DNA of 64,000 nucleotides from Roseovarius sp. (GTDB lineage Bacteria; Pseudomonadota; Alphaproteobacteria; Rhodobacterales; Rhodobacteraceae), in contig JARGOC010000001.1 in NCBI GenBank assembly GCA_029212365.1, positions 62,001 through 126,000 of the forward strand, read 5' to 3'. Made by a program: the position numbers and the translations under genes. The stretch's first letter is position 1. Each line of letters starts with the position of its first letter. A model generated the notes under the pieces. It was not told where the DNA came from. It searched no databases and saw nothing but the letters and a program-made list of their open reading frames with translations. Positions 1 through 64,000 of this stretch are shown in pieces.

Positions 1-246
1 TGGCCAATCCGTGCCATTGGGATGCTTCGTGACATAGCGATACCCCTCGCCATCTGAATACCAGCCATACTTCCCCGCCGACGTCAGCTGCACTGTCATC
101 GCCTTTCCAGAGGGTGTTCGGGGTGAAAATGGCGGGGCCACGCGTGCCACGTCACGCAAATCAGACAACATTGCGGATTGTGCAGGGCTCTCCAGCAGAC
201 CCTTGAAAATCCCGAATCCCCGGACTGTTAAACTGCGTGTCACCAT
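1..246 (-). CDS. Partial AlkB-family Fe(II)/2-oxoglutarate dioxygenase
   Basis: The frame reads leftward from an ATG at 246 and is open to the window edge, giving the first 82 residues. The blocks VRGFGIF, GKAMTVQLTSAGKYGW and GYRYVTKHPNGTDWP match the N-terminal nucleotide-recognition part of bacterial AlkB-like proteins, which oxidatively remove alkyl groups from nucleic acid bases. The HxD...H iron ligands and the 2-oxoglutarate-binding arginines would lie beyond the edge and cannot be checked. No good ribosome binding site precedes the ATG. It is divergent from dnaK. The frame stays open upstream to a TAG near 390, but that stretch overlaps the dnaK promoter and contains no ATG, so 246 is preferred. 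Confidence 0.72.
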   Translation of the reverse strand, partial: MVTRSLTVRGFGIFKGLLESPAQSAMLSDLRDVARVAPPFSPRTPSGKAMTVQLTSAGKYGWYSDGEGYRYVTKHPNGTDWP

Positions 247-318
247 GAAATCGCGCGCCTTATGCAACAACTCGGTCCATTTTAGCCAAAAATAGCCAAC
301 TTCGCCCCTGACGAATGG

Positions 319-347
319 TTGCAGGGCCACTATGGCCTGCCTATATA
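319..347 (+). promoter_or_regulatory. Candidate vegetative promoter of dnaK
   Basis: TTGCAG at 319-324 and TATATA at 342-347 are separated by 17 bp, a good sigma-70-type fit, and lead into dnaK about 110 bp downstream. A heat-shock-like CTTG at 371 followed by CTCTAT is present, but its spacing is too short for a confident RpoH call. No CIRCE element is seen. The call is by eye only. Confidence 0.45.
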
Positions 348-459
348 CGCCCAGAACCGCGGAACTGTCTCTTGTGGCATCCGCTCTCTATGTGGGGTCC
401 GTGATGCCATAACGGGTCGGGACCTCGCAACATCGCCTTAAGTAGAAGGGATCGAAAAC

Positions 460-2370
460 ATGGCCAAAGTTATTGGTATTGACCTCGGAACAACCAACAG
501 CTGCGTTGCTATCATGGATGGCAGCCAGCCCCGCGTTATCGAAAACGCAGAAGGTGCACGCACCACACCCTCGATCGTCGCATTTACCGACAACGAGCGT
601 CTGGTCGGCCAGCCGGCAAAACGCCAGGCCGTCACCAACCCCACAAACACAGTCTTTGGCGTCAAGCGCCTGATTGGCCGCCGCGAGGATGACGCGGATC
701 TGGCCAAAGACAAAAAGAACATGCCGTTCAACGTCATTGATGGCGGCAACGGTGATGCATGGGTGGAAGCCCAGGGCGAAAAATACAGCCCCTCACAAAT
801 CTCTGCCTTCATCCTTGGCAAGATGAAAGAAACTGCCGAGAGCTATCTTGGCGAGGACGTGACACAAGCCGTCATCACGGTACCTGCCTATTTCAACGAC
901 GCTCAGCGTCAGGCCACCAAAGATGCCGGTAAAATTGCCGGTCTCGAAGTGCTGCGGATCATCAACGAACCGACAGCCGCCGCGCTGGCCTATGGTCTGG
1001 ACAAAGAGAACACGCACACCATCGCGGTCTATGACCTTGGTGGCGGTACATTTGACGTGACCATCCTTGAGATTGACGACGGCCTGTTTGAAGTAAAATC
1101 CACCAACGGGGACACGTTCCTTGGCGGTGAAGACTTTGACATGCGCATCGTGAACTACCTCGCCGAGCAATTCAAAAAAGAAAACAGTGTTGATCTGACC
1201 AAAGACAAAATGGCCCTGCAGCGCCTGAAAGAAGCCGCTGAAAAAGCCAAGATCGAACTGTCGTCTTCGTCGCAGACAGAAATCAACCAGCCCTTCATCT
1301 CGATGGGTGCAGACGGTCAGCCATTGCACATGGTGATGAAACTGACCCGTGCCAAGCTGGAAAGCCTGGTTTCTGACCTGATCAAAGCGTCGATCAAACC
1401 CTGCCAGGCCGCGTTGAAAGACGCCGGCATGTCCGCCAATGAAATTGACGAGATTGTTCTGGTTGGCGGGATGACCCGTATGCCGCGCGTTGTGGAAGAA
1501 GTGACCAAATTCTTCGGTAAAGAGCCCCACAAAGGCGTGAACCCCGACGAAGTTGTTGCCATGGGCGCTGCCATTCAGGCCGGTGTTCTGCAAGGCGACG
1601 TCAAAGACGTGGTTCTGCTGGACGTCACACCGCTCAGCCTCGGCATTGAAACTCTGGGTGGCGTATTCACCCGCCTGATCGACCGCAACACCACAATCCC
1701 TACGAACAAGGGGCAGATCTTCTCGACAGCCGAAGACAATCAATCGGCTGTGACGATCCGCGTGTTCCAGGGCGAACGTGAAATGGCAGCCGACAACAAA
1801 ATGCTGGGTCAGTTCAATCTGGAAAATATCCCACCTGCCCCTCGTGGTTTGCCGCAGATCGAAGTGACCTTTGATATTGATGCCAACGGTATCGTATCTG
1901 TTCAGGCCAAAGACAAAGGCACTGGCAAAGAGCATAAGATCACAATCCAGGCCTCGGGTGGCCTTAGCGAAGATGATATCGAAAAGATGGTCAAAGACGC
2001 CGAGGACAACGCAGAATCGGATAAGGAACGCCGCGAGTTGGTGGAAAGCCGAAATCAGGCCGAAAGCCTGATCAACTCGACCGAGAAATCGGTTGAGGAA
2101 CACGGTGAAAAGGTCGACCCGACCACCATCGAAGCGATTGAGCTGGCCATTGCCGCGCTCAAAGACGATCTGGAAAAAGAAGATGCCACTGCCGACAAGC
2201 TCAAGGCAGGCATCCAGAACGTGACCGAAGTTGCGATGCGACTGGGCGAAGCGATCTATAAAGCTCAGGCCGAAGCAGGCGAAGACGAGCCGATGGCAGC
2301 AGATGAAGCTGGTGAAGACGATATCGTCGACGCCGACTTCGAAGACCTCGACGACGACAAGCGCGGCTAA
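460..2370 (+). CDS. dnaK: Hsp70 chaperone DnaK
   Basis: ATP-driven cytoplasmic chaperone that binds exposed hydrophobic segments of client proteins and works with DnaJ and GrpE. The 636-residue product has normal family length. It starts with the nucleotide-binding motif [13 protein letters not shown] (residues 5-17), carries the phosphate loop [10 protein letters not shown] near 195-204, the substrate-binding domain from about 390, a helical lid, and the acidic tail ending [13 protein letters not shown]. An AGAAGGG stretch about 10 bases upstream supports the ATG at 460. dnaJ follows after 76 bp. Its exchange factor grpE and the repressor gene hrcA are about 47 kb away in this window. Confidence 0.98.
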
Positions 2371-2446
2371 CGCAAGCACGGGAACAATTGGGGCTAGCCT
2401 GGGTGACCGGGCTGGCCCTAACCGTTCCGCCTAAAGGAGTTCCTCA

Positions 2447-3604
2447 ATGGCCAAACGTGATTACTACGAAGTGCTTGGGCTCTCGAAAGGGGCATCGCCC
2501 GAGGAAATCAAGAAAGCCTATCGCACCAAAGCAAAAGAGCTGCACCCCGACCGCAATAAGGACAAGCCCGAATCCGAGGGTCAGTTCAAAGAAGCGGGCG
2601 AGGCTTACGAAGTTCTGAAAGACGCAGACAAGAAAGCCGCATATGACCGCTATGGCCATGCTGCCTTTGAAAACGGCATGGGTGGTGGTGGCGGCGGACG
2701 GCCCGGTGGTGGCTTTGGCAATCAAGGTGATTTCGCCAGCGCCTTTTCAGATGTGTTTGACGATCTCTTTGGCGATATGATGGGCGGCCGCGGCGGGCCC
2801 GGTGGGCAGCAGCGTGCCACGCGTGGGGCTGACCTGCGCTACAATCTGCGTGTCACCCTGGAAGAGGCATTCTCTGGTCAGCAAAAGACCATCAATGTTC
2901 CCACCTCCATTGCCTGTGAGGCCTGTAACGGCTCAGGCGCTGAAGGCGGTGCCGAGCCGTCAACCTGCCCGACATGTTCCGGTATGGGCAAGGTCCGCGC
3001 GCAGCAAGGTTTCTTCACGGTTGAGCGCACCTGCCCCACGTGTTCGGGCTTGGGTCAGATCATTTCGAACCCGTGCAACACCTGTCACGGCCAGGGCCGG
3101 ATCGAAAAAGAGCGCGCGCTGAACGTCAACATCCCTGCTGGTGTAGAAACCGGCACACGCATCCGCCTTGCCGGCGAAGGCGAAGCGGGCATGCGCGGCG
3201 GGCCTTCTGGGGATCTGTACATTTTCATCGACGTTGCTCAACACAAGCTGTTTGAGCGCGAAGAGACCAACCTGTTCTGCCGTGTGCCGGTATCAATGAC
3301 CAAAGCCACCCTTGGCGGCGATATTGAAGTGCCCACGATTGATGGTGGCCGCAGCCGGGTGAAAATCCCCTCTGGCAGTCAATCGGGCCGTCAAATGCGC
3401 TTGCGTTCCAAAGGCATGCCCGCCCTGCGTGGCGGATCAGCAGGGGATATGTTCATCGAACTGGCAGTCGAAACCCCGGTGAATCTGACCTCCAAACAAA
3501 AAGAGCTGCTGAGCGAGTTTGAAGCTCTATCTGAGGATAACAACCCGGAAAGCAAAAGCTTCTTTTCTTCGGTCAAAAACTTCTGGGACAGCATGAAAAG
3601 CTGA
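2447..3604 (+). CDS. dnaJ: Hsp40 co-chaperone DnaJ
   Basis: Stimulates DnaK ATPase activity and delivers unfolded substrates. The 385-residue protein has an N-terminal J domain with HPD at residues 33-35, a Gly/Phe-rich linker around 78-115, and four zinc-binding repeats ([32 protein letters not shown]) in about 150-215. The C-terminal substrate-binding and dimerisation domains follow. This is the complete type I architecture. An AAAGGAG sequence precedes the ATG. It is co-directional with dnaK and ends just before a strong terminator, so dnaKJ looks like one transcription unit. Confidence 0.98.
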
Positions 3605-3628
3605 CCTCCCGCTGACAACCAATTCCTC

Positions 3629-3660
3629 AAAAAGACGCGCCGCAATGCGCGTCTTTTTTT
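3629..3660 (+). terminator. Rho-independent terminator of dnaKJ
   Basis: AGACGCGC at 3633-3640 pairs with GCGCGTCT at 3647-3654 across a 6-base loop. It is preceded by A residues and followed by a run of T residues on the + strand. It sits 25 bp after the dnaJ stop. Confidence 0.92.
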
Positions 3661-3672
3661 CTTCAGTGTCAC

Positions 3673-3713
3673 TTTGGTTAAGGATTGAGTAACCAAACTA
3701 TCTCAATCTTAAG
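3673..3713. repeat. Two interlocked inverted repeats directly before radC
   Basis: TTTGGTTA (3673-3680) is exactly complementary to TAACCAAA (3690-3697). Overlapping with this, TTAAGGATTGAG (3678-3689) pairs with CTCAATCTTAA (3702-3712) with one bulged G. The two hairpins are mutually exclusive or pseudoknot-like, and the second ends three bases before the radC ATG. The segment also reads TTAA-N7-GTAAC, one mismatch from a CtrA box. Confidence 0.6.
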
Positions 3714-3715
3714 AC

Positions 3716-4480
3716 ATGAGTAGTTCTAACGCCTTTGCTGAAATGCCCCTACCGCTCTTTGGCGGGGATGAGGCGCAATCCATACCCGTCTGGCCGCAAG
3801 GCCACCTGCCCTCCTATATCCGTGATCACCGCAAACGGCTGCGCACACGCTTTTTGGATGGCGGCGCACAGGCCATGCCAGATTACGAAATGTTGGAATT
3901 GGTGCTGTTCCGGGCAATACCGCGCAAAGATGTCAAACCTCTCGCTCGCAAACTGTTGGATGAATTTGGCGACTTCAACGGCGTTCTATCGGCCAGCCCT
4001 CATCAACTGAATCAAGTCTCCGGTGTGGGTGAGGCGGTGATATGCGAGCTAAAGATTGTCGAGGCTGCGGCTCATCGGCTGGCCCGCTCGCGCATCATTC
4101 AGCGGCAGGTGATTTCGTCGTGGGCATCCGTAATTGATTACTGCCACACCACCATGGCCCACCGTGAAACCGAGCAGTTTCGCATCTTCTTTCTGGATCG
4201 CAAAAACGTGCTGATCGCAGATGAAGAACAGGCGCGCGGCACAGTGGACCATGTGCCGGTCTACCCACGCGAAGTGGTCAAGAGGGCGCTGCAACTGAAT
4301 GCCAGCGCAATCATCCTGATCCACAATCACCCCTCCGGCGATCCTACTCCATCACAAGAGGACATCTCGATGACCACCAAAGTGCAAAATGCATGCGATG
4401 CGTTGGGCGTTACGCTGCATGATCACATCATCGTTGGAAAATCCTGTGAGCTAAGCTTTCGCACGGAAGGGTATCTTTAG
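3716..4480 (+). CDS. radC: RadC-family JAB1/MPN domain protein
   Basis: The 254-residue product has a helix-hairpin-helix region (VSGVGEAVICELK near residues 100-112) followed by an MPN+ metalloprotease-like domain. The JAMM signature is seen as HNHPSGDPTPSQED near residues 203-216. Despite the historic name, a role in DNA repair is not established; the family is often linked to DNA uptake or mobile DNA. Length is normal. No convincing Shine-Dalgarno precedes the ATG, because the upstream bases form part of an inverted repeat. It is convergent with the binding-protein/OmpA fusion. Confidence 0.9.
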   Translation: MSSSNAFAEMPLPLFGGDEAQSIPVWPQGHLPSYIRDHRKRLRTRFLDGGAQAMPDYEMLELVLFRAIPRKDVKPLARKLLDEFGDFNGVLSASPHQLNQVSGVGEAVICELKIVEAAAHRLARSRIIQRQVISSWASVIDYCHTTMAHRETEQFRIFFLDRKNVLIADEEQARGTVDHVPVYPREVVKRALQLNASAIILIHNHPSGDPTPSQEDISMTTKVQNACDALGVTLHDHIIVGKSCELSFRTEGYL

Positions 4481-4523
4481 GACCTGCCACAAAACCTGAG
4501 CCGCTTTGATTTGTGAAATTTGG

Positions 4524-4553
4524 CGAAATGCTCATCTGCCATGGTGCATTTCG
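4524..4553. repeat. Inverted repeat between convergent genes
   Basis: CGAAATGC (4524-4531) and GCATTTCG (4546-4553) form a perfect 8-bp stem around a 14-base loop in the 107-bp gap between the convergent radC and OmpA-fusion genes. There is no T-run on either side, so it may be a weak bidirectional terminator or a simple hairpin. Confidence 0.4.
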
Positions 4554-4587
4554 ACTTTCCTCTATCTCAGGTCAAAGCCGAAATATC

Positions 4588-6147
4588 TTAACGCACCCAC
4601 ACCTCAACACGGCGGTTCACACGACGGCCCCACTCGCTGGTGTCACAAGCCATTGGCATCGCCTCCCCAAAGGCAATTGTCTCAATCCCGATACGCGAGA
4701 GATTGGCCGTTTCAGCTGCGCGGGTCACAGCCCGCATGACAGCCTCAGCACGCTTGCCCGCTATGCGCAAATTGCCCGGTGCTGGCCCTTGTCCATCGCT
4801 GAACCCGACAAACACCAGCCGACGGGCATCGTAGTGTCCCAGCTCAAGCGAGCGGGCCAACTGCAACACGTTGGACCGCGATTGCGCATCCAGCCGCGCC
4901 GACCCCGGCTCGAACCGGAAGGTGGTGGTCAGACGTCGCAAGGGCGCCAATGTGCTTACCATCTTCTGCAGTTGCTCAAGGCTCACTTCATCACCCGCAC
5001 GGGCAATGGCATTGGCAAACCGATCACCCTGGGCGTTGATCTCAATCTCTTCGGGGGCCTGGTCCACAAACCCCGCGCGCCGGATCACCAGCTGCGCCGA
5101 TGGATCACGCAAGTACGTCAGAAACTCACGCACCAATTTGGGGAAACGCCGGGCCGGCATGTACAAAAACAATGGCGTGGTCAGTGGATAATCTTCGGTT
5201 TTCACCGCTCGGCGTGTGGCCTGCATGGCGAACCCGCAATTGCCCTTCAATGCCAACGGCCATGTATTGCCTGTATCCGAACGGCTGGTCACGCCAATGG
5301 CAAACGGATCGGCCATCACCGCCTCCAACAACTGCTTATCGTTGGCATAGTGCATGGCATTTGCCACGGGTTTGGCCTGCGCAGGGGTCAAAACCTGATC
5401 TACCGTGGCTTGACCCAAGCCTGACTTACCATCCAGTAGATGCACATCTATCGGCGCATCCGGCCCGCCAAGCACGGCCCAGTTTGTGATGCTGCCAGAC
5501 AGAACATCCGCAAGTTCCTGCGTGGTGATATCTTGTACAGGGTTTGTAGGCGAGACCACCGGCACCAAGGCATCCAATGCCAACACGCGGCTGCGCCCCT
5601 TGCCTGATAGATTACCCAACCCTACCTCGCGCCCGCGCTTGATCTCGTCGTCGCGCACCTCTCGCAAAGACATGACGATATCGGCCTCATTGGCCAGAAG
5701 ATCGGCAAAGCCCTCGTCAGTATTGGTCAGCTGAAAAACAAACTCACCAACCGTTTGACCGCTGTCCTTTTCAGAGATCACATAAGTGAATTCGGTATCC
5801 GACAGGCTGCGGCGCTCCAAATCATAATCGCCCTTGATGGAAAACGCTTCGATCAAACCGGGCATCAGCACGCGGCCAATAGTAGGGGCACCCGCAAAGG
5901 TCAGCCTTGCGATGAATTGATCAAGATTTGGGCAACCCGGCCCCTCGCAACGCACGCCAGAGCCATCAATGGTCAATTCGCCGTAGATCGAATCAACACG
6001 ATAAAATTCGCCGTCAAACCCAAGCAGATCGCCCGAGATTTCCACATCGCCATCCCGGGACGTCAGTGTGACATCCTGCGCACTGGCCTGCGGTGCGGCG
6101 ACCAAAATTGAAAGTGCGGCGATGATCGCCGCACGTAAGATTGTCAT
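4588..6147 (-). CDS. Exported phosphate-binding-like domain fused to OmpA domain
   Basis: The 519-residue protein begins with a clear signal peptide (cleavage likely after ASA at residue 23). After a small N-terminal segment (24-75) with a Cys pair, the middle resembles PstS-type periplasmic binding proteins, for example TNWAVLGGPDAPIDVHLLD and QELADVLSG. From about residue 400 it is an OmpA C-terminal domain, with FRFEPGSARLD at its start and RRVNRRVEVWVR at its end. OmpA domains bind peptidoglycan, so the ligand-binding part is probably held at the wall in the periplasm. The ligand is unknown. It lies 25 bp downstream of the uncharacterised gene at 6173-7177, probably in one operon following secA. 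Confidence 0.82.
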   Translation of the reverse strand: MTILRAAIIAALSILVAAPQASAQDVTLTSRDGDVEISGDLLGFDGEFYRVDSIYGELTIDGSGVRCEGPGCPNLDQFIARLTFAGAPTIGRVLMPGLIEAFSIKGDYDLERRSLSDTEFTYVISEKDSGQTVGEFVFQLTNTDEGFADLLANEADIVMSLREVRDDEIKRGREVGLGNLSGKGRSRVLALDALVPVVSPTNPVQDITTQELADVLSGSITNWAVLGGPDAPIDVHLLDGKSGLGQATVDQVLTPAQAKPVANAMHYANDKQLLEAVMADPFAIGVTSRSDTGNTWPLALKGNCGFAMQATRRAVKTEDYPLTTPLFLYMPARRFPKLVREFLTYLRDPSAQLVIRRAGFVDQAPEEIEINAQGDRFANAIARAGDEVSLEQLQKMVSTLAPLRRLTTTFRFEPGSARLDAQSRSNVLQLARSLELGHYDARRLVFVGFSDGQGPAPGNLRIAGKRAEAVMRAVTRAAETANLSRIGIETIAFGEAMPMACDTSEWGRRVNRRVEVWVR

Positions 6148-6172
6148 AGGATGACCTCTGAAACGCCGCGGA

Positions 6173-7177
6173 TTAGTTCCCGGCGATTTTCAGGTCATTT
6201 AGCAGGTTTTTCAACATAAGAAAGTCACCAACCGACGAACAATCTGGCATTGCCAGCACCAAGTCCTGTGTTTTCAGTGACCCTTCGGCAGTTTTCTGGA
6301 TGGATTGCGCCTCAACATCGCGGCCACAGTTGGCCTGAGTGATCTCTGCTTCGACACTCATCACGATATCGCCGCTGCGTTTGGCAACACCTGATGGAAA
6401 GGTATAAACCTCGGCCAGCATAGCGTTATCTACATCTGCGGCACCCAGTTGGGACAAAAACCCACCTTGGCCCAAGGCTGCGCTGGATTGTTCACGCGGC
6501 GTATCCGCCCAAACATGGCCTTCTTCACCATACTCCGAGCCATACTCAAGCGCGTGCACTTGTATCCCGCTTTGGCCTTTCCATTGCACCACGGCACGAT
6601 CGTAATATTCCAATGACGACACGGTAGCGTTGGCCACTGCCCCTTCACCATTGGCAAAAGCCACGATAAACACCGCGTTTTCAGACAAGGCAGGAACACT
6701 GAACTCAACACTGCCTTTGGCATCAGTCACTTGTGTGAACATCATGCCGTTGTGGTGCAAAGTGAATTTTTCGTTGATCATGCAAGGGGCGGCCAGGGAC
6801 AGGCGTACCATTGCGGCGGCTTCGGCATTGGCTGTCAGATTGTACTCACACGCCAATTTTGGGGTGGCCTCTTCGGCGGGCATATCTGCCAGCGGAATAT
6901 CATCCTTCAGCGCGACATTAACCACGAGACTATCCGGAAGGACGGCAGGCTCAGGAGAAGCCGGCAGTGCCGGAGCAGCTGATGTCAACGTGACTTCGCT
7001 CAGCTCAACCTCGTTGGTTGCAGAGGCCTTGGTGGCCATGCCGGCAGCATTTATGGCTTGCGCCTGGTGTTGCGGTTTTTCCGCAGGTGCGGATGCCCCG
7101 CTCTGCATGAAATACCCGATTCCAAGCGCGCATAGCAGCGTACCACCTGCTGTGATCAAACGTTTTTTCTGGATCAT
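6173..7177 (-). CDS. Uncharacterised exported or membrane-anchored protein downstream of secA
   Basis: 334 residues with one N-terminal hydrophobic segment (about 8-25), then a low-complexity Ala/Pro/Glu-rich stretch to about 110, and a mixed folded region with four scattered cysteines (in LACEYN, AAPCMIN, QANCGRD and MPDCSS) that could pair in the periplasm. I recognise no catalytic motif. The start is well supported by AGGAGGT five bases before the ATG. It lies between secA and the OmpA fusion, with about 100 bp to secA and 25 bp to the fusion gene, so an envelope role beside that protein is an inference. A link to SecA function is not shown. Confidence 0.75.
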   Translation of the reverse strand: MIQKKRLITAGGTLLCALGIGYFMQSGASAPAEKPQHQAQAINAAGMATKASATNEVELSEVTLTSAAPALPASPEPAVLPDSLVVNVALKDDIPLADMPAEEATPKLACEYNLTANAEAAAMVRLSLAAPCMINEKFTLHHNGMMFTQVTDAKGSVEFSVPALSENAVFIVAFANGEGAVANATVSSLEYYDRAVVQWKGQSGIQVHALEYGSEYGEEGHVWADTPREQSSAALGQGGFLSQLGAADVDNAMLAEVYTFPSGVAKRSGDIVMSVEAEITQANCGRDVEAQSIQKTAEGSLKTQDLVLAMPDCSSVGDFLMLKNLLNDLKIAGN

Positions 7178-7278
7178 AACGACCTCCTACAGCTTTTGAA
7201 GCCATAGGAATGTACGAAAGGATTTAGGCCTTCATGTGTTCCTCAAGGGGTCTCAATCGGGCGTTCTTGCTGTGTTTC

Positions 7279-9975
7279 TTACACCAAACGCCCGTGGCAA
7301 TGTTTGAACTTTTTGCCTGATCCGCAGGGGCAAGCCTCATTTCGGCCGGGGTTGCCCCAAGTGCTGGGGTCATCCTCAACAAAGCCTTCGAGGGCGTTCT
7401 CGGGATTGCCCACAGGTGTTGCCTGTTCTGCCGGTGCTTGCATGGCGGCCTGTTGCTCTTGCATTTGCTGCATCAGGGCGTCTTGCTCCTCCTGCGTCAT
7501 AGGGCGGATTTGCGACAGTTTTTGTGACACATCCTGACGCAGACTGTTGAGCATGGTTTCAAACAGTCCGAACGCCTCGTTCTTGTATTCGTTCAATGGG
7601 TCACGTTGGGCATAGCCACGAAAGCCCACAACCGAACGCAAATGCTCAAGCGTCAACAAATGTTCGCGCCATTTCGTATCAATCGTTTGCAGCAAAACCT
7701 GCTTTTCGATCTGACGCATATTTTCAGGGCCAAAGCTCTCGGCCTTCTCGGACATCATTTTGTCAGCGGCTTCTTCCAGGCGTTCGGCGATATCATCGTC
7801 ATCCACGCCTTCCTCAGCCGCCCAGTCCACAACCGGCACATCCAGATTGAATTGTTCAATAAGCGCCTTGCGCAAGCCTTCGGTATCCCACTGATCCGCA
7901 TAGGTTTTAGGTGGCATATAGGTGTCGATCAGATCATCAATCACCTCGCCACGCATGTCTTGCACGATTTCGGACAGGTCTTCGGCCTTCATGATATCCA
8001 ACCGTTGCTTGAAGATCACCTTGCGCTGATCGTTCATCACATCGTCAAATTTCAACAGCTGTTTGCGGATGTCAAAGTTGCGTCCCTCGACCTTGGCCTG
8101 AGCGCGCTCCAGCGATTTGTTCACCCAAGGGTGAATGATCGCTTCGCCCTCTTTCATGCCCAGGGTGGACAGCACTTTTTCCAACCGCTCAGAGCCAAAG
8201 ATGCGCATCAGATCATCGTCAAGGCTGAGCAGGAACGATGACCGCCCCGGATCACCCTGACGGCCCGACCGACCGCGAAGCTGATTGTCGATGCGCCGGC
8301 TTTCATGGCGTTCTGTCGACAAAACAAACAACCCGCCAGCATCCTTGACCGCTTGTTCATCCGCCTTATGCGCGGCTTCAATCTTGGCTCGGATTTCTTC
8401 GGGATCATCATCAGGGGCCGCAGCAATCGCCTCCATGATCTTGAATTCAACATTGCCACCCAGTTTAATATCCGTGCCTCGGCCCGCCATATTGGTCGCA
8501 ATGGTCACAGCACCAAATTTACCGGCATCGGCAACGATTTGCGCCTCTTGCTCGTGTTGGCGCGCGTTTAGAACATTGTGCTTGATTTTAGCGTCCGTCA
8601 GCAATTGGCTCAGCATCTCAGATTTTTCAATCGAAGTTGTCCCAACCAAGATCGGCTGGCCCTTCTCATTGGCCTCGCGGATCACGGTGATCGCTTCGTC
8701 AAACTTCTCTTTTGCAGTGCGGAATACGGCATCATCATCATCCACACGCGAAATCGGCATGTTGGTTGGCACTTCGACCACACCCAGCCCGTAAATTTCA
8801 CTAAATTCTTCGGCCTCGGTCGCAGCGGTGCCTGTCATGCCCGACAGTTTTTCGTACAGGCGGAAATAATTCTGGAATGTCACCTGCGCCAAGGTCACGT
8901 TTTCAGGGCGGATTTCGACGCCTTCTTTGGCCTCAATCGCCTGATGCAGACCCTCAGACATGCGGCGCCCGGCCATCATGCGGCCAGTGAATTCATCAAT
9001 CAGGATAACTTCGCCATCGCGGACGATATAATCCTTGTCGCGCGAAAACAGTTTGTGCGCGCGCAGACCCTGGTTGACGTGGTGCACAATCGTAGTGCTT
9101 TCTGGGTCGTACAGCGATTGACCTTCTTCCAGAATTCCCTCGCGCAGCAAAATCTGTTCCAGAAATTCATTGCCTTCATCGGTGAAGGTCACGTTCTTGT
9201 TCTTTTCGTCCATCGTGAAATGCTCTTCGAGCAATTCGGGGATCAATTTGTCGATTGAGATATACAGGTCGCTGCGGTCCTGCGCCGGGCCTGAGATAAT
9301 CAAAGGCGTGCGCGCCTCATCAATCAGGATACTGTCCACCTCATCCACAATGGCAAAGAAATGGTCGCGCTGGTTCATTTCCTCAAGCGAGGAGCGCATG
9401 TTGTCGCGCAGATAATCAAACCCCAATTCATTGTTGGTGGCATAGGTAATATCGGCGGCATAGGCCTCTTGTTTTTCGCCGTCCGGTTGTTGGGGGTAAA
9501 CCACACCGGTGGTCATGCCCAAAGCCGAGAACACATTGCTCATCCACTCCGCATCGCGGCGCGCCAGATAATCGTTCACCGTGACGATATGCACGCCCCG
9601 GCCGGTCAACGCATTCAGATAGGCAGGCAGCGTGGCAACAAGGGTTTTACCCTCACCGGTCTTCATTTCTGAAATATTTCCCTGATGCAGGAAAATCCCG
9701 CCCATCAGCTGCACATCAAAGGCCCGCAGACCCAACGCACGGCGCGCTCCCTCACGGCAATTAGCAAAGGCTTCTGGCAGCAGCGATTCAAGACTTTCTC
9801 CGCCCGATACGCGTGCCTTGAATTCAGCCGTTTTTTCGATCAGCCCCTCGTCCGAGAGCGCCTCAAATTCAGGCTCTAACGCGTTAATCTTCTCAACAAG
9901 CGGGCGCGTCGCTTTGATTTTACGGTCATTTGGCGTTCCAAAAATCTTTTTGGTGACAGTTCCAAATCCCAGCAT
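7279..9975 (-). CDS. secA: Preprotein translocase ATPase SecA
   Basis: Motor ATPase that pushes unfolded preproteins through SecYEG. The 898 residues contain the Walker A sequence MKTGEGKT near 103-110, the DEAD-like [17 protein letters not shown] near 210-226, the preprotein cross-linking domain, the second motor domain with [10 protein letters not shown], and a C-terminal zinc motif [13 protein letters not shown] that binds SecB. A partial secB is present at the right edge of this window. Length is normal for the family. It is divergent from the parvulin gene across a 191-bp gap. Confidence 0.98.
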
Positions 9976-10166
9976 AATTTATCCGTTCCGCTGTTTCGCT
10001 TATTCGTGAAGGGCTATTGCTTGCCCCGCCCGTTGCAGCACCCTACAAGATGGCAAGCATAGGCCGATTGGTCTTGATCTTAAGGCGATGTAAGGGGCTG
10101 CCCCTACAGTGTCAACGTTGAGCGCGATGAACGCACCCAATCCCTCGGGCCACAAAGGATACCGGT

Positions 10167-11024
10167 ATGAAATTTCGACCCACTTTTCTGGCTGCAGCCA
10201 CACTGGTCATAGCCACGTTACACACTATTCCAGCCCTGTCGCAGGACACGCCCAGCGCAAATACGGTTCTGGCCACTATTGATGACACTGACATCACTCT
10301 GGGTCATATGATTGCCCTGCGATCCAGCCTGCCACCGCATTATGACCAACTTGAGAATGACGTGTTGTTTGATGGCATTCTGAGCCAACTGATCCAACAC
10401 ACATTGCTGGCGCAATCATTAGAGGATGGGCCATCGCGACGCTCTTTGCTGCTCATTGAAAATGAAAGCCGTGCGATTGCTGCGAGCGAGGCGGTAGATG
10501 CCGTTACTGGCACCACAATCACCGATGCGCAGATTGAGGCCGCTTATAAGTCTGAATATCTACAAACGGAGCCTGACACAGAATACAATGCCGCACATAT
10601 CCTGGTTGAAACCAAGGAAGAGGCCACATCGCTGGTTCAAAAACTGGCTGAGGGGGGCGATTTTGCTGCTTTGGCACAGGAGTTTTCCACCGGCCCTTCT
10701 GGCCCGAATGGGGGCGATCTGGGTTGGTTTAGCAAAGGCGTGATGGTTGAACCCTTTTTTGATGCCGTCGTAGCGCTTGATGCCGGTCAGGTTTCAGACC
10801 CGGTCAAAACCCAATTTGGCTGGCATATTATCAAGCTTTTGGAAACCCGCTCTCAAGATCGACCAGAATTGGCTGATGTACGCGAACAGTTGGAAAGCAG
10901 CCTGCGCGAAGAAGCCTTTGAAACCCATATTGCTAACCTTGAAAAGGCAGCCAAGATCGACCGCCCGGATATCAGTGCCATCAGCCCCGATATACTGAAC
11001 AACATTGACCTACTGGAGAAGTAA
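10167..11024 (+). CDS. Exported parvulin-type peptidyl-prolyl isomerase
   Basis: 285 residues with a signal peptide (hydrophobic 7-22, cleavage near ALSQ). A SurA/PrsA-like N-terminal helical region precedes a parvulin domain at about 140-235, shown by AAHILVETKEEA, GGDFAALAQEFS, GGDLGWF and TQFGWHIIKL. The family isomerises prolyl bonds in proteins folding in the periplasm. Its position opposite secA fits handling of exported clients, but the substrates are unknown. AAAGGAT eight bases upstream supports the ATG. argJ follows after 2 bp, so the two are probably co-transcribed. Confidence 0.9.
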   Translation: MKFRPTFLAAATLVIATLHTIPALSQDTPSANTVLATIDDTDITLGHMIALRSSLPPHYDQLENDVLFDGILSQLIQHTLLAQSLEDGPSRRSLLLIENESRAIAASEAVDAVTGTTITDAQIEAAYKSEYLQTEPDTEYNAAHILVETKEEATSLVQKLAEGGDFAALAQEFSTGPSGPNGGDLGWFSKGVMVEPFFDAVVALDAGQVSDPVKTQFGWHIIKLLETRSQDRPELADVREQLESSLREEAFETHIANLEKAAKIDRPDISAISPDILNNIDLLEK

Positions 11025-11026
11025 CC

Positions 11027-12256
11027 ATGGGTGCCACGCCTGCCAAATCGCCATTAGCCCCAGCCAAGTTTCCTGATTTGCCTGAAATTGGCGGTGTCGA
11101 GTTTGCAGTCGCCGAGGCCGGTGTGCGGTACCAAGGCCGACCGGATGTGATGTTGGCCTGTTTGGCCAAAGGCACGGCGATTGCCGGGGTTTTCACCCGG
11201 TCCAGCACACGGTCAGCCGCAGTGCTGGATTGCCAGTCCAAGGTGGGTCGCGACAATAGCCAAAGGGCTGCAATCATTGTGAATTCTGGCAACGCCAATG
11301 CGTTTACCGGGCGCAATGGGCTGGCTTCGGTGAATGCGGTCACGCAGGCGGTTGCGCAGGCGACAGGCGTACCAGAGGGGCGCGTGTTTTCCGCCTCAAC
11401 CGGCGTGATCGGCGAAGCACTGCCACATGACAAGATCAACGACAAACTGACAGAACTGGCGGATACTTTGTCACCCGGCGCCATTGAACAGGCCGCTGGC
11501 GCAATCATGACCACTGATACCTTCGCCAAAGGCGCGGGCACAGTGATTGACATAGATGGCCAAAAGATCCGTATTGCGGGTTTCGCCAAAGGATCAGGTA
11601 TGATCGCCCCCGATATGGCCACGATGCTGGCCTATATCTTTACCGATGCCGCAATTGACCAATCTGAGCTGCAACATATGGTCTCGATTCTGAATGCCAC
11701 GACATTTAACTGCATCACCGTTGATAGCGATACATCCACCTCGGACACTCTCTTGGTGGCGGCCACCGGTGCATCTGGTATCCGGGTTAGCGAAAATAAT
11801 GTTGGTTTCATGGAAGGGTTGCGCCATGTGATGCTCGACCTGGCGCATCAAGTGGTGCGCGACGGGGAAGGTGCTTCAAAGTTCATCGAAGTATCAGTCA
11901 CCGGTGCCGCTAGCGATGAGGATGCGCGCGTTCATGCTCTATCAGTCGCCAACTCTCCGCTGGTCAAAACTGCCGTCGCCGGAGAAGACCCCAACTGGGG
12001 GCGTGTCGTCATGGCCATAGGCAAATCCGGCGCGCGTGCAGACCGCGATACTCTGTCGATCCGTTTCGGTGATATAATAGTGGCCAGCGATGGCTGGGTC
12101 AGCCCTGATTATGACGAAGAGGCCGCCGCCGCCTATATGAAAAATCAAGAGCTTCAGATCCATGTTGATCTGGGCCTTGGCGGCGGAACTTCACGGGTTT
12201 GGACCTGCGATTTGACCCATGGATATATCGAAATCAACGCTGACTACCGGTCATGA
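11027..12256 (+). CDS. argJ: Bifunctional glutamate N-acetyltransferase ArgJ
   Basis: Transfers the acetyl group from N-acetylornithine to glutamate in the cyclic arginine pathway; some members also use acetyl-CoA. The 409-residue precursor self-cleaves before the conserved threonine of the MATML motif, here Thr199, giving alpha and beta chains. Other family blocks seen are NSGNANAFTG, GVIGEALP and GEDPNWGRV. The start is fixed by the 2-bp gap to the isomerase gene. The stop overlaps mutT by an ATGA, which suggests translational coupling. argG, a later arginine step, is at 39.3 kb. Confidence 0.97.
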   Translation: MGATPAKSPLAPAKFPDLPEIGGVEFAVAEAGVRYQGRPDVMLACLAKGTAIAGVFTRSSTRSAAVLDCQSKVGRDNSQRAAIIVNSGNANAFTGRNGLASVNAVTQAVAQATGVPEGRVFSASTGVIGEALPHDKINDKLTELADTLSPGAIEQAAGAIMTTDTFAKGAGTVIDIDGQKIRIAGFAKGSGMIAPDMATMLAYIFTDAAIDQSELQHMVSILNATTFNCITVDSDTSTSDTLLVAATGASGIRVSENNVGFMEGLRHVMLDLAHQVVRDGEGASKFIEVSVTGAASDEDARVHALSVANSPLVKTAVAGEDPNWGRVVMAIGKSGARADRDTLSIRFGDIIVASDGWVSPDYDEEAAAAYMKNQELQIHVDLGLGGGTSRVWTCDLTHGYIEINADYRS

Positions 12257-12651
12257 AAACCATACTGGTTTCCGCCGTTGCCCTGATTGATGTGGATGGT
12301 CGTGTCCTGTTGGCACAGCGCCCCGAGGGCAAATCCATGGCGGGCCTGTGGGAGTTCCCCGGAGGAAAAATTGAACCGGGTGAAACACCCGAAGCCGCTT
12401 TGATACGAGAGTTGCACGAGGAACTGGGGATTGAAACCTGGTCGTCATGCCTGGCTCCGCTGACCTTCGCGAGCCACAGTTATGATGATTTTCACCTTCT
12501 GATGCCGCTTTTCGCCTGCCGCAAGTGGGAGGGCACGCCGCGCGGACAGGAAAATCAGGCTCTCAAATGGGTGCACGCGCGAAACCTGCGTGACTACCCC
12601 ATGCCGCCCGCCGACATTCCACTGATCCCGATTTTGCGCGACTGGCTATAA
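12253..12651 (+). CDS. mutT: MutT-type Nudix hydrolase (8-oxo-dGTP diphosphatase)
   Basis: 132 residues with the complete Nudix box GGKIEPGETPEA followed by RELHEELGI (about residues 35-58). The N-terminal VLLAQRPEGKSMAGLWEFPG is characteristic of MutT, which removes 8-oxo-dGTP from the nucleotide pool. Length is normal. It overlaps the argJ stop by four bases. The pairing with argJ is probably organisational and not a metabolic link. Confidence 0.88.
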   Translation: MKTILVSAVALIDVDGRVLLAQRPEGKSMAGLWEFPGGKIEPGETPEAALIRELHEELGIETWSSCLAPLTFASHSYDDFHLLMPLFACRKWEGTPRGQENQALKWVHARNLRDYPMPPADIPLIPILRDWL

Positions 12652-12803
12652 TCCGGCTGTGCGCTAGCCATCACGGCCTCGCAACATTATTGCGAATTGG
12701 CCTTCTATTTCACAACGAATCATATAATGTGAACATTGTGTAACAAAGTGTTCGGGTAACTATTTCAAGTTCATTCTGCGTGTCCATTCGGGGGGATATT
12801 GAC

Positions 12804-12938
12804 ATGCTACGCACTATACGTCTGGGTAAGTATATTTCTGTGCAAGGCGTCTGTGTACGCTCGCTGCCGAACGGCCTTATGGAAGTCCGTGTCGGAGATC
12901 GCATATTCTCAGGTACACCTGTCTCAAAAGCGGCATAA
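12804..12938 (+). CDS. 44-residue small protein of unknown function
   Basis: A short frame ATG-TAA encodes 44 residues starting MLRTIRLGKYISVQG and ending GTPVSKAA. It is basic, with no transmembrane segment or signal peptide. Support for coding comes from a GGGGGA about nine bases before the ATG, a perfect TATAAT at 12723-12728, and a strong terminator 12 bp after the stop. Together these frame a self-contained small transcription unit between mutT and infB. The VRVGDRIFSGTPV stretch looks like a small beta-barrel strand pair. I do not recognise the family; a wrongly called leader RNA is the alternative. Confidence 0.55.
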   Translation: MLRTIRLGKYISVQGVCVRSLPNGLMEVRVGDRIFSGTPVSKAA

Positions 12939-12949
12939 ACCCAAAATGT

Positions 12950-12982
12950 AAAAAGGCGGCAGATGATTCTGCCGCCTTTTTT
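12950..12982. terminator. Bidirectional terminator between small gene and infB
   Basis: GGCGGCAGA (12955-12963) and TCTGCCGCC (12968-12976) form a 9-bp stem with a 4-base loop, flanked by A residues on the left and T residues on the right. It can end both the rightward small-gene transcript and the leftward infB operon. Confidence 0.95.
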
Positions 12983-13001
12983 AGGTGGGTTTCTACGCGG
13001 C

Positions 13002-15479
13002 TTAATCCAGCTTCCGCTCGACCTCTTCGCGCTCGAAAATCTCGATCACGTCATCGGGACGAATGTCGTCGTAGTTTTCAAACGCCATGCCGCATTCCTG
13101 ACCGGACTGCACTTCGGGCACTTCATCCTTGAAGCGCTTAAGCGTTTTCAGCGTGCCTTCGTGGATCACCACATCATCACGCAAAAGACGTACACCAGCC
13201 GAACGACGCGCAACGCCTTCTGTAACCAGACAACCAGCAACCTTGCCAACGCCAGTCACTTTGAAGACCTCTTTGATCTTCGCATAGCCGATGAAGTTCT
13301 CGCGGATTTCAGCGCCCAGCAGGCCAGAAGCGGCAGCTTTCACGTCATCCACCAGATCATAGATCACCGAATAATACCGGATCTCAACGCCCTTTTGGTT
13401 GGCTGAGTTGCGCGCCGGCGCATTGGCCCGCACGTTGAAGCCAAACACAGGTGCACCCGATGCCTCGGCCAGACCAATGTCTGATTCGGTGATCGCGCCC
13501 ACGCCCGAGTGCAGCACACGCACGCGCACCTCGTCGTTGCCGATTTTTTCCATCGCCTGGACGATCGCTTCGGCAGACCCCTGCACATCGGTTTTCACCA
13601 AAATGGGCATCTCGGTCATGTTTTCGTTGGTTTTGGCCTGCGCCATCAACTGTTCCAACGATGTGCCAGCACCGGCAGCGGCACGTTTGTCTTTCGCCGC
13701 CTTCTCACGATACTCAGCGATTTCGCGCGCTTGGGCTTCGGTGTCTACAACGTTCAGAACATCACCCGCTTCGGGCGTGCCGTTCAGGCCCAACACCTCA
13801 ACCGGCACCGAAGGGCCAGCCTCTTTGATGCGATCACCACGGTCGTTAATCAGCGCACGAACACGGCCAAACTGCTCACCGACAACAAAGATGTCGCCTT
13901 GCTTGAGCGTACCCTTCTGCACCAGAACCGTAGCAACCGGGCCACGGCCCACATCCAGCTGCGCCTCGATCACGGCACCTTCGGCGGCGCGGTCGGGGTT
14001 CGCTTTCAGCTCCAGGATCTCCGACTGCAATGCAATGGCTTCCAGCAATTCATCAAGGCCCTGGCCAGTGATGGCCGAAACCTCAACATCCTGCACTTCG
14101 CCTGACATTGCTTCAACGATCACTTCGTGTTGCAGCAGATCGGTGCGCACTTTGTTGGGGTCCGCATCGGGTTTGTCGATTTTGTTGATCGCCACAATCA
14201 TCGGCACCTGCGCCGCTTTGGCGTGGTTGATCGCCTCAATCGTTTGCGGCATCACAGCATCATCCGCCGCCACAACCAACACCACGATATCCGTTACCTG
14301 AGCACCCCGCGCCCGCATTGACGTAAACGCCGCGTGGCCTGGGGTATCAAGGAACGACAGCACCGTGCCGCTGTCGGTGGTCACCTGATAGGCACCGATA
14401 TGCTGGGTGATGCCACCGGCCTCACCTGACACAACTTTGGCATCCCGGATCGCATCCAAAAGCGAGGTTTTACCGTGGTCAACGTGGCCCATGATAGTAA
14501 TCACTGGCGGACGCGGCACCAAATCTTCGTCTTTGTCATCAACACCGGCGATCACATCTTCCACATCGGCATCCGACACGCGCACAACTTTGTGGCCGAA
14601 CTCTTCGATGATCAATTCAGCGGTATCTGCATCAATGGTCTGGTTTTGCGTGACCATCATATCGTTGTTCATCAACGTCTTGATAACGTCGGCAACTCGC
14701 TCGGCCATACGGTTGGCCAGCTCGGACACCACGATGGTTTCCGGCAGTTGCACATCGCGGATCACCTTCTCGCGCTCTTGAACGCCGCCCATTGCTTTCT
14801 GGCGTGCGCGCTCTTGCTTGCGTTTCATCGCAGCCATAGATTTTTGACGGCCACCCTCACCACCAGACAATGCCTGGTTCAGCGTCAGCTTGCCCGAACG
14901 ACGGCCATCATGCTGGCCTTTGCCGCGGCCACGCTGATCGCGGTCTTTGGTGACTTCCTGCTTGCGCGGAGCCTGTTTGGTCGGGGCACTGCGGGGCTGT
15001 GCGGCGTCCTCAACCGGAGCAGCGGCAGCTACAGCAGCTTGCTGAGCAGCAGCGGCGGCTTCAGCAACCTTGCGTTCTTCTTCGGCCTTGGCGCGGGCTT
15101 TCTCGGCACGTTCCTTTTCCTCGGCCTCTTTGGCTTCGGCTTCGGCGCGGCGGCGGTTGCGCTCGGCTTCGCGCTCCAGCTCTTGGGCTTCGCGTTTGGC
15201 GGCATCCTCAGCTTCGCGGGCTTTTGCGGCCTGCAATGCCTTTAGACGGCGTTCCATTTCCGCATCAGAAATACCAGCGGGGCGTTTGCCTGGATTGACA
15301 TTCGCCTGTGGTTTACCCGCAGCACCAGGTGCAGCACCCGGCTTGGGCACCACAACACGCTTGCGCTTGGTTTCCACCACGACGTTTTTGGTGCGCCCAT
15401 GGCTAAAGCTCTGCTTAACGTTCCCCGCACGGGGACCGGTACGCACGCCCAAAGTTTTCTTTTCGTCGTTGTCGCTCAT
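13002..15479 (-). CDS. infB: Translation initiation factor IF-2
   Basis: GTPase that places initiator tRNA on the 30S subunit. The 825-residue product has a long charged, Ala/Glu/Arg-rich N-terminal region (about 60-200), then the G domain with [17 protein letters not shown] and NKID, followed by domains II-IV. The ATG at 15479 is preferred over an in-frame TTG at 15488, because AAGGAAG lies nine bases from the ATG but would touch the TTG. It begins 5 bp after the ylxR stop and is the last gene of the rimP operon. Confidence 0.97.
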
Positions 15480-15484
15480 CTGGT

Positions 15485-16108
15485 TCAACTTCCTTTCCGG
15501 CGGGTCTTTTCGCCGTCCGAGACGCGCAGGCCCCTTAGCCTTGCCGCATCCTCTACAACACGTTGGGCCAAACCTCCAGCGCGCAGTGCGGCATGGATTG
15601 TGGTTTGTTTCCCAAAGGCCCGGCCCAGCTCGTCTGCTGTCAGCCAGCCTATAAAATCTCCGCCATACGGCGTACTTAACTTCGATTTACCCCGTTCCGA
15701 CCCATCCGAGGCCTGGATCAAAACGGTGGCTTCTTCCATTTGCAGCCAGTTTTTGACCTTTTCATACCCGGCCACGGCATTACCGCCTTTGCGTGCCAGG
15801 CTGATCAGATCGATCACCCGTTTGCTCATCTGGGCCTCAAGCTGCGTCACGAGGTCTTCTGAGACGGTCACGGGCTGCTTGGCTGCCCGGGCAAAAAGCC
15901 CCTTGGTGGCGGCCTTGCTCAATGCCTCATGCGTGGCACTAACCCAAATTCCACGGCCCGGCAGCTTGCCTGCCAAATCCGGTACGATCTGCGCATCCGG
16001 GCCCACCACAAAGCGGATCATCCCATAGGTAGGATGCACCTCGCCCGTGGCAATGCACTTGCGCTCTGGACCGTTTGTTCGGTCTTTGGATTGCCCGCCG
16101 CGACCCAT
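15485..16108 (-). CDS. YlxR-type RNA-binding protein fused to L7Ae-like domain
   Basis: 207 residues. The N-terminal YlxR (DUF448) domain is seen as [10 protein letters not shown] and [16 protein letters not shown]. The second half resembles the L7Ae/L30e RNA-binding fold, with [19 protein letters not shown]. The N-terminal half of such proteins is a usual partner of nusA and infB; the fused form is common in alphaproteobacteria. A role in transcription-translation control or ribosome biogenesis is inferred from context. It lies 24 bp from nusA and 5 bp from infB. Confidence 0.9.
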
Positions 16109-16132
16109 CAGGTGCCTCCGAAGCCTGAAAAA

Positions 16133-17770
16133 TCAGGCTTCAGCCCCCTGTTCTTCTTCGCCGTCGTCATCGCCAACTTCGGCTTCGGCTTCATCTTCCT
16201 GCGAAATCAAATCATCCGGATCAACCCAGCCCAGCATCACGCGGGCGGTCATCACCATGTCTTGTGCCTCTTCCAAAGAGATCTCAAAGGGTTCCAGGAT
16301 ACCATCGTCTTTGATGCGCTCGCCGTCTTGGGTGGTCCAGCCGCCGGCCAACTCCCAATCGGCGCAGGTGGCAAAATCTTCCAGCGTTTTGACGCCATCT
16401 TCGGCAAGGGCCAGCACCATTTTTGGCGTCAGACCATCAAAACCAATCAGGCTGTCTTCGACACCCAATTCGCGCGCCTTGTCGAGTGCTTCCTTGGCTT
16501 GCGCTTCCAGAACGTCACGGGCACGCGCCTGCAATTCCTTGGCAGTGTCTTCGTCAACACCGTCGATGACCAGCAATTCGTCAATCTCGACATAGGCCAC
16601 TTCTTCGAGGTTGGTGAACCCTTCCGAAACCAGCAACTGGGCAAAGAACTCATCCAGATCCAGATTTTCCATGAACAGGCCAGTGCGCAGTTCAAATTCT
16701 TTCTGACGACGCTCCGAATCTTCGGCTTCGGTCATGATGTCGATATCAAGGTTGGTCAGCTGACTGGCCAGACGCACGTTTTGACCACGACGACCAATGG
16801 CAAGGCTCAACTGATCCTCGGGGACTACGACTTCGATGCGCTCGGCTTCTTCGTCCAAAACAACTTTGGACACTTCAGCAGGCTGCAACGCATTCACAAG
16901 GAAGGTCGGCTGATCTTCGTTCCACGGGATAATGTCGATTTTCTCGCCCTGAAGTTCGTTCACAACGGCCTGCACGCGGCTACCGCGCATACCAACGCAG
17001 GCACCAACAGGATCAATCGAGTTGTCGTATGAGATCACAGCAATTTTGGCACGCGAACCGGGGTCACGAGCCACCGCTTTGATGTCGATGATGCCGTCAT
17101 AAATTTCGGGCACTTCCATCTTGAACAACTCAGCCATGAACTCAGGCGCGGTGCGGCTCAGGAAAATCTGAGGGCCACGGGCCTCGCGGCGGACGTCCTT
17201 GATGAAACACCGGATGCGGTCATTCGGGCGATAGCTCTCGCGGCCGATCTTTTCGTTCCGGCGCAGGATGGCTTCACCACGGCCCACATCAACGATGACA
17301 TTGCCGTATTCCTCACGCTTGACCTGACCATTGATGATCGTGCCTGCGCGGTCTTTGAATTCTTCGTACTGGCGGTCACGCTCGGCTTCGCGGACCTTTT
17401 GCAAGATCACCTGCTTGGCTGATTGCGCCGCGATACGGCCCATTTCAACGGGAGGAACTTCTTCGATGAACTGATCGCCCACTTTGGGGTCGTCCAGATA
17501 CTGCTTGGCCTGCTCAACAGTGAACTCGGCCTGGTAATTCTCCAGCTCTTCTTCCTCAACCACTGTGCGCACACGGGTAAAGGATGCGCGACCGGTCTTG
17601 CGGTCAATCACAACGCGGATATCCATCTCGGCGCCGTAGCGGCTCTTTGCAGCGCGCGCCAGGCTCTCTTCCATTGCCTCAATGACCAACACGGGGTCGA
17701 TCATTTTTTCGCGGGCTACGGCCTCGGCGGTTTGCAACAGCTCCAGTTGGTTGGCTGATGTGATTGCCAT
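16133..17770 (-). CDS. nusA: Transcription elongation/termination factor NusA
   Basis: Binds RNA polymerase and nascent RNA to modulate pausing, termination and antitermination. The 545 residues show the N-terminal polymerase-binding domain (1-125), an S1 domain (about 135-200), tandem KH domains including GACVGMRGSRV and AIGRRGQNVRLA, two helical acidic repeats, and an acidic tail ending in EEEQGAEA. It lies 3 bp from rimP, and the operon leader contains an intrinsic terminator that NusA itself could act on. Confidence 0.97.
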   Translation of the reverse strand: MAITSANQLELLQTAEAVAREKMIDPVLVIEAMEESLARAAKSRYGAEMDIRVVIDRKTGRASFTRVRTVVEEEELENYQAEFTVEQAKQYLDDPKVGDQFIEEVPPVEMGRIAAQSAKQVILQKVREAERDRQYEEFKDRAGTIINGQVKREEYGNVIVDVGRGEAILRRNEKIGRESYRPNDRIRCFIKDVRREARGPQIFLSRTAPEFMAELFKMEVPEIYDGIIDIKAVARDPGSRAKIAVISYDNSIDPVGACVGMRGSRVQAVVNELQGEKIDIIPWNEDQPTFLVNALQPAEVSKVVLDEEAERIEVVVPEDQLSLAIGRRGQNVRLASQLTNLDIDIMTEAEDSERRQKEFELRTGLFMENLDLDEFFAQLLVSEGFTNLEEVAYVEIDELLVIDGVDEDTAKELQARARDVLEAQAKEALDKARELGVEDSLIGFDGLTPKMVLALAEDGVKTLEDFATCADWELAGGWTTQDGERIKDDGILEPFEISLEEAQDMVMTARVMLGWVDPDDLISQEDEAEAEVGDDDGEEEQGAEA

Positions 17771-17773
17771 GGG

Positions 17774-18355
17774 TCAGTCCTCCTCAGAACCGGTATCGGT
17801 TTCGGTCTCAATATCATCAAATTGGTCTTCGTCGATCTGGCCCGCATCCTTGCGCGCCTTGAGCATGTCTTTGATCAATTCGTCGGTCAGAACCAGCTTG
17901 GCCTCGGCCAGCCAGTCAAATTGCAGTCCAATTGTGCCTTCTTCAACGTTGATCAGCACATCTTCGCCCTCAACGCCCGCCAGCATTCCTTTGAACCGCT
18001 TGCGCCCGTCGATCATCTCGGCTGTTTCCAGCTTGGCCTCATAGCCCTCAAACATCTCAAAGTCTTTGATTCGTGTCAGGGGCCGGTCGATACCGGGGCT
18101 GGACACCTCAAGCGTATATTCATCCACGATCGGATCTTCGACATCCAAAACCGCGCTGACGGCCGTGCTGATTGCAGCGCAGTCATCCACCTCAATCCCG
18201 CCCTCGGGTTTATCGGCCATGATCTGCAACATGGTGGTTTTGCCACTCATCAGCCGCACACGCACCAGCTCATAGCCGAGATCTTCTATCACCGGGGTGA
18301 TAATCTCGGCCATCCGGCGGTCAATCGCTGCTTTGGCTATCAGGTCGTTGCTCAT
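17774..18355 (-). CDS. rimP: Ribosome maturation factor RimP
   Basis: Needed for 30S subunit maturation. The 193-residue product starts [15 protein letters not shown]. The family core is seen in [25 protein letters not shown] and [12 protein letters not shown]. An open frame extends 44 codons further upstream but runs through the promoter and leader terminator, so the ATG at 18355 with AAGGA four bases before it is the real start. It is the first gene of the rimP-nusA-ylxR-infB operon. The C-terminus is unusually rich in Asp/Glu. Confidence 0.95.
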
Positions 18356-18452
18356 GGGGTCCTTGCCAGATGTCAGGCACAAAAAAACGGGCGCGCGGCC
18401 CGTGAAAATTTCCGGTGGAGCCGTTCGGTGTGGACCCGAAAGCGCCGCTGTT
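18356..18452 (-). ncRNA. rimP leader (putative transcription attenuator)
   Basis: The roughly 97-nt leader between the predicted start near 18452 and the rimP ATG contains a short hairpin followed by an intrinsic terminator that ends about 25 bp before rimP. A rimP leader has been described as a computationally predicted alphaproteobacterial attenuator upstream of rimP-nusA-infB; position and terminator match that description. The minus-strand segment GGGTCC (18432-18437) is also exactly complementary to GGACCC at the rimP ribosome binding site (18357-18362), allowing an alternative fold. Confidence 0.7.
18381..18403 (-). terminator. Intrinsic terminator inside the rimP leader
   Basis: On the minus strand ACGGGC (18403-18398) pairs with GCCCGT (18392-18387) across a 5-base loop, followed at once by seven T residues. 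It lies upstream of rimP in the direction of transcription, so it must be read through for the operon to be expressed. Confidence 0.82.
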
Positions 18453-18458
18453 GATTGG

Positions 18459-18487
18459 GATATAGAGGGTGGTGGGTGAGTCTGCAA
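18459..18487 (-). promoter_or_regulatory. Promoter of the rimP-nusA-infB operon
   Basis: TTGCAG (18487-18482) and TATATC (18464-18459) on the minus strand are separated by exactly 17 bp. The -35 hexamer is the same as in the candidate dnaK promoter. The predicted start is near 18452. Confidence 0.6.
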
Positions 18488-18495
18488 GGGGCTGA

Positions 18496-19140
18496 TTACT
18501 TTTCCAACCAGAATGGCAAAGCACCAAAAACGATTGCGGCCACAAGAGCGATAAGACCTATCAATGTTCCAATAAAGAAATTTCGCGTCTGCACAATTTG
18601 CTGCTGAATTTTCTTGTTTAGTTCTTCACGCGAATATTCTGTTGTCCGACAGAAATCACGCAATTCACGAAACGCATTCATGTGAGCTTCATGATCAGTG
18701 GAACGGTCTCTGCCAGTATCGCGCGCCGCTGAAACTCTATCTTGAATCTCATCGCACCTTTTGAGAATTTTGATCCAATCTGGTATTATGTCAATAATCG
18801 TTACCGATTTGTATTCTTCCTTGAATATCGAAATAAATTCTATTGCTGATAGTATTCCCGCTTCGCTCGCTTCGTACGCAGCGCGTCGGCAATGTCGAAC
18901 CGCATCTTTTAGGTGTTCAAATTCCTTTGAAGTCCCATCAGGCTCATCGGAAACTGACATCAGAAGGTGGTAACCCGCGTATCGCATTTCATTGATCGCG
19001 GGCACACCTGCTTCGTCGCGAAAGTCAGCTACTTCGCGGCAAAGTTGGTCAGCATTATCATATTCTTTTCTTAATTGATCAATGAGCGCTGAAACATCTT
19101 CCTCAAGCGCTGAAGAACCTTTTATCTTTGAGTCGTTCAT
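18496..19140 (-). CDS. Tail-anchored helical protein of unknown function
   Basis: 214 residues, rich in charged residues and predicted helical through about residue 185, then one C-terminal membrane helix ([19 protein letters not shown]) and a short WLEK end. That layout suggests a membrane-anchored protein with most of its mass in the cytoplasm. I recognise no catalytic motif. The gene is strikingly AT-rich compared with both neighbours, which points to horizontal transfer. It overlaps the 3' end of the small upstream gene by 38 bp and has no strong ribosome binding site of its own, so translation is probably coupled. Confidence 0.7.
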
Positions 19141-19306
19141 ACTGCTTATCTACGTCTTCCGTGGTATAGAATTTACCCTTCTGGAGACGGATATTGCCAT
19201 GAGAGCGCTGGGCAACCACTTGATTTAAGGCATCTCTGCGGCGCACCTCAGTCGCCTTAGGAAGCCGGGGTACCGAAAACGCAGAAATAACTCGTGCGAG
19301 CAACAT
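19103..19306 (-). CDS. Small basic protein paired with the tail-anchored protein
   Basis: 67 residues from the ATG at 19306, which has GAGG about seven bases upstream. A GTG at 19378 in the same frame is possible but would place a promoter-like TTGACG/CATACG pair inside the gene. The product is basic and Arg/Lys-rich, with SHGNIRLQKGKFYTTEDV followed by a charged end. No family is recognised. It is AT-rich like its partner, and the two form a 0.8-kb cassette between the rimP promoter and the sitD stop. Confidence 0.55.
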   Translation of the reverse strand: MLLARVISAFSVPRLPKATEVRRRDALNQVVAQRSHGNIRLQKGKFYTTEDVDKQYERLKDKRFFSA

Positions 19307-19334
19307 TGTTAGCCTCTTTGAAGTTAAGCGATGG

Positions 19335-19363
19335 CGTATGGACTTATTGTGCAATTGCGTCAA
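19335..19363 (-). promoter_or_regulatory. Candidate promoter of the two-gene AT-rich cassette
   Basis: On the minus strand TTGACG (19363-19358) and CATACG (19340-19335) are 17 bp apart, just upstream of the ATG at 19306. The -10 is weak. The remaining gap to 19535 is AT-rich, and I see nothing else in it. Confidence 0.3.
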
Positions 19364-19535
19364 GTCAAAATTCCCCACATTCCTTTTGATTCTAGCAGAA
19401 AAGATTAATGTTAGAAAGAATCACAACTAACAATCTCGCTGCGGCATTCTGAATGTGACAAATCCGACTCAATCTACAAAACTGAACTTTAGTGGAGTAA
19501 TTTTTGGGCCACAATCGTCATAACACTCTAATCGC

Positions 19536-20393
19536 TTATAACTTGAGCGAGCGTTGAACGATTGGTTGCGACGCCCGCCGCGTCAGTATTTGCCGCCTCA
19601 CAAACGCCACCAGGAACATCGCCGTCTGGATCAGAACGATCGTAGGTGCAGGTGCGCTGTCGAAGAAAAAGCTGAGGTAGGTGCCCAGCAGCATCGACCC
19701 CATGCAGATGATCACTGATACCCACAGCATGGTGGCAAACCTGCGCACCAGTAAAAACGCTATGGCACCGGGGGTGATCAACAGGCCGATGGCGAGGATC
19801 AGGCCGGTGGCCGATAGTGTCGCAACGATGGTCAATGACAAGGCAGATAGCAGGCCGTAGTGCAGCCATGTCACCGGTAATCCCGATGCTTGGGCCTGGG
19901 CCGGGTCAAAGCTGTGCAACAGCAGGTCTTTCCATTTCACCATGATGCCCAGCGCCACCACAGCCGAGATTATGCCAGCGGTCAGCAGCTCATGCGGCTC
20001 AACCCCCAGCATATTGCCGAACAGGATGTGATCGAGGTGGGCGTTGGTTTCAATCGAGACATATAAAACGATTCCAACGCCAAACATGCCCGAGAATACC
20101 ACGCCCATAACCGTGTCTTGTTTCACCCGGCTGTTGCCCGCCAGGTATCCGGTGGACACCGCACAGATCATTCCCGCCACAAAAGCTCCGATGATCAGTG
20201 GAATCCCAATGATATAGGCCAACACGATCCCCGGCAGCACCGCATGGCTAACCGCATCACCCATCAGCGCCCAGCCCTTCATCACCAGAAAACAGCTGAG
20301 CAAAGCAGCAGGCACCGACACGATGATTGAGATCAAAAACGCATTCTGCATGAACACGAACTGAAACGGCAAGAGGAGTGTTTCAGTATCCAT
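19536..20393 (-). CDS. sitD: Manganese/iron-type ABC transporter permease (SitD-like)
   Basis: 285-residue inner-membrane permease of the metal ABC-3 family with eight or nine hydrophobic helices. LMGDAVSHAVLPGIVLAYIIG is the family signature (cut here only for reference), and GALVAG-type helices follow. The ATG at 20393 shares its A with the TGA stop of the upstream permease gene. A 38-codon open extension lies inside that gene and is rejected. It would form the transmembrane channel together with the other permease. It is the last gene of the sit operon. Confidence 0.85.
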   Translation of the reverse strand: MDTETLLLPFQFVFMQNAFLISIIVSVPAALLSCFLVMKGWALMGDAVSHAVLPGIVLAYIIGIPLIIGAFVAGMICAVSTGYLAGNSRVKQDTVMGVVFSGMFGVGIVLYVSIETNAHLDHILFGNMLGVEPHELLTAGIISAVVALGIMVKWKDLLLHSFDPAQAQASGLPVTWLHYGLLSALSLTIVATLSATGLILAIGLLITPGAIAFLLVRRFATMLWVSVIICMGSMLLGTYLSFFFDSAPAPTIVLIQTAMFLVAFVRRQILTRRASQPIVQRSLKL

Positions 20394-21262
20394 CACATGC
20401 CCTCTGGTCTGGTCTGCAAAGCGGTTCGTGCCTTGCGTTTGGATGCCAACAACCCGTGCTTGGGGGCAAAGATAAACGCGATGAGAAACAAAAGCGTTTG
20501 CAGGCAAACAATCACGCCACCTGTTGCCCCATCAAGGAAATAGCTGAGGTAGGCGCCAACAAAGCTGGTAACAGAGCCTATCAGGACCGACACGACGATC
20601 AGCCGCGGAAACCTGTCGCACAACAAATAGGCCGTCGCCCCCGGTGTCACCACCATCGCGATCACCAAAAACGCGCCAACCGTCTGCATCGCAGCCACCA
20701 CGCTGGCCGATAGCAGAACAAAGAACACCGCCTTCAACATGCCGGGGTTCAACCCGATGGTCCGGGCATGGTTTTCATCAAAGAAAGTGACCATCAGATC
20801 TTTCCATTTGACCAACAGCACTGCCAGCGTAACAAAGCCGATAATGGCCAGTTGCAGCGTATCTTCGGGTGTGATGGCCAGAATATTGCCCATGGTGATG
20901 GTCTGAATAGAGATCGCCATCGGGTTGATGGACACGATGAACAAGCCAAGGCCAAAGAACGATGTAAAGATCAAACCGATGATCACATCGACCTTCAGAC
21001 CGGACCTCTCGGACAGCAGTAACATCGCCCCGGCGGCCAACCCGCCGGCAATGAATGCGCCCAATGCAAAGGGCAGGCCCAGCATGTAAGCCCCGGCAAC
21101 GCCCGGCACGACAGAATGGGACAGCGCATCCCCGATCAAAGACCACCCTTTGAGCATCAGATAGGCCGATAGAAACGCACAGACCCCACCAACCAAGGCC
21201 GACACCCACATGGCGTTGGTCATATAAGAATACGCAAAAGGCTGAAGCAGATACTCCATCAT
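20393..21262 (-). CDS. sitC: Manganese/iron-type ABC transporter permease (SitC-like)
   Basis: 289 residues, multi-pass inner-membrane protein of the same ABC-3 family as its downstream neighbour. The family block reads [20 protein letters not shown]. The start overlaps the ATP-binding gene by ATGA; two adjacent ATGs (21262 and 21259) are possible and differ by one residue. Two different permeases in one operon are usual for sitABCD-type systems, in which they form a heterodimer. Confidence 0.86.
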
Positions 21263-22137
21263 TCCTCGCGCTCGGCTGTTTGGGTTTTCTCGCCGTATTG
21301 CACAAAAGGACGTTCGTCATCCGTCAGAATGATCACTTCGCGTGCATCATCATCGTCATGCAGCGTATCGCCACCAATGGTAATGTGCCGCAAAACCCCG
21401 CCAAATGTCTCAACCAGGTTTTCTGGGGTAAATGTTGTTTCAGTCGGGCCATAACCCAACACTGTGCCTTTAACCAAAACCGTGCGGTCACAAAATTCAG
21501 GAACTGATCCAAGATTGTGGGTTGAAACCAGCATCACCCGGCCTTCTTTGCGTAGTTCCCGCAGAAGGGCGACAATCTGTTCTTCGGTGGTGACATCAAC
21601 GCCGGTAAACGGCTCATCCAACAAGATCACCTGTCCTTCTTGTGCAAGAGCGCGGGCCAGAAACACGCGCTTGCGTTGCCCGCCGGACAACTCGCCAATC
21701 TGTCGCTTGCGGAACTCTTGCATACTGACTCGGTTCAATGCCTCATCCACTGCCGCATGATCAGCGGCACGCGGGCGGCGCAATATGCCCATATGGCCAT
21801 AGCGGCCCATCATCACCACATCCTCAACCAGCACCGGGAAATCCCAATCGACCTCCTCGGCCTGGGGCACATAGGCCACCAGATTGGCCTTTAGGGCCTC
21901 GCGCACAGTGCGTCCCAGAATGCGTATTTCACCCGTTGCTGCAGGCACAAACCCCATAATTGCCTTGAATAGGGTCGATTTACCAGCGCCGTTGACACCC
22001 ACAAGGGCGGTCACCGTGCCGCGCGGTATTTCAAAACTGGCGTTCCAAAGGGCGGTATGACCATTGCGATAGGTAACTGTAACATCGCGAGCCATCAGGC
22101 CGGGTTCTGCGTTCAATTTTGGATCAATCTGGTTCAT
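21259..22137 (-). CDS. sitB: Metal ABC transporter ATP-binding protein (SitB-like)
   Basis: 292 residues with Walker [10 protein letters not shown] (about 47-55), signature LSGGQRKR, Walker B VILLDEPF and switch His in STHNLG. A C-terminal extension from about 245 is very acidic (DTLHDDDD), which may be a metal-contacting or regulatory tail. It couples ATP hydrolysis to import by the two permeases. It overlaps both neighbours by four bases. An in-frame ATG at codon 15 is a possible alternative start. Confidence 0.9.
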
Positions 22138-23036
22138 TGCGCATCCCCACTCAGCCCATCCGCAATGGTCTGTGACGTGACACGCAACAGGTCCAGATAG
22201 GTGGGCACTGGTCCGTCTGCTTCACTCAGAGAATCGACATATAACACCCCGCCAAATTGCGCCCCGGTTTCACGGGCCACTTGCCGGGCCGGGGCGGTGC
22301 TGACTGTGCTTTCGCAAAACACGGTCGGAATATCATGCGCGCGCACCCCGTCGATCACGGCGCGCACCTGTTGCGGTGTGCCTACTTGATCGGCATTCAT
22401 CGGCCACAAATACAGCTCTTTCATGCCAAAATCACGCGCCAGATAGCTGAATGCGCCTTCACAGGTGACCAGCCAACGCTTGTCTTCTGGCAACGTTGCA
22501 ATGCTCTTGCGCAAAGGTTCAATCGTACTGCGCAACTGGGCTTTGTATGCCTTGGCATTGTCCAGATAGAGCTGCGCATTGTCGGGGTCATATGTGCCAA
22601 ATGCCGCCGCAATATTATCGACATAGATCAGCGCATTATCCAGCCCCATCCAGGCGTGCGGGTTAGGTTTGCCTTCATAGCTGCCCGTTGAAATCATGAT
22701 GGGTTCAATCCCATCCGACAGTGTAACCGAAGGAATATCACCCATGTTACGTAGGAACTGCTCAAACCACAGCTCAAGGTTCATGCCATTCCAAAGGATC
22801 AGATCGGCATCGACAGCCTTGACGATATCGCGCGGCGTGGGCTGATAGCCGTGGATTTCCGCGCCTGGTTTGGTGATAGAAAGCACATCAGCAGCGTTGC
22901 CCCCCACGTTTTGCGCCATATCAGCCAGAACGGTGAAGGTGGTCACAACCTTCAGCTTGTCTTCGGCCTGTGCAACACCAGCGCCCAGCGTCAAGGCAAA
23001 GCCAATCCAGATCAATCCACTGCGAATTTTCGACAT
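22134..23036 (-). CDS. sitA: Manganese-binding periplasmic protein (SitA-like)
   Basis: 300-residue exported binding protein with signal peptide 1-24 (cleavage after AQA). The four metal ligands of cluster A-I proteins are visible as His62 (AEIHGYQP), His127 (NPHAWM), Glu193 (CEGAFS) and Asp268 (YVDSL). The H-H-E-D set and the lack of a His-rich loop favour Mn(II) or Fe(II) over Zn(II). It is the first gene of sitABCD, and two palindromic operators lie just upstream. Confidence 0.9.
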
Positions 23037-23080
23037 GATGCAGGCCTAACCTCATTGTTGCGTCACTCACAAAGATGAAA

Positions 23081-23097
23081 TTGCGAGTCATTCGCAA
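23081..23097. promoter_or_regulatory. Proximal Fur/Mur-type operator of sitABCD
   Basis: TTGCGAGTCATTCGCAA is a 17-bp palindrome with one mismatch, matching TTGCGAAT-N-ATTCGCAA. It lies between a TTGACA -35 (minus strand, 23105-23100) and the sitA start, where a repressor would block polymerase. Fur-family Mur regulators use palindromes of this type upstream of manganese uptake genes in alphaproteobacteria. Confidence 0.68.
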
Positions 23098-23110
23098 AAT
23101 GTCAAGGGAA

Positions 23111-23127
23111 TTGCGAATGATTCTCAA
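23111..23127. promoter_or_regulatory. Distal Fur/Mur-type operator of sitABCD
   Basis: TTGCGAATGATTCTCAA has the same 17-bp palindrome as the proximal site, again with one mismatch. The two centres are 30 bp apart, about three helical turns, so two dimers could bind the same DNA face around the -35 element. Confidence 0.65.
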
Positions 23128-23158
23128 CAATGGTCAGCCGAGATCGGGCTCAAATCGG

Positions 23159-24130
23159 CTATTTTCGGCCAAGACGGTTCATGACGTTCACCAGCTCAGC
23201 ACTTATTCCCGGCTCAGACAGGGCATGACCGGCCACAGGAATCATCCGCAGATCTGCATTTCCCCAGGCCTTGGCCAATGAATAGGCCCCGATAGGCGGG
23301 CAGATCATATCATACCGCCCCTGAACAATCGTGCCGGGGACATCACTGATCCTGTCCATCCGGTTCAGGATATGACCATCTTCCTCTAGAAAACCGGCAT
23401 GTGTGAAATAGTGGTTTTCAAGCCGGGCAAAGGCGCGGGCATACTCCGGCGGGCTTGATCCGCCATGCCCGGATGACGTCACTGTGGCCAGCGCATTCTC
23501 CCACGAAGACCAGGCGCGCGCGTGATCTACCTCTGTGCCATGACGCCCCGAAAACAGACGCTTGTGATACGCCCCGATCATATCGTCACGCTCATCCTCG
23601 GGAATAAGTGATTGGAACGCCGCCCAAGTTTCTGGCCAAAATTTGCCGGCACCACCGCCATAAAACCAATCCAACTCGGCTTGGGTCATCAAAAACACAC
23701 CGCGCAGCACCAGATGTTGCGCCCGGTCAGGATGGGATTGTGCATAAACCAGCGACAGCGTAGCGCCCCAGCTGCCACCAAAGACGACCCATTTGTCGAT
23801 CTCCAATGTCTCACGGATACGCTCAATATCAGCGACCAGATGCCATGTGGTGTTGGCCTCAACGCTGGCATGCGGGCGCGAGCGGCCACAACCGCGCTGA
23901 TCAAACAAGACAATCCGGTACACGGCGGGGTCAAAATACCGCCGCATCGCAGGGCTGCTTCCGCCCCCCGGCCCGCCGTGCAACACCACGACAGGTTTGC
24001 CATCTGGATTGCCCGATTGCTCAACATAAATGCTGTGCCCATCGCCCACATCCAGCATCCGCCGATCAAATGGTTCGATCGGGGGATAAAGATATTGAAT
24101 TGCAGTTTTACGGTCCGAGCTTTTATCCAT
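23159..24130 (-). CDS. pip: Proline iminopeptidase
   Basis: 323-residue alpha/beta hydrolase that removes N-terminal proline from peptides. The oxyanion region HGGPGGGSSP, the nucleophile elbow GGSWGATLSLVYA and a C-terminal GRYDMICPP and AGHALSE supply the Ser-Asp-His triad. The ATG at 24130 has AGG six bases upstream; an in-frame TTG at 24160 lacks one. It is divergent from ubiG across about 50 bp and is followed by the sitA promoter region. Confidence 0.92.
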   Translation of the reverse strand: MDKSSDRKTAIQYLYPPIEPFDRRMLDVGDGHSIYVEQSGNPDGKPVVVLHGGPGGGSSPAMRRYFDPAVYRIVLFDQRGCGRSRPHASVEANTTWHLVADIERIRETLEIDKWVVFGGSWGATLSLVYAQSHPDRAQHLVLRGVFLMTQAELDWFYGGGAGKFWPETWAAFQSLIPEDERDDMIGAYHKRLFSGRHGTEVDHARAWSSWENALATVTSSGHGGSSPPEYARAFARLENHYFTHAGFLEEDGHILNRMDRISDVPGTIVQGRYDMICPPIGAYSLAKAWGNADLRMIPVAGHALSEPGISAELVNVMNRLGRK

Positions 24131-24180
24131 AAACAACCTATATACAGTGTTACGGTACAAAAAAGCATATGGAGAGCAGA

Positions 24181-24930
24181 ATGCAAGCGGCTCAGTCCAC
24201 GATTGACCAAGACGAGGTCGCCAAATTTGAGGCGATGGCGGCAGAATGGTGGGATCCCAACGGTAAATTCAAGCCGTTGCATATGCTCAACCCCTGTCGA
24301 CTGGATTATATCACCGCGCAGATTGCCGCCGAATTTGACCGGGATCTGACACAGGACGCACCCTTTGCCGGGCTTTCGATTCTCGATATTGGCTGCGGTG
24401 GTGGATTGCTAAGCGAGCCGATGGCACGACTGGGCGCCAACGTGGTGGGCGCAGATGCGGCAGGGGGTAACATCCCAGTGGCCCGCGTGCACGCCGAACA
24501 CTCAGGTTTAGACATTGATTACCGCCATACAACAGCCGAAGCGATTGCAGCCGGAGGCGAGCGTTTTGACGCCATTCTGAACATGGAAGTCGTGGAACAT
24601 GTGGCAGATCCGCTGGAGTTTCTCACCGTGTGTAATCAACTCCTGAAGCCGGGTGGGTTGCACATCTGTTCAACCATCAATCGCAATCCCAAAAGCTATG
24701 CCGTCGCCATCCTCGGTGCGGAATATGTGATGCGTTGGTTGCCCAAGGGCACGCATGACTGGGCCAAGTTCATCACACCTGATGAACTGTTTGATTTGCT
24801 GTCTAACGCTGGATTAGAGCCTGTTGATCGCAAAGGCTTTGTGTTCAACCCGATCAGCTGGGCTTGGTCATTGTCGGACACAGACCTAAGCGTGAACTAT
24901 GTGACAGCAAGCCTGAAGCCAGAAGCTTAG
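24181..24930 (+). CDS. ubiG: Ubiquinone O-methyltransferase UbiG
   Basis: S-adenosylmethionine-dependent enzyme that carries out both O-methylations in ubiquinone synthesis. The 249 residues contain [19 protein letters not shown], the SAM motif [19 protein letters not shown], and the late motif [19 protein letters not shown], all typical. GGAG six bases before 24181 supports this ATG; another ATG at 24169 has no ribosome binding site and would add only four residues. Confidence 0.96.
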
Positions 24931-24972
24931 CGCATTCATACGTTGCGCGGTCCAAACCCACAGAATAGGGCG

Positions 24973-25419
24973 CTATCCATCGCGCCCTAGTTTGGCTCGT
25001 AATTCGCGCATAACCGGCAATGTGGCACGCACATTGGCCTCGCCCAGATCGCTCACCACTTCGGAAAACAGTGGCGTGATCGCTTCCAGCGCAACGTAAT
25101 GCGCAGCGCGCCCCGCAGGGCTGATCGCTACCCGTTTTGAGCGCGCATCATCCCAATCAGGACGGATATGCACATAGCCCGACCATTCCAGCTTGTTCAA
25201 TGTGTTGGTCATCGCCCCGCGGGTGACATGAAAACTTTTGGCCAGTTGCGCCGGGCTGCGTTCTCCTGCTGTGCGGGCCAGTTGATTTAGCACCGAGAAA
25301 TGCGAAATCTCCATACCTTTGGGCAGCACTTTGCTTAACCGGTTCCGAATCAACTGCTCATTGGTCAGGATTTCACTGAACAGCGTAACCGCCAAAGCTG
25401 TGCTTGCAGAATCAGCCAT
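24973..25419 (-). CDS. MarR-family transcriptional regulator
   Basis: 148 residues with a winged helix-turn-helix: the recognition region ERSPAQLAKSFHVTRGAMTNTLNKL is followed by wing residues in RPDWDDARSKRVAI. It would dimerise and bind a palindromic operator; ligand and targets are unknown. Its ATG overlaps the TGA of the amidase gene by one base, so it is the last gene of a grx-amidase-marR unit and is convergent with ubiG. Confidence 0.88.
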   Translation of the reverse strand: MADSASTALAVTLFSEILTNEQLIRNRLSKVLPKGMEISHFSVLNQLARTAGERSPAQLAKSFHVTRGAMTNTLNKLEWSGYVHIRPDWDDARSKRVAISPAGRAAHYVALEAITPLFSEVVSDLGEANVRATLPVMRELRAKLGRDG

Positions 25420-26252
25420 CAGGGACCGCCGAATTCTGTATCATGTGTCATCGCAGGAATTCTCATACGCGCATTTGCCACTTTGGAGGGCTCAAGATCA
25501 ACGGTTATGATGCCTCGGCCCTCGCCGCCATCCGCCAGAACCTTGCCCCATGGGTCAACAATCAGGCTATGGCCGTATGTTGCACGCGACCGTCCCTTGC
25601 TGGCCGCATGGTGGCCGGTCTGCGCAGGCGCCAACACATATGAGCCTGTCTCAATCGCGCGCGCACGCAGCAAAACCTCCCAATGCGCCGCCCCTGTGGC
25701 AGGCGAAAACGCCGCTGGAACAGCAATTACATCAGCCCCGGACTGGGCAAGATGCCGGTAAAGATGCGCAAACCGCAGATCATAACAGATCGTCATTCCC
25801 AGTTTGCCAAAAGGCATCTGCGCCACAACTGCACGATCACCAGGTCTGTAACCCTTAGATTCGTGATAGGTCTCGGTTTCGGACACGGCGACATCAAACA
25901 TGTGAATTTTGTCGTACCAAGCCGCGATTTCGCCTTCTGGGGTGATGAGAAAAGACCGGTTGGCAAACCGCCCATCCGCATCTGATGTTTTTAACGCAAG
26001 TGACCCGATAAGAAGCCATATCTGGTGACTTCGTGCCGCATCGCGCAACGCCGCCAATGTCTGATCCTGGTCTTGGGTTTGCAGGACGGATTGTTGCCAG
26101 CTGCGGCTGGACGACACACAATTCGTCACCTCTGGGGTCAAAACAAACTGCGCACCCAAGGCGACGGCGTCGTCAATCAATCCAAGGGTCACCGGCAGGT
26201 TTTGTGCCGGATCATCACCACTGTTAAGCTGAACAAGCGCCGCCCGCATCAC
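25419..26252 (-). CDS. Nit-type carbon-nitrogen hydrolase
   Basis: 277-residue member of the nitrilase superfamily. The catalytic triad is visible as Glu41 (TPEVTN), Lys115 (YDKIHMFD) and Cys156 (ICYDLRF). The pattern is close to Nit1/Nit2 enzymes, which hydrolyse deaminated glutathione or omega-amides. Two bases separate it from the upstream glutaredoxin gene, which fits a glutathione-repair role, although that is an inference. The first two codons are both ATG. Confidence 0.86.
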   Translation of the reverse strand: MMRAALVQLNSGDDPAQNLPVTLGLIDDAVALGAQFVLTPEVTNCVSSSRSWQQSVLQTQDQDQTLAALRDAARSHQIWLLIGSLALKTSDADGRFANRSFLITPEGEIAAWYDKIHMFDVAVSETETYHESKGYRPGDRAVVAQMPFGKLGMTICYDLRFAHLYRHLAQSGADVIAVPAAFSPATGAAHWEVLLRARAIETGSYVLAPAQTGHHAASKGRSRATYGHSLIVDPWGKVLADGGEGRGIITVDLEPSKVANARMRIPAMTHDTEFGGP

Positions 26253-26254
26253 AG

Positions 26255-26512
26255 TCAGGCGGCAAGCAAGGCATCAAGCTTGCCGGCGCGTTCCAAGGCA
26301 TACAGATCATCACAACCGCCCACATGGGTGTCACCGATAAAGATCTGCGGAACTGTGCGCCCACCATTAGCGCGTTGAATCATCTCTGGCTTGCGGGATG
26401 GATCTGACAGCACATCAATCTCAGAGAATTTGATACCCTTTTGGGTCAACAGCCGCTTGGCGGCAGTACAAAACCCGCATAACGGTGAGGTGTAGATTTC
26501 AATAGCACTCAT
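26255..26512 (-). CDS. grxC: Glutaredoxin 3-type protein
   Basis: 85-residue thiol-disulfide oxidoreductase that uses glutathione. The active site reads CGFC (residues 12-15), between the classic dithiol CPYC and the monothiol CGFS. TVPQIFIGDTHVGGCDDLYAL supplies the cis-proline and glutathione-binding elements. The ATG at 26512 is preferred to a TTG two codons earlier because AAGG lies about eight bases upstream. It is followed after 2 bp by the amidase gene. Confidence 0.92.
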   Translation of the reverse strand: MSAIEIYTSPLCGFCTAAKRLLTQKGIKFSEIDVLSDPSRKPEMIQRANGGRTVPQIFIGDTHVGGCDDLYALERAGKLDALLAA

Positions 26513-26545
26513 ATCCAAGGCCTTCCGATAGATTTGACCTCCTAT

Positions 26546-27280
26546 TTAGGCGTCCTTCACCGCGCGCGCCAGTGTCAGCGTCATCACATCCTTTGCACCC
26601 CCCGTAAGACAGGCCTGCGCTGAAGCTGACAAAGTGGCGCCCGATGTCATCACATCATCAACTATCAACACCGTGCGCCCTTTCAGCAAATCTACTCGTC
26701 GCGGATTGAGAGTGATGCTTTGCTCCATTTCAACAAACCGCTGATCAAGGCTCAGCCCGCCCAGGCTTTGTGTGCGTTTCGGGCGGATCAGCAGATCGGG
26801 GCACACCTCCTGATCAATTGCCTTTCCCAGGCTTTGCGCCAGCATGGCCGATTGGTTGAACGTTCGGCGCAGCAATCGCAGCCAATGCAAAGGCACCGGG
26901 GCAATCAAGACACCGCTGTCGGGCAAGATCGGCTTCACGGCGGCCGCCAACCACCGCGCCGCTGGCCTCAAAACTTCATGCTGGTCGCCATGTTTTAACG
27001 CCAACACCAATTTGCGCCCATTATCATGATAGATCATCGCCGCCCGTCCGCGCGACCATGGCCTGGCAATACGCAGGCATTCATCACATTGTTCGGGCGT
27101 GCCGGTCTCCTCACCCGGCAAAGGGGCACCGCAGACATCACAGCAAAGCCCGGTGATCAAAGGCGTGTCGCGCCAGCATGGCCCACACAGGGCAAAATCA
27201 TCCTCAACCAAATCACCACAAATTGTGCAGCGGGCCGGGTAAATCAAATGCAGAGCCGTTTGAACCCCCCGCAGCTTCAC
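26546..27280 (-). CDS. comF: ComF-family phosphoribosyltransferase-like protein
   Basis: 244 residues from a GTG at 27280. The N-terminus carries two cysteine clusters (CTICG/CGPC and CDVCG/CDEC) that form a double zinc finger, and the C-terminus has the PRPP-loop motif VLIVDDVMTSGATLSA. ComF proteins are needed for DNA uptake in transformable bacteria and for gene transfer agent reception in Rhodobacter. No ATG lies near the conserved start; the GTG has only a weak ribosome binding site, so the start is uncertain. The divergent neighbour begins 15 bp away. Confidence 0.85.
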   Translation of the reverse strand: MKLRGVQTALHLIYPARCTICGDLVEDDFALCGPCWRDTPLITGLCCDVCGAPLPGEETGTPEQCDECLRIARPWSRGRAAMIYHDNGRKLVLALKHGDQHEVLRPAARWLAAAVKPILPDSGVLIAPVPLHWLRLLRRTFNQSAMLAQSLGKAIDQEVCPDLLIRPKRTQSLGGLSLDQRFVEMEQSITLNPRRVDLLKGRTVLIVDDVMTSGATLSASAQACLTGGAKDVMTLTLARAVKDA

Positions 27281-27295
27281 TCTATTGTTCGCGCC

Positions 27296-28111
27296 ATGAC
27301 GCACCCCTTGATTGATCGCCCCGCCCTTGCCCGCCAGCGTCTTCGCGCCCAGCGCGATTTTGCAGCATTCCTGCACGAACAGGCCATTGATGAGATCAAG
27401 GATCGGCTTTCAATCGTTAACAAATCCTTTACGCAAGCCGCTGTGGTGTCTGGTGCGCCGCATATTTGGCACTCTGCATTCATGGATGCCACACATGTTT
27501 CAGATGACGACACCCTTGATCTGGCTGAAGGCACGCATGATCTGGTGATCCATGGGTTGGCACTGCATTGGGCCAATGATCTGCTGGGTCAGTTGATTCA
27601 GGCTCGCCGGGCATTGAAGCCGGATGGGTTGTTTATGGCCGCTCTCTTTGGCGGAACAACGCTGCATCAATTGCGTGCGGCCCTGGCCCAAGCCGAATCA
27701 GATCTTTACGGCGGGCTGTCGCCTCGTGTGGCCCCTATGGGCGAAATCCGTGATCTGGGTGGCTTGCTGCAACGTGCCGGATTTGCCTTGCCTGTGGCCG
27801 ATAGCCTGCCTCTGAGCGTCAGCTATGAAACACCACTACATCTGATGCGTGATCTGCGGGCCATGGGCGAGGCCAACGTCCTGTCGGACCGCCCCCGCAG
27901 CCCCATGCCCAAGGCGCTTTTGACGCGCGCCTGCGAAATATACGAAGATACCTATGCAGATAAGGATGGCCGTATCCTGGCCACCTTCGATATGGTGTTT
28001 CTGATCGGCTGGGCCCCTGCCCCCGACCAACCGCAGCCCCTTCGCCCCGGCAGCGCGTCAACCCGATTGGCCGATGTGCTGGGCGCGAAAGAAACACCTC
28101 TGAAAGATTGA
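27296..28111 (+). CDS. NDUFAF5/BioC-like methyltransferase-fold protein
   Basis: 271 residues. The opening FIDRPALARQR-type segment (here LIDRPALARQRLRAQ) and FDMVFLIGWAPAPDQPQPLRPGSA at the end match alphaproteobacterial homologues of NDUFAF5, a complex I assembly factor that hydroxylates an arginine. The glycine-rich SAM motif I expected near residue 50 is not present as GxGxG; the region reads VVSGAPHIWHS. HGLALHWANDL and RRALKPDGLFMAALFGG are the later motifs. Open frame upstream overlaps comF and is rejected. Function on complex I here is inferred. Confidence 0.8.
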   Translation: MTHPLIDRPALARQRLRAQRDFAAFLHEQAIDEIKDRLSIVNKSFTQAAVVSGAPHIWHSAFMDATHVSDDDTLDLAEGTHDLVIHGLALHWANDLLGQLIQARRALKPDGLFMAALFGGTTLHQLRAALAQAESDLYGGLSPRVAPMGEIRDLGGLLQRAGFALPVADSLPLSVSYETPLHLMRDLRAMGEANVLSDRPRSPMPKALLTRACEIYEDTYADKDGRILATFDMVFLIGWAPAPDQPQPLRPGSASTRLADVLGAKETPLKD

Positions 28112-28174
28112 CGATAGTTCAACAATCTCTATGTCCAACTTCAGCCAAAGCACCTAGCCAGGGAACGCCCACCA

Positions 28175-29236
28175 ATGCCCAATGACAATGCAGCCAAAAG
28201 ACCTGAACACGCAAAAGCGGATCATCCCATGATTCCTAGCGCTAAAACGGGCATCCTGCTGGCCAACCTGGGCACGCCGGATAACTACGATTACTGGTCG
28301 ATGCGCCGCTACCTGAACGAATTTCTGTCTGACCGCCGCGTGATCGACCTGCCACGCTGGAAGTGGCAACCCCTTTTGCAGCTGATTATCCTAACAAAAC
28401 GCCCTTTTTCCAGCGGCAAAGCCTATGCTTCCATCTGGAACAAGGACAAGGACGAAAGCCCCTTGATGACCATCACCCGCGACCAGACGCAAGCCTTGGC
28501 TGCATCCATGAAAGCTCGATATGGGGATCAGGTGATGGTTAATTTCTGTATGCGCTACGGCAATCCATCAACCCAATCCAAAGTGCGCGCGATGGTGCAG
28601 GCCGGATGCCGCCGAATTCTGTTTTTCCCGCTGTATCCGCATTATGCAGGGGCCACATCTGCCACGGCGAATGATCAGTTCTTTCGTGCTTTGATGGAGG
28701 AAACCTGGCAGCCAACCGCACGGGTCGTCGAGCCCTATTTTGAGAACCCGCTGTATATTGATGCTCTGGCGCAATCGGTTGAGCGTGCCTACGCCAAGAC
28801 CGATCTAAAGCCCGAAAAGCTGATTGTGTCCTACCACGGCATGCCCCAGCGCTATTTGCAGCAGGGTGATCCCTATCATTGCCAATGCCAGAAAAACACG
28901 CGGTTGCTGCGTGAACGGCTGGGATGGGATGAGACGCAGATCACAACCACTTTCCAATCGGTCTTCGGCCGCGAAGAATGGCTAAAGCCCTATACCGTGA
29001 AGGAGGTTGCCCGTCTGGCGCGTGAAGACGGGACAAAACGCATCGCCGTGATTGCGCCTGCGTTTTCAGCCGACTGTATCGAGACACTGGAAGAGATCAA
29101 CGAAGAGATTCGGGAAAGCTTTGAAGAGGCGGGAGGCGAACAGTTCACTTACATTCCTTGCCTCAACGATGAAGATGCGCACATCAAAGCACTGAGCCAG
29201 ATCATTGAAGACAACATTGCCGGCTGGCTAAACTAA
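28175..29236 (+). CDS. hemH: Ferrochelatase
   Basis: 353-residue enzyme that inserts Fe(II) into protoporphyrin IX, the last step of protohaem synthesis. LLANLGTPD near residue 28, the catalytic-His motif SYHGMPQRY, the tetrad CHCQCQKNTRLL and FSADCIETLEEI are all present. An N-terminal extension of about 20 polar residues precedes the conserved core; a second ATG at codon 19 (MIPSAKTGILL) could be the real start. It is one of three haem-related genes here, with hemW and hemJ. Confidence 0.97.
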   Translation: MPNDNAAKRPEHAKADHPMIPSAKTGILLANLGTPDNYDYWSMRRYLNEFLSDRRVIDLPRWKWQPLLQLIILTKRPFSSGKAYASIWNKDKDESPLMTITRDQTQALAASMKARYGDQVMVNFCMRYGNPSTQSKVRAMVQAGCRRILFFPLYPHYAGATSATANDQFFRALMEETWQPTARVVEPYFENPLYIDALAQSVERAYAKTDLKPEKLIVSYHGMPQRYLQQGDPYHCQCQKNTRLLRERLGWDETQITTTFQSVFGREEWLKPYTVKEVARLAREDGTKRIAVIAPAFSADCIETLEEINEEIRESFEEAGGEQFTYIPCLNDEDAHIKALSQIIEDNIAGWLN

Positions 29237-29250
29237 AGCATCACACAAAT

Positions 29251-29284
29251 AAAAAGGCAGCGGGAAAACCCACTGCCTTTTTAA
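29251..29284. terminator. Bidirectional terminator after hemH
   Basis: GGCAG-C-GGG and CCC-A-CTGCC pair around an AAAA loop, flanked by A and T runs on opposite sides. It separates hemH from the convergent small exported protein gene. Confidence 0.9.
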
Positions 29285-29303
29285 AATTCCAAGGGTGTTG
29301 ACC

Positions 29304-29492
29304 TTAGTCAGCAAGTACAACTGCGGCAACAACGGCCAGCAGAACCAGCGGAACCCAAATACCAGCAGCAGACGAGCTTGCAGCCGTTTCTTCAACGATT
29401 ACTGGCGCTTCCATAATGGGCTCTTCCATGGTGCCAGCAGTACCAGCGGTGGCAGCAGCGGCAAAAGCTGCGGCGAGTGCGATTTTCTTCAT
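29304..29492 (-). CDS. Small exported or membrane protein, 62 residues
   Basis: GGAGG five bases upstream fixes the ATG at 29492. The product has an Ala-rich signal peptide (1-20), a short acidic linker (EEPIMEAPVIVEET) and a C-terminal hydrophobic helix (GIWVPLVLLAVVAAVVLA). That makes it a small envelope protein, probably with its acidic middle in the periplasm. I believe similar proteins are common in this bacterial group, but no function is known to me. It ends before a shared terminator with hemH. Confidence 0.72.
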   Translation of the reverse strand: MKKIALAAAFAAAATAGTAGTMEEPIMEAPVIVEETAASSSAAGIWVPLVLLAVVAAVVLAD

Positions 29493-29632
29493 TTTATCCT
29501 CCAGATGAAGGCCCATCACTGACGTGGCAGTAACAAGCACTCAAGACTTCCTTGTACGTTTCTCTAATCAGCAAATTTGGTCAAATGCAAACGCATCTAC
29601 CCAGCCCTACCCGAAGGATCGGCGTATTTTCG

Positions 29633-30235
29633 TCAAATAAGCAACACTTGAGTGCCAACTTTCGTCATAGCGAACAGCTCAGAGATGTGTTGATTGTAAA
29701 GACCAATACACCCGTTAGAGGATCGCCGCCCGATCTTGCGCGTGTCATGCGTCCCGTGGATCCGATAATAGGTCCAGCTTAGGTAAAGCGCGTGCGTCCC
29801 CAAGGGGTTATCAGGACCAGGGCCGATATACTCTGGCCAATCTGGGTTCCGCTCCATCATCGATGGTGTGGGCCGCCAGCTAGGCCCTTCGACCTTGCGC
29901 ACAACCTGCGTGCGGCCACGGCGCGTCAATTCGTCGGTCAAAGGAACGCTCGACGGATACAGTTTGTAGGTTTGCCCACCATCTGACCAATAGTGCAAAG
30001 CCCGAGAATCTATATCAACCAGAATCGCCCCGCCTTTGAGATTCGAAAAGTAGGGCTGCCATTCCAATCGTCTAAAGCTGGAAATATTGCGGCGCACTGT
30101 TTCAGTGACTTCACGTTCAATTTCAACTGTTTCGTCACCATCAACATCCTGCGCAAGTGCTGGCATGCCGACCATCGCCGCAGTTCCCGCCAGAAAACTG
30201 CGGCGTTTCATCTTTAAACTAGGATTATTGGCCAT
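29633..30235 (-). CDS. Tat-exported L,D-transpeptidase (YkuD domain)
   Basis: 200 residues with a twin-arginine signal (KRRSFLAGTAAMVG, Arg11-Arg12). The catalytic domain spans about 70-200 and contains GTHALYLSWTYYRIHGTHD and the nucleophile motif SSNGCIGLYN with Cys176. Such enzymes form 3-3 cross-links in peptidoglycan or attach proteins to it. The ATG at 30235 has GGAGAG about eight bases upstream; longer in-frame starts are rejected. It is divergent from the CAP lipoprotein gene. Confidence 0.9.
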   Translation of the reverse strand: MANNPSLKMKRRSFLAGTAAMVGMPALAQDVDGDETVEIEREVTETVRRNISSFRRLEWQPYFSNLKGGAILVDIDSRALHYWSDGGQTYKLYPSSVPLTDELTRRGRTQVVRKVEGPSWRPTPSMMERNPDWPEYIGPGPDNPLGTHALYLSWTYYRIHGTHDTRKIGRRSSNGCIGLYNQHISELFAMTKVGTQVLLI

Positions 30236-30402
30236 GATTTCTCTCCCGCCGTCACCCAAACTATGATGCATATATATGGCGTGAAAGACGCAGTCGCAAT
30301 TCAAACAAACGATATTTGGCAAAGTTAAGCCCATGTGGGTTTGAAAGACAGCGCAACCCGAGATAAGGCTTCGCTAGGTGTAAATACAGGTGGGACGCTA
30401 AA

Positions 30403-30912
30403 ATGGTGCGTATTCTTAGTCTTTTGTTCGCAGCTGTGTTGGCTTTGTCAGCCTGTACAACTGTTGAGCCACAACTCGGATCTGACGGCAAACCTCTGTC
30501 CAAAGTCTACCGAATCCGCTCAGGCGATGTGTCAAAAATACAATTCAGAATGCTTGATTCCGTCAATGCGCTGCGGCAAGCCGCTGGTCAGTCCCCGGTT
30601 CAGTTCGATTCTCAACTGAATGCCGCTGCCGCGACCCACTCACGCGATATGTCGAACCAAAACCGCCCTTGGCATTTTGGCTCAGACGGCTCATCGCCCA
30701 TCGATCGTGTGCGCCGTGTTGGTTATTCCGGCAACCTGGTAGGTGAAAACATTTCGGAGACCTACGAAAACGAGGTCGAAACACTGGCCGCATGGATGGA
30801 TCAGCCCGACACGCGCCGGGTGATATTATCACCTCGGGCACAGAAGATGGGTTTTGCCTGGTCACAAGAAGACAATGGCAAACTGTGGTGGACCTTGGTG
30901 ATGGGGGAATAA
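30403..30912 (+). CDS. CAP-domain lipoprotein
   Basis: 169 residues with a lipoprotein signal whose lipobox is LSAC (Cys18). The rest is a CAP/SCP-like domain: AATHSRDMSNQNRPWHFG carries the conserved His, and VGENISETYE and AWMDQPDTRRVILSPRAQKMG follow. It is predicted to be lipid-anchored in the periplasm or outer membrane. Bacterial CAP proteins are often linked to envelope stress or the cell wall, but the reaction is not known. It lies between two L,D-transpeptidase genes. Confidence 0.87.
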   Translation: MVRILSLLFAAVLALSACTTVEPQLGSDGKPLSKVYRIRSGDVSKIQFRMLDSVNALRQAAGQSPVQFDSQLNAAAATHSRDMSNQNRPWHFGSDGSSPIDRVRRVGYSGNLVGENISETYENEVETLAAWMDQPDTRRVILSPRAQKMGFAWSQEDNGKLWWTLVMGE

Positions 30913-30971
30913 TCCCCCACCAATACTTGAAGCGCCTCACCTTTTCCCTGCCTCTGGTTAAAGGTGCTATG

Positions 30972-31484
30972 TTATGGATGGATCGTTACATAAGTGCCGT
31001 CGCTGACCATCGCATAAATCTCTTCGATGTGTCGGTTGGACACTGAGATACAGCCAGCGGTCCAATCCGGGCCAGTGCCAGATTTCTTGTTTGGCTTGCC
31101 GTGAATAAATATATCACCACCGGGGCTTTTGCCGGATGATCGCGCAAAAGCTACATCGTTATGATTCGGATATGAAATCCCCAACGACAGATGAAAATCA
31201 CTGTTGGGGTTGCGCCGGTCAATACGGTATGTGCCCTCAGGTGTTTTACCATCCCCTTCGAACTGCTTGTGCCCTTCAGGCGCAAAGCCAAGGCCGATAC
31301 GGTATTTCCTGAGTTTACGAGTCCCGTGCATCAGCCACATCTTGCGGCGCTTCTTTGAGATGAGGATATCCGTCACCTCGGGGCCATGGTACTGCCTGAA
31401 CCGAGTAGCAGCCGTTGCTGATGTAGCGAAACTTGCCAAACCTGCCAGGGTGACAACAATTGCCGAACGTCGTGTAAAGCGCAT
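30972..31484 (-). CDS. Exported L,D-transpeptidase (YkuD domain), second copy
   Basis: 170 residues with a signal peptide starting MRFTRRSAIVVTLAGLAS, again with paired Arg. The YkuD domain (about 37-170) includes GDGKTPEGTYRIDRRNPNS, HGKPNKK and the nucleophile TAGCISVSN with Cys145. It is a different subfamily from the nearby copy: it has the classical DGKTPEG motif and a shorter loop before the cysteine. It is convergent with the CAP gene. Confidence 0.9.
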   Translation of the reverse strand: MRFTRRSAIVVTLAGLASFATSATAATRFRQYHGPEVTDILISKKRRKMWLMHGTRKLRKYRIGLGFAPEGHKQFEGDGKTPEGTYRIDRRNPNSDFHLSLGISYPNHNDVAFARSSGKSPGGDIFIHGKPNKKSGTGPDWTAGCISVSNRHIEEIYAMVSDGTYVTIHP

Positions 31485-31569
31485 CAGATTTTTCCTGTTT
31501 TCCGCCTGTTTTCCTGCCTGCGGGCTAAATACACTAAGAATACCAATAAAAGGTAGAGATTTTTAGCAG

Positions 31570-32796
31570 TCACAGAGATTTGAGCAAGAACTTTGATACA
31601 ATTTCCACATGTGAGGACCATTTGAACTGATCCACCACTCGCAAATGCTCCAGCGTATAACCTGCCTCAGCCAACATTGCGGCATCACGGGCAAAGCTGA
31701 TCGGATTGCACGACACATAGGCAATCAGCGGTACCTTCGCGGTGCAAATCTGTTCAATCTGTGCTTCTGCACCCGCGCGGGGTGGGTCTAAAACAATAGC
31801 ATCATACCGCTGCAATTCATCGGGTGTCATTGGGCGGCGGAGCAGATCGCGCACCTCAGAGGTCACGGCCCGCAATCCATTGGCCATGCGCCACCCATGA
31901 TCCAAAGCCGCAACCATCGCGCTGTCACCTTCGACAGCGTGCACTTCATGCTCTGACGCCAGATCAAGCGCGAATGTCCCACATCCGGCAAAGAGATCAA
32001 GCACATGCTTTGCCCCACTCACACTCTGGCGCACATCCGATTGCAACACCTTCTGCCCGTCCAGCGTGGCCTGTAAAAAGGCACCAGATGGCAGCGTAAC
32101 TTGGGCTGCGCCAAAATGTTGTTGTGGAGCACGACGTGTCGCAACGGGTTCATCCGCCCAGGATAGTCGCGCCAGATCATGACGATCCGCTATCGCCGCC
32201 AAATCCATATACATGTTGTTTTCCAACGGTTTACCATTCAGCACACAGGCATCAACACCACCATCTGTGAGTGTCAGCATCACCGACAACGCATGTTTTC
32301 GGCTGGCGCCAATCCGCGCCAAATCAGCGGCAGCAGGCAAGGCGCGCATTAAATCAGGGTGCAAAAGCTGACAATCCGGTGTTTCAATCACCACATCTGA
32401 GGCGCGCGCGTGAAATCCAACCATCGCCCCTTTCTTGGTGCGCTTGGCCGACACGACCGCCCGGCGGCGCGACCGCGAAGGGGAACAATGTGTGGGCAAA
32501 AATTCGGTGGTCAGGTCCCGCGCGTGCAGGGCTTGGCGAACCACCTCAGTTTTCCAGTCTTTCAAAAACCCATCTGCGGCATGTTGCAACTGACAGCCAC
32601 CACAGGCCGGGAAATGGCGGCACGCTGGCTTTATCCGATCAGGTGACGGCGTAACGATTTTGACGTTGTTCAGATGCTGGCCATCCAGCACACCGGTGAC
32701 AACTTCTCCGGTCAGGGTAAGAGGCGCATAAATTGGACCATCGGCAATTCCATCGCCCTGATGGCCAAGCCGTTCGATCGTTATTGTGGTGGTCAT
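31570..32796 (-). CDS. Class I SAM-dependent RNA methyltransferase (RlmD/TrmA family)
   Basis: 408 residues. The order is a short N-terminal segment, an iron-sulfur cysteine cluster CRHFPACGGCQLQH (about 58-71) with a further Cys later (PDCQLL), a SAM domain with LDLFAGCGTFALDLA, LDPPRAGAEAQ, and the catalytic SCNPISFARD. The family methylates C5 of uridine in 23S rRNA or tRNA; which base is modified here cannot be told. It overlaps the CCA-adding gene by ATGA. Confidence 0.9.
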   Translation of the reverse strand: MTTTITIERLGHQGDGIADGPIYAPLTLTGEVVTGVLDGQHLNNVKIVTPSPDRIKPACRHFPACGGCQLQHAADGFLKDWKTEVVRQALHARDLTTEFLPTHCSPSRSRRRAVVSAKRTKKGAMVGFHARASDVVIETPDCQLLHPDLMRALPAAADLARIGASRKHALSVMLTLTDGGVDACVLNGKPLENNMYMDLAAIADRHDLARLSWADEPVATRRAPQQHFGAAQVTLPSGAFLQATLDGQKVLQSDVRQSVSGAKHVLDLFAGCGTFALDLASEHEVHAVEGDSAMVAALDHGWRMANGLRAVTSEVRDLLRRPMTPDELQRYDAIVLDPPRAGAEAQIEQICTAKVPLIAYVSCNPISFARDAAMLAEAGYTLEHLRVVDQFKWSSHVEIVSKFLLKSL

Positions 32797-33956
32797 GGGT
32801 GTGTCACCTCATCCAACAGGGCCTGCGCATCAAGTGTGAACCCTGAGTCGATCCAAAGCTGCTCGGCTGATCTCAGGGCTTGGCCAAGCTCTGGCCCAGA
32901 AAATTCAGGCTGAAGATCGACGGCCTTAAGTGGAAATGTGGCGCCAGCACCCAAATCGACCAAATCAAACTCAGCATTTTCCAAAGGGGTCTCTAACATT
33001 GCCGCACGCAACAACAGCGCGTCACGGCCCAGATCAGCACCATGTCTGTACCCAATTTCTGCCGCTGGCATTGGGTTGCTGGTTAACTCGTGCAGTAAAA
33101 TCAGGCGCTTGGCCTGCGCTTTGCTCAGTCGCAGCAGTTGGTCAACATCCGCGCCGCCCAGCGCCGCCAACCGGCGAATGGCGTCAGCAGGTCGTTGCAC
33201 CGATGCTTCCAAATGTATCAACGGCCCCAATGCCCGGATGTTCGCCCCCGGCAACACGGCGTTCAACACTCCGACCTGGCACATGGCGGCCACAGATATC
33301 GCCGGGTCCGGTGCTTCCAACAGTTTCAGAATTTCCGATCCAACCCTTTCACGCGAAAGGCCCGCCAAACCATCCAGATGTCGTGCAATGGCAGCCATCG
33401 CATCAGCGTCTAATCCACCTTCGGGATCACCATACCAAGCATGGAAGCGAAAAAATCGCAGGATACGCAGATAGTCTTCCTGAATGCGTTGCTCAGCATC
33501 CTCGATAAACCGGAACCGCCGCGCGTGCAGGTCATCCAAACCGCCCAATGGGTCAATCACTGTTCCGTCAGGCCCGGCATAGAGCGCATTCATCGTAAAA
33601 TCCCGGCGACGGGCATCATCACAGACATCGTCAGAGAAGGCGACAACTGCATGACGCCCAAAGGTCTCAATATCTTTGCGAAACGTAGTGATCTCATGCG
33701 GCACATGATCCGAAACAACGGTGATTGTGCCATGGTCAATCCCGGTGGGGACTGGGTTCATCCCGGCTTGCTTGGCCAGTTTCATCACCTCGTTGGGCAG
33801 GGCATCGGTGGCAATGTCAATGTCTTTAACCGGCGCTTCCAACAATGCATTGCGCACACAGCCACCTACAAACAGCGCTTGATAACCCGCCCCAATCAGC
33901 ATCTCGCACACTGATTGAGTGGCCCGCGCACGGATCCATGGGCCATCAACCTTCAT
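32793..33956 (-). CDS. cca: CCA tRNA nucleotidyltransferase
   Basis: 387-residue class II nucleotidyltransferase that adds or repairs the 3' CCA of tRNA. The head domain has FVGGCVRNALL, the metal-binding DIDIATDA and RRDFTMNALY, and the neck has EDYLRILRFFRFHAWYG. The ATG at 33956 lies inside the 3' end of the Nudix gene (11-bp overlap). A 42-codon extension upstream is rejected as it lies in that gene. It is translationally linked to the RNA methyltransferase. Confidence 0.93.
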   Translation of the reverse strand: MKVDGPWIRARATQSVCEMLIGAGYQALFVGGCVRNALLEAPVKDIDIATDALPNEVMKLAKQAGMNPVPTGIDHGTITVVSDHVPHEITTFRKDIETFGRHAVVAFSDDVCDDARRRDFTMNALYAGPDGTVIDPLGGLDDLHARRFRFIEDAEQRIQEDYLRILRFFRFHAWYGDPEGGLDADAMAAIARHLDGLAGLSRERVGSEILKLLEAPDPAISVAAMCQVGVLNAVLPGANIRALGPLIHLEASVQRPADAIRRLAALGGADVDQLLRLSKAQAKRLILLHELTSNPMPAAEIGYRHGADLGRDALLLRAAMLETPLENAEFDLVDLGAGATFPLKAVDLQPEFSGPELGQALRSAEQLWIDSGFTLDAQALLDEVTHP

Positions 33957-34560
33957 CCGCGCGCCCCGTAGCTTCAGCCAAGGTAAACAGAATGCGCGCG
34001 GTCGCACCCCAGATGTAATAGGGGCCATAAGGCACGGTATGATATTTGCGCAATGTCCCGCGCCAACGTCGGGCCTGCACAAAATACCGCGCCCCGTTCA
34101 GAACATGTGCCAGCGGAACCTGAAACACCTCTTCGACTTCGCCCGGTTCGGGTGTCGGCGTAAAGGGGTGCAAGACGCGGGCCACAACAGGGGTAATGGC
34201 AAAACTGGTCACGGTTTCATGACCCGGCAACACGCCCAGCACCTCAACATTGTCAGGGTTCAGGCCAATTTCTTCGTTGGCCTCGCGCAGGGCTGCAGCG
34301 GTGATATCGGCATCGGTATCATCCTGTTTGCCGCCCGGAAACGCGATCTGCCCTGGATGATGTTGCAACGCCGAGGACCTCTTGGTCAGATACAGCATCG
34401 GTTGCCCATCTGTCACCAGGATCGGCACCAAAACGCCTGCCGGACGCAGCTTGCGCCCCTCTGGCAAAACAACATCCGGGTTGAGGTCATAATCTGACGA
34501 CGGCGCACTGGTACCTGCCAGCCCACGCATCAGATTGCTTAGTGGATCAGACTTTGCCAT
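33946..34560 (-). CDS. Nudix hydrolase, probable coenzyme A pyrophosphatase
   Basis: 204 residues. The CoA-specific motif LTKRSSALQHHPGQIAFPGG runs directly into the Nudix box GGKQDDTDADITAAALREAN and EEIGL. The family cleaves CoA to phosphopantetheine and 3',5'-ADP. The ATG at 34560 overlaps the Hsp33 gene end by 14 bp. It is the second gene of a likely hslO-nudix-cca-methyltransferase unit. Confidence 0.9.
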   Translation of the reverse strand: MAKSDPLSNLMRGLAGTSAPSSDYDLNPDVVLPEGRKLRPAGVLVPILVTDGQPMLYLTKRSSALQHHPGQIAFPGGKQDDTDADITAAALREANEEIGLNPDNVEVLGVLPGHETVTSFAITPVVARVLHPFTPTPEPGEVEEVFQVPLAHVLNGARYFVQARRWRGTLRKYHTVPYGPYYIWGATARILFTLAEATGRADEG

Positions 34561-35542
34561 CACTGGGCTCTTGCGCTTCGAAACCCAAAGTTGCCGGGTC
34601 CATCTGGTAATGCGCTCCACAAAACTGGCAATCGGCTGTGACTTGGCCGTCGTCAGTGGTCATCGTCCTAATTTCCTTGGCAGAATAGATCGACAGGCTC
34701 TGGCGCACGCGCTCCTCTGTGCAGGTACAGCCGAACTTGACTGGCTGGGCGTCAAACACCCGTGGTGTTTCTTCGTGGAAAAGCCGCACCAGCAAATCCG
34801 AAGGCGGCACAGATGGGCCGATCAGCTCCAGGTCCTCAACCGTATCAAGTAGCGCGTTCACGCGTGTCCAGTTTTCCCTATCGTCACCATCAACGATATC
34901 ACGCGCCTCCAACAAGCCACCTTCGCCCGAGCCACCATCCTGCGCATAAGGTGATGCTTTGGGCATATGCTGCAGCATAACGCCTCCGGCGCGCCAATGT
35001 TCATTTTCGCCCACCTCGGTCGAGCGACCAAAGCTGAGGGAAAACCGTGTTGGCAACTGCTCGGATTGGGCAAAATAGGCCTCAGCGCAATCGCTCAGGC
35101 TTTCACCTGCAATTGGCGTGATGCCTTGGTAGGGAGTGTTGCCTTTGCCTTGGTCGATCAGCACGGCAAAATACCCGTCGCCCACTTGGGCAAACGGGGT
35201 GTCATCAGTCAGCCGATCTTTGTCAAAACTTGCATACGCGCGGATCTGGGCGGGGTCACCCTCGGCTTGCGGTGCATAAAAATCGGTGGCGATCATGCGC
35301 ACAGGCCCATTGGATTGCACTTGCAACGACAGCTTCCAGCGCAATTTGATGGTCTGGCCAATCAAGGCCGTCAGCAGGGCCATTTCAGCCACCAATGCCT
35401 CGACCTGTGTGGGGTAATCATGCTGCCGCAGAATGCCATCCAATACAGTATCCAAACGCGCCACACGGCCACGAATATCTGATGCATCCAGCTGAAACGG
35501 CAAAACAGTGTCGTCCCAGGCGATTTTCTGTCCAAGTGTCAT
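34547..35542 (-). CDS. hslO: Redox-regulated chaperone Hsp33
   Basis: 331-residue holdase activated by oxidation. The C-terminal zinc centre has FGCTCTEER and CQFCGAHY, the CxC and CxxC pairs that release zinc on oxidation. The N-terminal fold has VLDGILRQHDYP and the middle has GGVMLQHMPKA. The ATG at 35542 has AAGGA eight bases upstream; a 37-codon extension overlaps the start of the divergent Nudix gene region and is rejected. It is first in its unit. Confidence 0.94.
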   Translation of the reverse strand: MTLGQKIAWDDTVLPFQLDASDIRGRVARLDTVLDGILRQHDYPTQVEALVAEMALLTALIGQTIKLRWKLSLQVQSNGPVRMIATDFYAPQAEGDPAQIRAYASFDKDRLTDDTPFAQVGDGYFAVLIDQGKGNTPYQGITPIAGESLSDCAEAYFAQSEQLPTRFSLSFGRSTEVGENEHWRAGGVMLQHMPKASPYAQDGGSGEGGLLEARDIVDGDDRENWTRVNALLDTVEDLELIGPSVPPSDLLVRLFHEETPRVFDAQPVKFGCTCTEERVRQSLSIYSAKEIRTMTTDDGQVTADCQFCGAHYQMDPATLGFEAQEPSDGKV

Positions 35543-35621
35543 GGGGGGTTTCCTTACGAGCCAGATTTGGCATATCGCGTCTATATAGGTGAAGCAAGCC
35601 ACGCACCAAGGGGGCAAGCGC

Positions 35622-36065
35622 ATGATCAGACGATTTGGTGAGAAGCCCAACACCGCCCAGCGGTATCAGATGCGCCACGGCGTGTATGCCATCTTGCCCT
35701 TGCTGGATAAGCTGTTGTTGACTTGGCAGGATGACCCACATTTTGAGGTGCAGCTTCCCGGTGGCGGAATTGACCCAGGCGAAAGCCCCATTCATGCGCT
35801 ACACCGCGAAGTGATGGAGGAAACCGGCTGGATCATTGCCGCGCCACGCCGATTGGGCGCGTTCCGCCGTTTCACCTTCATGCCGGAGTACGACATCTGG
35901 GCCGAAAAACTGTGTACGATCTATACGGCCCGGCCCGTGCGCCGCATTGGGCCACCGATTGAAGTTGATCACACACCCCTGTGGGCTGATCCCAAGTTAG
36001 CGGCAGAAAAGCTGGCCAATGAAGGCGATCGGCATTTTGTCAGACAGCACATGGGCTTGGTTTAA
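35622..36065 (+). CDS. Nudix hydrolase of unknown substrate
   Basis: 147 residues with a full Nudix box: GGGIDPGESPIHALHREVME then ETGW (about residues 52-75). It resembles diphosphoinositol/ADP-ribose-like Nudix proteins in length, but nothing decides the substrate. ATG 35622 has GGGGG eight bases upstream; a GTG at 35589 lacks one. Its last 26 bp overlap the end of the convergent receiver-phosphatase gene. Confidence 0.83.
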   Translation: MIRRFGEKPNTAQRYQMRHGVYAILPLLDKLLLTWQDDPHFEVQLPGGGIDPGESPIHALHREVMEETGWIIAAPRRLGAFRRFTFMPEYDIWAEKLCTIYTARPVRRIGPPIEVDHTPLWADPKLAAEKLANEGDRHFVRQHMGLV

Positions 36066-37320
36066 ACTCTAGCAATACGGCCGAAACATCATCGTCAAAA
36101 TCCCGGTCCGAGGCATATTCATTCAGCTTCCAGATGATTGATTCCAAACAGGCCCTGCCGCGGGTTTGTTTGAGGGAGGCCAGAATGCGTGCCAGCCCGT
36201 CTTCGCCCAACAGATTGCCATCCAGATCAGCACACTCCACCATACCGTCTGACTGAATAAGCAGGCGATCACCGGGGTGCAAAGTCACCTCAAACTGGTC
36301 GTAAGTCGCCCCTTCAATCAGGCCAACAGGCAAACCACCGGGGCCATCTATTTCTACTGTCCCATTGGCACGCTGAATGGCGGGGCTGGGATGGCCCGCT
36401 TGCGCCATGATCACGCGCCCGGTATCCAGATGCACCTCAGCCAGCAGCAATGTGAAATAGAGCTCAGTCTCCATCTCTTCGAGGATCAGCTGATTCAATG
36501 TTGCAATCGTCTCTGCTGGCGGGCGGCTTGTGTAGCCCCCAAAGGCCGATTTAACCAAAGCGACATTCTGATCCGGCGCCGAGGCAGACAGATATCCCGC
36601 CAATCGTGCGGTCATCAAAGCCGAGCTGATACCATGCCCCGATACATCAATCCCATAGATGCCAACCCGGGTGTCGTTGATCGGGAACATGCCCACCAGA
36701 TCACCGCCGACATGGCCGCTGGATTGCAACAACAAGGATACTTCGGCATATCCAAAATCACGATATTTATCGCTGACCAGAGACTGCTGCAGTTTCTTGG
36801 CTTCGATCAGATCATTGTCGAGCGAATCGTATAGTTTTTGCAATTCATCCAAAGTTGATTTGATCAGGCGGTTCTTGTCGCCCAGCTCACGTTCCATCTG
36901 CAAAATGCGCTCACCTGCTGCGATGCGCGCGCGCAACTCGGGCGCATTGACAGGTTTGGTCAGAAAATCATCTGCCCCGGCATCCAGGCCATTGGCGATT
37001 TCGTTTTTTTCGCTTTTGGAGGTAAGCAGGATGAAATACCCATATCTTTCCCGCGGCATCGCTCGAAACGCGCGGCAAAATTCCAGACCATTCATACCTG
37101 GCATCATCCAATCGCTCAGCACCAAATCTGGCGGCACGTCCTCACACATTTTTAGCGCCATGGCAGCATCATCCGCCTCGCGCACACAAAACCCCCACTT
37201 TTTGAGGGATGCCGACAGGATTTTGCGTTGCAACCGACTGTCATCAACAACCAGTACATCGCGGATCACTGCGCCCTCGTCCTGCAGGGTTGCATTTGGC
37301 TGCTGCTCAGAATTTTGCAC
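36040..37320 (-). CDS. Response regulator fused to PP2C/SpoIIE phosphatase (RbaY-like)
   Basis: 426 residues. Residues 20-140 are a receiver domain with acidic pocket Asp26-Asp27, phospho-acceptor Asp70 (LSDWMMPG) and Lys in TKPVN. A coiled coil (about 140-185) links it to a PP2C-like phosphatase with GDLVGMF, IDVSGHGISSALMTA and a terminal DFDDDVSAVLLEF. The layout matches RsbU-type phosphatases such as Rhodobacter RbaY, which acts in a partner-switching pathway; this link is inferred. It is divergent from an Hpt gene. Confidence 0.9.
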   Translation of the reverse strand: MQNSEQQPNATLQDEGAVIRDVLVVDDSRLQRKILSASLKKWGFCVREADDAAMALKMCEDVPPDLVLSDWMMPGMNGLEFCRAFRAMPRERYGYFILLTSKSEKNEIANGLDAGADDFLTKPVNAPELRARIAAGERILQMERELGDKNRLIKSTLDELQKLYDSLDNDLIEAKKLQQSLVSDKYRDFGYAEVSLLLQSSGHVGGDLVGMFPINDTRVGIYGIDVSGHGISSALMTARLAGYLSASAPDQNVALVKSAFGGYTSRPPAETIATLNQLILEEMETELYFTLLLAEVHLDTGRVIMAQAGHPSPAIQRANGTVEIDGPGGLPVGLIEGATYDQFEVTLHPGDRLLIQSDGMVECADLDGNLLGEDGLARILASLKQTRGRACLESIIWKLNEYASDRDFDDDVSAVLLEFKPSPCAV

Positions 37321-37332
37321 AGGCCTACCTTT

Positions 37333-37370
37333 TTAACCAACAAGCCCTCGGTACAGGCAGACACTTAACC
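37333..37370. promoter_or_regulatory. Two TTAACC half-sites in the phosphatase/Hpt divergent region
   Basis: TTAACC occurs at 37333-37338 and 37365-37370 as a direct repeat 32 bp apart. TTAACC is the core half-site of CtrA-like regulators. Two short hits are weak evidence; the call rests on their place between two signalling genes. Confidence 0.28.
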
Positions 37371-37470
37371 AGATATGAATGATCAAATTGCGCGGAAATT
37401 GATGTCACCTTGCAAGTTTTTCTTAAGCTGCATGATCGATCCTGAGATGAGGTCAATGCAGGAAAGCCCG

Positions 37471-37803
37471 ATGATCAACTGGAGCCGTGTCGAAGAATTG
37501 CGTGATGAAATTGGCAGCGAAGACTTTGCCGAAATTGTCGAGATTTTCCTTGAAGAAGTTGAAGAAACTATCGCCATTATCAGCGGTGAAGTGCCGCAAG
37601 ACAAAATCGAAGGGCATCTGCATTTCCTTAAAGGCAGTGCTTTGAACCTTGGGTTTGAAGAATTTTCCACCCTTTGTCAGGCAGGTGAAACCGCCGCTAA
37701 CAAAGGCGCGTTTGATATCATTGATTTACCCGCCGTGGTGACATCTTACGAGGGATCCAAAGCCGAATTTCTAAATGCGCTTAGCAGCCGTTATGCCGCC
37801 TAA
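37471..37803 (+). CDS. Hpt (histidine phosphotransfer) protein
   Basis: 110-residue four-helix phosphotransfer domain. The phosphorylated residue is His51 in HLHFLKGSALNLGF, followed by the usual second helix. AGGA seven bases before 37471 favours this ATG; ATG 37456 (preceded by GAGG) and earlier ATGs in frame are possible. It stands alone without kinase or receiver domains and probably shuttles phosphate to or from the receiver-phosphatase encoded divergently. Confidence 0.85.
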   Translation: MINWSRVEELRDEIGSEDFAEIVEIFLEEVEETIAIISGEVPQDKIEGHLHFLKGSALNLGFEEFSTLCQAGETAANKGAFDIIDLPAVVTSYEGSKAEFLNALSSRYAA

Positions 37804-37910
37804 AGCGGATTGCCTTTAACCTGAGGCAGACAAATGGCTAGATCCAGCATGGAATATGAACGTAGTGGGCATTTGGGCAAAAGCTCTGGTTCAGGCTCTA
37901 CACGAGCGCT

Positions 37911-39149
37911 TTAGATCAGAAATTCTGACAACACTGGATCATTGGTGATATCGCGATAGTCAAATCCTTGCGCCACCAGTTTGGCAAAAAGCACCTCAAA
38001 ATTTTTGGGCGTGGTGGTCTGTATCCCAATCAGAACCGAACCAAAGTTCCGCGCTGATTTCTTCAGGTACTCAAATCGGGCAATATCATCATCCGGACCC
38101 AACATGCCCAAAAAGTCCTTCAGTGCACCGGGTCTTTGCGGCATCCGCAGCACAAAGTACTTCTTTACCCCCGAATAGCGTAGCGCACGTTCTTTCACTT
38201 CGGGCAAACGTTCAAAATCAAAATTGCCGCCCGACGTGACACAAACAACTGTCTTGCCCTTGATCTGCTCTGCTACATCCTGCAGCGCATCAATTGACAG
38301 CGCGCCAGCTGGTTCCAGAACGATCCCTTCGACATTCAGGAATTCCATCATTGTGATGCACAAGCGATCTTCTGGGATGGTCAGAGAGTCCTTTATATCT
38401 ATATGTGAGAGCCTCTCAAATGGGCGCTGCCCTATCTGCGCCACTGCGGCCCCATCAGCAAAGGTGTTCACATGAGGCAAGCGGACCGGCGCGCCTGCGC
38501 CCAGCGCCGCGTGCAAACACGCCCCCCCTTCGGGCTCCACCAGAGTATATGCACAGCGATCACCCAGATAGCTGACAACACCCGAAGACAAGCCCCCACC
38601 CCCAACCGGCAAAATAATCCGGTCTGGCAACCCTTGCATTTGTTGTTCAATTTCAACGGCTACTGTGGCTTGACCCTCAATCACATCCTCGTCGTCAAAC
38701 GGCGACAGAAAATGCCCCTTCACCTGGTCACAATAGGCCTGCGCATTGGCCAATGTGTCATCAAAATAATCGCCAACCAACCGGATGGTGACCATCTCAC
38801 CACCAAAGGTCTGGGTCTGGGATATCTTTTGTTCAGGCGTCGTCACCGGCATGAAAATCACGCCTTTCACCCCCAAAGAACGGCACATAAACGCCACCCC
38901 TTGCGCGTGATTGCCCGCACTGGCGCACACGAATTGCGACGTATCAGGCGACACGGCCAACACCTTGCGCATCGCATTAAACGCTCCCCGCAGTTTATAC
39001 GATCGCACCGGTGTTGTATCTTCGCGCTTCAGGAAAATCTCTGCTTCGAACCGCTCAGAGAGATGCTCGCTCTTTTGCAGCGGCGTGCGTTTAAACAGCT
39101 TGCGCATGGCGGTCTCGGCGTCGCGGACCCTATCTTGAAACTCTGTCAT
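37911..39149 (-). CDS. ilvA: Threonine ammonia-lyase (biosynthetic type)
   Basis: PLP enzyme that converts threonine to 2-oxobutyrate for isoleucine synthesis. The 412 residues show the PLP lysine in [23 protein letters not shown], the phosphate-binding GGGGLSSG and a C-terminal ACT-like domain (about 325-412), which suggests feedback control by isoleucine. The ATG at 39149 has no strong ribosome binding site, and an in-frame TTG at 39185 exists. It is divergent from argG across about 108 bp. Confidence 0.92.
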
Positions 39150-39257
39150 GTCAAAACCAGTGCCGCAGGCAGGCATACCATGCAACCCCCGGCCTTGCTC
39201 AATCGTGCAAAACCCGATAATCGCCAGCCAAATACCCGCTTAAAGAAGGAATTCACC

Positions 39258-40484
39258 ATGTCCGCGCCCAAGAAAGTTGTTCTGGCCTACTCAGGTGGCC
39301 TTGATACCTCAATCATTCTGAAGTGGCTGCAAACGGAATATGGCTGCGAAGTGGTAACCTTCACTGCTGATCTGGGCCAGGGCGAAGAACTGGAACCCGC
39401 CCGCCACAAGGCCGAACTGTTGGGCATCAAGCCCGAAAATATCTTTATTGAGGACGTGCGCGAGGAATTCACCCGTGATTTCGTGTTCCCCATGTTCCGG
39501 GCCAATGCGGTATATGAGGGGCTGTATCTTTTGGGTACGTCAATTGCGCGGCCATTGATTTCCAAGCGGCTCGTTGAGATCGCACAAGAAACCGGAGCTG
39601 ACGCCGTGGCGCATGGAGCCACCGGCAAGGGCAATGATCAGGTGCGCTTTGAATTGGCCGCCTACGCGCTCAACCCTGACATCAAAGTGATTGCGCCTTG
39701 GCGTGAATGGGATCTGACCAGCCGCACCAAACTGCTTGAGTTTGCAGAGCAAAACCAGATCCCAGTGGCCAAGGACAAACGCGGCGAAGCACCGTTTTCA
39801 GTGGATGCGAACCTGTTGCACACATCCTCTGAAGGCAAAGTTCTGGAAGACCCCGCCGAGATGGCGCCCGACTACGTTTATCAACGCACAACCCACCCCG
39901 AAGATGCGCCTAATGAGGCGGAATTCATCGAAATCGGGTTTGAAAAAGGCGACGCCGTTAGCATCAATGGCCAGGCCCTTTCCCCTGCCAGCGTTTTGAC
40001 CAAACTGAATGAACTAGGTGGAAAACACGGCATCGGGCGGCTTGATCTGGTTGAGGGTCGCTTTGTTGGGATGAAATCACGCGGCATCTATGAAACCCCT
40101 GGCGGCACTGTTCTGCTTGAGGCCCATCGTGGTATCGAATCCATCACGCTTGACCGGGGTGCTGCGCACCTCAAAGACGAACTGATGCCGAAATATGCCG
40201 AACTTATCTATAACGGTTTCTGGTACAGCCCTGAGCGTGAAATGTTGCAGGCCGCGATCGACGCCTCGCAAAAACATGTCACCGGTACGGTGCGCCTGAA
40301 GCTTTACAAAGGCTCGGCCCGCACGGTTGGCCGCTGGTCTGATCACTCACTTTATTCCGAAGCGCATGTGACGTTTGAGGATGACGCCGGTGCATATGAT
40401 CAGAAAGACGCGGCCGGCTTTATTCAGTTGAATGCGCTGCGGTTGAAGCTGTTGGCTGCTCGGGATCGTCGCCTGAAAGGCTGA
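39258..40484 (+). CDS. argG: Argininosuccinate synthase
   Basis: ATP-dependent condensation of citrulline and aspartate in arginine synthesis. The 408 residues start with the P-loop-like [10 protein letters not shown] (9-18), followed by [14 protein letters not shown] and SREIYETP-like block [18 protein letters not shown] eight bases upstream fixes the ATG at 39258; the frame is open far upstream opposite ilvA but that part is not coding. Its 3' end overlaps a small convergent gene. Confidence 0.97.
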
Positions 40485-40599
40485 TCTCAAACTGTACATT
40501 CTGCTTGTCAGGCGCATCGGTTGCGTTCTCTTTTTTCATGATGTCTTCATCAATCCCCAGGTCATCTGCGGCCTGAAGTGTCGTTTGATGATCCATCAT
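40420..40599 (-). CDS. Small acidic protein overlapping the argG 3' end
   Basis: 59 residues from the double ATG at 40599 (AAGGA about seven bases upstream). It is acidic and probably disordered, without membrane segment or motif I recognise. The last 65 bp are antisense to the argG end. A clear ribosome binding site argues for expression, but homologue conservation has not been tested, and a chance frame is possible. Confidence 0.42.
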
Positions 40600-40750
40600 A
40601 GGGGTTCCTTTGTTACAATTTGCGCTTGGTAGGGCGCTGATTGATGCCAAGGATTAAAATCATTTCACGGACGCGTGACATCGCCAATCCGTGGCTTTGA
40701 AATTGTGCAAAACCACGTCAGAGTCAGCGCATATGATGGAGGACAGGTAG

Positions 40751-41413
40751 ATGAGTGTGAAAATGCGCGAAATCAAAGCCGTGCTTTTGGCAGGTCTGAT
40801 CGCCGTTGGGCTGCTGGCCCATAGTGGTGCCGCCAAAGCGGCAGGAACAGAAGAGCTGATCGTGGCCGGCGGTTGTTTTTGGTGTGTCGAATCTGATTTC
40901 GAATCCGTCAATGGCGTGAAGGAAGTCATCTCGGGCTATACTGGCGGAACCAAGGAAAACCCCAGCTATAAGGATGTCACCAAAGGCGGCACTGGCCATT
41001 ATGAAGCCGTACAAATCCTGTTTGATCCCGGCAAAATATCGCGCGAAAAACTGTTGACCATGTTTTTTCGCTCCGTAGACCCCACCGATGCTGGTGGCCA
41101 ATTCTGTGATCGTGGCAAAAGCTATCGCACGGCCATTTTCGTCTCTAACTCTGGCGAAAAGGCACTTGCCCAGTCAGCGAAGAGCGAAGCACAAGCCGCA
41201 TTGGGCGATAAGATTGTTACACCGGTTCTGGATAAATCCGAGTTTTATCCAGCCGAAGAGTATCACCAGAATTACTATAAGGGTAGGAACCTCGTAATCA
41301 CCCGATTTGGCCCCAAAAAGCAATCCGAAGCCTACAAACGCTATCGCAAGGCCTGTGGGCGTGACGCCAAGGTGAAATCACTTTGGGGTGCTGAGGCGGC
41401 GTTTACCAATTAG
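40751..41413 (+). CDS. msrA: Exported peptide methionine sulfoxide reductase A
   Basis: 220 residues. The catalytic motif GGCFWCVESDFE has the nucleophile Cys42 and a second Cys45. An N-terminal hydrophobic segment (10-30, AAKAAG) looks like a signal peptide, placing the enzyme in the periplasm, unlike most MsrA. EEYHQNYY is the typical later motif. GGAGG about nine bases upstream supports the start. The stop overlaps the convergent ribokinase stop by four bases. Confidence 0.93.
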   Translation: MSVKMREIKAVLLAGLIAVGLLAHSGAAKAAGTEELIVAGGCFWCVESDFESVNGVKEVISGYTGGTKENPSYKDVTKGGTGHYEAVQILFDPGKISREKLLTMFFRSVDPTDAGGQFCDRGKSYRTAIFVSNSGEKALAQSAKSEAQAALGDKIVTPVLDKSEFYPAEEYHQNYYKGRNLVITRFGPKKQSEAYKRYRKACGRDAKVKSLWGAEAAFTN

Positions 41414-42279
41414 CAATCAGCCAGAAACGCATCCACCTCAACACGCGTGGGAATGGCATCTGCTGTCCCATACCGTTGCACCTGAATGGCCGAGGCTGCG
41501 GCCGCCAATCGCATAGCATCATCAGGGCGCATTCCCTGATCAAGGCCCGCAGCCAGATACCCGATAAAGCAATCCCCTGCCCCAGTTGTATCAACTGGAG
41601 TTACCGGGAACGCCGGAACATGAAGCGTGTTGCCTGCTTCGATCCAATCGGCACCCGCCGCACCTTTGGTGATCAGAAGTTTTGGAACCTCCAGCTGTGA
41701 CAATGACACATCAAGCGCAGTACTGAGCTGCTCCGATTCAACCGAATTCATCACCAGCAGGTCAACAAATTGCATAACCTCCTGAACGGATTTTGCTGAA
41801 AAAGGCGCCGCTGAATAGACAACCGTAAGGCCCTTTTCTCGGCCCAATTGTGCGGCTTCCACCTGATGTGATGTCTCATTCTGAAGCAGCAGAATATCCG
41901 AAGCTGAAGCAGCGCCAATAGCCATTTCAAGCTGATTTAGAGACTGTTTTTGGTTCGCACCGGGCAAAATGACGATGGCATTCTCACCGCCTGGATCAAC
42001 ATTGATGATAGCATGGCCCGTGGGTGCATCACCCGACGTGACATGCGCGCAATCCACGCCAAAACCGGCCATCGCCTCAATCGCCCAACCGCCGTCTGAC
42101 CCAACAGACCCGATGTGCGTAACCTGCGAGCCTGCCAAACGGGCAGCCACGGATTGATTGGCACCTTTGCCGCCCAACCCGCGGGTCATTTCGGTTGCCG
42201 CCAGCGTTTCACCGGGCGCGGGCAGATGTGGAACACGGTAGATATAATCAGCGTTGATAGACCCCAGATTATAGATCAT
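41410..42279 (-). CDS. rbsK: Ribokinase (PfkB family)
   Basis: 289 residues. The N-terminal GSINADYIYRVPHLPAPGET and GGKGANQSVAAARL-like block GGKGANQSVAARLAG define the ribokinase group; the catalytic base is in DTTGAGDCFIGYLAAG. It phosphorylates ribose or a related sugar at O5. No sugar transporter is adjacent. It starts 24 bp after maeB, with which it may be co-transcribed. Confidence 0.8.
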   Translation of the reverse strand: MIYNLGSINADYIYRVPHLPAPGETLAATEMTRGLGGKGANQSVAARLAGSQVTHIGSVGSDGGWAIEAMAGFGVDCAHVTSGDAPTGHAIINVDPGGENAIVILPGANQKQSLNQLEMAIGAASASDILLLQNETSHQVEAAQLGREKGLTVVYSAAPFSAKSVQEVMQFVDLLVMNSVESEQLSTALDVSLSQLEVPKLLITKGAAGADWIEAGNTLHVPAFPVTPVDTTGAGDCFIGYLAAGLDQGMRPDDAMRLAAAASAIQVQRYGTADAIPTRVEVDAFLADC

Positions 42280-42303
42280 CCTGTGGTTCCTTACTCGCGC
42301 GGA

Positions 42304-44559
42304 TTATTCAACCTTACATGCTGCCAGAACGGCCATGTTCAAAATATCATTCGTGGTCGAGGTCAGCGAACAGATTTGAATTGACGCATTAACCCCGGAC
42401 AAGATGGGGCCGATGACCGTGGCGCCAGCCATTTCCTGCATCAATTTCACCGATATTGACGCTGAATGTCGTGCAGGCACCACCAGAATGTTGGCAGGAC
42501 CGGTCAAGCGTTGGAATGGATAGTTTTCCTGAGCTGAGATGTTCAATGCAACATCCACAGTCATTTCGCCTTCATATTCAAAATCAGTACCCCGCTCGGC
42601 CAGAACACGCGGTGCCATGTGCATTTTCTCGGCCCGCTCCGAGCGCGGATAGCCAAAGGTCGAGAAACTGACAAACGCCACACGCGGTTCCAACCCCAGA
42701 TGCCGGGCCACCGCAGCAGATCGTTCAGCGATATTAGCCAGATCATATTCGTCTGGCCATTCATGCACCAATGTATCCGCGATCAGAACTATGCGGCCAT
42801 TGTGAAGCAGAGCCGTGACACCGACAGCGCCATGTTCTGCATCCGCATCAAAGACATGATTGATAAGTTCCAACACATTCGCAGATTTCCGCGTGGCCCC
42901 TGTCACCAACCCATCGCCGTGCCCATGCGCCAACATCAACGCCGCAAACACATGCCGATCACGCGCGGCAAGCCGGTGCACATCGTGTTGGTCAAACCCC
43001 TTACGTTGCAGGCGCGAATACAGCATCCTTTTATATTCGGGCAGATGTTCGGTGTTGGCAGCATTGACGATATGCAACTCACTGGCTGCATCTCCTATGC
43101 CGGCGGCCTCAAGTTTGGCCCGCACATCTGATTCGCGACCAACGACAATAGATTGCCCCAACCCCGAGCGCTGGTATTGCACAGCAGCACGCAACACGCG
43201 CGGATCATCACCTTCGGCAAAGATCATCCGGGCTTGTGCGTTTCGGGCCCGTGCATTTATCGACCGCAAGATTGTAGCCGTAGGATCAAGCCGCGATTTC
43301 AACGCCAGCTCATAGGCTTCCATATCAACCAAAGGTCTGCGTGCAGCACCTGTTTCCATACACGCCTTCGCAACAGCGGGCGGTATCGTAAAAATCAACC
43401 GCGGATCAAACGGCGCTGGAATGATGTAATCACGTCCAAACGTCAGCTTGCGGCCATAGACCATGGCAACCTCATCGGGCACATCCGCGCGGGCCAGTTT
43501 CGCCAATGCTTCTGCACAGGCGATCTTCATTTCGTCATTGATTGCACGGGCATGAACATCCAAAGCACCACGAAAAAGATAGGGAAAGCCCAAAACGTTG
43601 TTCACTTGGTTAGGATAATCCGAACGCCCGGTCGCCACGATGGCATCAGCCCGCACGGCATGGGCTTCTTCGGGGGTAATCTCGGGATCTGGGTTTGCCA
43701 TGGCAAAGATCACCGGGTTGTCGTTCATCGAGGCCACCATCTCAGGGGTGACCGCCCCTTTGACCGACACCCCAAGGAAAACATCGGCACCGTTCATTGC
43801 CTCTTCTAATGTACGCAATTTGGTATTCGCCGCATGGGCCGATTTCCACTGGTTCATGCCCTCGGTGCGGCCCTGATAAATCACGCCTTTGGTATCACAG
43901 GCGATGCAATTGTCGTGCTTGGCACCCATGGATTTCAGCAGCTCAATACAAGCAATACCGGCAGCACCCGCGCCGTTTAGCACGATTTTTACGTCTTCAA
44001 TCTTCTTCCCCGAAATATGCAGGGCGTTGATCAATCCAGCCGCACAAATCACCGCTGTGCCATGCTGATCATCGTGGAAGACAGGAATATCCATCTCTTC
44101 CTTCAGCTTTTGCTCAATGATGAAACATTCCGGCGCTTTGATGTCTTCCAGGTTGATGCCGCCAAAAGTTGGCCCCATCAGCTTGATCGCCGCTATCAGC
44201 TCGTCCGGGTCTTCGCTGTCCAACTCGATATCAATCGAATTTACATCAGCAAAGCGCTTGAACAGAACGGCCTTGCCTTCCATCACCGGCTTTGAGCCAA
44301 GTGCCCCCAGATTTCCCAATCCCAGTACGGCGGTGCCGTTGGAAATCACCGCAACAAGATTACCCTTGTTGGTATAATCATAAGCTGTTTCAGGGTTTTC
44401 GGCGATGGCCAGACACGGGATCGCAACACCAGGCGAATAGGCCAGCGACAGATCGCGCTGTGTGGTCATCGGCACAGTCGCCGAAATCTCAAACTTGCCG
44501 GGTGTGGGCTCCAGATGGAAGGCCAAGGCCTCTTCAGGAGTAAACTTGGGATTGGACAT
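42304..44559 (-). CDS. maeB: NADP-dependent malic enzyme fused to phosphotransacetylase-like domain
   Basis: 751-residue MaeB. Residues 1-420 are the malic enzyme (oxidative decarboxylation of malate to pyruvate) with DIPVFHDDQHGTAVICAAG and VLNGAGAAGIACIEL; residues about 430-751 resemble phosphate acetyltransferase and are thought to be regulatory. The ATG at 44559 is preferred to a GTG three codons before. It is divergent from mutS. Confidence 0.95.
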   Translation of the reverse strand: MSNPKFTPEEALAFHLEPTPGKFEISATVPMTTQRDLSLAYSPGVAIPCLAIAENPETAYDYTNKGNLVAVISNGTAVLGLGNLGALGSKPVMEGKAVLFKRFADVNSIDIELDSEDPDELIAAIKLMGPTFGGINLEDIKAPECFIIEQKLKEEMDIPVFHDDQHGTAVICAAGLINALHISGKKIEDVKIVLNGAGAAGIACIELLKSMGAKHDNCIACDTKGVIYQGRTEGMNQWKSAHAANTKLRTLEEAMNGADVFLGVSVKGAVTPEMVASMNDNPVIFAMANPDPEITPEEAHAVRADAIVATGRSDYPNQVNNVLGFPYLFRGALDVHARAINDEMKIACAEALAKLARADVPDEVAMVYGRKLTFGRDYIIPAPFDPRLIFTIPPAVAKACMETGAARRPLVDMEAYELALKSRLDPTATILRSINARARNAQARMIFAEGDDPRVLRAAVQYQRSGLGQSIVVGRESDVRAKLEAAGIGDAASELHIVNAANTEHLPEYKRMLYSRLQRKGFDQHDVHRLAARDRHVFAALMLAHGHGDGLVTGATRKSANVLELINHVFDADAEHGAVGVTALLHNGRIVLIADTLVHEWPDEYDLANIAERSAAVARHLGLEPRVAFVSFSTFGYPRSERAEKMHMAPRVLAERGTDFEYEGEMTVDVALNISAQENYPFQRLTGPANILVVPARHSASISVKLMQEMAGATVIGPILSGVNASIQICSLTSTTNDILNMAVLAACKVE

Positions 44560-44694
44560 GCAGCGCACCTGTCTGAGATGAATTCAAACACTTGCATAGC
44601 GGGCCTTGGCCAAAGGCTCAACCGATCAAGGTTTGGCCTTTCGTCGAGGCCTTGTGCTTTGTAAGGTTCTGACCAGTAAACCTGGGGGTAAATC

Positions 44695-47334
44695 GTGACG
44701 TCTGCCAAATCAGCCGTGACGCCGATGATGGCGCAATATCTAGAGCTCAAATCGGGCTATCCGGATGCTTTGCTGTTTTATCGCATGGGCGACTTCTATG
44801 AGCTGTTTTTTGATGATGCCGTTGCAGCATCTGCGGCGTTGGATATTGCACTTACCAAACGCGGCAAGCACCTGGGCGAAGACATATCCATGTGCGGCGT
44901 GCCGTTTCATGCCGCCGAAGGATATCTGCTGACTTTGATCCGCAAGGGGTTTCGTGTCGCGGTTTGTGAACAGATGGAAAGCCCGGCAGAGGCCAAGAAA
45001 CGCGGCTCAAAATCTGTGGTGCGCCGCGAAGTTGTTCGGCTGGTCACACCCGGCACTTTAACCGAAGAAAGCCTGTTGGACGCGCGTCGGCACAACTATC
45101 TGGCCGCTTTTGCCGATGTGCGTGATGAAGCGGCCCTGGCCTGGGTCGACATTTCAACCGGGGCATTTCATGTAATGCCTTTGGCCCCAGCCCGGCTTGG
45201 CCCGGAACTGGCCCGGTTGATGCCCAGTGAAGTGGTCATCGCCGACGGCGATATTGGTGCGCTAAGCGAGGTTATTGAAGAAACCGGCGCGGCTGTTTCC
45301 CCTCTTGGGCGAGCCTCATTTGACAGCACAAATGGTGAAAGGCGGCTGTGCCAGCTTTTTGAGGTTGGAACGCTTGATTCCTACGGTCAGTTTACTCGTG
45401 CCGAAGTGGCGGCAATGGGCGCAATTGTGGATTATCTGGAGATCACGCAAAAAGGCAAACTACCGCTTCTGCGCCATCCCCAACGTGAAAGCGAAGCGCG
45501 CGTCATGCAAATAGACGCCGCCACAAGGCGTAATCTGGAACTGACCCATTCCTTGGGCGGTGGCCGGTCGGGATCTCTGCTGGCAGCAATTGATCGGACC
45601 GTCACTGCAGGTGGTGGCCGGTTGTTGGAACGACGGCTTTCATCGCCTTCACGGCAGTTGGATGTGATCCAAGATCGACTTGATTCGATCAGTTTTACGC
45701 TGGAACAGAGCCACATTTCGACAGATCTGCGCGAGGCTCTTGGCAAGGTGCCTGACCTTGATCGCGCATTGTCACGCCTTGCCTTGGATCGGGGTGGCCC
45801 ACGCGATCTGGCTGCCATTCGCAACGGGTTGGAACAGGCAGCTGAAATCGCGAAAATGCTTGATGCCCAGGAACTGCCTGTCAATCTGGCCTTTGCTTGC
45901 GAAGGTTTGCGTGGGCATAATGAATTGCTGAACGTGCTGGAACAGGCGCTGGTCGCCGAACCCCCGCTTTTGGCACGGGATGGTGGGTTTATTGCAGCTG
46001 AATATGACGCTGAACTGGATGATGCTCGTCAACTGCGTGATGAAGGCCGCGGCGTGATCGCCGGGATGCAAAGCGAATACGCCAAGGCAACCGATATTCA
46101 GAGCCTCAAGATTAAGCACAACAATGTGCTGGGGTATTTTGTTGAAGTAACATCTACACATGCCGACAAAATGCTATCGGCGCCCCTGAATGAAACCTTC
46201 AAACATCGCCAGACAACAGCCAATCAGGTGCGGTTCACCACGCTACCGCTCAGTGAGATGGAGACCAAGATCCTCAACGCTGGCGGCCGTGCGTTAGATA
46301 TCGAAAAGCGGCTATATGACAGCCTGAAAGCCTCTATTCTGGCAACCGCTGCTCAGATTGCCCAGGCCGCAGCGGGGCTGGCAGAACTAGATTTAGCCAC
46401 CAGTTTGGCTGATTTGGCTCGCGGTGAAGATTGGTCGTGTCCCAAAGTTGATAACAGCCGGGCGTTGCATGTTGAGGGCGGGCGGCATCCCGTGGTCGAA
46501 CAGGCATTGCGCAAACAAGGTGGCGCGCCTTTTATCGCCAATGATTGTGATCTGGGGCAAGGCAGCGATATCTGGCTGCTGACCGGCCCAAACATGGCTG
46601 GTAAATCCACATTCCTGCGCCAAAACGCCCTGATCGCATTGCTGGCGCAAATCGGCAGTTACGTTCCGGCCAAGGCGGCTCATATCGGATTGGTCAGTCA
46701 GCTATTCAGCCGTGTCGGTGCCTCGGATGATCTGGCCCGTGGGCGCTCTACCTTCATGGTGGAAATGGTTGAAACCGCCGCCATTTTGAACCAGGCAGAT
46801 GATCATGCCTTTGTAATTCTTGATGAAATCGGGCGCGGTACAGCCACTTATGATGGGCTTAGCATTGCATGGGCCACGCTGGAACATCTGCATGAGGTAA
46901 ACGGATGTCGCGCACTTTTTGCCACGCATTATCACGAAATGACCAACCTCAGCGATACGCTGGACCGGGTGGAAAACGCGACAGTGACTGTAAAAGAGCA
47001 CAAAGGCGATGTCATTTTTCTGCACGAGGTGCGCAAAGGTGCGGCTGATCGCAGCTACGGTGTACAAGTCGCAAAGCTGGCCGGCCTGCCGGAACAGGTG
47101 GTTAACCGCGCGCGTATCGTGCTTGATGCCCTTGAAAAGGGCGAGCGTGAAGGCAGCGGAACACGTGATGCATTGATCGACGATCTGCCGCTATTTGCTG
47201 CCACGCCTGCGCCCAACCCCGTGGTCACCCAAGAATCAGACGTCGAAGCGCGGTTGCAAAATGTGCTACCAGATGAGCTGACCGCGAAAGAAGCGCTTGA
47301 TCTGATCTATGAGCTTAAAGGCCTGTCAAAATAG
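44695..47334 (+). CDS. mutS: DNA mismatch repair protein MutS
   Basis: Recognises mismatched and small-loop DNA and starts repair. The 879 residues start at a GTG with GGGGG six bases upstream. The mismatch-contact motif GDFYE has Phe34 and Glu36. The ATPase domain has [14 protein letters not shown], the signature region [14 protein letters not shown] and Walker [12 protein letters not shown] helix-turn-helix C-terminus follows. Length is normal. No glnD follows, only a 198-bp gap in which I see nothing clearer than a weak TGCCA/TGGCA stem near 47420. Confidence 0.97.
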
Positions 47335-47532
47335 GCTGATATGGATTCTGCTGTACAGCGGCCCGGTCGGTGACTGATACTGGAAGCCTGACCGACATCA
47401 GATGTTGGAAATAGTGTGATGCCATTGGATGGCAGGCTTTTAGGTGTATCAGAGCCGTTTTTGGCTTTGTTAGAGACGAATTATCCCTACGATCGTGCCA
47501 ATGGTGAAGTAGGTTCCTTTGGCATCATTAGA

Positions 47533-48585
47533 TCACCAACTGCCGCTGGCCCCACCGCCCGAAGATGACCCGCCACCAAATGAGGATCCTCCTCCAGATG
47601 AGGACGAGGATTGGCTGACCCTCGGTATCACTTTTTTAATCGAATACTGCTCAGAGCAGTTGTGACAATCATAATCAATTCGTTTTAAACCAGTGGAACT
47701 TGTTGTTGCGCTGGAGAGAACGGTCGTGGTGCCCTCTAGTGTTTTAAACCCGCAGGAGCGGCAAGCGCTGTAAGGTGTAAACCATGCTTTGTAGGCCTCA
47801 ATTGTAAGGTGTTCGCATTTGGGGCACAGCCAGACATCATAATCAACGCTTTTTAGATCTTCCTCGATGCGTTCGCCGTCTTTTAGATGCTGGTCATCCC
47901 AATGCTCTGCCAGAAGCTGCATCTTAGTGCCATCAATGGGACAACGGCGCTTTTTGTAACGCAATCGACGCCGGTAGAGCCATGTAGCTAACCCGAGTAT
48001 ACCAGCAGCAATAGGCCATATCGCCCATTTCAAAGCTGTCAGAGCCCGAGACAGAAAACCGCGTATCTTTTGGCTGGTGCTGCCATCAATTTCACCGGGA
48101 TATTCACCAACCAACTCGTAGATTACAGCTTCTACACCACTTGCAATGCCTTGGGCGTACTCATCATTCTTGAATATTGGGGTGATTGTTCTGTCAATAA
48201 TGCGCTTCATTGGTGCATTGAGATTATTCCCATAACCCGAACCTACCTCAATCCGCATTTTACGGTCATAGCGTGAGACAAGCATCATAACGCCATCATT
48301 TTTTAAGGCGTCACCAATGCCCCAATAGTTAAAAAGGCCTGTTGCAAATGGTTCAATCTCGCCGAAATGACCATAGTCAGACATCAGTTTGACGGTAACG
48401 ACAGTAAATTCTATCCCACGTTTTTCACGCAGCTCCATCAGGTCTTCACGAATGGCCTGTTCCTGAATGATATTCAGTAGATCGGCGAAGTCATTGACGT
48501 AAAGCTCGGTGTAGTCGGGATACGTTTGTGAATACGCCGGAAGGGAAAGGAGAAGGGCGAAAAGATATGAATAAATACGGATCAT
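47533..48585 (-). CDS. TPM-domain protein with zinc ribbons
   Basis: 350 residues. A signal peptide (1-20) precedes a TPM domain (about 25-165; QEQAIREDLMELREKRGI and KNDGVMMLVSRYDRKMRIEVGSG is the usual core). A transmembrane helix (about 185-205) is followed by four Cys pairs (CPID, CPKC, CRSCG, CHNCSEQY) and a Gly/Ser-rich tail ending GGASGSW. It is probably inner-membrane with the Cys part in the cytoplasm. It is less GC-rich than its neighbours. It lies 43 bp after grpE; function unknown. Confidence 0.78.
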   Translation of the reverse strand: MIRIYSYLFALLLSLPAYSQTYPDYTELYVNDFADLLNIIQEQAIREDLMELREKRGIEFTVVTVKLMSDYGHFGEIEPFATGLFNYWGIGDALKNDGVMMLVSRYDRKMRIEVGSGYGNNLNAPMKRIIDRTITPIFKNDEYAQGIASGVEAVIYELVGEYPGEIDGSTSQKIRGFLSRALTALKWAIWPIAAGILGLATWLYRRRLRYKKRRCPIDGTKMQLLAEHWDDQHLKDGERIEEDLKSVDYDVWLCPKCEHLTIEAYKAWFTPYSACRSCGFKTLEGTTTVLSSATTSSTGLKRIDYDCHNCSEQYSIKKVIPRVSQSSSSSGGGSSFGGGSSSGGGASGSW

Positions 48586-48628
48586 GAAATCACTGTAGCT
48601 GAAAAAGGGGGCCAAATGCCCCCCAATG

Positions 48629-49189
48629 TTATCCTGTATGCGATGAAACCCCAACTTGGGCTGGCCGCAATATGCGATCATGGATCATGAATCCCTGCGC
48701 TGAAACCTGAATGATATCCCCAGCTTTAGTGCCGGGCAGGGGGGCTTCGAACATGGCTTCATGGAATTGAGGGTCAAACCGGTCCCCAACTTCAGGGGCG
48801 ATAACAGTGATACCATGTTGGGCGAAAACATTGCGTAGCTCACGCATTGTCAGCTCAATCCCTTCGATCAAGGCTTTGGAAACCTTGCGCTGTTCGTCGG
48901 TGGCAGTGTCCAACGCGCGCTTCATGTTGTCATACACCGGCAGTATATCACGCGCCAGTTTAGAGCCGCCGTACTGATGCGCCTCACGGCGATCTTTGTC
49001 CGAACGCTTGCGCGCATTTTCGGCCTCAGCCAATGCACGCATAAACTTGTCTTGCAACGCGTCACGCTCAGCACGCAAGGAGTCAACTTCGGCTTCTTCA
49101 TCCGAAATCTCGCTCATGTCCTGTTCAAACTCGTCTTCCATGGCCCGCTCAATATCGTCCAGGAAATCTTCTTCTTTGGGCTCTGCCAT
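48629..49189 (-). CDS. grpE: Nucleotide exchange factor GrpE
   Basis: 186 residues: an acidic N-terminus, a long coiled coil (about 30-80) with EAENARKRSDKDRREA, and the C-terminal beta domain with GDRFDPQFHEAMFEA. It releases ADP from DnaK. It follows hrcA by 9 bp in a heat-shock unit. Confidence 0.96.
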   Translation of the reverse strand: MAEPKEEDFLDDIERAMEDEFEQDMSEISDEEAEVDSLRAERDALQDKFMRALAEAENARKRSDKDRREAHQYGGSKLARDILPVYDNMKRALDTATDEQRKVSKALIEGIELTMRELRNVFAQHGITVIAPEVGDRFDPQFHEAMFEAPLPGTKAGDIIQVSAQGFMIHDRILRPAQVGVSSHTG

Positions 49190-49198
49190 TTTTCACCT

Positions 49199-50263
49199 CT
49201 AGCTTCGGTCAGCGATCAGTTTGCCAACCAATTGAGCCGTGTAATCCACAATCGGCACAATCCGTCCGTAGTTCAGACGCGTCGGGCCAATTACCCCTAC
49301 TGCGCCAATGATCTTTCGATCAGCGTTCATATAAGGAGACACCACCAAAGAGGAACCCGAAAGTGAAAAAAGTTTGTTCTCAGACCCAATAAAAATGCGC
49401 ACACCTTCGCCTTCATCGGTCAGTTCAAGGAATTCAGCGATGTCACGCTTGCGTTCAAGATCGTCAAACAAGGTTTTAATCAGTTCCAGATCTTCTTCTT
49501 CAGCCTCGGATTGCAAAAGATTCGACCGCCCGCGCACAATCAGGCGTTCATAATTCACTTCACCATCATCCCAAACGGCAAGGCCGCTTTCGACCAGAGA
49601 ATGCGCCAGTTGGTCGATCTCTTGCCGGCGCTGGGTTATTTGACCCGCAATGTCGTTTTGAACGTCTGACAAAGTCTTGCCTTCAATCAGAGCATTCAGG
49701 AAATTTGCCGCTTCTCGCATGGAGCTGGGTGTTTGGCCCGGTGGAGGCGTGAACACCCGGTTTTCAACATGGCCATCTGCCGTAACCAACACCACCAATG
49801 CCCGGTCAACGCCTAGGCTGACAAATTCGATATGTTTGATCGGGGCTTCGTGTTTGGGTGTCAGCACCAAGGACGCACCATGAGTGACGCCAGACAGCGC
49901 CGAGCCAATGCGATCAAACGCGCCTGCTACATCTTCTGAGTTGTTGCCAAGCGTGGCGTCAATCATCTGCCGGTCGCTATGTTGCAAATCACCGACTTCC
50001 AGCAATCCATCCACAAACATCCGAAGGCCCTGTTGTGTCGGCACGCGCCCGGCACTGATATGTGGAGATCCCAAAAGACCCAGGTATTCCAGGTCTTGCA
50101 TTACATTTCGGATCGTCGCGGCTGACACCTTTTCGCTCATGTCGCGGGTCAGGGTGCGCGACCCGACAGGATCTCCCGTTGCCAGGTACGATTCAACCAC
50201 CCGCCGAAACACCTCGCGCGAGCGGTCGTTCATTTCTTCCAATATTTGGCTGGCTTCGGACAT
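49199..50263 (-). CDS. hrcA: Heat-inducible transcription repressor HrcA
   Basis: 354 residues. The winged helix (1-85) has TRDMSEKVSAATIRNVMQDL and GLLGSPHISAGRVPTQQGLR, and the GAF-like rest includes SPYMNADRKIIGAVGVIGP. HrcA represses genes carrying CIRCE (TTAGCACTC-N9-GAGTGCTAA). I see no CIRCE before dnaK, hrcA or grpE here, so its target (usually groESL) is probably elsewhere. It is divergent from rph across 117 bp. Confidence 0.96.
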   Translation of the reverse strand: MSEASQILEEMNDRSREVFRRVVESYLATGDPVGSRTLTRDMSEKVSAATIRNVMQDLEYLGLLGSPHISAGRVPTQQGLRMFVDGLLEVGDLQHSDRQMIDATLGNNSEDVAGAFDRIGSALSGVTHGASLVLTPKHEAPIKHIEFVSLGVDRALVVLVTADGHVENRVFTPPPGQTPSSMREAANFLNALIEGKTLSDVQNDIAGQITQRRQEIDQLAHSLVESGLAVWDDGEVNYERLIVRGRSNLLQSEAEEEDLELIKTLFDDLERKRDIAEFLELTDEGEGVRIFIGSENKLFSLSGSSLVVSPYMNADRKIIGAVGVIGPTRLNYGRIVPIVDYTAQLVGKLIADRS

Positions 50264-50380
50264 GAATAAGGGTTTCCTATCTGGCCTGCCATTAAAGACG
50301 CAAGCGCCAAAAGGTCAATCGGGCTTGCGAAGCTGTGTTGCGCCTCGTATCTCGGGATCAACAGAAAAAAGGATTTTCAG

Positions 50381-51097
50381 ATGCGCCCTTCGGGAAGAGA
50401 ACTAAATGAAATGCGTTCGGTTTCGATTGAAACAGGTGTGACCAAACACGCCGAAGGGTCTTGCATGATCAAAATGGGTGACACCCATGTATTGTGCACC
50501 GCCACGATCGAAGATCGGGTTCCACCGTTTATCAAAGGCTCAGGCCTTGGTTGGGTGACTGCGGAATATGGCATGTTGCCACGCTCCACCACGAGCCGGA
50601 TGCGGCGAGAGGCATCAGCAGGCAAGCAAGGTGGCCGTACTGTCGAAATTCAGCGGTTGATCGGTCGCAGCTTGCGCGCGGGTGTTGATCGTGTGGCCTT
50701 GGGTGAGCGCCAGATTACAGTTGATTGCGATGTTATTCAGGCTGACGGCGGAACACGTTGTGCCTCTATCACCGGGGGCTGGGTGGCATTGCGCGTGGCC
50801 GTGAACAAACTGATGAAAATGGGCGATGTGGTCAGCGATCCTCTGGTTGATCCTGTGGCGGCGATAAGCTGCGGTATTTACGCAGGCCAGCCCGTAATGG
50901 ATTTGGATTATCCCGAAGACAGCGAAGCCGGCGTGGATGGAAATTTCATCATGACCCAGTCAGGTAAGCTGATTGAAGTACAGATGAGCGCCGAAGGATC
51001 TACCTTTAGCCGCGACCAGATGAACCAATTGATGGATCTGGCTGAAAAAGGCGTGGGTGAGTTGGCCGCCATGCAACTTGCAGCCGCCAATGCGTAA
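50381..51097 (+). CDS. rph: Ribonuclease PH
   Basis: 238-residue phosphorolytic exoribonuclease that trims the 3' ends of tRNA precursors. The start [17 protein letters not shown] is characteristic. [14 protein letters not shown] and [20 protein letters not shown]-type blocks plus [13 protein letters not shown] follow. AAGGA eight bases upstream. It overlaps rdgB by eight bases. Confidence 0.96.
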
Positions 51098-51707
51098 GTT
51101 TGAGGGCGATACCCTGCTTGTGGCCACCCATAATACTGGCAAGCTGGAGGAGATCGGCGCGTTGCTGACCCCCTTCGGCGTGTCAGTGGTGGGTGCCGCC
51201 GAGAAGGGATTGCCTGAACCGGATGAAACCGAAACAACTTTTGCCGGAAATGCGCGGATCAAAGCGCATGCCGCGGCAAAGGCCACGGGGCTGCCCGCAC
51301 TGTCCGACGATTCCGGGATCGAGATTGATGCATTAGGCGGCGCACCTGGTGTCTATACGGCGGATTGGGCTGAAACGGGGCAGGGGCGTGATTTCGTCAT
51401 GGCCATGACACGCGCCCATGATGAACTGTTAAACATCGGTGCCTCCAAGCCGTGGATCGCCCGGTTTTGTTGCACGTTGGTTCTGGCCTGGCCCGATGGC
51501 CATGACGAGGTATTTCCCGGTTCAATTGAGGGGCAAATCAGCTGGCCCATGCGCGGTGAGCAAGGTCATGGATATGATCCGATCTTTGTGCCCGAAGGAT
51601 ATGACATCACGTTTGGCGAAATGGACCGCTGGGAAAAGAACAAAATCAGCCACCGCGCGGATGCGTTCAACAAATTGGTAAAGGGCTGCTTTGCCCTGAA
51701 TAGCTGA
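51090..51707 (+). CDS. rdgB: Non-canonical purine NTP pyrophosphatase RdgB
   Basis: 205 residues. It hydrolyses dITP and XTP to keep them out of [17 protein letters not shown] near the start, [21 protein letters not shown] with the metal site, [10 protein letters not shown] and ISHRADAF are all family motifs. The ATG at 51090 lies within the rph end. hemW follows with a TGATG overlap. Confidence 0.96.
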
Positions 51708-52864
51708 TGGACGACTGGGAAAACGGCGGTTTTGGTCTTTATCTGCATTGGCCGTTTTGTCAGGCAAAATGCCCTTACTGCGATTTTAACTCCCATGTTT
51801 CGCGCCAGATTGATCAAACCGCTTGGCGGGATGCCTATCTGGCCGAAATTGACCGGTATGCTGCCATGGTACCAGGCCGTGTTTTGAACTCTGTGTTTTT
51901 TGGCGGCGGAACACCCAGTTTGATGAACCCCGATATCGTGGCCAGTATCATTGATCGTATTCGCAAAAGCTGGCCCGCAGCAAACGATCTTGAGATCACT
52001 CTGGAAGCAAACCCCGGCTCTGTCGAAGCAGGCCGATTTCGCGCCTATGCAGAGGCAGGTGTGTCGCGGGTTTCTATGGGTGTTCAAGCTCTAAATGACA
52101 ATGATTTAAAATACTTAGGTAGGATTCACACTGTCGCAGAAGCGCGCAAGGCATTTGATATCGCCCGCACTCAATTTGAAAGGGTATCCTTTGATCTGAT
52201 CTATGCGCGGCAAAATCAAACCGTTGAGGATTGGCGCAGTGAATTGAGCGAAGCACTCTCAATGGCCGTGGATCATCTGTCACTTTACCAGCTGACGATA
52301 GAACCCGGAACCGCGTTTGGTGATCGCTATGCCGTCGGAAAACTTAAGGGCCTGCCGCCAGAAGACAGCGCTGCTGATATGTATGAGGCCACTCAAGAAA
52401 TCTGTGATGCAGCTGGATTGCCCGCATATGAGGTATCTAACCATGCCCGTCCTGGCGCCGAATCCCGGCACAATCTGATTTATTGGCGTTACGGAGATTA
52501 CATTGGGATCGGTCCGGGCGCTCATGGGCGTGTGACAGTTGATGGCCAACGGCTTGCCACCGAAGCCTGGTCGATGCCTGATCGCTGGTTGTCTTCTGTG
52601 TCTTCAAACAGTGCCGAAAAGCCAAAACAGGCTCTTTCAGGTAAAGATCAGGCGATTGAATACTTGATGATGGGCCTGAGGATAAAGGGCGGGATTAACC
52701 GCAGTCGTTATGAGCGTCTGGCAGAATACGCTCTGGATGAAAGCAAGCTTACTCACCTGCTGGATCTTGGACTAATTGAACAGGGGTCGGGCCATCTATG
52801 GGCCACCGCTCGTGGTACCATGGTCCTGAATTCGCTCATCGAAGCCCTGTTGCCTGATACGTAA
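51707..52864 (+). CDS. hemW: Radical SAM haem chaperone HemW
   Basis: 385 residues. The radical SAM motif is Cys18-x3-Cys22-x2-Cys25 followed by Phe (FCQAKCPYCDFN), as in HemW and not HemN. FFGGGTPSLM and RVSMGVQALNDNDLKYLGR follow. It inserts haem into target proteins and is often misnamed a coproporphyrinogen oxidase. It starts on the rdgB stop and its TAA overlaps the next ATG. Confidence 0.92.
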   Translation: MDDWENGGFGLYLHWPFCQAKCPYCDFNSHVSRQIDQTAWRDAYLAEIDRYAAMVPGRVLNSVFFGGGTPSLMNPDIVASIIDRIRKSWPAANDLEITLEANPGSVEAGRFRAYAEAGVSRVSMGVQALNDNDLKYLGRIHTVAEARKAFDIARTQFERVSFDLIYARQNQTVEDWRSELSEALSMAVDHLSLYQLTIEPGTAFGDRYAVGKLKGLPPEDSAADMYEATQEICDAAGLPAYEVSNHARPGAESRHNLIYWRYGDYIGIGPGAHGRVTVDGQRLATEAWSMPDRWLSSVSSNSAEKPKQALSGKDQAIEYLMMGLRIKGGINRSRYERLAEYALDESKLTHLLDLGLIEQGSGHLWATARGTMVLNSLIEALLPDT

Positions 52865-53217
52865 TGCAGATCCTTTGGCTTATAATCGGTTTTGCCTCTT
52901 TGGGCCTCGGCATTCTGGGCATTGCATTGCCACTATTGCCCACAGTCCCATTCATCTTGTTGGCTGCATTTTGCTTTGCTCGGTCTTCAGAACGGCTTCA
53001 CGCATGGCTATTGTCGCACCCAATGTTTGGCCCAATGATAGAAGATTGGCATGAACGCGGCGCAATAAGCCGGAAGGTCAAACGCCTGGCAACCTTCTCT
53101 ATTCTTGCGGTATTTGGTATATCTGTTGGTTTGGGCGCGCCGTCACTCGTGCTGACAATTCAAGCTGTCGTTCTGGGTTGTGTCATGGTCTTTATTTGGA
53201 CACGCCCTAACGGCTAG
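52864..53217 (+). CDS. DUF454 (YbaN-like) inner-membrane protein
   Basis: 117 residues with two to three hydrophobic helices. The family pattern LGIALPLLPTVPFILLAAFC and FARSSERLHAWLLSHPMFG is clear. No function is known. It overlaps hemW by one base, and its last 11 bp overlap the convergent parB stop. Confidence 0.86.
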   Translation: MQILWLIIGFASLGLGILGIALPLLPTVPFILLAAFCFARSSERLHAWLLSHPMFGPMIEDWHERGAISRKVKRLATFSILAVFGISVGLGAPSLVLTIQAVVLGCVMVFIWTRPNG

Positions 53218-54106
53218 CGCTCAGCATACGGCAAAGATCATCCAGTTCTTCCAGTGTCGAATAGTTGATCGTAACAGCGCCGTTTTCTTGTCCTGGCTTG
53301 TGATCTATTGCTACTTTCATCCCCAGATTGGCCGAAAGATCGCCCTCAAGCATCTTTGTGTCTGCATCTTTATCGTTTGATGACTTGCGCGCGGGCTTGC
53401 CCTTCTCCGCAAAGATATTGGCAACACCTGATTTGGCCAGCTTTTCAGTTTCACGGACAGACAGGTCCTTTTTGATCACTTGTCGGGCAAGTGCTGCAGG
53501 ATCATCCGCTGTAATCAACGCCCGTGCATGCCCCGCAGACAGCTTGCCATCACGCAGATACCCACGAACTTCTTCGGGCAAGCCCAACAAGCGCACACAA
53601 TTGGCAATGTGACTGCGGCTCTTGCCCAACACTTCCGCCAGCTTTTCCTGGGTATGGCCAAATTTTTCCATCAGCTGACTATAACCAGCGGCTTCTTCTA
53701 CCGGGTTTAGATCCGCGCGCTGGATATTTTCAATAATGGCAACTTCAAGAACCTCAGTATCATCAAATTCTCTAATAATAACAGGTACTTGATGAAGTTT
53801 AGCCATCTGAGCAGCACGCCACCTGCGCTCTCCTGCGACGATTTCATAATCACCCGAACGGCGCGGGTGCGTGCGCACGATCAAGGGCTGGATGATGCCC
53901 TTTTCACGGATGGAATTTGACAGATCTGTAAGCTGCTCTTTGTCAAAGGTGCGCCGGGGCTGATCAGGATTGGCGTTCACCTTTTCAATCGGAACCATCA
54001 GATCAGGTTGTGCAAGCGCAGTATTAACCTCGGGCGTTTCAGCCACATCGGCCATCAACGCTGACAGACCACGGCCGAGGCCTCGTTTAGGTTTCTTGTC
54101 TGCCAT
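53207..54106 (-). CDS. parB: Chromosome partitioning protein ParB
   Basis: 299 residues. It binds parS and spreads as a CTP-dependent clamp. MADKKPKRGLGRGLSALM is the ParA-stimulating N-terminus. GERRWRAAQMA carries the CTP-binding arginines, and the helix-turn-helix GKSRSHIANCVRLL follows. Two parS palindromes lie 1.4 and 3.3 kb upstream. AAGGAT upstream of ATG 54106. It is last in the parAB unit. Confidence 0.97.
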   Translation of the reverse strand: MADKKPKRGLGRGLSALMADVAETPEVNTALAQPDLMVPIEKVNANPDQPRRTFDKEQLTDLSNSIREKGIIQPLIVRTHPRRSGDYEIVAGERRWRAAQMAKLHQVPVIIREFDDTEVLEVAIIENIQRADLNPVEEAAGYSQLMEKFGHTQEKLAEVLGKSRSHIANCVRLLGLPEEVRGYLRDGKLSAGHARALITADDPAALARQVIKKDLSVRETEKLAKSGVANIFAEKGKPARKSSNDKDADTKMLEGDLSANLGMKVAIDHKPGQENGAVTINYSTLEELDDLCRMLSASR

Positions 54107-54127
54107 AACTCTAATCCTTATTGGTGT

Positions 54128-54937
54128 TTACGCGGCCGTACGAGTTTGGTTTTGCATCAGCTCTTTTGCCAATGCCCTGTAGGCCTGCGCGCCTTTTGAG
54201 GCGGAATCGTAACTTATCACCGGCTGCGCAAATGAAGGTGCTTCGCTTACCCGCACATTTCTGGGCACACGGGTTTGAAACACCAGTTCGCCTAGGTTTT
54301 CACGCGCATCCTGTTCAACCATAGAGGACAGGTTATTGCGACTATCAAACATGGTCAAAACGATCCCCTCAATCCTGAGATTAGAGTTCGCTGTTTGGCG
54401 GACCTCTCGGATAGTCAGCATTAGTTGAGACAATCCTTCCAGGGCAAAAAACTCAGATTGCAAAGGTACCAAGACCGAATGAGCAGCAACCATCGCATTT
54501 ACCGTCAACAGATTCAAAGACGGCGGGCAATCAATTAGGATATAGTCCAGATCATAGGTATCTATCGCTGGCTGTCGAAGGGCATCATGCAACATATAGC
54601 TTCGTTTTTCATTAGAAATCAGCTCCATGTCAGCCGAGCTAAGGTCAACAGTAGCTGGTATAATCGACAGGTTTTTTGTTTGGGTTTGCTGAATTACTGA
54701 GTTTAGATCAATTTCTTCAAGCAGCAGTTCATAAGTGGTAAATTCACGATCCTCAGCGTTGATCCCAAGGCCGGTAGAGGCGTTTCCCTGGGGGTCAAGA
54801 TCAACAATCAGTACCTTTGCGCCCGCTTCAGCCAATGCTGCGCCCAAATTGATGGTTGTTGTCGTCTTGCCAACACCGCCTTTCTGGTTGGCAACCGCGA
54901 TGATCTTGGGTCCGTATGGTCGTGTGGGATCAGACAC
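54128..54937 (-). CDS. parA: Chromosome partitioning ATPase ParA
   Basis: 269 residues with the deviant Walker A KGGVGKTT (19-26), VDLDPQGNASTGLG and DCPPSLNLLTVNAMVA. It forms a DNA-bound gradient that moves ParB-parS complexes. The start is a GTG with AGGAG six bases upstream, inside the rsmG end (8-bp overlap). parB follows after 21 bp. Confidence 0.97.
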   Translation of the reverse strand: MSDPTRPYGPKIIAVANQKGGVGKTTTTINLGAALAEAGAKVLIVDLDPQGNASTGLGINAEDREFTTYELLLEEIDLNSVIQQTQTKNLSIIPATVDLSSADMELISNEKRSYMLHDALRQPAIDTYDLDYILIDCPPSLNLLTVNAMVAAHSVLVPLQSEFFALEGLSQLMLTIREVRQTANSNLRIEGIVLTMFDSRNNLSSMVEQDARENLGELVFQTRVPRNVRVSEAPSFAQPVISYDSASKGAQAYRALAKELMQNQTRTAA

Positions 54938-55541
54938 GAGATACTCCTGTAACGCTAAGAATGACGGGGCCGGCTTCGGTTAAACTTGTATCAACGCGGT
55001 AATCGAAATTCCACAACGATTGCGCGTCAGACAGTTCTTTTTGCCATTGAGCTCCTTTGGGGAAAAGCGCCGTTCCATCCTCGCTCAAGTGGCGTTCTGC
55101 AAATCCCAACAGATCTGTCAGATCAGCCAGCGCACGCGCCGTCAAGACATCGGCGCTCAATTGGTCGGTCTGTTCAATCCGCTGATTTAACACTGTCGCT
55201 TTTGCGCCCGTTTCACGGATCACCGTGCGAAGGAAAGCGCATTTTCTTGAGTCGCTTTCGATCAGAACCACCTCCTTGGGCGATCCGGTTTCAAGAGCCA
55301 TAATAGCTATCACAAGCCCTGGAAATCCACCGCCTGACCCCAGATCAACCCATGTTTTACAGGGGTTTGGGGCCAATGACATGAGTTGAGCAGAATCCAT
55401 TATATGCCGCGTCCAAAGGTCACGCAAGCTCGCGCGAGAGACAAGATTAATCTTTGGGTTCCACTTTTCAAGAAGGTCTGCGTAAACCTTGAGGTTTGCA
55501 AATGTTTCACGTGAAACATTCAGATCCTCGGCAGAAATCAT
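54930..55541 (-). CDS. rsmG: 16S rRNA G527 N7-methyltransferase RsmG
   Basis: 203 residues with [18 protein letters not shown] (SAM site). The start codons are [14 protein letters not shown]; codons 8-13 (NVSRETF) are written by a perfect parS palindrome, so the N-terminus is shaped by a DNA site. It overlaps mnmG by ATGA and parA by eight bases. Confidence 0.95.
55503..55518. other. parS site inside rsmG
   Basis: TGTTTCACGTGAAACA, a perfect 16-bp palindrome identical to the alphaproteobacterial/Firmicutes parS consensus. It falls within codons for rsmG residues NVSRETF, about 5.4 kb from the putative origin. Confidence 0.95.
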
Positions 55542-57409
55542 GCTGTTTTGCTCCGCGATTCCTGTCGTATGCGCATTAGAATTAGCGTCAGTGCAGCAGG
55601 AGTCATCCCATCAACACGCCCGGCCTGAGCCAAATTGGATGGGCGCGCAGCCAACAGCTTGGCAGTCAATTCGTTAGAAAGGCCCTCAATCATTGAATAA
55701 TCGAAATCATCAGGAATGTCCTTTTCCTCGTCCCTACGCATCAGCTCAACGTCTCGTAGCTGTCTTTCAATATAATTATGATAAAGCGCATCTCGTTCTA
55801 GCTGTTGACGGCTTTCATCATCAACAAGCGAGAGGTCATCATTCAGAGGCAGTATGTTGTTAAAGCCAATATTAGGGAAAGCCAGCAGCTGGAACGCGGT
55901 ACGGCGAGAGCCGTCCTCTTTGACATCCAGTCCGTGTAATTTCAGCTGCTTAGGTGTGTAAGTTTCTCCGTCCAAAATTGCACGAGCTGAAGTCAAACGC
56001 TTGATCTTGTTTTCAAAAATATCCCGGCGTTTTAACCCAACGCAACCAATATTGATCCCAATTGGCGTCAGTCGTTGATCGGCATTATCCGCGCGTAGGG
56101 ACAAACGGAACTCTGCACGAGAAGTAAACATGCGATACGGTTCAGACACGCCACGAGTCGTTAAATCATCAATCATTACACCGATATAACTGTCTGATCG
56201 GCTGAAGATCACCGCGTCTTTATCCTGAGAGACCAGCGCCGCATTCAACCCAGCAACCAATCCTTGCGCTGCCGCTTCTTCATAACCAGTGGTACCGTTA
56301 ATCTGTCCCGCCAAATACAGCCCGGGAACATCCCGCAACGAAAGCGTTGAGGTCAATGCGCGGGGATCTACATAGTCGTATTCAATTGCATATCCAGGCT
56401 GCACGATACGTGTGTTTTCCAGGCCTTTGATTGAGTGAACATAGGCTTCCTGCACATCAACGGGCAGAGACGTTGATATACCATTGGGATAGATCAAATC
56501 ATCCGACAAGCTCTCTGGCTCCAGGAATATCTGGTGAGATATTTTGTCTGCGAAGCGAACGATCTTATCCTCGATGGACGGGCAATAGCGTGGACCGATT
56601 CCATCAATATGGCCGCCGTACATTGCGGATTTTCCCAGGTTTTCCTGAATAATCTGATGGGTAATCTCATTTGTATGGGTGATCCCACAAGAAATCTGAC
56701 GGGCTGATGTTGCCTTGGATAAAAAGGAAAACAGTGTTGGGTCATCATCACCGGGCTGTTGTTCAAGCTGATCCCAAGCAATGGATTTGCCATCTAGCCG
56801 AGGCGGTGTACCAGTTTTAAGACGTCCAAGTGACAGGCCGAAGCTGTCAATCCTTTCAGCCAATTTAACCGAGGGCTTATCGCCCATACGTCCACCAGGA
56901 CGCGATACATCACCGATATGGATAACACCCCGCAAAAACGTACCAGTGGTCAGGATGACAGAGCGGGATTCGATTCTGGATCCATCGTCAAGGATCACGC
57001 CAGAGACGCGGCCAGACTTCATGACAAAATCACAGGCCTCGCCCACAATGATATCCAGATTTTGCTGGCCCTCAATTTCGGCCAGCATCGTTTCGCGGTA
57101 GATTTTGCGATCCGCCTGCGCCCGCGGGCCTTGTACAGCAGGGCCTTTGCGGCGATTAAGCAAGCGAAATTGAATCCCGGCGGTATCAGCCACCCGGCCC
57201 ATCACGCCATCTAGCGCATCAATTTCACGCACCAAATGACCTTTGCCGAGGCCGCCAATCGCTGGATTGCAGGACATCACACCGATGCCTTCACGGGTCA
57301 GAGTGACCAATGCAGTAGACGCGCCCATTCGTGCCGAAGCATGCGCCGCTTCACAGCCCGCATGCCCCCCACCAATGACAACCACATCAAAATGTTTCAC
57401 GTGAAACAA
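55538..57409 (-). CDS. mnmG: tRNA modification enzyme MnmG (GidA)
   Basis: 623-residue FAD protein that with MnmE makes 5-carboxymethylaminomethyl-uridine at the tRNA wobble position. [21 protein letters not shown] is the FAD site. The first codons, MFHVKHF, are written by a parS site, and the ATG is at 57409. The C-terminus is helical. mnmE ends 4 bp upstream. Confidence 0.97.
57393..57408. other. parS site at the mnmG start codon
   Basis: TGTTTCACGTGAAACA, a second perfect copy, covers the mnmG start: its first bases supply the TG of the ATG codon and the following codons for FHVKH. About 3.5 kb from the origin gap. Confidence 0.95.
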
Positions 57410-57412
57410 TCC

Positions 57413-58699
57413 TCATTTCCCAAGGCAAAAGCTGGCAAAAATCTCGTCCAGAATATTCTCTACATCCACACGCCCTACCAGAGAATCAAGAGCACGAATA
57501 GCAGAACGAAGTTCTTCGGCAGCAATATCAGTTGAGCTATCACCCGCCAAGGCCAACGATGTTGCGGCATCCAAATGTTCTATTGAACGCTCCATCGCCA
57601 ATTTGTGGCGAAGCCGGGTTGCGATCCCTACACCAGAGGCACGAGCACTGAGGCTATGCGTGATATGGGCCACCAGATCAGAAATACCATGACCCGTAAC
57701 GCCAGATACTGACCCGACAGAACTGCCCGAGAGATCACCCTTGGCGATCAACACCAAATCATCTTTTTCCTGTTTGATATCAATGCTTTGTACGCTATCA
57801 ACCAGAAAAATACGCAGGTCGGCCTGTGCTGCACGCTGCCGCGCCCGATCAATGCCAATACTCTCAACAGCATCGTCTGTATCCCTGAGGCCGGCCGTAT
57901 CAAGGAAGGTAACGGGCAGTCCGCCAAGATCCATACGCACCTCAATCACATCACGGGTTGTACCGGCGTGTTCCGATGTGATCGCTGCATCGCGCCCGGC
58001 GAGTGCATTTAGCAAGGTGGATTTGCCTACATTTGGCGCCCCCACGATGGCAACCTCAAACCCGGCGCGAATACGTTCAGCCGCCTGTACGCCAGTGGAT
58101 TCTGCATGAAGGCCTTGTTGTACGCGATCAATTAGGCTGCTCACCTCGGGCGATACATCAACCGGAACATCTTCGTCAGCGAAATCAATCGTTGCTTCCA
58201 GCAGGGCAGCGGCACGGATCAGATCGCGGCGCCAGGACTCTGCTTTTGTTCCCAGCTCGCCCGAGAAAACACGCAAGGCTTGTTGGCGCTGCGCCTCGGT
58301 TTCAGCCTCAATCAGATCAGCAAGACCTTCGACCTGGGCCAAATCAAGCTGGCCATTTTCCAAGGCACGACGGGTGAATTCACCCGACTCAGCATGGCGC
58401 AATCCAGGGATTTTACCAAGGAGATCAAGCACCGCAGCGATAATAGCTGGGCTTCCGTGGCACTGAAACTCAACCACATCTTCACCGGTAAAGCTGTGAT
58501 CCTTGGCAAATGTCAGAACAAGGGATTGATCAACCAGCTGACCAGCAGGGTCAACCACATTGCGCAATGCGGCCAGACGCGGCGATGGCAGACTGCCACA
58601 AAGGCGCGACGCCGCTTCATAGGCCGCAGGGCCAGAAAGACGGATAACAGCGACACCGGCCTTGCCCGGCGCTGTAGAGAGCGCAAAGATCGTATCCAT
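57413..58699 (-). CDS. mnmE: tRNA modification GTPase MnmE (TrmE)
   Basis: 428 residues. The N-terminal THF-binding domain starts [20 protein letters not shown]; the G domain has [14 protein letters not shown], and the C-terminal CLGK motif (FCLGK end) is intact. It is the GTP-hydrolysing partner of MnmG, encoded 3 bp downstream. The ATG at 58699 is preferred to one three codons earlier because GGGGG would lie against the latter. Confidence 0.97.
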
Positions 58700-58726
58700 C
58701 GGGATCATCCCCCGGTCAGGTCGAGC

Positions 58727-60043
58727 TTAGGTATTCATGGAATCAAAGAAATCCGAGTTCGTCTTGGTTTGTTTCAGCTTGGAAATCAGGAACTCGATGG
58801 CATCTGTTGTGCCCATAGGGTTCAGAATTCGGCGCAGGACGAAGGTTTTTTGCAGGTCGATCTTGTCCACCAGCAATTCTTCTTTGCGTGTGCCGGATTT
58901 CAGGATGTCCATGGCAGGGAAAACGCGCTTATCCGCGACCTTGCGATCGAGCACGATTTCCGAGTTACCCGTACCTTTGAATTCTTCAAAGATCACCTCA
59001 TCCATGCGCGACCCGGTTTCGATCAGGGCGGTTGCAATAATGGTCAACGATCCACCTTCTTCAATGTTACGCGCAGCACCAAAGAAACGTTTGGGGCGTT
59101 GCAGCGCGTTGGCATCCACACCACCGGTCAGAACCTTACCAGAGGAGGGCACAACAGTGTTAAACGCACGACCAAGGCGCGTGATGGAATCGAGCAGGAT
59201 CACCACATCGCGTTTGTGTTCAACCAGACGTTTGGCCTTTTCAATCACCATTTCAGACACAGCAACGTGGCGCGTGGCTGGTTCATCAAAGGTAGAGCTT
59301 ACAACCTCACCTTTCACCGAGCGCTGCATGTCCGTCACCTCTTCGGGACGTTCATCAATCAGCAGCACGATCAGGTAACATTCGGGATGGTTCTTCTCAA
59401 TGCTGGCAGCGATATTTTGCAGCAAAACGGTTTTACCCGTGCGAGGCGGGGCCACAATAAGCGAGCGTTGACCCTTGCCGATAGGAGCCACCAGATCAAT
59501 GATACGCGCTGACCGGTCTTTGACCGTCGGATCGGCAATTTCCATCGTCATGCGTTCATCAGGATAAAGCGGTGTCAGGTTATCAAAGGCGATCTTGTGA
59601 CGGGCTTTCTCGGGGTCTTCAAAGTTTATCTGTGTCACCAAGGTCAAAGCGAAATAGCGCTCTGTGTCCTCGGGCTGCTTCATCTCGCCATCAATGGTGT
59701 CACCAGTGCGCAACGAATGCTTGCGAATGATTTCAGGAGATACATAAATATCATCCGGGCCCGGCAGATAGTTGGCATCGGGTGAGCGCAGAAACCCAAA
59801 ACCGTCCTGCACCACTTCAAGCACGCCATCGCCAAATACGGTCCAGCCTTCCTCGGCCCGTTCTTTCAGGATCGAGAACATCATCTCGCCCTTGCGCATT
59901 GTCGAGGCGTTTTCGATCTCCAACTCTTCGGCCATGTTTAGCAGGTCTTTGGCAGTCTGCTTTTTAAGGTCAGCGAGGTTCAGACGCCCACTAACTTCTG
60001 GAACATCTGTTGTTTCAACTTCTGGCTGGTCGATATCGGACAT
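58727..60043 (-). CDS. rho: Transcription termination factor Rho
   Basis: 438-residue hexameric RNA helicase. [15 protein letters not shown] is the Rho N-terminal helix, followed by the RNA-binding [20 protein letters not shown], the Walker [13 protein letters not shown], and the Q/R loops in [12 protein letters not shown]. The ATG at 60043 has AAGG about nine bases upstream. mnmE follows after 27 bp. Confidence 0.97.
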
Positions 60044-60167
60044 GGGAATACACCTTGGCACGCGCCTTGAGAAAGGCGGTTGTGACATTTCATCAATGGA
60101 AAACAGGCCACCCGGACGGGCGCTTGGCACGCTACATAGGCTTTGACCCAGTCAGAGTCAACGCGCC

Positions 60168-60617
60168 CTAGAACCTGACAACCACCGCAATCACGATCAC
60201 AAACATCAAAACTGTCGGCACTTCGTTCATCAAACGATATGTCCTGCCAGAGAACCTGTTTTGACCGTTCACAAAATCCTTACGACGTCTGGCAAGCCAA
60301 TGATAATGCCAGGACATCACTATGACAGCAGCGGCCTTGCACCATGGCCAAATCAGCGACCAATCAACAATGCCCGGTGTAAACACCAACATCAGGCCAA
60401 AAACCCAAGTGGCGATCATTGCCGGATTCATGATCAAGCGTAGCAATTTACGCTCCATTTCCTGAAACACTATATCTTTGTCATCACCAGGAACTGATTG
60501 CTCTGCGTGATAAACATACAAACGTGGAAGATAGAACATACCAGCCATCCATGAGATCACTGATATGATATGGAAGGCTTTCGTCCATGGATAAAGGTAT
60601 GCCAGTAAATCGCCCAT
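60168..60617 (-). CDS. hemJ: Protoporphyrinogen oxidase HemJ
   Basis: 149-residue membrane enzyme of haem synthesis, with four hydrophobic helices. The conserved start YLYPWTKAFHIISVISWMAG holds the essential His, with YLPRLYVYH and RRKDFVN later. The ATG at 60617 has GGAG about nine bases upstream; a TTG 15 bp earlier is rejected. Rho follows after 124 bp. Its promoter must lie in the putative origin gap. Confidence 0.9.
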   Translation of the reverse strand: MGDLLAYLYPWTKAFHIISVISWMAGMFYLPRLYVYHAEQSVPGDDKDIVFQEMERKLLRLIMNPAMIATWVFGLMLVFTPGIVDWSLIWPWCKAAAVIVMSWHYHWLARRRKDFVNGQNRFSGRTYRLMNEVPTVLMFVIVIAVVVRF

Positions 60618-60790
60618 TAATTCACACTCCAAGCTGTCCTTCCTGATATAAATAAAAAGAAAGATTAGAAAGGATGATGATTTAAGTAGTGCCGCCCAAA
60701 GCTGTGGATTAATGAGATATAGGCAGTGTTGTACACAGAAAACCAGGCAGTGTATAACTCATGGGATCATTCTTCACTTTTAAAGCATTA

Positions 60791-60811
60791 AACTTATATA
60801 TCAATAAGTTA
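60791..60811. other. AT-rich inverted repeat with IHF consensus in oriC
   Basis: AACTTAT (60791-60797) and ATAAGTT (60804-60810) form a perfect inverted repeat. Within it, TATCAATAAGTTA (60799-60811) fits the IHF consensus WATCAANNNNTTR at every fixed position. IHF bends origin DNA in other bacteria. Confidence 0.6.
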
Positions 60812-60990
60812 TACCATTTATAAAAGTAGGATTACGCTGGATAAAACAGGGGTTAAACTAGGTCAAACTCCACTGTTCACATACAATGAGTTATCCTGTT
60901 CCACAGGGGTAAAACAACCGAACATATGCCTGAAATTAGACATGATCACCTGTTTGGCCAGTTCGGCATGGATTTCTCATCAAAGTGTTC

Positions 60991-61005
60991 TTAAACAATT
61001 GTTAA
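60991..61005. promoter_or_regulatory. Perfect CtrA box in the origin/maf upstream region
   Basis: TTAAACAATTGTTAA is TTAA-N7-TTAA with all eight consensus positions present, and the 10-bp core AACAATTGTT is a palindrome. It is 22 bp before the maf start codon. CtrA blocks initiation at Caulobacter oriC by binding such boxes. Confidence 0.65.
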
Positions 61006-61026
61006 ACTTTACACCGAGTTGTCCAC

Positions 61027-61626
61027 ATGAGCACTTCTCTTATTCTTGCTTCGGGATCTGAAACCCGACAGGCATTGCTGAGGCAAGCAGGTATCGCGCA
61101 TGAGGCAATAGCTGCGCGCGTTGATGAAGATGCGGTCAAACAGTCCTTACTCGCGGAAGGGGCATCCCCAAGGGATGTGGCTGATGCATTGGCCGAACTC
61201 AAGGCGCGCAAGATCAGTGATAAACACCCCGGTGCCATGGTGATTGGATGCGATCAGGTATTGAATTTTGACGGCAGAATTTTGTCAAAACCAACCTCCC
61301 AGAAGGATGTGATAGATCAACTGACAGCCATGCAAGGCAATTCGCATGAATTACTGTCTGCTGTAGTTGTTTGCGAAGGGTCACGCCCGGTTTGGCGGGA
61401 AGTAGCCAAAGTAACTCTGGTAATGCGACCCCTTAGCGGTGACTACATACAAGCATATGTTGACCGCAATTGGGACAGCATCCAACATTCGGTTGGCGGA
61501 TACAAATTAGAAGAAGAAGGCGTGCGCTTGTTTACACAAATCAAAGGTGACTATTTCACGGTTCTGGGCCTGTCGATGCTGAGCTTGATTTCATATCTCA
61601 ACACCCGTGGAATATTGTCACAATGA
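61027..61626 (+). CDS. maf: Maf/Ham1-type nucleotide pyrophosphatase
   Basis: 199 residues. SLILASGSETRQALL near the start, HPGAMVIGCDQVL and WDSIQHSVGGYKLEEEGVRLF are Maf motifs. The family hydrolyses modified nucleoside triphosphates; the exact substrate is unclear. The ATG at 61027 overlaps a DnaA box by one base, and no good ribosome binding site is seen. aroE overlaps by ATGA. Confidence 0.9.
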   Translation: MSTSLILASGSETRQALLRQAGIAHEAIAARVDEDAVKQSLLAEGASPRDVADALAELKARKISDKHPGAMVIGCDQVLNFDGRILSKPTSQKDVIDQLTAMQGNSHELLSAVVVCEGSRPVWREVAKVTLVMRPLSGDYIQAYVDRNWDSIQHSVGGYKLEEEGVRLFTQIKGDYFTVLGLSMLSLISYLNTRGILSQ

Positions 61627-62456
61627 GCATCAAAAAAATCCCCCTCGCCGGCGTGATCGGGTATCCAGCGGTGCATTCTAAATCCCCTCAGCTGCACGGG
61701 CATTGGCTCAAGACTTATGGCCTTCCTGGGCATTACGTTCCGATGGACGTCACCAGTGATGACTTAGAAGATGTCATTCGCACGCTGTCCAAAATGGGCT
61801 TTGTGGGGGTTAACATCACGGCGCCTCACAAAGAAAAGGTGATGGAGATTGCTGATCTGGTGACAGATCGGGCCATTCTGATTGGCGCTGCAAATACGTT
61901 GATTTTCCGCAAAGATGGCAAAATCCACGCGGATAACACTGATGGGTATGGGTTCATCCAGAACCTGAAACATAACGCGCCAAAATGGGATGCTACAGCC
62001 GGACCAACGGCCATGTTTGGCGCTGGTGGCGCTGCGCGGGCTGTTGTCGCGGCGCTGCTGGATGTGGGTGTGCCGGAAATTATGATATCCAATCGCACGC
62101 GGGTGCGCGCGGAAGCCCTGAAAACAGAATTCGGAAAACGCATTCAGGTGTGTGATTGGGTGAAGGCCGGCAATATGCTTGATGATGCATCATTGGTGGT
62201 GAACACAACATCGCTGGGCATGCTGGGCAAACCACCTTTGCGGGTGCCCCTTGATGGGTTGAACAAACGCGCGGTGGTCACTGATCTGGTTTATGCACCC
62301 CTGAAAACGCGGCTTTTGGCTGAGGCCGAAAAAAAGGGCTGCACCACGGTGGATGGACTGGGCATGTTATTGCATCAGGCCGTCCCTGCTTTTGAGCGCT
62401 GGTTTGGTGTGCGTCCCGAAGTGAATAGCGCGACACGCGCGGCGGCACTGCGATGA
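61623..62456 (+). CDS. aroE: Shikimate dehydrogenase
   Basis: 277 residues; NADPH-dependent reduction of dehydroshikimate. Catalytic Lys70 (NITAPHKEKV) and Asp107 (ADNTDGYGF) are in place, with HSKSPQLHG and the nucleotide loop GAGGAARAVVAAL. It overlaps maf and coaE by four bases each. Confidence 0.96.
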   Translation: MSIKKIPLAGVIGYPAVHSKSPQLHGHWLKTYGLPGHYVPMDVTSDDLEDVIRTLSKMGFVGVNITAPHKEKVMEIADLVTDRAILIGAANTLIFRKDGKIHADNTDGYGFIQNLKHNAPKWDATAGPTAMFGAGGAARAVVAALLDVGVPEIMISNRTRVRAEALKTEFGKRIQVCDWVKAGNMLDDASLVVNTTSLGMLGKPPLRVPLDGLNKRAVVTDLVYAPLKTRLLAEAEKKGCTTVDGLGMLLHQAVPAFERWFGVRPEVNSATRAAALR

Positions 62457-63046
62457 CTTTTAAGCTAGGTCTGACCGGCTCCATTGGGATGGGCAAATCA
62501 ACAACCGCGGAAATGTTTGTCGCCGAAGGCTGCGCGCTTTGGGATGCTGATGCGGCGGTGCATCGGCTTTATGCCAAGGGCGGTGCAGCAGTTGCGCCGA
62601 TGTCGGCTGCATTTCCTGACTGCATCGAAGATGGAATGGTATCCCGTGAACGGCTGAAAGAACTGATTTCCCAAGATGCGACTGTTCTCAATCGGATCGA
62701 GGTGATCGTACACCCGCTTGTGGCCAAGGATCGCACAGCTTTTCTGGAATCCTCGCAGGCCGATATAACTGTCCTGGATATCCCCCTGCTTTTTGAAGGA
62801 GGATCAGCCGCATTTATGGATGCCATTGTAGTGGTCAGCGTGGATTTTGAAGAACAAAAGAAGCGCTTGATGCAACGCGCCCGCATGACGCGGGAACAAC
62901 TCAAGGCGATCATGGAAAAGCAGGCGCCTGATGCGGAAAAACGCGCAAAGGCGGATTATATAATCGAAACTGACACGCTTGATCATGCACGAGAGCAGGT
63001 GCAGGCCGTGGTCAGGGATATCAGGGCAGGGCTGGCAATTGCGTGA
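62453..63046 (+). CDS. coaE: Dephospho-CoA kinase
   Basis: 197 residues; last step of coenzyme A synthesis. P-loop GSIGMGKST at residues 9-17, DADAAVHRLY, and LDIPLLFEGG near residue 103. The stop lies inside the dnaQ start region (8-bp overlap). Confidence 0.96.
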   Translation: MTFKLGLTGSIGMGKSTTAEMFVAEGCALWDADAAVHRLYAKGGAAVAPMSAAFPDCIEDGMVSRERLKELISQDATVLNRIEVIVHPLVAKDRTAFLESSQADITVLDIPLLFEGGSAAFMDAIVVVSVDFEEQKKRLMQRARMTREQLKAIMEKQAPDAEKRAKADYIIETDTLDHAREQVQAVVRDIRAGLAIA

Positions 63047-63731
63047 GATCGTACTTGATACGGAAACCACAGGGTTTGAACCAGAACAAGGTGACCGGAT
63101 CGTTGAGATCGGCGCGGTTGAACTGTTCAACCACATGCCCACGGGCAAAACCTATCACCAATACATAAACCCCGAACGCGCCATGCCCGAAGATGCCTTT
63201 AAGGTGCATGGGCTGGGCGACGACTTTTTGCGCGGCCAGCCGGTGTTTGCCAAAATCGCCCAGGATTTCTTGGATTTCGTGCAGGATTCTAAGCTGGTCA
63301 TCCACAACGCTTCGTTCGATATGAAGTTTCTCAATGCTGAGTTGGGCTGGCTGAAGCTGCCAAAACTGCCAATGGAGCAGGCACTGGATACGCTGGCGAT
63401 AGCTCGCAAGAAATTTCCCGGCTCGCCTGCATCTCTGGATGCTCTGTGCCGCCGGTTCAACATTGATAACGCAGCGCGCACATTGCACGGTGCTTTGCTC
63501 GATTCTGAGATATTGGCCGAAGTGTATTTGGAGCTGATCGGCGGCAGGCAACCCGATTTCGCCCTGGCTGGAAATAGCGCAACAAATGTGGCTCAGGGCA
63601 CAGATACTGAATGGCGGGCGCAAAAACGCGCCACGCCTTTGCCGCCCCGCATTACCGAGGCAGAAAAGGCCGCTCACCAGGCCATGATTGACAGCCTGGG
63701 CGACGCGGCACTTTGGAAAAAGTTAGGCTAA
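63039..63731 (+). CDS. dnaQ: DNA polymerase III epsilon subunit (proofreading exonuclease)
   Basis: 230 residues from a TTG, giving MREIVLDTETTGFEP. Metal ligands Asp7 and Glu9 (DTETTG), then HNASFDMKFLN and LHGALLDSEILAEVY with later Asp/His. No ATG or GTG fits this frame near the conserved start, and AGGG lies seven bases before the TTG. The start overlaps coaE by eight bases; the stop overlaps the secB stop by nine. Confidence 0.92.
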   Translation: MREIVLDTETTGFEPEQGDRIVEIGAVELFNHMPTGKTYHQYINPERAMPEDAFKVHGLGDDFLRGQPVFAKIAQDFLDFVQDSKLVIHNASFDMKFLNAELGWLKLPKLPMEQALDTLAIARKKFPGSPASLDALCRRFNIDNAARTLHGALLDSEILAEVYLELIGGRQPDFALAGNSATNVAQGTDTEWRAQKRATPLPPRITEAEKAAHQAMIDSLGDAALWKKLG

Positions 63732-64000
63732 GGGCGTTTTGGCCTCTTCAGCGGCAGCCGCCTGACGACGGGCGATTTCAGTGCGATACAGCGCAACGAA
63801 ATCAATGTTTTCCAGATTCAGCGGCGGAAAGCCTCCATCGCGGGTCACATCGCTGACAATCCGGCGCATGAAAGGAAACACCATGCGCGGGCATTCCACC
63901 AACAAGAAAGGGTGCAGCTGCTCGTCTGGCAGACCCTCAATGTGGAACACGCCAGAGTATTCCAGCTCAAGCAAGAAAAGCGGTTCACCGCCTTCTTTGT
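63723..64000 (-). CDS. secB: Protein-export chaperone SecB (C-terminal part)
   Basis: The frame enters from the right edge and ends at 63723, giving about 92 residues without the start. FLLELEYSGVFHIEGLPDE, LLVECPRMVFPFMRRI and FPPLNLENIDFVALY are typical of SecB, which keeps preproteins unfolded and hands them to SecA (encoded at 7.3-10.0 kb). It is convergent with dnaQ. Confidence 0.93.
   Translation of the reverse strand, partial: KEGGEPLFLLELEYSGVFHIEGLPDEQLHPFLLVECPRMVFPFMRRIVSDVTRDGGFPPLNLENIDFVALYRTEIARRQAAAAEEAKTPLA

Follow-up and report, generated by a model that had tools for sequence, protein, structure and literature searches.

The window, i.e. the whole stretch of 64,000 nucleotides that was analysed, contains near its end a gap of low GC content between the genes hemJ and maf. 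Downstream of maf, which encodes a Maf family nucleotide pyrophosphatase, the genes aroE, coaE and dnaQ follow, all on the plus strand; rho and hemJ reside on the minus strand. The genes and the features detected within the gap are listed by window position:

60168-60617, minus strand: hemJ (TIGR00701, 145.1 bits, cut-off 138.05)
60618-61026, no strand: hemJ-maf gap, probable oriC (409 bp, GC content 36.7%)
60703-60711, minus strand: DnaA-like box TAATCCACA (TGTGGATTA on the plus strand), one mismatch, conserved at the hemJ end
60729-60737, plus strand: DnaA-like sequence TTGTACACA, one mismatch
60799-60811, plus strand: exact match to the IHF consensus WATCAANNNNTTR, where the gap is richest in AT
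60842-60856, plus strand: one-mismatch box TAAA-N7-TTAA, in the middle of the gap
60897-60905, plus strand: DnaA-like sequence TGTTCCACA, two mismatches to TTATNCACA, with GTTATCC just before it, within a conserved block
60968-60975, minus strand: weak DnaA-like core ATGGATTT, putatively assigned to DnaA
60980-60994, plus strand: one-mismatch box TCAA-N7-TTAA, its second half-site being the first of the following box
60991-61005, plus strand: exact CtrA-type box TTAA-N7-TTAA, a direct repeat with an 11-bp period that recurs in relatives
61019-61027, plus strand: DnaA-like box TTGTCCACA, overlapping the maf start codon by its final base, the A of ATG
61027-61626, plus strand: maf (TIGR00172, 122.5 bits, cut-off 117.15)

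The hemJ-maf gap as a probable replication origin

The GC skew was computed over the whole 376-kb contig carrying the window. Its cumulative minimum was found at contig position 122643, corresponding to window position 60643 and thus located inside the hemJ-maf gap. The DnaA-like box at the start of maf has counterparts in many relatives: 163 of 234 regions (see below for their selection) had TCCAC at most 6 nt away from the ATG of maf, 144 of them as TTNTCCAC, and only one of the 234 regions had TCCAC in a control slot. The weak core at 60968-60975 is represented by TGTGGATAA near the equivalent position of some relatives. Within the gap, neither an exact TTATNCACA nor a GANTC sequence was detected; richness in GANTC has been reported for Dinoroseobacter shibae in the accessible part of one study (PMC6473078). 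Near hemJ, there is an AT-rich purine run AAATAAAAAGAAAGATTAGAAAGGATGATG (60650-60679), well conserved in 18 aligned sequences of the same genus, which were picked by eye. The earlier note on this DNA had called the gap a putative origin, and the skew minimum, the DnaA-like boxes and the exact IHF-consensus match indeed give it an origin-like appearance. By these features, the hemJ-maf gap is very probably oriC.

Sequence and chance level of the CtrA-type box

A perfect TTAA-N7-TTAA box with a palindromic core, placed 22 bp before maf, had been proposed for positions 60991-61005. The sequence found there, TTAAACAATTGTTAA, is an exact match to this motif and the sole one in the 64-kb window; by its letters it corresponds to a full CtrA site. 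The box does lie just upstream of maf, the true spacer between its end and the ATG at 61027 being 21 bp. Together with the TCAA of the adjoining one-mismatch box, three half-sites are arranged in 11-bp steps (60980, 60991 and 61002). This adjoining box and that at 60842-60856 are sequence matches only.

Taken without comparison, the match at 60991-61005 is weak and modestly better than chance. The number of exact TTAA-N7-TTAA matches expected in the window was 0.37, and 33 of 100 window shuffles yielded at least one. When the 409-bp gap was shuffled 5000 times, an exact box appeared in 3.4% of the shuffles, and 3.5% equalled or exceeded the three boxes with no more than one mismatch that the gap contains. 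The genome (4.03 Mb) harbors 14 exact TTAA-N7-TTAA sequences, compared with 10 for N6, five for N8 and nine for N9. Genome-wide enrichment of the motif is weak as a support, since N7 is not clearly above the other three spacings. The N6 spacing is an unclean control because CtrA sites with 6-bp spacing have been described in Rhodobacter sphaeroides (PMC6180460).

Recurrence of the box upstream of maf in relatives

Regions upstream of maf were collected from 80 genomes of the same genus, 80 out of 95 named loci and 89 further genomes, each from a different genus. Within the genus, 84 genomes were searched and 81 had maf; G071 was left out, its maf lying 221 nt from a contig end. The 89 genomes were picked out of 364 matching genomes of the family in descending order of match, passing over a few; this sample therefore leans to closer relatives. 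Dropping duplicates with an identical last 120 nt reduced the 249 regions to 234 distinct ones, two of which were shorter than 420 nt (248 and 390 nt).

Up to 420 nt upstream of maf, the 234 regions contained 28 exact N7 matches versus 3.9 ± 1.9 in 100 shuffles, the largest shuffled value being 10. The other spacings from N2 to N15 gave two to 11 exact matches. The excess was milder if one mismatch was allowed: 112 of the 234 regions then had N7, compared with 50 to 94 for the other spacings. In the last 60 nt before maf, exact N7 boxes were present in 16 of the 234 regions, N6 in three and N17 in two, and the remaining spacings between N2 and N20 gave none; with one mismatch allowed, the corresponding values were 34 for N7, 20 for N6 and two to 12 for the other spacings between N2 and N13. 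The 16 proximal exact boxes belong to 12 of the 80 same-genus regions and to four of the 154 others (L041, L046, L064 and L182). Their position relative to maf is -35 to -39 in 15 regions and -25 in the remaining one. Outside the gap, not one exact N7 box was found in 478 kb of the 80 named loci, where other spacings occurred zero to four times. Because of this position- and spacing-specific excess in relatives, the box is above chance. Among the loci titled Ruegeria, none of 14 had an exact box in the 420 nt upstream of maf.

We also searched 394 genomes from 393 genera for a pattern composed of the box, TCCAC and ATG, which was found with N7 in 32 genomes and with N8 in seven. A reversed-pattern control (AATT for TTAA, hence with another base rate) gave, by hand count in the 394 genomes, 21 for N7 and 27 for N8. 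At least five of the 32 genomes (G000, G138, G092, G431 and G328) have the N7 match at maf. Out of 33 N7 places, nine were checked by tblastn, three of which lay at maf (G092, G431 and G328) and six yielded no maf match, and those of G000 and G138 were placed by their coordinates.

Other genera have an exact box at different places of the gap. In four loci (L190, L198, L199 and L088), an exact TTAA-N7-TTAA box fused to a DnaA-like TGTGGATTAA (CGTGGATTAA in L190) resides approximately 310 to 330 nt upstream of maf. CtrA-type and DnaA-type sites would overlap in these loci.

Conserved properties and history of the box

The nearest relative of the window in a tree of Maf proteins is G069 (SH-aLRT 96). 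All eight half-site bases are identical between the two, and one of the seven linker bases is shared. The half-sites are kept in G069 and in 14 further regions, while 218 of the 234 regions are without an exact box at this position, including 68 of the 80 regions from the same genus. Retention in close relatives applies to the nearest one, but it is not general (12 of 80 same-genus and four of 154 other regions at this position, and 28 of 234 regions at any place within the 420 nt). The palindromic core is present as well, as the perfect palindrome AACAATTGTT at 60994-61003, but it is not a common feature: a palindrome longer than 6 bp was found in only two of the 28 exact boxes, that of the window and an AT-repeat box located far from maf in L054 (10 bp each). 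Since such palindromes are nearly absent from the exact boxes, the common feature is the direct TTAA repeat one helical turn apart. A direct repeat with an 11-bp period is as expected of the predicted target of an OmpR-type regulator. A palindrome-binding factor, e.g., a Crp/Fnr dimer, was ruled out as the main reading by the same count.

Some other members of the genus have a CCTAAAA- or CCTAGAA-like sequence at the place of the box and no full box. In an anchored profile comprising the 78 of 80 same-genus rows that had the anchor, whose own conservation is by construction, conservation at the box place was modest. The Maf tree was calculated for the 180 of 234 regions with a usable Maf protein and is weakly resolved, with 71 of 177 inner branches open. 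On this tree the proximal box needs at least eight changes; given the weak resolution, it may have a single origin.

CtrA and its pathway in the genome

Descriptions of CtrA in Rhodobacterales portray it as a non-essential protein that mainly regulates motility and gene transfer. The genome encodes a CtrA protein (C45:101883-102557), which matched the NCBIfam equivalog model NF045991 with 423 bits versus a cut-off of 350. It is 76% identical to a Caulobacter CtrA sequence. The identification of the box as a CtrA box is supported by the presence of this gene and by the fit of the box to the D. shibae CtrA motif TTAAC-N5-GTTAAC, as given in the accessible part of PMC7232146. The ctrA promoter itself contains a one-mismatch site, GTAAC-N5-GTTAACC, 66 nt upstream of ctrA; this sequence is close to that motif.

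Four of the 13 other exact sites in the genome reside upstream of genes for a hybrid kinase, a PAS protein beside regB, LuxR and the autoinducer synthase LuxI. The hybrid kinase (788 aa) possesses HisKA, ATPase and receiver domains, and its best NCBIfam model is CckA (501 bits versus a cut-off of 1000); with this score below the cut-off we call it CckA-like. The PAS-domain protein (L270:3123-4640), for which the NCBIfam search gave no match, is probably DivL. In D. shibae, CtrA sites have been predicted at ctrA, cckA, divL and luxR2I2 (PMC4046655). The remaining nine exact sites, one inside a transposase gene, others near cobO, in the carA/glycosyltransferase gap, in the tgt/lon gap and near genes that are IclR-type, LysR-type, terC-like, unnamed or for a protein with a peptidoglycan-binding domain, have no clear link to CtrA. 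The site in the tgt/lon gap (L118; G000 C40:22224-22238) is located approximately 340 nt upstream of the Lon protease gene. At L120 (G000 C43:25591-25615), a TTAA-N6-TTAA overlaps a TTAA-N7-TTAA approximately 140 nt upstream of a luxR-type gene.

A possible role of CtrA at oriC

The CtrA-type site in the probable oriC is real, position-specific and limited to certain lineages, its binding and effect being predicted. Its sequence, its position and its recurrence are observed, and so are a CtrA gene in the genome and exact copies of the motif at genes of the CtrA pathway and of quorum sensing. From this we infer occupancy by CtrA, competition with DnaA and the sign of the effect. We give about even weight to the reading that CtrA genuinely binds this box in oriC, that the site is present in some lineages only and that it limits DnaA there. 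A CtrA dimer, aided by phosphorylation via the CckA-like kinase, would bind to both TTAA half-sites, which are spaced by one helical turn. Bound CtrA would hinder DnaA on the flanking DnaA-like boxes, i.e., ATGGATTT and, where maf begins, TTGTCCACA, and initiation would be limited when CtrA is active. With 21 bp between the box and the start codon, CtrA would sit too near to activate maf from -35, so that any influence on this gene should be repressive. With this geometry a CtrA-activated maf promoter is unlikely and was rejected.

Data from D. shibae bear on the direction of such an effect. The phosphorelay and autoinducers change the chromosome number of this bacterium, and cells with extra chromosomes are less numerous in its ctrA, cckA and chpT mutants (PMC4046655, as far as accessible). 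That the loss of CtrA lowers the chromosome number and does not raise it does not fit with a simple repression of initiation, but a model in which active CtrA represses replication has been proposed for the same species (PMC6473078). For the CtrA of Ruegeria sp. KLH11, an action on the cell cycle was considered improbable, and the authors cautioned that genes preceded by a site-like sequence are not necessarily regulated (accessible part of PMC3692519). The Ruegeria findings are compatible with a role limited to certain lineages and uninformative on the window.

The main rival of this reading is that the box is a CtrA site with a transcriptional function, i.e., that CtrA bound just upstream of maf represses maf-aroE-coaE-dnaQ and the position in oriC is incidental. 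We regard this as rather unlikely, though the distance of 21 bp from the maf ATG, the constant distance to maf (15 of the 16 proximal boxes at -35 to -39) and the overlap of Caulobacter CtrA repressor sites with the -10 region (PMC6180460) would agree with it. The position of the box is, however, just as constant with respect to the DnaA-like box that overlaps the maf start codon, and several genera have an exact box far from maf instead, for example at the distance of 310 to 330 nt noted above for L190, L198, L199 and L088. A scan of 60600-61200 revealed no forward sigma-70-like promoter, but it was crude and uninformative, as shuffles averaged 1.5 matches.

It is also unlikely, in our opinion, that the TTAA repeats serve the basic oriC machinery or an OmpR-type regulator other than CtrA. 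The gap is AT-rich, and the CCTAAAA- and CCTAGAA-like sequences in some members of the genus suggest a loose conservation beyond the TTAA motif. Against this explanation, there is a strong preference for exactly 7 bp among the spacings tried, boxes with other linkers occur in separate genera, and the CckA-like gene, luxR and luxI of this genome are preceded by the same exact motif. CenR, whose motif is TGA-N8-TGA (PMC9275681), was considered as a binder and rejected, as this motif does not match the box. A chance product of an AT-rich gap, where TTAA pairs arise often, is improbable and was already disfavoured: exact boxes in 3.4% of the gap shuffles and in about a third of the window shuffles, and 218 of 234 regions without a box at this place, would allow it, but the position- and spacing-specific excess in relatives and the lack of any exact N7 box in 478 kb of the 80 named loci outside the gap speak against it.

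A wider arrangement is conceivable, which we consider less likely than not. The oriC of some roseobacters may belong to a quorum-sensing/CtrA regulon, in which population signals would gate chromosome replication via direct binding of CtrA beside the DnaA boxes, and this wiring may have been gained and lost repeatedly between closely related lineages. We consider it because the same exact box occurs upstream of the CckA-like, DivL-like, luxR and luxI genes and in oriC. In the accessible parts of the open-licence literature, no report of a CtrA site at a Rhodobacteraceae origin was found. CtrA boxes in alphaproteobacterial origins are already known, and the candidate described here would be new for this group. 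The presence of the box in some relatives and its absence in others provide natural pairs with and without it for a direct link between CtrA and replication. Such a link is thereby testable in a group in which CtrA has been regarded mainly as a motility regulator.

Comparison with known systems

The control of the origin by CtrA in Caulobacter is the textbook case. The maf-aroE-coaE-dnaQ side of the gap is presumably syntenic with that of the Caulobacter crescentus origin, Cori, though the flanking genes are hemE and COG1806 there and hemJ and maf here. Cori contains five footprinted CtrA sites, compared with one exact and two one-mismatch predicted boxes in the hemJ-maf gap. Like this probable origin, it combines DnaA boxes, an IHF site and CtrA boxes of the form TTAA-N7-TTAA (PMC1914354); an IHF site of the Cori type is represented here by the exact consensus at 60799-60811.

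D. shibae has the same classes of predicted sites, at ctrA, cckA, divL and quorum-sensing promoters, and its CtrA affects the chromosome number. In contrast to the window, its predicted CtrA sites are in promoters, with none named at the origin in the accessible part of that report, which likewise states that CtrA was not found to be essential in the Rhodobacterales examined (PMC4046655). Hyphomonas neptunium has a CtrA pathway and a CtrA ChIP-seq site next to ori, so that occupancy is demonstrated there and predicted here (PMC7200025, accessible part). It is a stalked budding bacterium outside the Rhodobacteraceae, whose placement in the Rhodobacterales or Caulobacterales is debated, according to the title of a reference in the same paper. 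Rickettsia prowazekii and Wolbachia differ from the Roseovarius sp. in being obligate intracellular bacteria with hemE-based flanks. As in the window, CtrA, IHF and DnaA motifs have been predicted in their origin gaps, and, as in the relatives studied here, the number of CtrA boxes varies between related genomes (PMC1914354, as far as accessible).
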